DNA of 33,174 nucleotides from a virus. Both the position numbers and the translations under genes were made by a program. Below, piece by piece: positions 1-33,174 of the stretch. The stretch lies in the IMG/VR virus record IMGVR_UViG_3300021247_000152, positions 1 to 33,174 of that record; one strand, written 5' to 3'. Every line of letters starts with the position of its first letter. The first letter of the stretch is position 1. A model generated the notes under the pieces. The model ran no database searches. It saw only the letters and a list, made by a program, of their open reading frames with translations, and had not been told where the DNA came from.

Positions 1-866
1 TTGTTGGAGGTGAATCTCCAGTGGTTGCAAATAATGCAACAGTTGGTGCTGATGGAATGAATAGTGAAACTACTGTAAATGATAACTTGAAGAACCTAAG
101 TGGTAGACAATATCAGCAATTGATGCGAGTAATTAGGCAATTCTCTCAAGGTAAGATTACCAAAGAGATTGCAACCACTATGCTCAAAGCAGGTCTTGGA
201 ATGCAAGATTCTGAGATTAACGCAATGCTTGGGATAGATGATGACCCAAGTACAGATGACTTTCAATTTTCTGCACTTGATGAGGACACAGTTATAGGTA
301 TGTTTTCTGAATGTGGTGAACCTAAAAGTAATTATAAGATACTTCACTCAAAGGCGGTATTTAGTGCAAGAGAGGCATTTGCAGATGATTCCTTGATAGA
401 TAAAGCATTGGACAAGCAAATCCTTGCCTTGATAGATAAAGACCCAAAAATAAGCATTTATGACATTGCAGGTGCAACAAAGAAAAGTAGGGATGTGGTA
501 CAAGGAAGATTGAGTTACTTAGTTGAATCAGGTGCTATCAATTATAATCCAAAGATTGAGGAAAGGAAACTTACCAAACCTTTGAGCAAGTTGGTTGATG
601 ATATGGAGGTTACAACCTTTGATGTTAGATATTCTTATGAGTGGAAACCAATTGTACCATCTTCTCAACGTGATACTGCTGCCCATCCTTCAAGACAGTT
701 TTGTAGGAAGTTGATTGCAGAAGATAAACTTTGGACAAGAAAAGGAATAGAGATGCTGAGTGCAAGACTTGGTTATTCCGTATTTGATAGAGGCGGTGGT
801 TGGTGGGGAGATTCACCTTCATGCCGTCACGAGTGGAGGCGAAATGTTGTGATTAAAAAGAAATAA
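1..866 (+). CDS. Portal protein, C-terminal part (gene continues across the window ends)
   Basis: The frame is open from base 3 with no convincing internal start, and it joins in frame to the portal gene that begins at 32112 (codon = base 33174 + bases 1-2). The joined protein would be 642 aa. This part begins with the helical end of a portal core (LSGRQYQQLMRVIRQF, then TTMLKAGLGMQDSEINAMLG). A winged-helix-like segment follows around LDKQILALIDKDPKISIYDI and VVQGRLSYLVESGAINY. The end has spaced SRQFCRKLI, GYSVFDRGGGWW and CRHEWRR motifs, which recall the C-terminal region of Mu gpF-like head morphogenesis proteins. In the family the portal forms the dodecameric ring at the packaging vertex. 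The role of the C-terminal extension is inferred only. A GTG at 21 would give a 281-aa protein but is unlikely to be a real start. Confidence 0.85.
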   Translation, partial: VGGESPVVANNATVGADGMNSETTVNDNLKNLSGRQYQQLMRVIRQFSQGKITKEIATTMLKAGLGMQDSEINAMLGIDDDPSTDDFQFSALDEDTVIGMFSECGEPKSNYKILHSKAVFSAREAFADDSLIDKALDKQILALIDKDPKISIYDIAGATKKSRDVVQGRLSYLVESGAINYNPKIEERKLTKPLSKLVDDMEVTTFDVRYSYEWKPIVPSSQRDTAAHPSRQFCRKLIAEDKLWTRKGIEMLSARLGYSVFDRGGGWWGDSPSCRHEWRRNVVIKKK

Positions 867-867
867 A

Positions 868-1461
868 ATGAGCAGAAATATACTTTTCATTTCGGTAGAT
901 ACGATAAAAGACAGAACGGGACTTCATGTAAACGTAGACCCTAAGTTGGTATTCCCTGACATATTGTATGCTCAAGATGCATACATTCTTCCTGCACTTG
1001 GAACTGCACTTTATGAGAGGTTGCAAAATGGTATTGAGTTAGGAGATTTGACTTGTGATGAGGAAACCTTGCTAAATACCTACATAACACCTTGCTTGGT
1101 TTATTATGTGATGAGTGAACTGCCTATGGCACTTTCTTATCAATTCTATAACAAAGGGGTAGTAAGGAAAACGGGAGATAACCAAACAGAACCGAGTGCA
1201 TCAGATTTAGCAGATGTAGCGAATAGGTATTCAGCAAGGGCAGAGTTCTACAAGCAAAGGCTTATCAAATTCTTGAAGCAAGAATCACAAGCAAGTGCTA
1301 AATATCCTGAGTATATCAACCCAGGTACTGGAGTAGATACCATTGTTCCTGACAATGATGCCTACACTACTACCATTTGGCTTGGAGATTATGACTGCGA
1401 GAGATATAAAACTTTTGAAGAAAAATATCAAGGTAATATAAATCGTTGCTGTGGCGAATAA
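868..1461 (+). CDS. Head-tail connector-like structural protein
   Basis: This 197-aa protein starts one base after the portal stop, so it is probably translationally coupled to it. It is mostly helical, with an N-terminal SVDTIKDRTGLHVNVDPKL segment, a middle that reads ALGTALYERLQNGI and ITPCLVYYVMSELPMAL, and an acidic, cysteine-containing end (DCERYKTFEEKYQG). Helical proteins of about 200 aa directly after the portal in Bacteroidota phages are usually connector or head-completion components. I base the role on this position and on overall resemblance; I see no catalytic motif. It could instead be a minor capsid protein. Confidence 0.55.
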   Translation: MSRNILFISVDTIKDRTGLHVNVDPKLVFPDILYAQDAYILPALGTALYERLQNGIELGDLTCDEETLLNTYITPCLVYYVMSELPMALSYQFYNKGVVRKTGDNQTEPSASDLADVANRYSARAEFYKQRLIKFLKQESQASAKYPEYINPGTGVDTIVPDNDAYTTTIWLGDYDCERYKTFEEKYQGNINRCCGE

Positions 1462-1520
1462 AACATATTCAAAAAAGAACCAAGAGAAGCTGAAAGTCTA
1501 TCTTGAAAAAGTAAAAAAGA

Positions 1521-1964
1521 ATGACCCTAAACAAAACGATAAAAGTAATAGAGGACTTGGGAAATGCACACCAACAAATCAAAACAACATTCTACGGAAC
1601 GGCTTTTGATTTCTTGAGTAAGGGTTCAGACAATGTCTATCCTGCTTTATTCTTTGACTTGACTGGGGCATCTATCAATGGCAAGACTTCAACATTGAAC
1701 TTCACATTGTTTTTTTGTGATAGGGTACTTCCTGAACAATCAAACGAGCAAGAGGTTTTGTCTGACCAGTTGTTAACTGCTCAAGATATTATCGCACAAC
1801 TGCACTATAACAATTTTGATTTTATTATGCAGGATTCTGTTAGTATTGATTTTTTCACAGAAGATACTCCTGAATACTTGGCAGGTGTTAGTGCAACTAT
1901 CTCACTTGATTTACCATATTTGCAAAATAGGTGTGAAGTTCCAACAGACTACACTTATCCTTAA
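1521..1964 (+). CDS. Tail-completion or tail-terminator-like protein
   Basis: This 147-aa alpha/beta protein has an N-terminal helix (IKVIEDLGNAHQQIKTTFYG), strands through NFTLFFCDRVLP, a helix over LSDQLLTAQDIIAQLHYN, and a closing strand ending ISLDLPYLQNRCEVP. That pattern fits the small neck and tail-terminator proteins that cap the tail tube at the head-tail joint. The LDLPYLQNRCEVP ending is one I associate with such proteins in Bacteroidota phages. Its place between the connector-like protein and the fibre genes agrees. The 59-nt gap upstream holds only an overlapping GTG frame that I do not accept as a gene. Assignment is by fold impression and context. Confidence 0.45.
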   Translation: MTLNKTIKVIEDLGNAHQQIKTTFYGTAFDFLSKGSDNVYPALFFDLTGASINGKTSTLNFTLFFCDRVLPEQSNEQEVLSDQLLTAQDIIAQLHYNNFDFIMQDSVSIDFFTEDTPEYLAGVSATISLDLPYLQNRCEVPTDYTYP

Positions 1965-1987
1965 TAAATCTATTTAAAAGAAAAGAA

Positions 1988-2335
1988 ATGGCATCAGATT
2001 TTAGACCTGGGAAGTTAGATATACAAATGTGGAGGAATGATACTTGGCAGCAAGTATTCACTCTTCTTGCAGATACTACACCGATAAATGTAATAGGGTC
2101 AACTGTTTATATTCAGGTCCGCAAAGGATGTGGGGGTGTACTTGCTTTGACTTTAACCAATGGAAGCGGTATAACTCTTGGAGGTGTAAATAACAACCAA
2201 ATCACAGTTAAGAAATTGGTTGACATTGCTAAGGGTAATTATGTTTGGGATATGCAGGTAACCTTTGCAGATACTACTGTGAAGACATACCTTGAAGGTG
2301 ATTTTATTGTTTATGATGATGTAACAAAACCATAA
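1988..2335 (+). CDS. Small beta-rich structural protein, BppU N-terminal-like
   Basis: This 115-aa protein is almost entirely beta: RPGKLDIQMWRNDTWQQVF, TVYIQVRKGCGG, then YVWDMQVTFADTTVKTYLEG. The pattern of polarity, hydrophobic strand, 'xVyiqvR', then 'vWDmqv ... G' resembles the immunoglobulin-like N-terminal domain found in baseplate upper proteins that attach fibres. It lies just before a large fibre gene (3-nt gap), so a fibre-adaptor role is reasonable. The A-rich leader before ATG 1988 has no Shine-Dalgarno sequence, as is usual in this genome. The family match is by appearance only. Confidence 0.45.
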   Translation: MASDFRPGKLDIQMWRNDTWQQVFTLLADTTPINVIGSTVYIQVRKGCGGVLALTLTNGSGITLGGVNNNQITVKKLVDIAKGNYVWDMQVTFADTTVKTYLEGDFIVYDDVTKP

Positions 2336-2338
2336 GAG

Positions 2339-4501
2339 ATGAGCATTGATGTAAACGTACAAAATGATTTAGTAATTGTTACAGAATCAAGTGAAGACAT
2401 AACGGTAAACGTTAGTAATGCAGCAGGTCCACAAGGACCAGCAGGTGCAGCAGGTATAGGTGTACCAAGTGGAGGTTCTACGGGTCAGGTATTGAAGAAA
2501 GCAAGTGCAACTAATTACGATACATATTGGGCATTAGATGGTGGTGGTGTTCCTTATAGTGGTGCAACTGGAGATGTTAATCTTGGGGAGTTTGCATTGT
2601 CAGCAGGGCAAGTAACTTTAGATACAACTCCAACGGGTACTGCATCAGTAGGTACTACAAGATGGAATGATTCAATAGGTATCAGCGAAACAACTTTAAA
2701 GGGTGGTAATGTAATATTAAAGAATGGTGTTGACTTGGTTGCAAGGGTAGTGAATAAAGTTTCACCTAATACTACACTAACTAAGGCAGCATACCAAGCG
2801 GTGAAGATAAGTGGTGCTCAAGGGCAGAGGTTAGCGGTGGCACTTGCTCAAGCGAATAACGATGCGAATAGTGCTGATACAATTGGATTGGTAACTGAGA
2901 CAATAGCAACCAATCAGGAAGGGTTTATAATGACTGTTGGTAACCTTGAAGGAATCAATACAACTGGCTCACTTCAAGGAGAAACATGGGCAGATGGAGA
3001 TGTTATTTATCTTTCACCTACTACGGCAGGAAGGCTTACTAATATCAAACCTACGGGTGCAACTGGTCATATTGTAGTAGTTGGTTATGTTGAGTATGCA
3101 CACATCAATAATGGTAAGATATATGTAAAGGTGATGAACGGATGGGAGTTGGATGAGCTTCATAATGTTTATATTACATCACCTTCCAACAATGATGCAC
3201 TAATCTACGAATCATCTACCTCACTTTGGAAGAACAAAACAATCGCAACTGCATTAGGCTACACTCCAGTTCCAACCACACGCACTCTAACCATCAATGG
3301 TACTGCTTATGATTTGAGTGCGGATAGGGCATGGACTGTAAGCGGTGGAGGAACTACGATTTATAGTGGAGATGGGACATTGGCGGGGAATAGGTCTGTA
3401 ACTCTTGGAACAAACACTCTAAGTTTTTCAGATAGGTTTAAATTTCTCGTTAATGCACAAGGTAGTATTGACCAACCATATTTGGAAATAGGCAGCACTA
3501 CTGCAATAGGAGGAAGAAGTCAATATGGTATTTTAAGATTATCAAGGTCAGCAGGTCCATCTGCTTCAGTAGATATAAGTCCATATAATCAGGATAATAT
3601 TTTTATTGGACAATCAGTATCTAATGTAGTATTAGGTTCTGTTGGTGTACGAATTGGCGGTGATGCAGACTTAGGTAATAGTGCAAAATTACAAGTACAA
3701 GGAACCAATGTTAATACTGTTCAATTTAACGCAACAAATGTTATGCGTTTCCTGCTCGTTAGTACTGCTGCAAATGGTAGAGTTTGGAATCTAACATCTG
3801 ACAATACGGGTGATTTTATACTTGGTCAGACATTCGGTTCAATAACAAATTCATTAAGAATATTTGGAGCAACAAATAATATTGGGATAAATACTGGAAC
3901 GGACGCAGGCTATAAACTTGATGTCAACGGGACTGCGAGAGTGAGTGGGGCAATAGTTATAAATGGAAGTAGTGGAGCAATTGGTGGCTCTGTATATACT
4001 GATGCAACTAATGGGATAACAATATTAGGAAAAACTGGAAGTGCTTATGATGCAACAATAACAAATGGCGGACTTTCTATAAAATTAGGTATAAAAAATA
4101 ACCAAATAGATATATTAGGACAAGTTCTTGCTGGTGGTGTTAAATTAGGATATGGGGCAGCATCTGATGGAATTTATAGTGATTCTGCTTATGGTACAGT
4201 AATTGTTGGAAAATCAAGTGCAACAATTTATTCTAGTATTTGGGCTTCAGGAAATGGTTTAGATGGATTAATGCAGACAAGCAATGGTAAAATAAATATA
4301 GGGGCATTTAGTGCATCTTATAATGCATCTGCATTGCTTGAGGTATCATCCACCACCAAAGGCTTTCTCCCTCCTCGGATGACAACAACGCAGAAGAACG
4401 CAATTGCTACACCTGCGGCTGGTCTTATGGTATTTGACACAACATTAGCAAAACTATGCGTATATTCAGGTAGTGCATGGGAAACAATAACATCAATTTA
4501 A
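2339..4501 (+). CDS. Tail fibre / receptor-binding protein 1
   Basis: This 720-aa fibre is rich in G, S, T, A and N. Residues about 1-28 are an attachment-like beta segment. Collagen-like triplets follow (GPQGPAGAAGIG, about 30-41), then a GGSTGQVLKKAS motif. Around 155-270 is a compact domain of the AYQAVKISGAQGQRLAVALA type. Around 314-332 is TLTINGTAYDLSADRAW, a module also present in the second fibre. The rest looks like a repetitive beta shaft. The C-terminus (GFLPPRMTTTQKNAI then GLMVFDTTLAKLCVYSGSAW) is a tip motif common in Bacteroidota fibre and surface proteins. The role is host recognition at the tail tip. The family is clear; the receptor cannot be told. Confidence 0.75.
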   Translation: MSIDVNVQNDLVIVTESSEDITVNVSNAAGPQGPAGAAGIGVPSGGSTGQVLKKASATNYDTYWALDGGGVPYSGATGDVNLGEFALSAGQVTLDTTPTGTASVGTTRWNDSIGISETTLKGGNVILKNGVDLVARVVNKVSPNTTLTKAAYQAVKISGAQGQRLAVALAQANNDANSADTIGLVTETIATNQEGFIMTVGNLEGINTTGSLQGETWADGDVIYLSPTTAGRLTNIKPTGATGHIVVVGYVEYAHINNGKIYVKVMNGWELDELHNVYITSPSNNDALIYESSTSLWKNKTIATALGYTPVPTTRTLTINGTAYDLSADRAWTVSGGGTTIYSGDGTLAGNRSVTLGTNTLSFSDRFKFLVNAQGSIDQPYLEIGSTTAIGGRSQYGILRLSRSAGPSASVDISPYNQDNIFIGQSVSNVVLGSVGVRIGGDADLGNSAKLQVQGTNVNTVQFNATNVMRFLLVSTAANGRVWNLTSDNTGDFILGQTFGSITNSLRIFGATNNIGINTGTDAGYKLDVNGTARVSGAIVINGSSGAIGGSVYTDATNGITILGKTGSAYDATITNGGLSIKLGIKNNQIDILGQVLAGGVKLGYGAASDGIYSDSAYGTVIVGKSSATIYSSIWASGNGLDGLMQTSNGKINIGAFSASYNASALLEVSSTTKGFLPPRMTTTQKNAIATPAAGLMVFDTTLAKLCVYSGSAWETITSI

Positions 4502-4514
4502 AAACAAAATAAAT

Positions 4515-4811
4515 ATGGCAAAGCAAATCTCACCTGTCAATGTATGGGTAAACGGAACAAGCAAAGAAGCACAATATCTTCAAGTGACTGGCATTAATGA
4601 CAACTACGAATCAAGTGCTACCAACTATTGGCAGATGTTCACAATGAACGTAGATGCTGAAGGTGTTGAATCAGTAGGGGAAGCGGTGGCACAAGGAAAC
4701 TGCACCATCCAGGGGCAGGATTATATTGATTGGGGAAATCAGCCTGCAATGGTTATCAATGAGTGGATTTACAATTGGGTGGCAAGCCAACTTAATTTGA
4801 CTATCCTTTAA
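4515..4811 (+). CDS. Conserved small phage structural protein, function unknown
   Basis: This 98-aa protein sits between two fibre genes and overlaps the second by one base (TAATG). It reads SPVNVWVNGTSKEAQYLQV near the start and EWIYNWVASQLNLTIL at the end; it is aromatic-rich and acidic, with no signal peptide or membrane segment. I do not recognise a named family. Tight packing in the fibre cluster suggests a fibre accessory, chaperone or tail-tip protein. Confidence 0.6.
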   Translation: MAKQISPVNVWVNGTSKEAQYLQVTGINDNYESSATNYWQMFTMNVDAEGVESVGEAVAQGNCTIQGQDYIDWGNQPAMVINEWIYNWVASQLNLTIL

Positions 4812-6268
4812 TGGCAGCTATTGACATTTTAACGGGAACGGGGGTACTTAATGCAGTACCTACAACCACAACCTTAACTATCGGTGGAGTAACCTATGAC
4901 CTTTCTCAAGATAGAACTTGGGCAGGTGGTGGTGGAGGTGGTACTGTCACCTCAGTCAACATGAGTGTGCCTACTGGCTTTGCTATTAGCGGCAACCCCA
5001 TCACCACAAGTGGTACACTTGCTTTGACTTTCTCAGCAGGGTATGCATTGCCTACAACTGTTAAGCAGTCTAATTGGGATGATGCGTACACTTTTGTTAC
5101 TGCGTTCCCTTCTCAGACTGGCAATAATGGTAAGTACCTCACAACTGATGGAAGCGTATTGTCATGGGGTACTGTCACAGCATCAGTAGCTGATGGAGAT
5201 AAAGGTGACATCACAGTAAGTGGAAGCGGAGCAACTTGGACAATTGATAATGGTGTGATTGACATTGCAAACCTATCAGCAACTGGTACTCCATCATCCA
5301 CAACCTACCTTAGAGGTGATAATACTTGGGCAACTGTTAGTGGTGGTGGTGGCTCTCCAGGTGGTACAACGGGTGAGGTGCAGTATAATAATGCAGGGGC
5401 ATTTGCAGGAGCAGCCAATGTTGAGATAGATGGTGGTGACTTGGCATTAGTAGATGCAGGATTCCCTACATCACCAGCAGTAGGAAGGACTAAGATTTTC
5501 ACAGATGCAATGGCAGAAAGACGGCTTGTTGGGTCTATTGATAGTGATGGAAACCATTTTGACTTCCAACCTGCACTTTTTAACTCCACCACTTATATGT
5601 GGTTGGCAGGTACGGGTACAACTCTTGCCATCAACTGGGGTACATCTTATACCGCAAGGAACAATGGAACGGGTGCAGCACAAGCGACACCGACAAAGAA
5701 TAATCTTAGTGCAATTCAATCAATGAATCGTGCTACGTTTACTACTGGTACAACTGCTACTGGAGCATCTGGTATTCAATCATCTGCAACAAATGCTTGG
5801 AGAGGTAGTTCGGCAGGACTTGGTGGATTTTTCTTTTTTGCAAGATTTGCCTTAGAAGCGACAAGTGGAACATATAGATTATTTGTTGGACTGAGTGCTA
5901 ACAATGCGACACTTAATGCTCAACCATCTACATTGAATGATACATTAGGAATTGGATTAGATAGTGGTGATACCAACTTTCAATTTATGGTTAGGAACAC
6001 TACTACATCAACTAAAATTGATACTACGGTTGCATCAAACACAACTACTATTTACGATTTTTATATGTATTGTAAACCAAATGATACTGTGGTTAATTTT
6101 GAGTTACGAAACGCAGTAACTAATGCAGTTCTGAAAAATTCAGTAGAGGGTGCTAACTTACCTGCAAATACAAACTTTATGTATATGCAAGCACATATTC
6201 AATCTGTAACTGGTACAACTGGAAAAATATTGGCATTAAATAGGATGTATGTTGAATCAAACTTATAA
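4811..6268 (+). CDS. Tail fibre / receptor-binding protein 2
   Basis: This 485-aa fibre starts on the overlapping TAATG. Residues about 18-42 (TLTIGGVTYDLSQDRTW plus a glycine run) repeat the module at about residue 314 of the first fibre. The middle has low-complexity beta repeats: GKYLTTDGSVLSWG, YLRGDNTWATVSGGGG, GGTTGEVQYNNAGAFAG. The C-terminal half, from about 225, looks like a globular jelly-roll-like head (TYRLFVGLSAN, LGIGLDSGDTNFQF, ILALNRMYVESNL). The protein probably binds the receptor together with, or as an alternative to, fibre 1. The glycine codons give G-rich GGTGGTGG tracts in the DNA near 4925 and 5340. Confidence 0.7.
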   Translation: MAAIDILTGTGVLNAVPTTTTLTIGGVTYDLSQDRTWAGGGGGGTVTSVNMSVPTGFAISGNPITTSGTLALTFSAGYALPTTVKQSNWDDAYTFVTAFPSQTGNNGKYLTTDGSVLSWGTVTASVADGDKGDITVSGSGATWTIDNGVIDIANLSATGTPSSTTYLRGDNTWATVSGGGGSPGGTTGEVQYNNAGAFAGAANVEIDGGDLALVDAGFPTSPAVGRTKIFTDAMAERRLVGSIDSDGNHFDFQPALFNSTTYMWLAGTGTTLAINWGTSYTARNNGTGAAQATPTKNNLSAIQSMNRATFTTGTTATGASGIQSSATNAWRGSSAGLGGFFFFARFALEATSGTYRLFVGLSANNATLNAQPSTLNDTLGIGLDSGDTNFQFMVRNTTTSTKIDTTVASNTTTIYDFYMYCKPNDTVVNFELRNAVTNAVLKNSVEGANLPANTNFMYMQAHIQSVTGTTGKILALNRMYVESNL

Positions 6269-6271
6269 TAT

Positions 6272-6481
6272 ATGGCATTGACATATAAATACGTTATCAG
6301 GCAGTCAGCAAATATGCTATACTACACAGAGAATCACGATGTGCCAATGGAGGATAGATGGTCACCTAATTTCGGAGATGCACATTTATATGATTCTAAG
6401 GCATTAGCGGAAGCAGAAATTGAAAATGATAACCACGGTGCTATTTATTTTCAGATACAAGAAATAACAATTAAATCGTAA
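6272..6481 (+). CDS. Hypothetical small protein
   Basis: This 69-aa protein starts 3 nt after the second fibre. It begins LTYKYVIRQSANMLYYTE, contains a helix DSKALAEAEIENDN, and ends YFQIQEITIKS. There is no signal peptide, membrane helix or catalytic motif. It lies between the fibres and the lysis cassette, and I do not recognise its family. Codon use and A-rich leader match its neighbours, so it is likely a real gene. Confidence 0.6.
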   Translation: MALTYKYVIRQSANMLYYTENHDVPMEDRWSPNFGDAHLYDSKALAEAEIENDNHGAIYFQIQEITIKS

Positions 6482-6484
6482 TTT

Positions 6485-6616
6485 ATGACATTAGTAGAAA
6501 TGAAATCTATGGCTTATGATTGCTTGGCTCAGATTGAGTACCTGCAAAAACAATTGCAAGAGATTAATCAAAAGATTGCAGAAGAACTACAAAAGCAGAA
6601 AGAAGAAAATGGATAG
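6485..6616 (+). CDS. 43-aa coiled-coil miniprotein in the lysis cassette
   Basis: ATG at 6485 opens a 43-codon frame that reads MTLVEMKSMAYDCLAQIEYL, then a heptad-like charged helix QKQLQEINQKIAEELQKQKE. It is predicted to be one amphipathic coiled coil. The stop overlaps the start of the next gene (ATGGATAG, 8 nt), the same translational-coupling pattern as the rest of the cassette. Similar short coiled-coil proteins sit just before holin-like genes in many Bacteroidota phages. The function is unknown; a regulator or partner of lysis proteins is possible. Confidence 0.6.
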   Translation: MTLVEMKSMAYDCLAQIEYLQKQLQEINQKIAEELQKQKEENG

Positions 6617-6767
6617 TAGAAGCATTGGAATGTGTGTAGCGACTATACTAATTAAACTTTGGGCAGATATTGCACTTAGTGAGGTTGGTGTAGTCGTTGC
6701 CATATTAGCAGGAATCTCAACGATAGTATATAATGCAGTAAGGCTTTACAAAGAATTGAAGGCATGA
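6609..6767 (+). CDS. Holin-like small membrane protein (52 aa)
   Basis: I choose ATG 6609 because it overlaps the previous stop by 8 nt. An upstream ATG at 6516 in the same frame would add a basic shadow of the preceding gene. The 52-aa product has a first hydrophobic stretch (IGMCVATILIKLWADIAL) and a clear second one (VGVVVAILAGISTIVYNAV), then a charged tail RLYKELKA. Two short membrane segments with a charged C-terminus fit a class II holin or holin partner. It overlaps the next gene by ATGA. Holins are assigned by size, topology and neighbourhood, so the call is a good inference rather than a motif match. Confidence 0.55.
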   Translation: MDSRSIGMCVATILIKLWADIALSEVGVVVAILAGISTIVYNAVRLYKELKA

Positions 6768-6949
6768 GGCAATTTTTTACGTTAGAGAATGACAGATTGA
6801 GCATGAAAAGACTATGTGCCTTTATAGGCACTTTGTCGTTATGTGTTACAGTCATTGCCAAGCCTACTGATGCATCTATTTATGCAATTACTTTTGTAGT
6901 CGGTTCTTCTCTTGGCTTTACTTCTGCTGAAAAAATATTTAAAAAATGA
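6764..6949 (+). CDS. Second holin-like membrane protein (61 aa)
   Basis: This 61-aa protein overlaps both neighbours by ATGA. It starts RQFFTLENDRLSMKRLCAF and has two hydrophobic segments (LCAFIGTLSLCVTVIA and IYAITFVVGSSLGFTSA) separated by a short polar turn, with a basic end EKIFKK. This matches a common small membrane protein of Bacteroidota phage lysis modules. It may be the holin, an antiholin, or a pair with the 52-aa protein upstream. Which of the two is the pore former cannot be decided from sequence. Confidence 0.55.
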   Translation: MRQFFTLENDRLSMKRLCAFIGTLSLCVTVIAKPTDASIYAITFVVGSSLGFTSAEKIFKK

Positions 6950-7398
6950 GATACTTATTCTTAATTATTTTGTTGATTGGTTGTAACCCAGTTAAGCAGG
7001 TTTTGCGTGACCAAGAGAAACTTGAGGAAGTCGCAAAGATTGTAGTTAAAGTAGGGTGGTGTGCAAATGATACTACCTTTATTGTTAAATCAGATACTAT
7101 TATTAATGTAGATACTTTAGTCCAGGTTGATACCTTAACAGATACTTATATCTTCAATGATACTGTTTACTCAACAAAATGGAAAACCAAGACAATAGTA
7201 AAGACTTTAACCATACATGATACATTGAAGTCTTATATAGTAGACAATGCCCATATAAGGTTATTACAGACCGATTCAAGCCGTTTAGCTTATGAGTTGA
7301 ATGAATGGGAAGGTAAAGCTAAAAGAAGGCAATTATGGATATTCTTATTGCTTGGATTGATTGGACTTTATTTTTATATCAAAACTAAATTATGGTAG
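6946..7398 (+). CDS. Unimolecular spanin-like lipoprotein
   Basis: This 150-aa protein has a short signal sequence with a lipobox (LIGC, Cys13) and a separate C-terminal membrane helix (about 130-146, LWIFLLLGLIGLYFYI) with a basic end. An N-terminal outer-membrane lipid anchor plus a C-terminal inner-membrane anchor is the layout of single-gene spanins (u-spanins, as T1 gp11), which fuse the two membranes in the last step of Gram-negative lysis. The periplasmic part has a beta-like stretch with repeated DT pairs (SDTIINVDTLVQVDTLTDT) followed by a helix before the anchor. It lies between holin-like genes and the endolysin, overlapping both. The architecture is visible; the function is inferred. 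Confidence 0.7.
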   Translation: MRYLFLIILLIGCNPVKQVLRDQEKLEEVAKIVVKVGWCANDTTFIVKSDTIINVDTLVQVDTLTDTYIFNDTVYSTKWKTKTIVKTLTIHDTLKSYIVDNAHIRLLQTDSSRLAYELNEWEGKAKRRQLWIFLLLGLIGLYFYIKTKLW

Positions 7399-7877
7399 AC
7401 CAAAAAACTTTAGATAGGATTAAGTTAATGCATCCTAAGTTGAGAGATGAGGTTGCTGAGATATATGATGAGATATGTAAGGCATTAACTGGGAAGGCAT
7501 TTTGTAGGTTTACATCTACCCTTAGGACTTTTGCAGAGCAAGATGCATTATATGCAAAAGGAAGGACTGCTCCAGGTTCAAAAGTAACTAATAGTCCATC
7601 GGGTTTGTCTATGCATAATTATGGGTTAGCATTGGATATTGTTTTGGTTCAAGATGGTTCTGCTTTATGGGATGTGAAGAAAGACCTTGATGGTGACGGC
7701 AAAGCGGATTGGATGGAGGTTGTTGCTATATTCAAGCAATATGGTTGGGAATGGGGAGGTGATTGGAAGTTTTATGATGCTCCACATTTTCAAAAGTCAT
7801 TAGGCAAATCAGTACGGAAATTGTTAGCATTGAAGAATGCAGGGAAGGTAGATGCTCAAGGATATGTGATTTTATGA
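7392..7877 (+). CDS. Endolysin: M15-family peptidoglycan peptidase
   Basis: This 161-aa protein shows the zinc-peptidase signature of the M15/VanY family. SMHNYGLALDI gives zinc ligands His75 and Asp82, DAPHFQ gives His132, and LRTFAEQ gives the conserved Arg45. Family members cleave D-Ala-D-Ala or L-Ala-D-Glu bonds in peptidoglycan. A DLDGDGKADW loop at about 98-107 looks calcium-binding. There is no signal peptide, so export would depend on the holin. Length and motif spacing fit a complete single-domain phage endolysin. It overlaps the spanin gene by 7 nt and the next gene by ATGA. Confidence 0.88.
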   Translation: MVDQKTLDRIKLMHPKLRDEVAEIYDEICKALTGKAFCRFTSTLRTFAEQDALYAKGRTAPGSKVTNSPSGLSMHNYGLALDIVLVQDGSALWDVKKDLDGDGKADWMEVVAIFKQYGWEWGGDWKFYDAPHFQKSLGKSVRKLLALKNAGKVDAQGYVIL

Positions 7878-8848
7878 GTAAGGCAGATGTTGCTCGGGAA
7901 TATCGGGAAAAGTTTGGATGGGAGATGCCATCTCTAAAATTAGCAAGGATTATGTACAATGATAATCCTTTGTTATTTAGTGGAGTTGACCAAGCAAGAA
8001 CAACTTTAAGAGCAATTGAGAATAAACTGGGCAAGAAAAACGCACATATAATAACAAAAGAAATGCCAACAAGACCCAAGAATCCATATAACTTGCCTGA
8101 ATCAGATGAGGCAATATACCAACCTTATGACCTAAAAGCGAAGCGGTTGTTGGTATTATCCGACATTCATATTCCTTACCATAATATAGAAGCATTGACT
8201 TGTACTTTTGATTTTGCAAAAGGAGAAAAGCCTGATGCCATTCTTTTGAATGGTGATACATTAGACTTTTTTGGTTTATCAAAGTTTATAAAAGACCCTA
8301 AGAAAAGAAGTGTAGCACATGAACTGAAAGCATTTAAAGAATTAATGGAGATATTAAACAAGACATTCAATGCTCAAGTTTATTACAAGATGGGAAACCA
8401 TTGTGAAAGGTATGAGCATTTTTTGTGGATGAAGGCACATGAACTTGTTGGAATTGATGAATTTGATTTCAGCAATATACTTAAAGCAAGGTCAGAAGGA
8501 ATTGAAATAATAAAAGATAAAAGAGTAATTAAGGCAGGAGATTTAAGCATCATTCATGGTCATGAATTTGGAGGCAGTATTTTCTCTCCAGTTAACGTAG
8601 CAAGAGGTTTATATATGCGTGGAAAAGTTAGTGCAATGCAAGGCCATTCCCATGCTACCAGCGAGCATACTGAGATTGACATGGATGGGAAGATAGTAAC
8701 TACTTGGTCAGTTGGTTGCCTATGTGAACTGAATCCGCAATACAGACCACTTGCAAATAAATACAATCATGGTTTTGCCATTGTAGATATTGATGGACAA
8801 AATTACCAAGTGCGGAATAAAAGAATCCATAAAGGCAAAATCCTTTAA
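7874..8848 (+). CDS. Calcineurin-like metallophosphoesterase
   Basis: This 324-aa protein carries all metallophosphoesterase blocks in order: SDIH (Asp97, His99), NGDTLDF (Asp128), MGNHCER (Asn175-His176), HGHEFGG (His228/230) and GHSHAT (His258/260). The first 80 residues (VAREYREKFGWEMPSLKLAR) look like a small helical DNA-binding-type segment. Such enzymes in phages may be nucleases or phosphodiesterases acting on DNA or nucleotides; the substrate is unknown here. It is coupled by ATGA to the endolysin and is among the last genes before the terminator at 9122, so it is expressed with the late unit. Confidence 0.8.
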   Translation: MSKADVAREYREKFGWEMPSLKLARIMYNDNPLLFSGVDQARTTLRAIENKLGKKNAHIITKEMPTRPKNPYNLPESDEAIYQPYDLKAKRLLVLSDIHIPYHNIEALTCTFDFAKGEKPDAILLNGDTLDFFGLSKFIKDPKKRSVAHELKAFKELMEILNKTFNAQVYYKMGNHCERYEHFLWMKAHELVGIDEFDFSNILKARSEGIEIIKDKRVIKAGDLSIIHGHEFGGSIFSPVNVARGLYMRGKVSAMQGHSHATSEHTEIDMDGKIVTTWSVGCLCELNPQYRPLANKYNHGFAIVDIDGQNYQVRNKRIHKGKIL

Positions 8849-8850
8849 CT

Positions 8851-9093
8851 ATGGAGCAGGACCTTGTTTTAGGAGAAGGTGATGAGGTTGAATATGTTGA
8901 AGAGGCTGAAGGATATAGTTATCCTGAGTACATATCTGCCTCAGTTGATGTACTTACTATGCTTGAATCAGCTAATCCAATGACTAAGGAAGAGGTCCAA
9001 AGGGTGGAAGAATTAAAGAAACTTTGTTTTGAGATGCTTGAATTTTCAGTAAAATCCATGCACCAAACGCTATTTAATAGTGACATAGACTGA
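8851..9093 (+). CDS. Acidic hypothetical protein
   Basis: This 80-aa protein starts 2 nt after the phosphoesterase. It is strongly acidic at the N-terminus (EGDEVEYVEEAEGYSYPEYI) and helical at the C-terminus (TKEEVQRVEELKKLCFEMLE). It is the last gene before a strong terminator. I recognise no family. An acidic DNA mimic or a partner of the phosphoesterase is conceivable, but nothing proves it. Confidence 0.55.
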   Translation: MEQDLVLGEGDEVEYVEEAEGYSYPEYISASVDVLTMLESANPMTKEEVQRVEELKKLCFEMLEFSVKSMHQTLFNSDID

Positions 9094-9121
9094 TGATTTA
9101 GAAAGTTTTAATTGTGATTTG

Positions 9122-9152
9122 AACCCCTGAAGTTTCCACTTTGGGGGTTTTT
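9122..9152 (+). terminator. Intrinsic terminator of the structural-lysis unit
   Basis: A 12-bp stem (9122-9133 with 9138-9149, two G-U pairs, core AACCCC/GGGGTT) with a 4-nt loop TTCC is followed by a T-rich run. It separates the lysis/phosphoesterase genes from the early promoter. Confidence 0.85.
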
Positions 9153-9197
9153 GTTTGTAAAAACGATAAAAAAAGTTTTAAAAAAGATTAAAAAATG

Positions 9198-9228
9198 TTT
9201 GGTAATATGAAAAAAGGTGTTATATTTG
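9198..9228 (+). promoter_or_regulatory. Early promoter, Bacteroidota type
   Basis: TTTG at 9198-9201 and TATATTTG at 9221-9228 are 19 nt apart, matching the Bacteroidota primary-sigma consensus TTTG / TAnnTTTG. It sits just after the 9122 terminator and ahead of the first early gene. The leader downstream closely resembles that of the promoter at 20984. Confidence 0.8.
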
Positions 9229-9261
9229 TAAAACAATCACAAAAAAAAACAATTTAATCAC

Positions 9262-9336
9262 ATGAAAAAGTCAACTATTCAAACTATCATCATCATCATT
9301 CTTTGTCTTGCATTCTGCTTTGCAGATAACCTTTAA
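9262..9336 (+). CDS. 24-aa hydrophobic peptide, first gene of the early unit
   Basis: ATG at 9262 opens a 24-codon frame: two lysines, a run of isoleucines, then LCLAFCFADNL. It looks like a lone membrane-insertion or signal-peptide-like segment. The start is preceded by AATCAC, the same element found before the starts at 9348, 9747 and 21043, which supports real translation. It could be a leader peptide for the early operon or a small membrane-active protein. Confidence 0.45.
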   Translation: MKKSTIQTIIIIILCLAFCFADNL

Positions 9337-9347
9337 ATCAAATCACA

Positions 9348-9557
9348 ATGAATCAACTACCAAAATGGGGTGACCTAAACACCTATGAACGTCATAAACT
9401 TTTAGGAGAGTTAATTGATGCCATGATATACTCAGGCGAAGCCGTACACCATCTTAAAGTAACTGTTGAGCAGTTCAGAGCAATGGGATGGGTAAGGTCC
9501 ATCATAATGCCTGAAGAAGATATTACTAATTATATACACGAAAAAACAAAACAATGA
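9348..9557 (+). CDS. Hypothetical early protein
   Basis: This 69-aa helical protein (PKWGDLNTYERHKLLGELID, then VTVEQFRAMGWVRSI) is preceded by AAATCAAATCACAATG. It has no recognised motif and no membrane segment. It overlaps the XRE-like gene by ATGA, so the two are probably translated together. Its place directly after the early promoter suggests a host-takeover or regulatory role, but this is inference. Confidence 0.6.
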   Translation: MNQLPKWGDLNTYERHKLLGELIDAMIYSGEAVHHLKVTVEQFRAMGWVRSIIMPEEDITNYIHEKTKQ

Positions 9558-9724
9558 CAAAAGAACAACTCAGAAAAATCAGAAGAGCAAAGGATGTAAC
9601 CCAAGAAAAACTTGCATCTGTCTCAGGTATCAGCCTTGCAACCATCAACAGAGCAGAAAAGACTGGTAAGGTTAGGCTTGAAACAATGCAAAAATTGTTT
9701 CATACTTTAGATAAAATATCTTAA
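9554..9724 (+). CDS. XRE-family helix-turn-helix protein (56 aa)
   Basis: ATG 9554 overlaps the previous stop (ATGA) and opens 56 codons. RRAKDVTQEKLASVSGISLA then TINRAEKTGK is a standard Cro/C1-type helix-turn-helix: helix 2 is TQEKLASVSG and the recognition helix is LATINRAEKTG. The protein is just the DNA-binding domain, like Cro. It probably regulates the early promoter upstream or the promoters near 12614 and 21313. No partner repressor gene in opposite orientation is present, so a classical lysogeny switch is not evident. Confidence 0.8.
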   Translation: MTKEQLRKIRRAKDVTQEKLASVSGISLATINRAEKTGKVRLETMQKLFHTLDKIS

Positions 9725-9746
9725 CTTTAAATCAAATCAAATCACA

Positions 9747-10013
9747 ATGACAATTCAAATGCCAATCAGGCTACCAAAAGAATGGGTTAATTCAACCTTT
9801 GACATTAACATCTATGTCCATGCATCTGTTATAATTGTAGATGATTCTTGGGATGTTAAGATGGATGTTATAACTTCTCCAGGGTATTGGGCATTCCATT
9901 TTCTACCTGAGTATAAGCAAGACCTTTATGAGTTAGTTGAGAATGCTTGTATCAAGGAATACATCCGTAGAAAATCAGAGGAAACAGAAGTTGAATATTT
10001 TTACAATGACTAA
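9747..10013 (+). CDS. Hypothetical early protein
   Basis: This 88-aa protein is preceded by AAATCAAATCAAATCACAATG-type leader sequence. It reads MPIRLPKEWVNSTFDINIYV, then an aromatic middle (SPGYWAFHFLPEYKQDLYEL) and an acidic end SEETEVEYFYND. There is no recognised family and no membrane helix. The next gene starts 8 nt before its stop. Confidence 0.55.
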   Translation: MTIQMPIRLPKEWVNSTFDINIYVHASVIIVDDSWDVKMDVITSPGYWAFHFLPEYKQDLYELVENACIKEYIRRKSEETEVEYFYND

Positions 10014-10338
10014 CGAAAGATGCAAGATGACCCTTGAGGTTAGAGGAGAAGTTCGTGCAACTGCTTATGCTTTGCGTAATCATGAGAGCATAATGAGAAT
10101 CAGAAAGCAATGGTACTTTTTTTATGGGTTAAATAGCATCAAAGATTGGGAGATATACTTTACTCATAAGTCAGAAATGCGAGAATGCAGACCTTTTAGA
10201 ATCACTCAAAAATTTCCATATCAAATCAAATTAGAAAAAAATGAATCAACAGAACAATCAGAACCAACAGACATCCATTGCGAATCAGCTAATCCTTCAG
10301 GGGGACTTGAGCAAGTTGTCGGCAAGCGACAAGGTTAG
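10006..10338 (+). CDS. Hypothetical protein overlapping the annealing-protein gene
   Basis: I choose ATG 10006 (110 aa), which overlaps the previous gene by 8 nt; a longer frame from 9937 would overlap far more. The first 75 residues look like a real compact domain (CKMTLEVRGEVRATAYALR, RKQWYFFYGLNSIKDWEIYF). The last 33 codons overlap the next gene in another frame and have a low-complexity shadow composition. The stop position may therefore be incidental. No family recognised. Confidence 0.45.
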   Translation: MTNERCKMTLEVRGEVRATAYALRNHESIMRIRKQWYFFYGLNSIKDWEIYFTHKSEMRECRPFRITQKFPYQIKLEKNESTEQSEPTDIHCESANPSGGLEQVVGKRQG

Positions 10339-10960
10339 GTATTACAACGGGTATTGTGAAAGGATGGGTCTTGACCCATTTACTAAACCTTTTGACATCC
10401 TCAGACTTAATGGCAAAGAGGTTCTATATTGTACAAGAAGTGGTACTCAGCAATTAAATAAGTTGCACAAAGTATCTCACTTGATTACCAGTAGAGATAC
10501 GAACCAAGAGGCAGGTGTTTACATTGTAACTTCTAAGGCATCCCTTCCTGATGGTAGGTGTACAGAATCAATTGGGGCAGTAAACATTGCAGGTCTTAAA
10601 GGTGAGGCTTATGCTAATGCCATCATGAAGGCAGAAACAAAGGCAAAACGGAGGGCAACCCTTGACCTCTTAGGGTTAGGTGTCTTGGATGAATCAGAGG
10701 CGGAATCAATCCCTAATGCGACCACAGTGGCACTTCAGACAATGGTAGAAGCATTGCCTCAAATGGAAGTGGAATCTGTTGAGGTTATTGAGGAAAATGA
10801 GCAGTTGAGTATTGGCAGGCTTATGATTGCAATTAAAAAAGCGGAAAGTGTTACAGAACTCAAGCAGATTTATGAGGCAAACAAGCACAAAGTAGAAACG
10901 AATGCTTTTGTAAAACAAGAACTTAAAACCAAGAAAAATGAACTCATTAGCAGTAAATGA
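10241..10960 (+). CDS. RecT/Bet-like single-strand annealing protein
   Basis: This 239-aa protein has the layout of the RecT/Bet annealing family. YYNGYCERMGLDPFTKPFDI near residue 35 corresponds to the 'GLDP' block. Beta strands follow through VSHLITSRDTN and ASLPDGRCTESIGAV, then NAIMKAETKAKRRATLDLLG with the acidic LDESEAESI that closes the domain (about 125-155). The C-terminal third is a variable helical tail. Such proteins anneal ssDNA for phage recombination. The next genes include an SSB-like protein and a nuclease, the usual partners. The N-terminus is Q/N-rich. Assignment is by motif pattern, not a search. Confidence 0.65.
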   Translation: MNQQNNQNQQTSIANQLILQGDLSKLSASDKVRYYNGYCERMGLDPFTKPFDILRLNGKEVLYCTRSGTQQLNKLHKVSHLITSRDTNQEAGVYIVTSKASLPDGRCTESIGAVNIAGLKGEAYANAIMKAETKAKRRATLDLLGLGVLDESEAESIPNATTVALQTMVEALPQMEVESVEVIEENEQLSIGRLMIAIKKAESVTELKQIYEANKHKVETNAFVKQELKTKKNELISSK

Positions 10961-11369
10961 CCTCAAAATAGCAGACATTGCCCCAAGTAAACTGGGTATT
11001 GAACTGGTAGCAGATAGCATCCAAGAGCAGATAAACGATGGACTTCTTGACCCTTTAGATGTTGCCATTAAGTTTAATTGTATAGAACAACTGGCTAAAT
11101 CGGTAAAAACCCGAATTACTGACAACGTTCTTACAGAATTAACCAAGCACCCGAAAGGAAAAGCAGAAGTACTTGGTGCATCAGTTAGCGAAATGGTAAC
11201 TGTCAAGTATGATTACTCAGACCTCCCAGGTTGGTCAGAACTGGAAGAACAAATCAAGGTCCTAAAGGAAAAGCAAAAGGAGATTGAAGATAAGGAAAGA
11301 ACCTACCACAAAGGTGATTTACCAATAAAGTCAGCATCTTCAACTTTTAAAATTCAACTCAGTAAATAA
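10938..11369 (+). CDS. Recombination-module protein with coiled coil, function unknown
   Basis: This 143-aa protein overlaps the annealing-protein gene by 23 nt. The N-terminal part is helical (ELVADSIQEQINDGLLDPLD, FNCIEQLAKSVKTRITDNVL). A coiled coil follows (WSELEEQIKVLKEKQKEIED). The end (IKSASSTFKIQLSK) is beta-like. Proteins of this kind stand beside phage annealing proteins in Bacteroidota phages, but I know no function. A Gam-like nuclease-inhibitor role is one possibility that the sequence does not prove. Confidence 0.55.
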   Translation: MNSLAVNDLKIADIAPSKLGIELVADSIQEQINDGLLDPLDVAIKFNCIEQLAKSVKTRITDNVLTELTKHPKGKAEVLGASVSEMVTVKYDYSDLPGWSELEEQIKVLKEKQKEIEDKERTYHKGDLPIKSASSTFKIQLSK

Positions 11370-11375
11370 ACAAAT

Positions 11376-11642
11376 ATGCAAAAGTTAATTAGTCTTTCAA
11401 TTGATGTAGAGAAACTTGACCCTAAAAGATTGTATAAGGGCAAGAAAGGAAAGTATCTGTCAGCAACTTTGTTTCTCAAGGAAGAAACAGACCAGTATGG
11501 TAACAATGGGTTTATCGTTGAATCCATCACCAAGGAGGAAAGAGAAGCAGGTCAGAAAGGTACTATCATAGGTAATGCAAAGTTCTTGGCAGGAGGCAGT
11601 AAACCTGCTCAGTCTACTGATTACGAAGATGTCCCATTTTAA
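11376..11642 (+). CDS. SSB-like OB-fold protein
   Basis: This 88-aa protein has a small beta-barrel pattern (LISLSIDVEKLDPKRLY, KYLSATLFLKEE, NGFIVESITKEE) and ends in an acidic tip with terminal phenylalanine (TDYEDVPF). That tip matches the C-terminal peptide by which bacterial SSBs bind partner proteins. It lies in the recombination module. It is shorter than a standard SSB, as phage versions often are. A hairpin that may attenuate transcription follows at 11650. Confidence 0.6.
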   Translation: MQKLISLSIDVEKLDPKRLYKGKKGKYLSATLFLKEETDQYGNNGFIVESITKEEREAGQKGTIIGNAKFLAGGSKPAQSTDYEDVPF

Positions 11643-11649
11643 TTTTAAC

Positions 11650-11673
11650 GGGTGGGGTTTATCGACCTCACCC
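11650..11673 (+). terminator. Hairpin, possible attenuator or weak terminator
   Basis: A 9-bp stem (11650-11658 with 11665-11673, one G-U pair, GGGTGGGGT/ACCTCACCC) has loop TTATCG. Only a short, broken T run follows, so it would be a partial terminator or RNA-processing signal. It also contains the GTG at 11652, making that start unlikely for the next gene. Confidence 0.5.
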
Positions 11674-11687
11674 TTAACCTATCCTTT

Positions 11688-12053
11688 ATGTTAGTAGGAC
11701 ACATTGAAAAAAACTTTGACATAGACCTTCGCTTTGGGAATGGTGGTGAAAGTCTTGCCTTATCCCTTCTTAATGGAGGTGAAAAGGTTGAAGTTAAAAC
11801 AGACCGAATGGCTCACCTTACTGGTAATATTGCGGTAGAGTTTAGATGCAGGGGTAGACTTTCAGGCATCAGTACAACTGAAGCAGACTACTGGGCATTT
11901 GTTTTAAATCAGAACAAGAGAATAATATTTATTGAGGTCAATGAATTAAAACGTATTGCAAGGGAATGCTTCAAGGAAGGTCTGCTAAAGAATGGAGGTG
12001 ATGGTAATATGTCAGAAATGGTGCTAATACCTTTAATCAGATTAATCAAATAA
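11688..12053 (+). CDS. PD-(D/E)XK-type nuclease
   Basis: I use ATG 11688 (121 aa); an in-frame GTG at 11652 lies inside a stable hairpin. The nuclease core is visible: an N-terminal helix, Asp in FDIDLRFGNGG, then the EVK motif (KVEVKTDR) followed by GNIAVEF and the LSGISTTEADYWAF block, a spacing seen in restriction-like endonucleases and resolvases of phages. It probably works with the annealing and SSB-like proteins in recombination or junction processing. Which of these activities it has cannot be told. Confidence 0.65.
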   Translation: MLVGHIEKNFDIDLRFGNGGESLALSLLNGGEKVEVKTDRMAHLTGNIAVEFRCRGRLSGISTTEADYWAFVLNQNKRIIFIEVNELKRIARECFKEGLLKNGGDGNMSEMVLIPLIRLIK

Positions 12054-12055
12054 CA

Positions 12056-12256
12056 ATGAAATCACAGAACGAAAGAATCTTACAACACCTAAAAAAATGT
12101 AGAAAGATAACACCATTGGATGCACTTGAAAAGTTCGGATGCTTCAGGTTGGCAGCGAGAATATCAGACCTGAGAAATCAAGGTCATGTTATTAGCACAG
12201 AAAACTTGACAAAAGATGGTAAAACGTTTGCATCATATAAAATGATAAAACTATGA
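12056..12256 (+). CDS. Winged-helix DNA-binding protein
   Basis: This 66-aa protein reads NERILQHLKKCRKITPLDAL, then GCFRLAARISDLRNQGHVIS, then a short wing ending SYKMIKL. This is the compact winged helix-turn-helix type (HTH_39-like) frequent in phage early regions. It starts 2 nt after the nuclease gene and overlaps the next start by ATGA. The likely role is transcriptional regulation or replication accessory. Confidence 0.7.
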   Translation: MKSQNERILQHLKKCRKITPLDALEKFGCFRLAARISDLRNQGHVISTENLTKDGKTFASYKMIKL

Positions 12257-12363
12257 AAAGAATCTTTGAATGGGTTTACTTCATCTTTGTAGCAATACCA
12301 GTTGCCATTATTGTTCATACATTAGCATCTATTATTTTGATGCTCAAAATCAAGCTAAAATGA
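12253..12363 (+). CDS. 36-aa membrane miniprotein
   Basis: ATG 12253 overlaps the previous stop (ATGA), and its own stop overlaps the next start (ATGA). The product is MKRIFEW followed by a long hydrophobic stretch (VYFIFVAIPVAIIVHTLASI) and a basic end KIKLK. It is one transmembrane helix with an N-in-like charge pattern. ATGA coupling on both sides supports a real gene. The function is unknown. Confidence 0.5.
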   Translation: MKRIFEWVYFIFVAIPVAIIVHTLASIILMLKIKLK

Positions 12364-12608
12364 GAGACATAAATTTTAACATTGAGAATGCTATTGCATA
12401 CGTTGTTTATGACTTATCTATCTTCCCGATTGAAAAACGAAGGAGGCAGGCAATAAATTTTAGGTCAGGCAAATGTGTATGTAATTTCATGGGTTATCCT
12501 CCGAACAAGATTACTGACCTCAGGCAGATAGGAAGGAAGGTAGTAAGCAGAAATGATGGCAAAACCTATGCAGTACGCATAAAGAAAAAAGATGCAATAA
12601 ATGGATAG
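12360..12608 (+). CDS. Hypothetical basic protein
   Basis: I use ATG 12360 (82 aa), coupled by ATGA; a longer frame from 12270 merely reads through the miniprotein gene. The product begins with FNIENAIAYVVYDLSIFPIE, is rich in K and R, and contains KCVCNFMGYPPNKITDLRQI. It may bind nucleic acid. It is the last gene before the first structured RNA. Family not recognised. Confidence 0.55.
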   Translation: MRDINFNIENAIAYVVYDLSIFPIEKRRRQAINFRSGKCVCNFMGYPPNKITDLRQIGRKVVSRNDGKTYAVRIKKKDAING

Positions 12609-12613
12609 TTTTG

Positions 12614-12621
12614 TATCTTTG
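12614..12621 (+). promoter_or_regulatory. -7 box of structured RNA A
   Basis: TATCTTTG matches TAnnTTTG. No clear TTTG element is present at the expected distance upstream, so the promoter is incomplete or activator-dependent. The expected start is about 12626-12629, just before the first stem-loop. Confidence 0.55.
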
Positions 12622-12626
12622 CAGTA

Positions 12627-12720
12627 TAACAGACGCAAATTTATAGTAGTGCATAGATTTGTGTTTGAAAGTTCAAACGGAACTGGGGGAAGGTAAGCAC
12701 TACACCGACCCCCTTTTTTT
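12627..12720 (+). ncRNA. Structured RNA A with a loop-to-terminator-loop interaction
   Basis: About 94 nt between the early genes and the replication gene, with no coding frame. Hairpin 1: 12633-12644 pairs with 12653-12664 (12 bp, two G-U), loop AGTAGTGC. Hairpin 2: GTTTGA 12663-12668 with TCAAAC 12673-12678, loop AAGT. Hairpin 3: the terminator 12685-12713, loop AAGCACTAC. GTAGTGC (12646-12652) in loop 1 is perfectly complementary to GCACTAC (12697-12703) in the terminator loop. RNA B at 21326 has the same plan with different loop sequences. Function unknown: a small RNA, attenuator or antitermination element for the replication gene are candidates. The base-pairing is seen directly; that it is a real RNA is inference. 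Confidence 0.65.
12685..12720 (+). terminator. Intrinsic terminator of RNA A
   Basis: GGGGG 12685-12689 pairs with CCCCC 12709-12713. GGT 12692-12694 pairs with ACC 12704-12706 across an AA/GA internal loop. Seven T follow (12714-12720). The replication gene starts only 5 nt later, so read-through would feed it. Confidence 0.85.
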
Positions 12721-12725
12721 ATTTT

Positions 12726-13436
12726 ATGAAAGAAAATCATAATTGGGCAGCAGTTATACCATGCAGATATCTAATGAGCAAGGATATAAATAGCAGTCAA
12801 AAGTTACTGATTGGCTTAATATCAAGCCTTTCAAATCTTAAAGGTTACTGTTTTGCATCAAATGACTACCTTGCTGATTGTCTTAACATAAGCAAAATAA
12901 CTACCAGTCAGTTGATATCTGACCTTGAAAAGAAAGGTTACATAGGTAGGATTATTTACAGAAATGATAAGAAGCAGGTTGAGCAAAGAATTTTGACTTT
13001 AGTATTAGATAAATACCCACCATTGGAAAACGATATACCTATAGTTGAAAACCATAATACCCTCCCATTGAATTCCAATATACCTCCCATTGAAAACCGA
13101 AAAGATAATATAAAGGTTAATAGTAATATTAATAATAAGATTAATAATACAGTACCTACGGTTGAAATGGTTGAGGATTATTTTTCTGAGAAGGAAAGAC
13201 CTGACCTTGCTGAACAGTTCTTTGACTTCTATACCTCAAATGGTTGGATGGTCGGGAAGAACAAAATGAAAGATTATAAATCTGCAATTAGAAACTGGAT
13301 TAGAAACGATAAAAAATTTAATAAAAATGTTACCACTAAATCAAATCTTGACGGCTACAATCAACGAAGAAACGAAGTCCATGACTATGTCGCAGAACTT
13401 GACAGAATCAGAGGCTTTGGACCTGGAACGCTTTAA
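12726..13436 (+). CDS. DnaD-like replication initiation protein
   Basis: This 236-aa protein has an N-terminal winged helix of the phage replication-initiator type (SSQKLLIGLISSLSNLKG, then ASNDYLADCLNISKITTSQL, about 24-75), an N/P-rich linker (about 95-140), and a C-terminal DnaD-like segment (AEQFFDFYTSNGWMVGKNKM, YKSAIRNWI). In the family the first domain binds origin DNA and the second helps load helicase. Origin iterons may lie in its linker-coding DNA (AT-rich around 13090-13160), but none is clear. No replicative helicase is encoded nearby, so the host enzyme is probably used. It starts right after the RNA A terminator. Confidence 0.75.
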   Translation: MKENHNWAAVIPCRYLMSKDINSSQKLLIGLISSLSNLKGYCFASNDYLADCLNISKITTSQLISDLEKKGYIGRIIYRNDKKQVEQRILTLVLDKYPPLENDIPIVENHNTLPLNSNIPPIENRKDNIKVNSNINNKINNTVPTVEMVEDYFSEKERPDLAEQFFDFYTSNGWMVGKNKMKDYKSAIRNWIRNDKKFNKNVTTKSNLDGYNQRRNEVHDYVAELDRIRGFGPGTL

Positions 13437-14088
13437 ACTTGCAAGAACATCAGATAAGATTCAATCTGTAAGTATTGCCTTGATTATTGATGAACTTATG
13501 AGAGGCATGAATAAACTCGGCATCAAGTCTGAAAGATTGCCTAACAAAGAAGAACTTGTTGCAATGTACAAGTCAATCTTAGAAGAATACCCTAATATTA
13601 AAGTCGGTGAGTTATCACTTGCTTTTGACCTTGCAGCAAAGGGGAAACTTGACATAGATGCAGAAACTTATCAAAACTTCTCTATGCTTTATCTACACAG
13701 AATACTCAGGGCATTTGCTCGGTATGGGATGCAGAAGCTAAATGAGATTAAACCAGTTGCTCAAGAAGATTCATGGAGTCCAAGGTTTATCACAGATGAC
13801 GAAAAGATAGAAACTGCATTTGATTGCTTTAGCAAGTTCCGCCAATGGGATAACATAGTCTTTGGTATTGATGTGTTCCATATCTTGCACAAACGTGGTA
13901 AAATCATTGTTAGTCCATCAGAAACTTATGAGAAGGTCCTGCAAGCAATGACAGAGAAGATGTTTGAAGGTTCACCTCAACATAAGACTGATGTAAAGAA
14001 TAAAATAAAAGATGAGGATTATATGGAGCATCAATGCTATAGGATGGCAGTTGCTGACTATTTTACAAAACTTATAAATAAAGGATAA
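13327..14088 (+). CDS. Replication-module protein, function unknown
   Basis: This 253-aa protein overlaps the initiator gene by 110 nt if ATG 13327 is used. That start keeps a plausible N-terminus (LNQILTATINEETKSMTMSQ, then SEALDLERFKLARTSDKIQS); ATG 13381 is the alternative. The body is helical (LVAMYKSILEEYPNIKVGEL, then AFDLAAKGKLDIDAETYQNF). There is no Walker motif, so it is not an ATPase helicase loader of the usual type. Paired directly after a DnaD-like protein, it may be a loader or replisome organiser. Confidence 0.6.
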   Translation: MLPLNQILTATINEETKSMTMSQNLTESEALDLERFKLARTSDKIQSVSIALIIDELMRGMNKLGIKSERLPNKEELVAMYKSILEEYPNIKVGELSLAFDLAAKGKLDIDAETYQNFSMLYLHRILRAFARYGMQKLNEIKPVAQEDSWSPRFITDDEKIETAFDCFSKFRQWDNIVFGIDVFHILHKRGKIIVSPSETYEKVLQAMTEKMFEGSPQHKTDVKNKIKDEDYMEHQCYRMAVADYFTKLINKG

Positions 14089-14393
14089 TGGACCTAACTG
14101 CATCAATGATAACAAAGTTTGCATTAATCAAGTTGGAAGGACTTGGATGCTATGTGTGGCGCAACAATAATTTATCAATACCAGGTAGGAAGTTCATTGG
14201 TGAGAGAGGGGTTGCAGATATTATTGGATTTCACAAGTTAACTGGAAAGGCGGTCTACTGTGAGGTAAAGACTATTGCGGATAAACTTAGTGATTATCAG
14301 ATAGTTTTTCTCAATAGAGCAAAAAATGCAGGTTGTTTGTGTTACCTTGCAACTGACAATAAAGGCATCCCTGAACTTAATCAATGGGTTTAA
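14088..14393 (+). CDS. VRR-NUC domain nuclease
   Basis: This 101-aa protein starts on an overlapping TAATG. GVADIIGF, then AVYCEVKT, then KLSDYQIVFL are the conserved Asp, E-x-K and Q motifs of the VRR-NUC branch of PD-(D/E)XK nucleases. Members cut branched DNA or act in recombination and repair. Size and motif order fit the standalone phage form. It is followed by the sigma-like gene, which overlaps by 10 nt. Confidence 0.8.
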   Translation: MDLTASMITKFALIKLEGLGCYVWRNNNLSIPGRKFIGERGVADIIGFHKLTGKAVYCEVKTIADKLSDYQIVFLNRAKNAGCLCYLATDNKGIPELNQWV

Positions 14394-14899
14394 CAAAGAA
14401 CGATATCATCCAAAGTTTATACATCGACAAGGATATAGACAATGCCATCAAGAAGATGCAACCAATAGAGTTGCAGGATGACTTGAGGCAAGAGATGTTC
14501 ATGGTCCTTTGTGAAATGCAAGAAGAAAAGTTCATGTCAATGCATACAAATGGGTTCATTAAGTTCTACTTGGTAAGGACAATGCTCTCAATGATAAAGT
14601 CTGATAGGTCCACATTCTTTAATAAGTTCAGAAGGACATTTACAGAATGGACTGAGAAACATGATGCACCTGATTCAACTGACACAATACAAGCCGATGA
14701 AATAGCAATCAAATTAAGCAACTCACTTAAAATATTACATTGGTATGAACTTGAAATATTCCGCTTATACTCAGAGAATGGACAGAACATAATGTCCCTT
14801 TCAAGGGATACTGGTATCCCATATCGTTCCCTTATGAAGACCATTAAGAAGACCCGAACACTTTTAAAATATAAAATCAAAAATCATGCTATTACTTAA
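14384..14899 (+). CDS. Sigma-70-like factor, probable late-gene regulator
   Basis: This 171-aa protein has two helical parts matching sigma regions. The first, about 22-70, contains IELQDDLRQEMFMVLCEM and FIKFYLVRTMLSMIKSD (region 2-like). The second, about 117-165, is a region 4-like helix-turn-helix (WYELEIFRLYSENGQNIMSL, then GIPYRSLMKTIKKTRTLL). Late transcripts such as those before 29501 and 30125 lack obvious TAnnTTTG boxes, so a phage sigma directing late transcription is an attractive inference. It could instead be an anti-sigma or regulator built on the same fold. Confidence 0.6.
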   Translation: MGLTKNDIIQSLYIDKDIDNAIKKMQPIELQDDLRQEMFMVLCEMQEEKFMSMHTNGFIKFYLVRTMLSMIKSDRSTFFNKFRRTFTEWTEKHDAPDSTDTIQADEIAIKLSNSLKILHWYELEIFRLYSENGQNIMSLSRDTGIPYRSLMKTIKKTRTLLKYKIKNHAIT

Positions 14900-15137
14900 A
14901 ATCGTTATTGCCTCACTTTTCTCAGTCTTTTACCTTATAGATATGGCAAGGTTACCTGAACGTTTTAAAGTCAATTTTAAGCCATTCTCATGTAATATGT
15001 GCCTAAGCGTATATGTAGCAGTCATTTTGTACTTAGTGCCTACAATCATCTTAAATTGCGTTTTAGTGGCATTCGTGAGTGGAGTTGCTGCTCCACTATT
15101 TAGAAACCTAATGAATAACATATTCTTTAAAAAATAA
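14886..15137 (+). CDS. Small membrane protein with CxxC motif
   Basis: This 83-aa protein has hydrophobic segments at about 1-18 (LLLKIVIASLFSVFYLI) and about 42-75 (YVAVILYLVPTIILNCVLVA, FVSGVAAPLF). Between them is RLPERFKVNFKPFSCNMC. The loop with P-F-S-C-x-M-C recurs in small phage membrane proteins of Bacteroidota. It overlaps the sigma-like gene by 14 nt. Function unknown; superinfection exclusion is one possibility without proof. Confidence 0.55.
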   Translation: MLLLKIVIASLFSVFYLIDMARLPERFKVNFKPFSCNMCLSVYVAVILYLVPTIILNCVLVAFVSGVAAPLFRNLMNNIFFKK

Positions 15138-15139
15138 GT

Positions 15140-15310
15140 ATGGAAGGCAAAGTTTGTTCTAAATGTAAAAGGCTAAAAGAGAAAAAAGAATATAACAAGT
15201 CAAATGCTCGCACAGATAAGATGGCGGTATATTGTAAAGAATGTGAAAGCGTATATAAAAAAAAGAAGATTCAAGAACGTAAAATTAACGACCTATATGG
15301 AATCATCTAA
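15140..15310 (+). CDS. Zinc-ribbon miniprotein (56 aa)
   Basis: ATG 15140, 2 nt after the membrane gene, opens 56 codons with a C4 zinc-binding pattern: CSKC (Cys6, Cys9) and YCKEC (Cys32, Cys35), separated by a basic helix and followed by KKKKIQERK. This resembles the zinc-finger part of recombination-endonuclease-VII-like or HNH proteins without the catalytic half. It probably binds nucleic acid. It overlaps the next gene by 14 nt. Confidence 0.6.
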   Translation: MEGKVCSKCKRLKEKKEYNKSNARTDKMAVYCKECESVYKKKKIQERKINDLYGII

Positions 15311-15512
15311 AACAGAGCAAGTAGGTGGAAGTCATTATCAAATGGAAATCCAACCAATTGACTTCATAATGCGTAACAATATTCCTTTCGCAGAAGGAAA
15401 CGTGATAAAGTATGTTGCAAGGCATAAACAAAAGAATGGCATTGAAGACATTAAAAAAGCAATGCAGTATCTTAGATTCATTGCAATGGATGAATACAAT
15501 CAAAATTTATAA
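15297..15512 (+). CDS. DUF3310-type protein (SaV-like)
   Basis: I use ATG 15297 (71 aa); the longer frame from 15204 reads through the zinc-ribbon gene. The core GGSHYQMEIQPIDFIMRNNI, then GNVIKYVARHKQKNGIEDIK and AMQYL is the DUF3310 signature common in phages. The family is sometimes annotated as nucleotide-kinase-like, but its biochemical role is not established. It lies in the middle-gene cluster just before the HNH endonuclease. Confidence 0.85.
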   Translation: MESSKTEQVGGSHYQMEIQPIDFIMRNNIPFAEGNVIKYVARHKQKNGIEDIKKAMQYLRFIAMDEYNQNL

Positions 15513-15513
15513 T

Positions 15514-15996
15514 ATGACAAAAGAAGAAATATCAAAATATATATTACCACATTTTACTTTATATTCAGATGGTAGATTATATAATCATAAAAGAAAAAAA
15601 TTTAAGAAATGGTCAAATAGCAATGGTTATTTTATTACAAGCATATTGGAAAATGGAAAGTTAAGGTTTGTAAAACAACACCGACTTCTTGCACAAGTAT
15701 TTATACCAAATCCTGAACAAAAAATAGATGTAAATCATATTAATGGAATAAAAAATGACAATAGATTAGATAATCTTGAGTGGGCAACAAGGTCTGAAAA
15801 CATGAAACACGCTTTTAATATTGGTTTAAAAAGTGCAGAATCAATTTCTAAAAAAGTTGTAGATACACTTACCGGTAAACTATATGATAGCATAACAGAA
15901 GCAGCAATAATATATAAAATTGATGCAGGTAATTTATCAAAAATGCTAATTGGGAAAAGAAAAAATAAAACAAATTTACAATTATATAAAAAATAA
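15514..15996 (+). CDS. HNH homing-type endonuclease
   Basis: ATG 15514 gives 160 aa. An N-terminal strand region (LYSDGRLYNHKRKKFKKW) recalls NUMOD4. The HNH core has His56 (VKQHRLLAQVF), His75 and Asn82-83 (VNHINGIKNDNRLDNLEWAT). The end (LYDSITEAAIIYKIDAGNL then GKRKNKT) is a NUMOD1-like DNA-binding helix. This layout is that of free-standing homing endonucleases that spread between phage genomes. Base composition is more AT-rich than neighbouring genes, and the gene fits cleanly between two others with 1-2 nt gaps, consistent with recent insertion. Its target is unknown. Confidence 0.82.
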   Translation: MTKEEISKYILPHFTLYSDGRLYNHKRKKFKKWSNSNGYFITSILENGKLRFVKQHRLLAQVFIPNPEQKIDVNHINGIKNDNRLDNLEWATRSENMKHAFNIGLKSAESISKKVVDTLTGKLYDSITEAAIIYKIDAGNLSKMLIGKRKNKTNLQLYKK

Positions 15997-15998
15997 AT

Positions 15999-16298
15999 AT
16001 GAATATAGAGGATGAAAAGTTTATTCAAGATAATATCTACAACTTTGAATGCGTCAAGGCAGGATTCATGAAGAACCTACCTTTGCATATCCTTGTCGGG
16101 TATGAGCAGATATATCGCAGGTATTTAGATTCAGGTTTTATCCTGACAAGTTGGTGTGCAAGCTGCGTGGCTGATATGATGAAGAGGTTGAGTAGTTACT
16201 GGGATGCATACCAAGCAAGTAAGTTAATAAATATTGAAGATTTTATGCAAGAATCAACTCCAAAAAAGAAAGGTAGACCATTTAAAAACAAGCAATGA
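15999..16298 (+). CDS. Hypothetical protein with basic tail
   Basis: This 99-aa helical protein (KAGFMKNLPLHILVGYEQIY, LTSWCASCVADMMKRLSSYW) ends in a lysine-rich tail (TPKKKGRPFKNKQ) that may contact DNA. No recognised family. It starts 2 nt after the HNH gene and overlaps the methyltransferase start by ATGA. Confidence 0.6.
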   Translation: MNIEDEKFIQDNIYNFECVKAGFMKNLPLHILVGYEQIYRRYLDSGFILTSWCASCVADMMKRLSSYWDAYQASKLINIEDFMQESTPKKKGRPFKNKQ

Positions 16299-16822
16299 TA
16301 TCACACGAAGAATTTCTCAAAGCAGAACTTGATATGGGTATAAGCGGAGATAACCCTGATTTCATAAATCTTGCAAACGCAACAGTAAACCAGTTGACAA
16401 TAGACTACAAAACTGTTCTTGACTATGGGGCAGGTATAGGTGTTTACTCAGATGCATTCCATAGGGCAGGTAAAGAGGTATACACATTTGAATTATGGCA
16501 ACCTCATAAGGATTACATAAAAGAAAAGTTTCCACATCTTAACTTGGTAGACAAACCTATAACAACAGACCTTCTATGTTGGATTGAAGTTGCTGAACAC
16601 ATGACAGAAAAAGAGATATCTGCATTATTTAAAAAGATTAAACCTAAGTATATCCTCTTTTCATCTACTCCTCACAAGACAGATAATGATGAATCATGGG
16701 GTCATATTAATATCAAGGACCATCAAGGATGGGTTGATACTATGCAAAAACATAACTACACGTTTATTCAGCATCTATCACACCCAACCCCTTGGGCAAA
16801 ACTATTCAAATGCGTATCATAG
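16295..16822 (+). CDS. Class I SAM-dependent methyltransferase
   Basis: This 175-aa protein has the SAM-binding motif VLDYGAGIGVYSDAF (about 41-55), followed by acidic VYTFELW (motif II). ITTDLLCWIEVAEHM and KPKYILFSSTP are in the positions of motifs IV and V. It resembles small phage methyltransferases of the type that act on sugars, lipids or proteins, as no DNA-methylase DPPY or Cys motif is present. It overlaps the glycosyltransferase gene by 13 nt, so the two may modify the same target. Confidence 0.75.
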   Translation: MISHEEFLKAELDMGISGDNPDFINLANATVNQLTIDYKTVLDYGAGIGVYSDAFHRAGKEVYTFELWQPHKDYIKEKFPHLNLVDKPITTDLLCWIEVAEHMTEKEISALFKKIKPKYILFSSTPHKTDNDESWGHINIKDHQGWVDTMQKHNYTFIQHLSHPTPWAKLFKCVS

Positions 16823-17814
16823 CAGTAGGTCAAAGAAACTCAGGTGTATCATTTCATAGGTTGTTTAATCCCATCATCTATCTTCAAAAGGACTTCGCAA
16901 TGATGACGGATGTGCTTACCGAGGAAGAACTTGAGAAGGGTTATGACATTGTTTTTATTAACCGATACATAGCAGGTCTTGAGATTGATGAATTGGTAAG
17001 ACTGCGAAATAAGTATGGATTTAAGTTAGTAGTTGATATAGATGATTACTGGCATCTTGACCCTTGGCATATTCTCTATGGCATATATCCAACAAAGAAG
17101 GTCATAGACCATATCAAGATAGCAGACCTTGTAACTTGCTCAAATAATGACTTGGCGGTCCACATTGATGAAATCAATCCGAATTGGGTAGTAATACCAA
17201 ACGCATTGCCTTATGGTCAGGACCAGTTCACAGATGTAAAGACAGAATCAGATAAGGTGCGTTTTGTTTATGCAGGTTCTATAACTCACGGCAAGGATAT
17301 TGCAATACTTAAAAATCCAATGAAAAGGATTGCTACTGATGTAATTACAAAAAACAACTCAAGATTCATCCTTTGCGGTTATAGTTCAGACAAGCAGGTT
17401 GCAAATGAATGGGGTAGGATGATTAATGACTACCTTTGTGGCTTTAAAGTTGATGGTTACATAAGGGAAGCACTACCAGTTGATGAGTATATGAACTTCT
17501 ACAATGAAGCAGATGCTTGCCTGATTCCATTGGTTGATTCAAAGTTCAACTCAATGAAATCCAATCTTAAAGTATTGGAAGCAGCAACAAAGAATGCAGC
17601 AGTAATAGCATCAAATGTAAAACCGTATTCAGATTGCCCCTATATTATACCAGTCGGCTATCAAGCAGGATGGTTTGGTAATATTAAAAAAGTTGTCAAA
17701 GATGCTATATATAGACAAGAGATGGGTATTGCAAATGGCGAATGGTGTAGGGAGAACTTTGATTTGGTAAAAGTAAATGAGTTAAGAAAGCAGGTTTTTG
17801 AATCATATATCTAA
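16810..17814 (+). CDS. Glycosyltransferase, GT-B type
   Basis: ATG 16810 (334 aa) starts the natural N-terminal strand MRIIAVGQRNSGVSFHRLF. Features are an N-terminal Rossmann half, the acidic DIDDYW motif, FVYAGSITHGKDIAIL opening the C-terminal half, ILCGYSS, and the sugar-nucleotide-binding-like MKSNLKVLEAATKNAAVIAS near 250. This is a GT4-like family seen in Bacteroidota phages. Possible targets are virion proteins, host surface glycans or modified DNA bases; the sequence does not decide. It overlaps the methyltransferase. Confidence 0.75.
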   Translation: MRIIAVGQRNSGVSFHRLFNPIIYLQKDFAMMTDVLTEEELEKGYDIVFINRYIAGLEIDELVRLRNKYGFKLVVDIDDYWHLDPWHILYGIYPTKKVIDHIKIADLVTCSNNDLAVHIDEINPNWVVIPNALPYGQDQFTDVKTESDKVRFVYAGSITHGKDIAILKNPMKRIATDVITKNNSRFILCGYSSDKQVANEWGRMINDYLCGFKVDGYIREALPVDEYMNFYNEADACLIPLVDSKFNSMKSNLKVLEAATKNAAVIASNVKPYSDCPYIIPVGYQAGWFGNIKKVVKDAIYRQEMGIANGEWCRENFDLVKVNELRKQVFESYI

Positions 17815-17826
17815 AACATAACCCAA

Positions 17827-18069
17827 ATGAAAGCACAGTTGACCTTTGACCTTGATGATTATGATGATAAGATTGAGCATCTTAAATGTATTCAAGCATC
17901 AGACTTATGTAGTGCAGTATGGCATTTCTTGAATAATACAAGAAAGGAGTTGATGAACGATGCATTGAATGAGAAACTTGATATAGATGATGCAGTAAGT
18001 ACGGTTTACAGAAAGTTTTGGGAGATTTTAGAAGAAAGTAATATTGACATAGATAAACTGATTCAATGA
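17827..18069 (+). CDS. Small acidic phage protein
   Basis: This 80-aa protein (KAQLTFDLDDYDDKIEHLKC, LCSAVWHFLNNTRKELMN) is acidic and helical. A similar small 'L-F-D-L-D' protein is widespread in phages without a known role. It overlaps the next miniprotein gene by ATGA. Confidence 0.65.
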   Translation: MKAQLTFDLDDYDDKIEHLKCIQASDLCSAVWHFLNNTRKELMNDALNEKLDIDDAVSTVYRKFWEILEESNIDIDKLIQ

Positions 18070-18185
18070 AGTACCAAGCAAAGTGGGTAAGTTGCAAAAA
18101 CTGCAACAAGAAATATACCATTACCATCATCAAATCACAGACCAAGGAAAGCAAGTGTGGTAACTGTGGAACAATAAACAAATAA
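18066..18185 (+). CDS. Zinc-ribbon miniprotein (39 aa)
   Basis: ATG 18066 overlaps the previous stop by ATGA and opens 39 codons. It carries CKNC (Cys10, Cys13) and CGNC (Cys31, Cys34), a four-cysteine zinc ribbon with a beta hairpin between (KKYTITIIKSQTKESK). It may be an RNA-polymerase- or nucleic-acid-binding peptide. The next gene starts 1 nt after its stop. Confidence 0.6.
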   Translation: MKYQAKWVSCKNCNKKYTITIIKSQTKESKCGNCGTINK

Positions 18186-18186
18186 C

Positions 18187-19377
18187 ATGAATCCAGTTAA
18201 AGTTAAAATAAACGAAGTAAAGTCTAATCCGAACAATCCAAGAATCATCAAGGATGACAAGTTTCAAAAGTTAGTCAAGTCTATCAAGGAGTTCCCTGAG
18301 ATGCTTAACATTAGACCTATTGTGGTAAATGCTGACATGGTTGTACTCGGTGGCAATATGCGACTGAAGGCTTGTAAAGAAGCAGGGATTAAAGAGGTAG
18401 CAATCATCAAAGCAGATGACCTAACAGATGAACAACAGAAGCAGTTTATCATTAAGGATAATGTTGGGTTCGGTGAGTGGGATTGGGAAGACCTTGCTAA
18501 CAACTGGGATGCTGAACAGTTAACAGATTGGGGGTTAGATATACCCGACTTTAAACCTGAAGTCCTTGAAGCAGAAGAAGATGATTTTTCAGTACCTGAT
18601 GGGGGTATTGAAACCGATATTGTCCTCGGTGATTTATTTGAGATAGGTGAGCATCGTTTGCTTTGCGGAGATTCAACGGATAGCGACCAGGTTGCAAAAT
18701 TGATGAATGGAGAAAAGGCAGACATGGTATTTACTGACCCGCCTTATGGGGTAAGTTATACTGGAGGGGTTATACATGGAAATAAAATTAATACTAACAA
18801 TAAAAGAGAAATGCTGAAAAATGATGAGATTGATTTATATTCTGATTTTATTTCACTATTGCCATTAGTTATTGATAATGGACCATTATATATATTTTAT
18901 GCAACAAGAAATTCATATCAGATATTTAAACCATTGCATGAAAATGGTATAGATATTATGGCAGTATTGGCATGGGTCAAAATAAATACTGGATATGCTG
19001 ACATGAATAGTCATTATAAAAACAGATATGAACCATGCGTTTATGCGAAGATTGGTAAGTCAACAAATTGGGTTGGACCTACTGACGAAAATACAACATG
19101 GGAAATTGAGAAGGACAGAAATAATAAATTACATCCAACCCAAAAACCAATATCAGTTCCGGAAAGGGCAATAAAAAACCACAATGCTAATTTGATAATG
19201 GACTTTTTTAGCGGTTCAGGTTCAACAATGGTTGCATCACATCAACTCAAACGAAAATGCTACGGAATGGAATTAGACCCGAAATATTGCCAAGTCATAG
19301 TGGATAGGATGCTCAAACTTGACCCAAGTTTAGAGGTAAAAAGGAATGGCATAAAATATATCAAAACAACGGAATAA
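18187..19377 (+). CDS. ParB-like domain / DNA methyltransferase fusion
   Basis: This 396-aa protein has an N-terminal ParB/Srx-like domain (about 1-110: NPNNPRIIKDDKFQKLVKSI, VVLGGNMRLKA) joined to an amino-methyltransferase. Its motifs are VFTDPPYGVSY with DPPY at 184-187, HPTQKP 316-321, then MDFFSGSGSTMVA with the SAM-binding FxGxG at 341-347. DPPY before FxGxG gives the beta-class order; it would methylate adenine N6 or cytosine N4. The stretch coding for about 195-330 is more AT-rich than the rest, which may mark a swapped target-recognition part. Likely roles are evasion of host restriction or marking DNA for packaging. It lies just before the terminase genes. Confidence 0.88.
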   Translation: MNPVKVKINEVKSNPNNPRIIKDDKFQKLVKSIKEFPEMLNIRPIVVNADMVVLGGNMRLKACKEAGIKEVAIIKADDLTDEQQKQFIIKDNVGFGEWDWEDLANNWDAEQLTDWGLDIPDFKPEVLEAEEDDFSVPDGGIETDIVLGDLFEIGEHRLLCGDSTDSDQVAKLMNGEKADMVFTDPPYGVSYTGGVIHGNKINTNNKREMLKNDEIDLYSDFISLLPLVIDNGPLYIFYATRNSYQIFKPLHENGIDIMAVLAWVKINTGYADMNSHYKNRYEPCVYAKIGKSTNWVGPTDENTTWEIEKDRNNKLHPTQKPISVPERAIKNHNANLIMDFFSGSGSTMVASHQLKRKCYGMELDPKYCQVIVDRMLKLDPSLEVKRNGIKYIKTTE

Positions 19378-19384
19378 CAAAGGG

Positions 19385-19765
19385 ATGGCAAAGAAGATAC
19401 CACAAGCACATGGAGGGGTTTTATCTATACCTCAGAAGGGAGAAACCAACAACCCGAACGGCAGACCGAGGAAGTATGTTTCCCTTTTGAAAGAGCAGGG
19501 GTACAAACTGGCAGAGGTGAACGATTGCATCCAAGCAATTATGAGCATGGATATGCAGGAACTCAAAGCGGTATGGGATAACCCGAAGGCAACTGTACTG
19601 GAGAAAACCATTGCAGGGGCATTGAGGAAGTCATTGGAGAAGGGAAGTCTTTATTCCATTGATACCCTACTTACCAGGGTATATGGCAAACCAAAGGAAA
19701 CTGCTCATATAACAAATGACGGGAAAATTGAGGTGGTATTTACTAAGGGTAAAACGATTCTATGA
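19385..19765 (+). CDS. Small terminase subunit, probable
   Basis: This 126-aa protein begins with a basic arm (GETNNPNGRPRKYVSLLKEQ), has a helical middle, and ends with SIDTLLTRVYGKPKETAHIT and a beta tail. The NPNGRPRK motif and the LLTRVYGKPKE segment are typical of the small proteins directly upstream of terL in Bacteroidota phages. It overlaps terL by ATGA. The role, DNA recognition at the packaging site, follows from position. Confidence 0.65.
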   Translation: MAKKIPQAHGGVLSIPQKGETNNPNGRPRKYVSLLKEQGYKLAEVNDCIQAIMSMDMQELKAVWDNPKATVLEKTIAGALRKSLEKGSLYSIDTLLTRVYGKPKETAHITNDGKIEVVFTKGKTIL

Positions 19766-20919
19766 TTATTGAACTACCTGAACCACATACAAACCAAATA
19801 GGTATCATTGAATCAGATGCAAGGTTTAGGGTAGTAATGTGTGGCAGAAGGTTTGGCAAGTCAGAACTATCCCAAGTAGAAATCATTAAGAATGCCATTG
19901 TAGGGCAATCTGTTGCCTATATTACCCCTACTTATAACCTTGCCAAGACTTTCTTTGATAAACTTGCTAAAGCCGTACCATTCGCCTCTAATAGGTCTGA
20001 TTTAACTATTGAGTTCCCAAATGGCGGTTCGGTTCAGTTCTTTACTGGGGAAAGGTTAGATAACCTGCGAGGCAGGAAATTCCATTTGGTAGTGGTAGAT
20101 GAGGCATCTTTCATACCTAACCTTGAAGATGGGTGGTTGAATAGCATCAGACCCACCCTTACAGATTATAAGGGGAAAGCATTGTTCTTGTCAACCCCAA
20201 AGGGGAAGAACTATTTTTACTCTCTTTTTATGAAAGGGAACGGAGGTGAGGAAGATTGGGCATCGTTCAAGTTCAGCACTTATGATAACCCATACATAGA
20301 CAAGAGTGAGGTAGATTCTGCAAGGATGCAACTGCCTGAAGTGGTTTTTGAGCAAGAGTATATGGCAAACCCTGCTGAGAATGCTGCCAACCCTTTTGGG
20401 TCTGCATTCATTCGGCAATGCATTTACCCTATGTCTACCAACCCAGTCGCTTGTTATGGCATTGACCTTGCCAAGTCGGTGGACTTTACAGTTATAACGG
20501 GGTTAGATAAGAATGGGTCTGTATGCCATTTTGAGAGGTTTCAGAAGGATTGGAGGCAGACAAAAGAGTATATCATCAACTTACCTAAAGCACCTATCCT
20601 GATGGATTCTACGGGGGTAGGAGACCCAATCTTTGAGGATATGCAACGGGAGGGGTTAGATGTGCAAGGGTATAAGTTCAGTTCTACATCAAAGCAGATG
20701 CTTATGGAGGGTCTTGCCTCTGCCATACACCAAAGGAAAATAACCTACCCAGCAGGACCAATTGTAGATGAGTTGGAAATCTTTGAATATCAGTACACCT
20801 CCTACGGGGTAAAGTACTCAGCACCTCAGGGATTCCATGATGACTGCTGCGTATCTCTTGCTCTTGCCTGGAAACATTATCAACAACATGGGCAACAAGG
20901 TCGCTATTCTTTTGCGTGA
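19762..20919 (+). CDS. terL: Large terminase subunit
   Basis: This 385-aa protein has Walker A CGRRFGKS (27-34), Walker B LVVVDEA (109-115) and the coupling motif STP (144-146). The C-terminal RNase H-like nuclease has Asp235 (YGIDLAKSVD), Asp282 (MDSTGVGD) and Asp360-361 (FHDDCCVSLALA). All ATPase and nuclease residues are present, so it should be an active packaging motor that also cuts the concatemer. It is short for the family but complete. It is followed by a 9-bp triple repeat and a new promoter. Confidence 0.95.
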   Translation: MIIELPEPHTNQIGIIESDARFRVVMCGRRFGKSELSQVEIIKNAIVGQSVAYITPTYNLAKTFFDKLAKAVPFASNRSDLTIEFPNGGSVQFFTGERLDNLRGRKFHLVVVDEASFIPNLEDGWLNSIRPTLTDYKGKALFLSTPKGKNYFYSLFMKGNGGEEDWASFKFSTYDNPYIDKSEVDSARMQLPEVVFEQEYMANPAENAANPFGSAFIRQCIYPMSTNPVACYGIDLAKSVDFTVITGLDKNGSVCHFERFQKDWRQTKEYIINLPKAPILMDSTGVGDPIFEDMQREGLDVQGYKFSSTSKQMLMEGLASAIHQRKITYPAGPIVDELEIFEYQYTSYGVKYSAPQGFHDDCCVSLALAWKHYQQHGQQGRYSFA

Positions 20920-20920
20920 T

Positions 20921-20947
20921 AATCTTCCCAATCTTCCCAATCTTCCC
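20921..20947 (+). repeat. Three exact tandem copies of AATCTTCCC
   Basis: Units at 20921-20929, 20930-20938 and 20939-20947, starting 2 nt after the terL stop and followed by an AT-rich stretch. It could be an operator for the promoter at 20984, a packaging signal, or a simple slippage product. Confidence 0.9.
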
Positions 20948-20983
20948 AAACTAAAATATTTTTTAAAATAATTAAGAAAAAGT

Positions 20984-21013
20984 TTTGCAGTATTGATTTA
21001 TTGTTTATCTTTG
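20984..21013 (+). promoter_or_regulatory. Bacteroidota-type promoter of the 65-aa gene
   Basis: TTTG 20984-20987 and TATCTTTG 21006-21013, 18 nt apart. The leader up to the ATG at 21043 nearly repeats the leader after the early promoter at 9198. Confidence 0.75.
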
Positions 21014-21042
21014 AAAAACAAATCACAACAAAAACAAATCAC

Positions 21043-21240
21043 ATGAACACTCAACAACTTATCTCAAAATTGAATCCACAAGAAGTACTGGTTAATTCTT
21101 CTAATTATTTGCAATGTATTATAAATGGTAATTTTTGTGAGTTCCAAATTGACTACATGAATGATAAAAAGTGGTATCAGTTTGAATCTAAAGGAAGGGC
21201 AAAGTCACCGATAGAAAAATTTATCAAATGGATTGCATAA
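21043..21240 (+). CDS. 65-aa protein in its own transcription unit
   Basis: I choose ATG 21043 because the alternative TTG at 21001 lies within the promoter and because AATCAC precedes the ATG, as for other early genes. The product (QQLISKLNPQEVLVNSSNYL, FCEFQIDYMNDKKWYQFES) is a small alpha/beta protein ending PIEKFIKWIA. With its own promoter and a strong terminator at 21248 it is a moron-like unit set between terminase and tail genes. Early expression is likely. Family not recognised; a host-defence or takeover function is possible. Confidence 0.7.
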   Translation: MNTQQLISKLNPQEVLVNSSNYLQCIINGNFCEFQIDYMNDKKWYQFESKGRAKSPIEKFIKWIA

Positions 21241-21247
21241 ATCATCA

Positions 21248-21271
21248 GGGAGGTTCGCCTCCCTTTTTTTT
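21248..21271 (+). terminator. Intrinsic terminator with TTCG tetraloop
   Basis: GGGAGG 21248-21253, loop TTCG, CCTCCC 21258-21263, then eight T (21264-21271). It closes the 65-aa gene unit. Confidence 0.95.
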
Positions 21272-21312
21272 AAAATATTTTGCTAAAAAAGTTAGTTTTC
21301 TAAAAACTTTAG

Positions 21313-21320
21313 TATTTTTG
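21313..21320 (+). promoter_or_regulatory. -7 box of structured RNA B
   Basis: TATTTTTG matches TAnnTTTG. An imperfect TTAG stands 18 nt upstream (21291-21294) in place of TTTG. The region between contains an imperfect inverted repeat AAAGTT/AACTTT that may be an operator. Confidence 0.55.
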
Positions 21321-21325
21321 CTAAG

Positions 21326-21427
21326 TCAATCCGATTAGGTAGTTGCGGTATTTATTCGGGTTTGATTTTAGCAAACCTGCTACGATTAGACCCATACATC
21401 CGCAACATGTGTGGGTTCTTTTTTTTT
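21326..21427 (+). ncRNA. Structured RNA B, relative of RNA A
   Basis: About 100 nt. Hairpin 1: 21331-21341 with 21349-21359 (10 pairs, one T-T mismatch), loop GTTGCGG. Hairpin 2: GTTTG 21360-21364 with CAAAC 21372-21376, loop ATTTTAG. Hairpin 3: terminator 21389-21417, loop TCCGCAACA. Loop 1 (21342-21348) is perfectly complementary to CCGCAAC (21400-21406) in the terminator loop. The order, the GTTTG/CAAAC hairpin, the 9-nt terminator loop, the 7-bp loop pairing and the 11-12 nt spacing from the -7 box all match RNA A, while loop sequences differ. A competing pairing 21357-21364/21372-21379 extends hairpin 2. Function unknown. Confidence 0.65.
21389..21427 (+). terminator. Intrinsic terminator of RNA B
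   Basis: A 10-bp stem 21389-21398/21408-21417 (core ACCCATACA/TGTGTGGGT) with a 9-nt loop is followed by C and nine T (21419-21427). Confidence 0.85.
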
Positions 21428-21733
21428 ACCTATCTTCGGAATGATTGGGTCTTAACACGGGTTCACCCCAACTTTAGCACAAAAAGTAAATGAATGAACG
21501 TGTCATCTATGCTTAACAGTCTGCCTCTGGAACAGACTGGAGATGATAAGAACGGGATAAAAGTGGTAGTAACACAATGATAACTACCGACAAGGATAAC
21601 CAAAAAACCCGTTCTCCCTTCTTGGATGGGGGTGCATAGTTTGGCAATGATTGGGAGTGCTAAAGAATCCCATGAAGTCAAGGGGTATCCTTGGATAGAC
21701 ATTGTATTACACTTAACCTCAAATCAACTATTT
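21428..21733 (+). other. Long leader region before the tail genes, no clear gene
   Basis: About 300 nt without a convincing gene. It holds a 7-bp hairpin (21517-21523/21533-21539, CAGTCTG/CAGACTG). It also holds a nested structure: AGAACGGG 21549-21556 pairs with CCCGTTCT 21608-21615, enclosing GGTAGT 21565-21570/ACTACC 21583-21588. Two tiny frames coupled by ATGA lie across it: 21494-21580 (28 codons, with LNSLPLEQTGDDKNGIKVVV) and 21577-21639 (20 codons). They could be microproteins or chance. The tail-chaperone frame is open back to ATG 21626. Confidence 0.5.
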
Positions 21734-22429
21734 ATGGGTATGACTTGGCAAGATGTAACAGTATTTCAGTACCAACAGATTAATGACCTTTACCTGAATA
21801 ACTATGAGAAAGGTAGTGACCTTACTGACCTTGACATAAGTATCAAGGTTACATCTATTCTGAAGAACATGACTGAGCATCAGATAGATTCTTTACCAGT
21901 TAAAGAACTTGGTCCTTTGCTTGAATCTATCAGCTTTGTTCATCAGGATATCCAACCCAAAGCAGTAGACAGAATCAAAGTCAATGGTAGGGTTTACAAA
22001 TGCATCTACGATGTAAGGAGTATGCCTGCTGCAAGGTATATTGAATCTAAGCACTTCAGTTCAGATGTGATGGGAAACCTGCACAAGATATTTGCTTGTA
22101 TGGTTATACCTCAAAAGAAGACTTGGTTTGGTTGGAAGGATGACAAATACGATGCAAGTAAGCATTCTGAATACGCACAAGACATCCTTGAAGCACCAAT
22201 TGTAAACGTACTCGGTTCGGTTGTTTTTTTTTATCAAGTTTACAGACTTTGGATAAAGAATTCTCGGGACTATTTGGTCAAGCAGATGATGGAGGCGAAG
22301 ATAACGGAGAAGGAGGCAGAGAAGGCATGGGAGGCTTTATGCACCATTATGGATGGATATACCAAGCCAAACTGGTTGCCGACTTTGAAGGCATCTCACT
22401 TAACCAAGCATTTGACTTACCTACAATAA
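21734..22429 (+). CDS. Tail assembly chaperone, zero-frame product
   Basis: I start at ATG 21734 (231 aa), where GMTWQDVTVFQYQQINDLYL begins the recognisable domain; ATG 21740, 21647 and 21626 are alternatives. Helices through VTSILKNMTEHQIDSLPVKE, then VNGRVYKCIYDVRSMPAARY and KKTWFGWKDDKYDASKHSEY lead to LGSVVFFYQVYRLW, which is encoded over the T9 run at 22224. The position before tail and tape-measure genes, and an overlapping -1 frame downstream, match the G/GT chaperone system in which a fraction of ribosomes shift. The zero frame continues 66 codons past T9, which is longer than usual. Confidence 0.6.
   Translation: MGMTWQDVTVFQYQQINDLYLNNYEKGSDLTDLDISIKVTSILKNMTEHQIDSLPVKELGPLLESISFVHQDIQPKAVDRIKVNGRVYKCIYDVRSMPAARYIESKHFSSDVMGNLHKIFACMVIPQKKTWFGWKDDKYDASKHSEYAQDILEAPIVNVLGSVVFFYQVYRLWIKNSRDYLVKQMMEAKITEKEAEKAWEALCTIMDGYTKPNWLPTLKASHLTKHLTYLQ
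22224..22232 (+). other. Probable -1 ribosomal frameshift site (T9)
   Basis: Nine T read in zero frame as gTT-TTT-TTT-Tat. The heptamer T-TTT-TTT (22225-22231) fits the X-XXY-YYZ slippery pattern. After a -1 slip, reading continues at TTA 22231 into the frame that ends at 22512. Confidence 0.55.
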
Positions 22430-22512
22430 ACTTCTTGAATGACCTTGCCTACTTGAAAGCGAAGATGGAGCATGATAACGAATTAATTAAAAAGCAGTAT
22501 GGCAAAGGTTGA
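22231..22512 (+). CDS. Tail assembly chaperone, -1 frame extension
   Basis: The -1 frame from 22231 encodes 93 residues: an acidic glycine-rich linker (FGQADDGGEDNGEGGREG), then a compact domain GFMHHYGWIYQAKLVADFEG, SLNQAFDLPTINFLNDLAYL, ending KKQYGKG. Codon use matches other genes in the window. By analogy with gpGT this would be a C-terminal domain that recruits tail-tube or tape-measure protein. An independent start at ATG 22327 or 22339 is the other option. It overlaps the next gene by 14 nt. A fused product from 21734 would be 259 aa. Confidence 0.6.
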   Translation, partial: LSSLQTLDKEFSGLFGQADDGGEDNGEGGREGMGGFMHHYGWIYQAKLVADFEGISLNQAFDLPTINFLNDLAYLKAKMEHDNELIKKQYGKG

Positions 22513-23191
22513 TATAGATGTGGTGGTTGATGATGTTGCAATAGCATCGGTAGCATCTAACCCTGAAGATTACCTCAAATTAAATCAATTACCATTTGTT
22601 GAGCGGACCATGATAAGGTTTGCATCTATATTCATTAAACGGGTTCAGGATAACCTAAAGAAGGCAAACAAGGTAGATAGTGGAACTCTCAGCACAGACA
22701 TAACACAAGGGGCATTGCTTAAAGATGGGTCAGCCTATTCTCTTGACATTGGTTACCCTAAAGGTTCATCAGGTGAGAAGTACTATGACTTTGTAAACAA
22801 AGGTGTAAAGGGATTCAAGTCAGGTCAGCCTAACTCACCATATTCTTTCAAGTCTGCCTATCCATCAATGAATGGACCAATGGTTACTGCCATTCAGAAA
22901 TGGGTCAAGCGGAATAGCCTTTCACAAAGAAGGGAAGACCAAAAGTACAATCTATCCACTTTACAAAAAAAGAGGAAATCAGTTTCCACTTTGAACACTG
23001 GCAGAACTACTGCTTACCTTATAGCAAGGAAGATAAAACAAAGAGGTCTACCCAAGACGGGATTCTTTGACAATGCCATTGATGAGGTATTCAATAATGA
23101 CTTTTACACTAAGATGGCAAAGGCGGTAGGTGCAGATGTGAGGGTATACATAAATCAAGCGAATTCGCTACTTAATAAAGAGAATCAGTAA
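22499..23191 (+). CDS. HK97 gp10-like tail-completion protein
   Basis: This 230-aa alpha/beta protein has a helix RTMIRFASIFIKRVQDNLKK, LSTDITQGALLKDG, YDFVNKGVKG, a basic middle helix (KWVKRNSLSQRREDQKYNLS), and the LPKTGFFDNAIDEVF motif near the end, which recalls the C-terminal helix of gp10-type tail-completion proteins. It follows the chaperone with 14-nt overlap, within the tail operon. The exact place in the virion is inferred. Confidence 0.5.
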   Translation: MAKVDIDVVVDDVAIASVASNPEDYLKLNQLPFVERTMIRFASIFIKRVQDNLKKANKVDSGTLSTDITQGALLKDGSAYSLDIGYPKGSSGEKYYDFVNKGVKGFKSGQPNSPYSFKSAYPSMNGPMVTAIQKWVKRNSLSQRREDQKYNLSTLQKKRKSVSTLNTGRTTAYLIARKIKQRGLPKTGFFDNAIDEVFNNDFYTKMAKAVGADVRVYINQANSLLNKENQ

Positions 23192-23193
23192 TT

Positions 23194-24381
23194 ATGGCAA
23201 TAACAGTTAATTCAATACCTGAGCAGTACGCATCACTACATGATGAACTTTGGTTCGTGGTGGATTCAACCAATAAGGCATCAAGCAATTTTAAATATGT
23301 TTTTGATGTCTATGTAGATGCAGTATTGGTGGCAAGGATTAAACAATTCCCTGATGTGACAAGCACAAAGGGAATATTTAACGCAGGAAATATAATGAGG
23401 AATTATGCCTCATCTTATTTTACTCCAAACCCTGCTACTACTTTATTCAGTTCATCCAATGACAACATATATAAAGAATTTACAATAAAATACGGAGAGG
23501 AATACGGAGGGGTAACGTATACTAACTTAGTAACTCAAAGTTATGTAGCCTTCAACTTTTACTATCCTGACTTTTACAATCCTGCCCAATCTCCAACCTA
23601 CTATAAATCTTATCTAAATAAGTGGTTAACGAATAGGGACTTGAGCAATGTTGAATGTGCATTTACTGATAAGTTACACATCGGGTACATGAATGCATCA
23701 GGGGTAACTACAAATATTTACCCATCTGTTCAGCTATACAATGAAGATGGTAGTACAAGTGGAAGCGCAGTAACAACATCAACAGACCCACAAGAAACCT
23801 TTAGCCTTCTTGATATCTCACCTGCTGGGATAAATGAATGGTATGGTTCAACAGTTATTCCATCAAGCACCTATGCTTATGGAATCAAGTTGCATAATGG
23901 TACTTCATTTGGTCCTGAAGCAAAGGTGAAACTTGTTTGCAATCCTAACTATACACCAATTGCATTGCACTTCTTAAATCAATTAGGAAGCTATGACACG
24001 ATGCATTTTAGGTTGGTTAACAAAGAGTCAAGGCAGACAGAATCAAAGCAGTATGAGGGGAATAAATGGCGGTACAATTCAAGTGCTACTGCTATGCGTA
24101 CATACGATGACTACAACCGAATGAACCCAGGTGCAACGAAGTATGTAGTTGAGCATTCAACAATGTACAAACTGAGAAGTAATTACTTAAATGTAACTGA
24201 TTACAACTGGTTGGCAGAGTTGATACAATCACCGGAGGTTTATTTTGAACAAGGTGGATATTATTACCCAATAATAACCATGACAAGCAATTGGGAAGAG
24301 AAAAAGAGGATAGCGGACAAGATGTTTAATCTTGAATTGGATGTGCAGATTGCTAACAAAAAATATAGTCAATTCCGATGA
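23194..24381 (+). CDS. Tail or baseplate structural protein
   Basis: This 395-aa beta-rich protein starts AITVNSIPEQYASLHDELWF and includes FNAGNIMRNYASSYF, an immunoglobulin-like middle (GINEWYGSTVIPSSTYAYGI), and an end with NKESRQTESKQYEGN and WEEKKRIADKMFNLELDVQI. It has no enzymatic motif. Overlap with the next gene (ATGA) and its place before a large baseplate-like protein suggest a distal-tail or baseplate component. I know similar proteins only as hypothetical tail proteins. Confidence 0.5.
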   Translation: MAITVNSIPEQYASLHDELWFVVDSTNKASSNFKYVFDVYVDAVLVARIKQFPDVTSTKGIFNAGNIMRNYASSYFTPNPATTLFSSSNDNIYKEFTIKYGEEYGGVTYTNLVTQSYVAFNFYYPDFYNPAQSPTYYKSYLNKWLTNRDLSNVECAFTDKLHIGYMNASGVTTNIYPSVQLYNEDGSTSGSAVTTSTDPQETFSLLDISPAGINEWYGSTVIPSSTYAYGIKLHNGTSFGPEAKVKLVCNPNYTPIALHFLNQLGSYDTMHFRLVNKESRQTESKQYEGNKWRYNSSATAMRTYDDYNRMNPGATKYVVEHSTMYKLRSNYLNVTDYNWLAELIQSPEVYFEQGGYYYPIITMTSNWEEKKRIADKMFNLELDVQIANKKYSQFR

Positions 24382-26417
24382 GGACTGAGATTTACATAGA
24401 CGGCTATCAACTTGACTTAACAAAGGACATATCTGCTGAGTTCACCTATGCAATTGATGAGGTGCAAGACTTTGCAACCCGTAACACATCATTCAGTAAA
24501 ACAATAGTTCTACCTGGCAATGACAATAATAATAAGCTATTCGGTAATATATTTGAGTTCGGGATATCCAATACGTATAACCCAGCCGAGCCAAACGTGG
24601 GTTACAACTTCAACGCTACCAAGTCAGTACCTTGTATCATCTTAGTAGATAAAATCCAAATCTTTAAAGGGGTATTGCGTTTGCTTGAGATTCTTATTGA
24701 TGGTAAAAGCATTGAGTATGAGGTTGCAGTATTTGGTGAACTCGGCGGGTTTATTACTGCACTCGGAAACAAGAAACTTGAAAACATTGATTTTGGGATA
24801 GCTGACACTGCTTGGACTGCGACAAACATTGCAAGCAGTTGGGATAACATTAGCGGTACTGGGGTTTACTTCCCTTTGATTGATTATGGGAATGAATCTA
24901 CCAACAAGGTTGATTTTTCCTATGATGCTTTCAGACCTGCACTTTATGTCAAGGAATACCTTACCAAAATACTTGATGGGTCAGGTTATAGCTATACTTT
25001 TCCTTTGCTTGATACAGATTTGATGAAAAGGTTGGTAATACCTAATAATCAAAAGCAACTATACAAAAGCAGTACAACTGCACTGAATGTAAATGTAAAA
25101 GATGTTACATATCCATCATCAACTTATGTAGAATTTACTGGGGTAACACTTGGGTCTTTTACATTAAACATGGCAGGTGATACAATTACTTATGGAGGTG
25201 CAAGTGCAATTACTACAGATATAGCATTCACAATATCAGGTCAGATAAATACTATTGACCCGAATAATACTTTCGTAAACTTTGACTTTGCTAAAAATGC
25301 GACAGTCATTGCAGTAGGTGTTATTAACGCATCATTTACACCATATTATTTCACAGTTGATTTATCTGTTCCAAACGTAACCATAAACCCAGGAGATACC
25401 CTTTCTGTTAATGTAGTCACTTCAGGACTTGGTGCATCATATAGGCTTTATGGTGATACAATGCTTCTAACATCAACCAACCCTACACAAGTACAATTGA
25501 ACTACGGGGATAGTATTGTTATTAATGACACAATACCTAAAGGGATATTCCAAAAGGACTTCTTTGCATCCATTGTAAAAATGTTCAATCTTTATGTCTA
25601 TGAAGATAAGTTGATTGAGAAAAAACTTATCATTAAGCCATTTATTGATTTCTACGATGGTAGTCAGATTGATTGGACTGATAAGTTAGACAGAGGTAGT
25701 ATTATAAGAGTAAAACCCATGAGTGAATTTACTGCAAGGTATTACGATTATAAATACAAGCAGGATAATGACTTCTATGCTGAGAACTACCGCAAAAAGT
25801 TTAATGAAGGTTATGGTGATTTTGTTTATGATTCTGAGAATGAGTTTGTAAAGGAATCAGATACAACAGAGTTGATTTTTGCAGGGACTATACTTTATCA
25901 ATATCAAGGTACTGATAAGATATATTCAAGCATTTATAAACTATCAAACTCTAACCAAGCAGAAGACAAGATGGATTCTGTTATCAGAATACTTCAAGCA
26001 AAAAAGATAACGGGCAGAGCAACTTGGGCAATAACAAATGGAGTAGGAGGTTCTACTTTAGCATCTTATACTTCTTATGGATATGCAGGTCACGTTGATG
26101 ACCCATTGAATCCAGTTAATGATATTAATTGGGGTTCACCAAAAGAATTATACTTTACGACCTCTGCATACACTACTGCAAATCTATTCAATGGCTACTG
26201 GTCTGAGTACATTGCAGAGATAACAGACAAGGATAGCAAGTTACTTAATTGCTCGGTAAAGTTGAATGAGGTTGATATTTATAATCTTGATTTTAGTAAA
26301 CTGATTTATATTGATGGTTCACTTTGGAGATTGAATAAGGTATTGGATTACAACCCAATGGACTTCAACACTACAAAGGTAGAACTACTTAAAGTAATTG
26401 AATTAACATACGTTTAA
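24378..26417 (+). CDS. Baseplate hub-like tail protein
   Basis: This 679-aa protein starts MRTEIYIDGYQLDLTKDISA and DFATRNTSFSKTIVLPGNDN, a layout like the first domain of tail hub proteins. A domain about 115-215 follows (YVKEYLTKILDGSGYSYTFP). A beta sandwich at about 230-375 appears inserted (FTGVTLGSFTLNMAGDTITY, NPGDTLSVNVVTSG). A C-terminal hub region follows (FFASIVKMFNLYVYEDKLIE, WTDKLDRGSIIRVKPMSEF). It likely forms the tail tip with the preceding protein. No lysozyme or peptidase motif is seen. Confidence 0.55.
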   Translation: MRTEIYIDGYQLDLTKDISAEFTYAIDEVQDFATRNTSFSKTIVLPGNDNNNKLFGNIFEFGISNTYNPAEPNVGYNFNATKSVPCIILVDKIQIFKGVLRLLEILIDGKSIEYEVAVFGELGGFITALGNKKLENIDFGIADTAWTATNIASSWDNISGTGVYFPLIDYGNESTNKVDFSYDAFRPALYVKEYLTKILDGSGYSYTFPLLDTDLMKRLVIPNNQKQLYKSSTTALNVNVKDVTYPSSTYVEFTGVTLGSFTLNMAGDTITYGGASAITTDIAFTISGQINTIDPNNTFVNFDFAKNATVIAVGVINASFTPYYFTVDLSVPNVTINPGDTLSVNVVTSGLGASYRLYGDTMLLTSTNPTQVQLNYGDSIVINDTIPKGIFQKDFFASIVKMFNLYVYEDKLIEKKLIIKPFIDFYDGSQIDWTDKLDRGSIIRVKPMSEFTARYYDYKYKQDNDFYAENYRKKFNEGYGDFVYDSENEFVKESDTTELIFAGTILYQYQGTDKIYSSIYKLSNSNQAEDKMDSVIRILQAKKITGRATWAITNGVGGSTLASYTSYGYAGHVDDPLNPVNDINWGSPKELYFTTSAYTTANLFNGYWSEYIAEITDKDSKLLNCSVKLNEVDIYNLDFSKLIYIDGSLWRLNKVLDYNPMDFNTTKVELLKVIELTYV

Positions 26418-26418
26418 T

Positions 26419-28119
26419 ATGGCAGAGGAAATAGTTGGCTTAAAGATACAAGTTGATGGTAGTGATGTAGGCAAATCGGTTGGCTCATTAAAGCAACAAT
26501 TGAGGGAAGCACAAAATGAAGTAAACACATTATCTGAGAAGTTTGGTGCAACATCAAAAGAGGCAATCAATGCAGCAAAGAAAGCAGCACAATTAAAAGA
26601 TGCCATTGGTGATGCTAAAGCATTAACAGATGCTTTCAATCCTGATGCTAAGTTTAAAGCATTAACGGCATCTTTGTCAGGTGTCGCAGGTGGGTTTGCA
26701 GCAGTTCAAGGTGCAATAGGTTTATTTGGTGCAGAGAGTAAAGAGGTAGAGCAAACACTTTTAAAGGTTCAATCTGCAATGGCATTCTCTCAAGGAATCC
26801 AAGCAGTAGGTGAGAGCATAGATTCATTTAAGCAACTTGGTGCAGTTATCCAAAGTACTACTGCTTTCCAAAAGATAAACAATGCAGTAACTGCTTTGAC
26901 GGGAACTGTTATGAAAACTTTGGGTTTTGCGGTAGAAACTACCTCAACATCCTTTAAGGTTCTCAAAGGTGCTATTGCTGCAACTGGTATAGGCTTACTT
27001 GTTGTTGCAGTTGGTGAGTTGGTTAATGCTTTTCAGAACTATCAATCAGCAGCAGAGAAAGCAAAGAAGGCACAAGATGACCTTAATGCATCAACAAAGA
27101 AAGGGGCAGAGGTAGCACTTGAGGCAGAACTTGCAACAATAGATTTACAAAATCAATTACTTGTAGCACAAGCAAAAGCAAAAGGGAAAAGCGAAGCAGA
27201 GATTAGAGCAATAGAAGAACAATCAGGTAGGTTAAGAATTGCTGCAAGAAAAAGATTTCAAAATGAGATAGCAAACATAGACCAAGAGGCTGCAACTAAA
27301 AACCAACTTGAAATAAAAAAGCAATTGGTTGCATCACAAGTTGCAAACTTAAATGCTGAAGGAGCAGAGGTAGCAAGGAAAAAAGCAATTAGAGAAGCAG
27401 AAGCACAAAAGGAAAAAGAAAGGATTGCACAAGAAAGAAAAGATTTTGCAGAGGCTCAAGAGATGATACGCAGAGATAGAGAACTTGCTGCAAATCTTGC
27501 TCAAACTCAAATTTTAGGTGTAACATCAGTTGGAAAAGAAGCACTTGTTGCAACTCAAGTTGTTGCTCAAGGTGTAACAAATGCAATAAAAGTAAGTGCA
27601 AATGAACAAGCTGATGCACAAACTAAATTAAGCAATTATGAAAAGAAACTTGCACAAGATAAGTTTGATGTACAAGTGCAACTTGCTTTACAATCTCTTT
27701 CAATTATTGGCGGTCTTGTTGACCAAAATAGTGCAGCAGGTAAGGCAATCGCAGTAACTCAAGCAATCATTAATACTTATCAAGGTGCATCTAAAGCAAT
27801 AGCACAAGGCGGTATATTTGGACCTGTTGCAGCCGCAGCGACTATTGCAGCAGGATTGATAAATGTTAAAAAAATTGTCAGTACAAAAATACCATCTGCA
27901 ACTGGTAGCGGAAATGTTGGAGGAGGCAATATTCCATCTATTTCATCTGCTGCCCCAGTAACTGCTACTGCACCAATACAAAATACAATAACTCAGCTTA
28001 ATCAGCAATCAATCAATCAAATGGGTTCTGCAACTGGTAGAGCATACGTTGTTGAATCAGATATAACAAATCAACAAGAAAAAATAATAAGAATCAACCG
28101 AGCAGCAAGGCTTGGATAA
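26419..28119 (+). CDS. Tape measure protein
   Basis: This 566-aa protein, rich in A, Q, K and E, begins LKIQVDGSDVGKSVGSLKQQ with long coiled-coil helices (REAQNEVNTLSEKF). It has hydrophobic stretches (AIAATGIGLLVVAVGELVNA; IFGPVAAAATIAAGL) and a charged coiled coil at about 310-360 (AQKEKERIAQERKDFAEAQE). The end (GRAYVVESDITNQQEKIIRI) is one I associate with such proteins in Bacteroidota phages. Its length would set a tail of modest size. It follows the baseplate-like genes instead of preceding them, the reverse of the usual order. Confidence 0.8.
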   Translation: MAEEIVGLKIQVDGSDVGKSVGSLKQQLREAQNEVNTLSEKFGATSKEAINAAKKAAQLKDAIGDAKALTDAFNPDAKFKALTASLSGVAGGFAAVQGAIGLFGAESKEVEQTLLKVQSAMAFSQGIQAVGESIDSFKQLGAVIQSTTAFQKINNAVTALTGTVMKTLGFAVETTSTSFKVLKGAIAATGIGLLVVAVGELVNAFQNYQSAAEKAKKAQDDLNASTKKGAEVALEAELATIDLQNQLLVAQAKAKGKSEAEIRAIEEQSGRLRIAARKRFQNEIANIDQEAATKNQLEIKKQLVASQVANLNAEGAEVARKKAIREAEAQKEKERIAQERKDFAEAQEMIRRDRELAANLAQTQILGVTSVGKEALVATQVVAQGVTNAIKVSANEQADAQTKLSNYEKKLAQDKFDVQVQLALQSLSIIGGLVDQNSAAGKAIAVTQAIINTYQGASKAIAQGGIFGPVAAAATIAAGLINVKKIVSTKIPSATGSGNVGGGNIPSISSAAPVTATAPIQNTITQLNQQSINQMGSATGRAYVVESDITNQQEKIIRINRAARLG

Positions 28120-28129
28120 AATTAATGAC

Positions 28130-29446
28130 ATGGAAAAGAAGTTACCAGTTTTCAATTTAGAAATAACAAGCGACCTTGAAGATGATGTGGAGGTAGACGT
28201 AGTAAGTTTGGTTGACAGACCTGCCATAGAAAGGTCGTTTATGATGTTTAAGGATGAGAAGTTTATAGACCCAAGCAAAGGAGAGCATAAAGAAGAATTC
28301 CTTCCCAGGTGTATCTCTTATGTTGTAAATGAGGGTAAAGAATCAGAACAAGCGGTTGCAATTTGCAATTCAATTTGGGATGAACACTTTGCAAGTGAAA
28401 AGATATCCTTTGACTTTGATGACACATTAAGTACACAAAGAGGTCAAGAATTGGCATTGAGCAAAATAAAAGCAGGTGCAATAGTTTATATAATTTCTGC
28501 AAGGAATAGCACAGATGGGATGTTTTCTATTGCTGATGAACTTGGCATTCCTCATAGCAGGGTCTATGCAACGGGTTCAAATAAGGCAAAAGTTGAGAAG
28601 ATTAAAGAACTTGGAATCAGCAAACACTACGACAATAACGCAGATGTCATTTCTGCTATTGGTACAATAGGTGAAAAGTTTGCAGAGCAATCTTGGAATG
28701 ATTACCCTGAGGCAGCGGTTAATAATGCTAAACGTGCTTTAAAATGGGCAGATGAAAATGGATGGGGTTCTTGTGGTGAGGCAACTGGAAAAGTTCGTGC
28801 TAACCAAATCGCAAACAAAGAGAATCTTACAAGAGAAACTATTGCTCGGATTAGCGGATTTAGAAGGCATCAACAGAATAAAGATGTAAAATATGGTGAA
28901 GGTTGCGGTGGTTTGATGTGGGATGCTTGGGGTGGTGATGCTATGATAGATTGGGCAGAAAGGAAACTGAAGCAGATTGATAGGCAAAACTTTGCAATAC
29001 AAAATGAGGAGGAAAGAATTATTAGCGGTCCTTTGATGTTGGCAGATACTCCGATATATAGAAATGATGACAATGGAGAATATTATGTGGTATTCACAAA
29101 GGAAACGATAAAAAAGATTGCACAAAGGTTCTTCAAGAAAGGTTACCAGTCAAATGTTAATCTGATGCATGAGCAGGGCAATTTAACCGAAGGATTGACA
29201 ATGTTTGAATCTTGGCTGAAAGATGACAAGAGGGGAATCAAAGCCATGAAAGGATTTGAAGATGTACCTGATGGGTCTTGGTTCGGTTCTTTCAAAGTTG
29301 ATAATGATGAGGTATGGAATCAGATAAAAGCAGGAAAGGTTCGTGGGTTTAGTGTTGAGGGGCAATTTAACTACCGAAAAACGGGAGATAAGAAGATAGA
29401 ACAACTATGGGAGAACGTATTGGGAGTACTTGCTCAAATCGGCTAA
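28130..29446 (+). CDS. Prohead protease (XkdF-like) with inserted HAD-like domain
   Basis: I use ATG 28130 (438 aa); a TTG at 28112 overlaps the tape measure. An N-terminal segment VDVVSLVDRPAIERSFMMF is typical of XkdF-like proteins. EFLPRCISYVVNEGKESEQA follows. Then comes a HAD-like domain (about 92-175) with ISFDFDDTL (Asp95, Asp97), YIISARN, Lys153 and HYDNN. Then a conserved segment WNDYPEAAVNNAKRALKWA to GCGGLMWDAWGGDA (about 189-275). The protease-like part (about 295-415) has SNVNLMHEQ (His347) and VRGFSVEGQF (Ser408) as probable catalytic residues. It lies just before scaffold and capsid genes, as expected for a maturation protease. The HAD-like and middle domains are extra; whether the HAD part is active is unknown. 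Confidence 0.72.
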   Translation: MEKKLPVFNLEITSDLEDDVEVDVVSLVDRPAIERSFMMFKDEKFIDPSKGEHKEEFLPRCISYVVNEGKESEQAVAICNSIWDEHFASEKISFDFDDTLSTQRGQELALSKIKAGAIVYIISARNSTDGMFSIADELGIPHSRVYATGSNKAKVEKIKELGISKHYDNNADVISAIGTIGEKFAEQSWNDYPEAAVNNAKRALKWADENGWGSCGEATGKVRANQIANKENLTRETIARISGFRRHQQNKDVKYGEGCGGLMWDAWGGDAMIDWAERKLKQIDRQNFAIQNEEERIISGPLMLADTPIYRNDDNGEYYVVFTKETIKKIAQRFFKKGYQSNVNLMHEQGNLTEGLTMFESWLKDDKRGIKAMKGFEDVPDGSWFGSFKVDNDEVWNQIKAGKVRGFSVEGQFNYRKTGDKKIEQLWENVLGVLAQIG

Positions 29447-29500
29447 GAATGCCCTATATGGTACATAGGAAAATGCTCACTATTTATAATTAAAGATTTT

Positions 29501-30094
29501 ATGACAACATTAGAAGCAATAAACAAGATTAAGCAAATGTTCGCAGAGGCGGGTGAATTGCCCGTTGCATCTGTTGAACCTACTCAGTCTTTCGCAGAAT
29601 ACTCCCTGAAGAGTGGTGCTAAAGTCATGATTGACAAACTTGAAGTAGGTGGTAAAGTATCTCTTGTTGATGAAGCAGGAGTTGAAACACCTGCACCTGC
29701 AGGAGAGCATGAGTTAATTGATGGCTCTGTTATCGTTCTTGATGATGCAGCAACTATCCTTGAAATCAAAGCACCTATGGCTGAAATGCCTGAAGCACCT
29801 GAAGGACCTGAAGATGAAGCACCTGCTCCAGTTGCAGAAGACCTGATGAAGAAGAAGATTGAGGAAATGCAGAAGCAACTTGATGAAATCAAAATGGCGT
29901 ACGATGCCAAACTTGCCTCACAAGAGTTGAAGTTCAGCAAAGGAATCAGCGACATTTCAGATGTATTGGTTCAAATCCTGAATACTCCAAGTGCAAATGC
30001 AACCGAGCAACCAAAGGATAAGTTTAACGTTCATGTAGAAAAGAAAGAGGACAAAATCAGTCGCTTTCTTGACTTCGCAAAATCAATTAAGTAA
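29501..30094 (+). CDS. Scaffold protein
   Basis: This 197-aa protein has a small beta domain (about 30-95: YSLKSGAKVMIDKLEVGGKV, SVIVLDDAATILEIKAPM), an acidic P/E/A-rich linker (about 95-113), and a coiled coil (LMKKKIEEMQKQLDEIKMAY), ending basic (KKEDKISRFLDFAKSIK). An acidic linker and coiled coil directly between a protease and the capsid gene is the standard layout of a scaffold. The 54-nt gap upstream has no TAnnTTTG box, so this may be a phage-sigma-dependent late region. Confidence 0.75.
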   Translation: MTTLEAINKIKQMFAEAGELPVASVEPTQSFAEYSLKSGAKVMIDKLEVGGKVSLVDEAGVETPAPAGEHELIDGSVIVLDDAATILEIKAPMAEMPEAPEGPEDEAPAPVAEDLMKKKIEEMQKQLDEIKMAYDAKLASQELKFSKGISDISDVLVQILNTPSANATEQPKDKFNVHVEKKEDKISRFLDFAKSIK

Positions 30095-30124
30095 TTAATT
30101 CTCAAACAATAAAAATTAAATAAA

Positions 30125-31075
30125 ATGAGTTTTTCAGTTGGAACATTGGCTGCATATACTAAAGAGAACGAGCAACTGCTTGTATCTGCTTCTGTACTTG
30201 GTAGCAAGACTGCCTCTTTGATTAAAGAGCAAGGTAACGTGATGGTAGGTGTTAAGTCTGCCGAAACCATCAACATTATGGACACAGATGCTATCTTCCA
30301 AGATGGTTCATCTTGTGGATTTAACGCATCAGGTACTACCTCTTTCACTCAGAGGACTGTAACCGTTGGTAAAATCAAAGTTAACGAGGCACTTTGCTTG
30401 AAAGACCTTGAAGCTAAGTATTTGCAGAAAGCACTCCCTGCTGGTTCAATGTATGACAGCATGGTATATTCTGAGGAATATTCTAACCGCAAAGCATCTA
30501 AAATTGCATCTCAACTTGAGAATACAATTTGGGTTGGAAATACTGGAAGTGCTGATGTAAACCTTAACAAATTTAGCGGTATCACTACCTTGATTACTGC
30601 TGCAGGTGCATCTGTTGTAAATGCTAACAGTGTTGCTTATCATGGTTCTGTTGAAACTTCAATCACAGATTCTAACGTTATCAGCATTTTTGATGATATC
30701 TACAAGGCAATCCCTGCTTCAATCGTTGACAAGGATGATGTTGCAATTTTCTGTGGTATGGATGTTTTCCGCACTTACACAGTTAAGCTGAAAACTTCTA
30801 ACCTTTATCACTATCAGTTTGATGGTAAGGCTAACTCTGAATTCTACCTTCCAGGTACTAACGTAAAAGTTATCGCAGTACAAGGTTTGAATGGTAGCGG
30901 TAAGATTGTTGCAATGAGAATCTCTAACTTGTTCTTGGGTACTGACCTTTTGAATGAGGAAGAAAGGTTTGAAATCTTCTACGCTAAAGAAGCTGACCAA
31001 GTTCGCTTTGTAGCAGAATTCAAGATGGGCGTTAACTTCGCCTTCCCTGATGAGATTGTTAAGTTCTTCGTTTAA
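30125..31075 (+). CDS. Major capsid protein
   Basis: This 316-aa protein lies between scaffold and tail tube genes. Its layout fits an HK97-fold capsid: an N-terminal arm, a long helix region (MVYSEEYSNRKASKIASQLE, then NTIWVGN) as the spine, a P-domain-like helix SNVISIFDDIYKAIPASIVD, then DDVAIFCGMDVFRTY, FYLPGTNVKVIAVQGLNGSG and LFLGTDLL, and a C-terminal strand VRFVAEFKMGVNFAFPDEIV. Codon use is rich in C-ending Asn and Lys-AAG relative to other genes, as in highly expressed proteins. It has its own terminator 12 nt downstream. Confidence 0.85.
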   Translation: MSFSVGTLAAYTKENEQLLVSASVLGSKTASLIKEQGNVMVGVKSAETINIMDTDAIFQDGSSCGFNASGTTSFTQRTVTVGKIKVNEALCLKDLEAKYLQKALPAGSMYDSMVYSEEYSNRKASKIASQLENTIWVGNTGSADVNLNKFSGITTLITAAGASVVNANSVAYHGSVETSITDSNVISIFDDIYKAIPASIVDKDDVAIFCGMDVFRTYTVKLKTSNLYHYQFDGKANSEFYLPGTNVKVIAVQGLNGSGKIVAMRISNLFLGTDLLNEEERFEIFYAKEADQVRFVAEFKMGVNFAFPDEIVKFFV

Positions 31076-31087
31076 ATAACAAATGAG

Positions 31088-31115
31088 GCAAGGGGTGTTT
31101 ATCATCCCTTGCTTT
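31088..31115 (+). terminator. Terminator after the major capsid gene
   Basis: A 10-bp stem 31088-31097/31103-31112 (GCAAGGGGTG/CATCCCTTGC, one G-U pair) with loop TTTAT is followed by a weak T run (TTTCATT). It probably gives partial termination and boosts the capsid transcript. Confidence 0.75.
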
Positions 31116-31134
31116 CATTATAAATTTATATAAT

Positions 31135-31647
31135 ATGCCGTGTGCTTTAACTCAAGGTTACACATTAGATTGCAAGGAAAGCATAGGCGGTGTGAAAGCC
31201 GTTTGGTTTATCCCTTTCTCTGATGTTACCACAATAACAGAAGCCTCAGGTGTTGTAACTACAATCACCAAGAGTGCAGGAAAAGTATTTTATAAGTACC
31301 AACTTGTAAAGCAGACATCTTCTTTGACTGAGAATATTACTGCATCCGTTGAAAATGGAACAGTATTCTATGCTCAAGAATTGTCAATAATCCTTAACAA
31401 ACTTCAAGCCAATACAAGGAATGAGATTTTGCTTCTCGCAAAAAATAACCTTCTTATTGTTGCTCAAGATGGCAATGATAAATATTGGTTGCTTGGAAAG
31501 GTAAATGGTGCAGATTTGACTGGTGGCAATGGTGCTACTGGTACTGCCTTCGGAGATAGGAATGGTTATACATTGACCTTTACTGGTAGTGAACCTGCAC
31601 TTGCTCCTGAGGTATCAAGTTCAATTATAGCGGGACTAACTGCGTAA
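31135..31647 (+). CDS. Major tail tube protein
   Basis: This 170-aa protein reads TLDCKESIGGVKAVWFIPFS near the start, has a beta-rich core (GKVFYKYQLVKQTSSLTENI, GTVFYAQELSIILNKLQANT), then ARNNLLIVAQ-like strands (KNNLLIVAQDGNDKYWLLGK) and NGYTLTFTGSEP at the end. Size, beta content and place after the capsid gene match tail tube proteins of Bacteroidota siphoviruses. It is bracketed by terminators at 31088 and 31673, as expected of a high-copy structural protein. Confidence 0.75.
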   Translation: MPCALTQGYTLDCKESIGGVKAVWFIPFSDVTTITEASGVVTTITKSAGKVFYKYQLVKQTSSLTENITASVENGTVFYAQELSIILNKLQANTRNEILLLAKNNLLIVAQDGNDKYWLLGKVNGADLTGGNGATGTAFGDRNGYTLTFTGSEPALAPEVSSSIIAGLTA

Positions 31648-31672
31648 ATAGGACATAAGGTTTAGAATGAGT

Positions 31673-31703
31673 AGGGCAACCCATAGTGGTTGCCTTTCTT
31701 TTT
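31673..31703 (+). terminator. Terminator after the tail tube gene
   Basis: GGCAACC 31675-31681, loop CATAGT, GGTTGCC 31688-31694 (7 bp, extendable by two weak pairs), then TTTCTTTTT. An 8-bp inverted repeat TAAATAGG 31645-31652 / CCTATTTA 31724-31731 encloses it. Confidence 0.85.
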
Positions 31704-31737
31704 GGGTAAATGTAAGCGGATTGCCTATTTAGTATTA

Positions 31738-32115
31738 ATGATACAATTGACACAAGGGGCAACTGAGTTCATATACTTAACATTAACAGAGAAGCAGACA
31801 TTGACTTCTCCTAATTATTTATTCCGTTTCGTCAATAGGACAACAAGGGATGAGGTTACTTTTGTTCTTCTTAATAACTTGGATGTATCACCATACAAGG
31901 ATAGGTATAATAAATTTAGCATTAAAGTACCTAAATACTTTGGATTAGGTAATATAGGCGAATGGCTATACTTTGTCTATGAGCAAGCGAGTGCTTACAA
32001 TGTAGATTATACTCAAGCGACTGGATTGCTTGAGGAAGGAATAATGAAACTGTCACCATCAACCACTTTTGAATATACGCAGCATGAGGTTGACAATACA
32101 TATATAACAAGATGA
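31738..32115 (+). CDS. Virion-associated protein, function unknown
   Basis: I use ATG 31738 (125 aa); a TTG at 31690 lies in the terminator. The beta-rich product (QLTQGATEFIYLTLTEKQTL, YLFRFVNRTTRDEVTFVLL, GEWLYFVYEQ) ends YTQATGLLEEGIMKLSP. It resembles the immunoglobulin-like small structural proteins of fibre adaptors, and its position before the portal gene suggests a head- or tail-associated role. It overlaps the portal start by ATGA. Confidence 0.55.
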   Translation: MIQLTQGATEFIYLTLTEKQTLTSPNYLFRFVNRTTRDEVTFVLLNNLDVSPYKDRYNKFSIKVPKYFGLGNIGEWLYFVYEQASAYNVDYTQATGLLEEGIMKLSPSTTFEYTQHEVDNTYITR

Positions 32116-33174
32116 ATGATTTAGTGATATTAAACTTCCAAGAGGCAAGGCAACCCGAATACAGAGAAAAGAGGGGTAAGGGGTATATTGAGTTCGGTGA
32201 AAAGAATGATTACCCAAACTATCTGCTTTCACTTTACAATAAATCTGCAAAGCATAACGCAATAGTTAAAGGCAAGGTTAATTATATCATCGGAAATGGT
32301 TGGAGAAGTGATGAAGTAGACCCAGTTGCAGAGCAGTTCATTGCTCAACCTAATCAGTTTGAATCTTTAAACGATTTAACAAGAAAGGTATCAGTAGACA
32401 TTGAAATCTTTGGAGGTGCTTATCTTGAGGTTATTTGGTCTTTAACGGGTGGAAAATTGGTTGATGTATTGCACATTGACTATACTAAAATCAGGTCCAA
32501 TGCTGATAATACTCAGTTTTGGTATAAGAAAGACTGGACTGAAAGAAAGGATGAGGCAGTACCTATGATGGCTTTCAATACGCAAGTCAGGCAAGGTAAG
32601 CAGATACTTTACGTTAAAGAATACAGACCAGGTTTAGATACCTATGCTCTTCCAGGATATATGGGTGCATTGAACTATATTGAATCAGATATAGAAGTCT
32701 CACGGCACGTTTTGGGGAATGCTCAAACGGGATTCAGTGCATCCAAACTTATTACCCTTCCAAATGGTGAACCTTCACCCGATGAGAAGAGGAATATTGA
32801 GAGAAGGTTTACAGATAGGTTTAGTGGTTCTGATGGTAAAAAGTTTATTCTTTCATTTACCACAGACCCTGCAAGGAAGCCTATCATTGAAGACTTAGGT
32901 GCATCAGATATAACTAAGGAAGACTTTACAAGGGTTGATTTGATTATTCAGAATAACCTTTTCGCAGGTCATCAGATTACCTCTCCCAGCCTATTTGGAA
33001 TTGCTGAGCCGGGTCAGCTCGGAAGTCGCACTCAGATGAGGGATAGTTATGAAATCTTCAAGAATACTTATGTAAATGATAAGCAACAATTCCTTGAAGG
33101 GGTATTTAGCCAATTGGCAAGATTAAAAGGTGCAACATCTGATATCACTATCATCCCAGTAGAACCTATTGGGT
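32112..33174 (+). CDS. Portal protein, N-terminal part (continues at base 1)
   Basis: ATG 32112 overlaps the previous stop. The 354 complete codons include GYIEFGEKNDYPNYLLSLYN, NAIVKGKVNYIIGNGW, a stem-like part FNTQVRQGKQILYVKEYRPG, ESDIEVSRHVLGNAQTGFSA and VDLIIQNNLFAGHQI, then LFGIAEPGQLGSRTQMRDSY. These are typical of SPP1/HK97-type portals. The frame runs off the window end in the sequence PVEPIG and resumes at base 1-2 to give F-V-G-G-E-S-P. The family is clear. The full length is 642 aa when joined. Its place after capsid and tail genes is unusual. Confidence 0.9.
   Translation, partial: MNDLVILNFQEARQPEYREKRGKGYIEFGEKNDYPNYLLSLYNKSAKHNAIVKGKVNYIIGNGWRSDEVDPVAEQFIAQPNQFESLNDLTRKVSVDIEIFGGAYLEVIWSLTGGKLVDVLHIDYTKIRSNADNTQFWYKKDWTERKDEAVPMMAFNTQVRQGKQILYVKEYRPGLDTYALPGYMGALNYIESDIEVSRHVLGNAQTGFSASKLITLPNGEPSPDEKRNIERRFTDRFSGSDGKKFILSFTTDPARKPIIEDLGASDITKEDFTRVDLIIQNNLFAGHQITSPSLFGIAEPGQLGSRTQMRDSYEIFKNTYVNDKQQFLEGVFSQLARLKGATSDITIIPVEPIG

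Follow-up and report, generated by a model that had tools for sequence, protein, structure and literature searches.

What kind of RNA, if any, is encoded at positions 21313-21427 of the window (the whole 33,174-nt stretch of viral DNA analyzed here), and why are two of its loops exact complements of each other? A preliminary description had read in this non-coding sequence a -7 promoter box followed by two hairpins and a terminator, had paired the loops of hairpin 1 and the terminator over 7 nt, and had proposed that the RNA and a second copy in the same genome represent a new family under selection for structure. We re-read the elements of this RNA (RNA B) in the sequence and recovered all of them where they had been placed. 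The parts that we retained after comparative analysis, all on the forward strand, are:

21313-21320, forward strand: -7 promoter box TATTTTTG (read from the sequence)
21331-21341, forward strand: 5' arm of hairpin 1 (four hairpin 1 pairs with two-sided changes)
21342-21348, forward strand: 7-nt loop GTTGCGG of hairpin 1, first half of the kissing helix (7/7 pairs covary)
21349-21359, forward strand: 3' arm of hairpin 1 (covariation alignment)
21369-21382, forward strand: middle hairpin TAGCA-AACC-TGCTA (two-sided changes at 4/5 pairs)
21390-21416, forward strand: terminator hairpin ACCCATACAT...ATGTGTGGGT (terminator call and covariation)
21400-21406, forward strand: terminator loop CCGCAAC, second half of the kissing helix (covariation)
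21419-21427, forward strand: terminator U-run, the 3' end of the RNA (read from the sequence)

Two details of the earlier reading changed. Hairpin 1 spans 21331-21359 and its first C lies 10 nt from the -7 box rather than 11. Further, the small GTTTG/CAAAC hairpin assigned to the middle of RNA B showed no two-sided change in any relative and was rejected, with the possible exception of a subgroup with GGTCT/AGACC (L012, L106 and L114) in which an equivalent can be drawn; the overlapping UAGCA-AACC-UGCUA hairpin and its variants covary instead. The TAnnTTTG motif was mapped at -12 to -5 in Flavobacterium psychrophilum (PMC9723704), and this spacing predicts that transcription of RNA B starts at 21325, the G of GUCAAUCCG, giving an RNA of ~100 nt up to the U-run. 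Among the relatives listed, TAnnTTTG or TAnnTTCG stands 5' of the RNA B homologues. The promoter type suggests that the phages, known mostly from metagenomic contigs, infect Bacteroidota. On the evidence of sequence, RNA B is a ~100-nt module of predicted promoter, leader and terminator.

Relatives were collected without imposing the loop sequences. A TerL search retrieved 80 related viral loci, many of which carried, according to an RNA descriptor, the B module with other loops. A DNA pattern that left both loops free, fixing no more than the outer portions of hairpin 1 together with the sequence 3' of the hairpin, matched 47 stretches in viral contigs, and these and other loci yielded 41 distinct RNA B homologues. 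The loop pair, described earlier for the window copy alone, was perfectly complementary over 6-8 nt in every one (41/41). In a covariation alignment of 27 sequences, which contained 15 different loop pairs, the kissing helix had two-sided changes at 7/7 pairs and was paired in 100% of the cells; none of its 186 pairs was a G-U wobble, vs 38 of the 677 stem pairs. The structure scored as a whole (hairpin 1, middle hairpin, terminator and kissing helix) reached a covariation score of 0.376 compared with 0.132 in shuffles, none of which (0/500) attained the observed score, and sliding the structure along the alignment gave 0.108 at most. The fold z-score of the window copy was -4.6. Together, the z-score, the covariation relative to shuffles and the uniformly complementary loops indicate that the structure did not arise by chance, in agreement with the proposal of selection on structure. 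The comparison shows a 7-bp Watson-Crick helix between the loops of hairpin 1 and the terminator, which all relatives retain although the bases that form it differ. RNA B has the comparative hallmarks of a kissing-loop RNA: two complementary covarying loops, each on its own supported stem. The mean pairwise difference in the kissing helix (0.374) was no higher than in the middle stem (0.386), so that diversifying selection on the loops finds no support. Other segments were invariant among relatives (GUCAAUCCGA, UCGGGUUUGAUU and the AACC loop).

A covariance model of RNA B recovered 38 loci from the first search set and four additional ones from the second, among them a divergent copy (L504) with loops that are complementary by eye. 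The eight phage records that we examined each contained one strong copy. The preliminary description had held that absence from related phages would argue against a family and had suggested a comparison with Rfam; we found relatives in dozens of phage contigs, and at curated gathering thresholds Rfam 15 returned no family for either structured RNA of the window. The best sub-threshold match to RNA B was trpB, with 24.7 bits vs the 59 required, and a known Rfam identity was rejected. Among the relatives and downstream stretches of the loci tested, Rfam recognized only a tRNA. The case for a candidate new RNA family was strengthened by these results, and the underlying observation proved stronger than first described. 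Searches elsewhere were negative. Among the matches listed from a pattern scan of genome contigs, those inspected looked like chance, and the B model, run without a positive control, had no hit among 395 genomes of the class to which a Flavobacteriaceae MAG belongs. In the collections searched, no cultured phage matched at the DNA level the loci of L402, L088 and L348 that carry RNA B and its downstream stretch, and none matched the L199 and L073 leaders. No module was seen around the replication-type genes of six phage records, among them Lactobacillus c5, Staphylococcus EW and a Porphyromonas phage. In searches of open-licence papers, we came across no account of this RNA.

The second copy in the window (RNA A, 12614-12720 with its -7 box) has the following parts:

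12614-12621, forward strand: -7 box TATCTTTG (read from the sequence)
12634-12720, forward strand: RNA A, with hairpin 1, a small GTTTG/CAAAC hairpin, a terminator and a U-run
12646-12652, forward strand: hairpin 1 loop GTAGTGC
12685-12713, forward strand: terminator, with the loop complement GCACTAC at 12697-12703
12714-12720, forward strand: U-run
12726-13436, forward strand: replication-initiation gene, its ATG 5 nt 3' of the U-run

RNA A shares the plan of RNA B, as the preliminary description had recognized, but the claim that they are two copies of one family had to be divided, because the B covariance model does not detect RNA A: its sole match in the window (E ≤ 0.05) was 21325-21417. 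By sequence comparison, RNA A and RNA B are separate families with one predicted architecture. Within the same phage or closely related loci, A and B loops were complementary to each other over 3-5 nt vs 7-8 nt within each RNA, a low cross-complementarity that is as expected if the two must not interact but that also fits chance.

The position of RNA A in front of a replication-initiation gene proved to be part of a wider distribution of unrelated copies that the earlier reading had missed. All the A-type loops (GTAGTGC, GTAGTGTG, GTAGTGAG, GTAGAGTG and GTAGTATG) had an exact complement, and in all the loci inspected the leaders of type A and of a further family, C, ended a few nucleotides before the ATG of genes from several replication-type families. 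For an unbiased set, we fetched 80 loci by protein similarity to one replication-type gene, using as query the N-terminus read from L073 and ~14 further residues that were approximate and affected only which loci were fetched. The set contained 54 distinct upstream regions long enough for kissing-hairpin scoring, 43 of which reached the score, compared with 1 of 1080 dinucleotide shuffles; these leaders usually stop a few nucleotides short of the ATG. Of the distinct regions, 38 are C-family members, which have three loop pairs among them and hence are not independent. We also found upstream the types E (GTCGGAT/ATCCGAC), L552 (GTACGAG/CTCGTAC), L569 (GTAGGAT/ATCCTAC) and L571 (CTAGGGA/TCCCTAG), and a leader with the loop pair GTCGCATC/GATGCGAC (L538), not all of which passed the strict score. 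A common GCCC...GGGC base may point to a distant relationship among types E, L552, L569 and L571. More distant relatives of the replication gene (L133-L204) were mostly without a recognizable module.

The plan also extended to phages with TATAAT-type promoters and Shine-Dalgarno sequences, where it precedes two different genes and has two compensated loop pairs (GTTGCGG/CCGCAAC and AGTGCGG/CCGCACT). Kissing-loop leaders with TATAAT-type promoters were seen in L192 (2560-2720), L199 (2440-2600), L601 and L602, where two different genes are preceded by almost identical leaders. Similar leaders are present in a few phages whose promoters are sigma70-like. Separately, a long imperfect hairpin (GGGTAGTGCCTGCTG...CAACAGTAGGCATTACCC) without a kissing pair lies 5' of a MAKDPA-type replication gene in L555 and is possibly a rod-type version of the leader.

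The surroundings of RNA B differ from those of RNA A. Two neighbors are relevant:

19762-20919, forward strand: large terminase subunit gene (terL), upstream of RNA B (family matches)
21430-21735, forward strand: structured non-coding stretch (D) of class W, directly 3' of RNA B (fold comparison)

The placement after terL that the preliminary description had noted is true of the window group but is no rule, as several relatives sit at other positions in larger phages. What had been overlooked is the second structured stretch, of variable class, behind RNA B. Non-coding sequence followed RNA B in 94/94 loci with enough sequence, and the next forward open reading frame (ORF) usually began ~360-540 nt from the RNA B start in the loci that were mapped. 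The downstream stretches of ~250-400 nt, exemplified by window positions 21430-21735, L003, L112, L348 and L396, fall into five unrelated classes. Their fold z-scores relative to column-shuffled alignments were -15 (class 2), -7.5 (class 3), -3.9 (class W) and -6.7 (a class-5 pair). Most of the compensated pairs came from classes 2, 3 and 5, and the window copy of D alone folds weakly (z of -1.6). When class 2 was searched for without RNA B, the new stretches, apart from those truncated by a contig end, likewise had RNA B upstream. Each downstream class may be a new RNA family, and D may have its own -7 box (TATCTTCG) shortly 3' of the RNA B U-run.

Our preferred reading is that these modules are conditional terminators, that is, leaders that act as attenuators, and we put its probability at about one half. 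The main argument comes from the A, C and E types, in which promoter, terminator and gene follow one another at a fixed close spacing: a terminator 5-12 nt before a start codon is likely to be conditional, since the gene would otherwise be silent. The loop-loop helix most likely sets the outcome because no other feature is conserved in all families. Read-through into the downstream gene or RNA would then depend on the loop-loop contact, which could form in cis, inside an RNA still being transcribed, or in trans, with copies already released; covariation cannot separate cis from trans kissing. If the contact forms in trans, the released RNAs would specifically repress further synthesis of their own kind, much like RNAI in ColE1-type plasmids, and a changed loop pair would create a new specificity that does not interact with the old one. 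The contact may be inter-molecular, given that hairpin 1, the middle hairpin and the terminator could follow one another with hardly any linker sequence between them. Against the attenuator stands the layout of RNA B itself, which precedes a structured non-coding stretch and not directly a gene; and if class W has its own promoter, as it may, RNA B could end as a free RNA without read-through. As a tentative and rather doubtful extension, the loop pair could serve as a self-recognition code, with released leaders kissing nascent copies of the same type to enforce termination before the replication gene (RNA A) and D (RNA B). Were this so, a phage would gauge how many copies of its own genome are present and silence superinfecting relatives with the same code. 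Loop variants would then correspond to the incompatibility groups of plasmids or to immunity groups, specified by a self-complementary RNA from a single strand.

A possible competitor to the attenuator is a free-standing phage small RNA, in which the kiss, by closing the molecule on itself or linking two copies, builds a stable scaffold with trans activity on host or phage factors, and the terminator is a mere 3' end. The predicted start and end, which delimit a compact ~100-nt RNA with nearly all nucleotides paired in the comparative fold, and the invariant segments and AACC loop, which offer a candidate binding site, are what such an RNA should have, but it would not be expected to hold a strict place before replication ATGs, as the A-, C- and E-type copies do. 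The fold itself could be different: a long nested rod (AAUCC/GGGUU, the loop helix and GGGUUUGAU/AUUAGACCC) would form an antiterminator with the same 7 bp inside and no kissing hairpins. The window copy and roughly two fifths of the relatives have this rod as their single-strand minimum free energy structure, so that the kissing form rests on comparison and not on folding energy, and the rod helices are paired in 98.5% of the cells. The helices unique to the rod, however, have one-sided changes only, whereas hairpin 1 and the terminator have two-sided ones; moreover, RNA A of the window folds as separate hairpins, and families A and C keep the loop pair yet cannot, by eye, form the rod. We consider the rod unlikely as the sole structure, though it may be the second state of a switch.

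Other explanations are harder to reconcile with the evidence. Phage phi29-group pRNAs keep complementary loops while the sequences change, and this likeness, with the position of RNA B next to terL in the window group, could suggest a packaging RNA that forms a ring of copies at the portal by inter-molecular loop pairing. This is improbable given that many B relatives lie away from terL, that the A, C and E types precede replication genes, and that the window phage has a large terminase gene: the neighbor of RNA B matches large terminase families and not a phi29-type packaging ATPase. Gene context thus disfavors the packaging RNA, and the resemblance to pRNA is confined to loops on one RNA that change together between phages, the fold and gene context being different and the large terminase often far off. 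It is similarly hard to credit that template switching between inverted 7-mers (quasipalindrome correction) preserves the identity of the loops without selection on the RNA; perfect complementarity without wobble intermediates is what it would produce, but the arms on either side of the loops also covary in the manner of RNA stems, and the plan is common to several sequence families. That A and B are two ordinary terminators, alike by chance, has next to no probability: both do have a G+C-rich hairpin followed by a U-run, but compensated perfect loop pairs in all B relatives and essentially none in shuffles rule this out.

The closest known systems come from plasmids and phages. Copy-number control by RNAI/RNAII in ColE1-type plasmids uses kissing hairpins (PMC9458437). 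Like the leaders described here, it places a loop-loop RNA contact near replication control, and loop changes create compatible, non-interacting types. The ColE1 system, however, comprises two RNAs from opposite strands that act on a primer, whereas the leader carries both loops in the same RNA, the second within a terminator, before a protein gene or a structured RNA; with both complementary loops on one strand, no antisense RNA is required. In plasmids of the pT181/pIP501 type, a terminator in the leader of the rep gene responds to a counter-transcribed antisense RNA that triggers termination. The site of the terminator, in a replication-initiation gene leader, is the same, but the complementarity found here needs no antisense partner. 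The immunity RNAs of phages P4 and P1, with premature termination in P4, resemble our leaders in plan as small phage RNAs with short complementary segments in their own leader, but they act in prophage immunity. GOLLD and ROOL, also structured RNAs carried by phages, have covarying loop-loop contacts that were demonstrated to be inter-molecular (PMC12286853), but they are several hundred nucleotides long and form caged multimers, whereas RNA B has ~100 nt, a terminator and no Rfam model.

The leaders therefore look like an apparently undescribed class of RNA control switch, widespread before phage replication genes and absent from Rfam. If so, RNA loop pairing would govern replication onset in many phages, as it does in some plasmids. 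As specificity determinants, the loop pairs are simple and can be tested, with possible use as orthogonal regulators, and the exchangeable structured stretches behind RNA B are candidates for further undescribed RNAs.

Other features were noted around terL in the window. Positions 21001-21264, between terL and RNA B, hold a 79 aa ORF with a -7 box at 21006, identical to that of RNA A (TATCTTTG), and its own terminator at 21247-21264; its place is taken by other small ORFs in related phages. A ParB-like N-terminal domain is fused to a DNA methyltransferase at 18187-19377, two genes upstream of terL.
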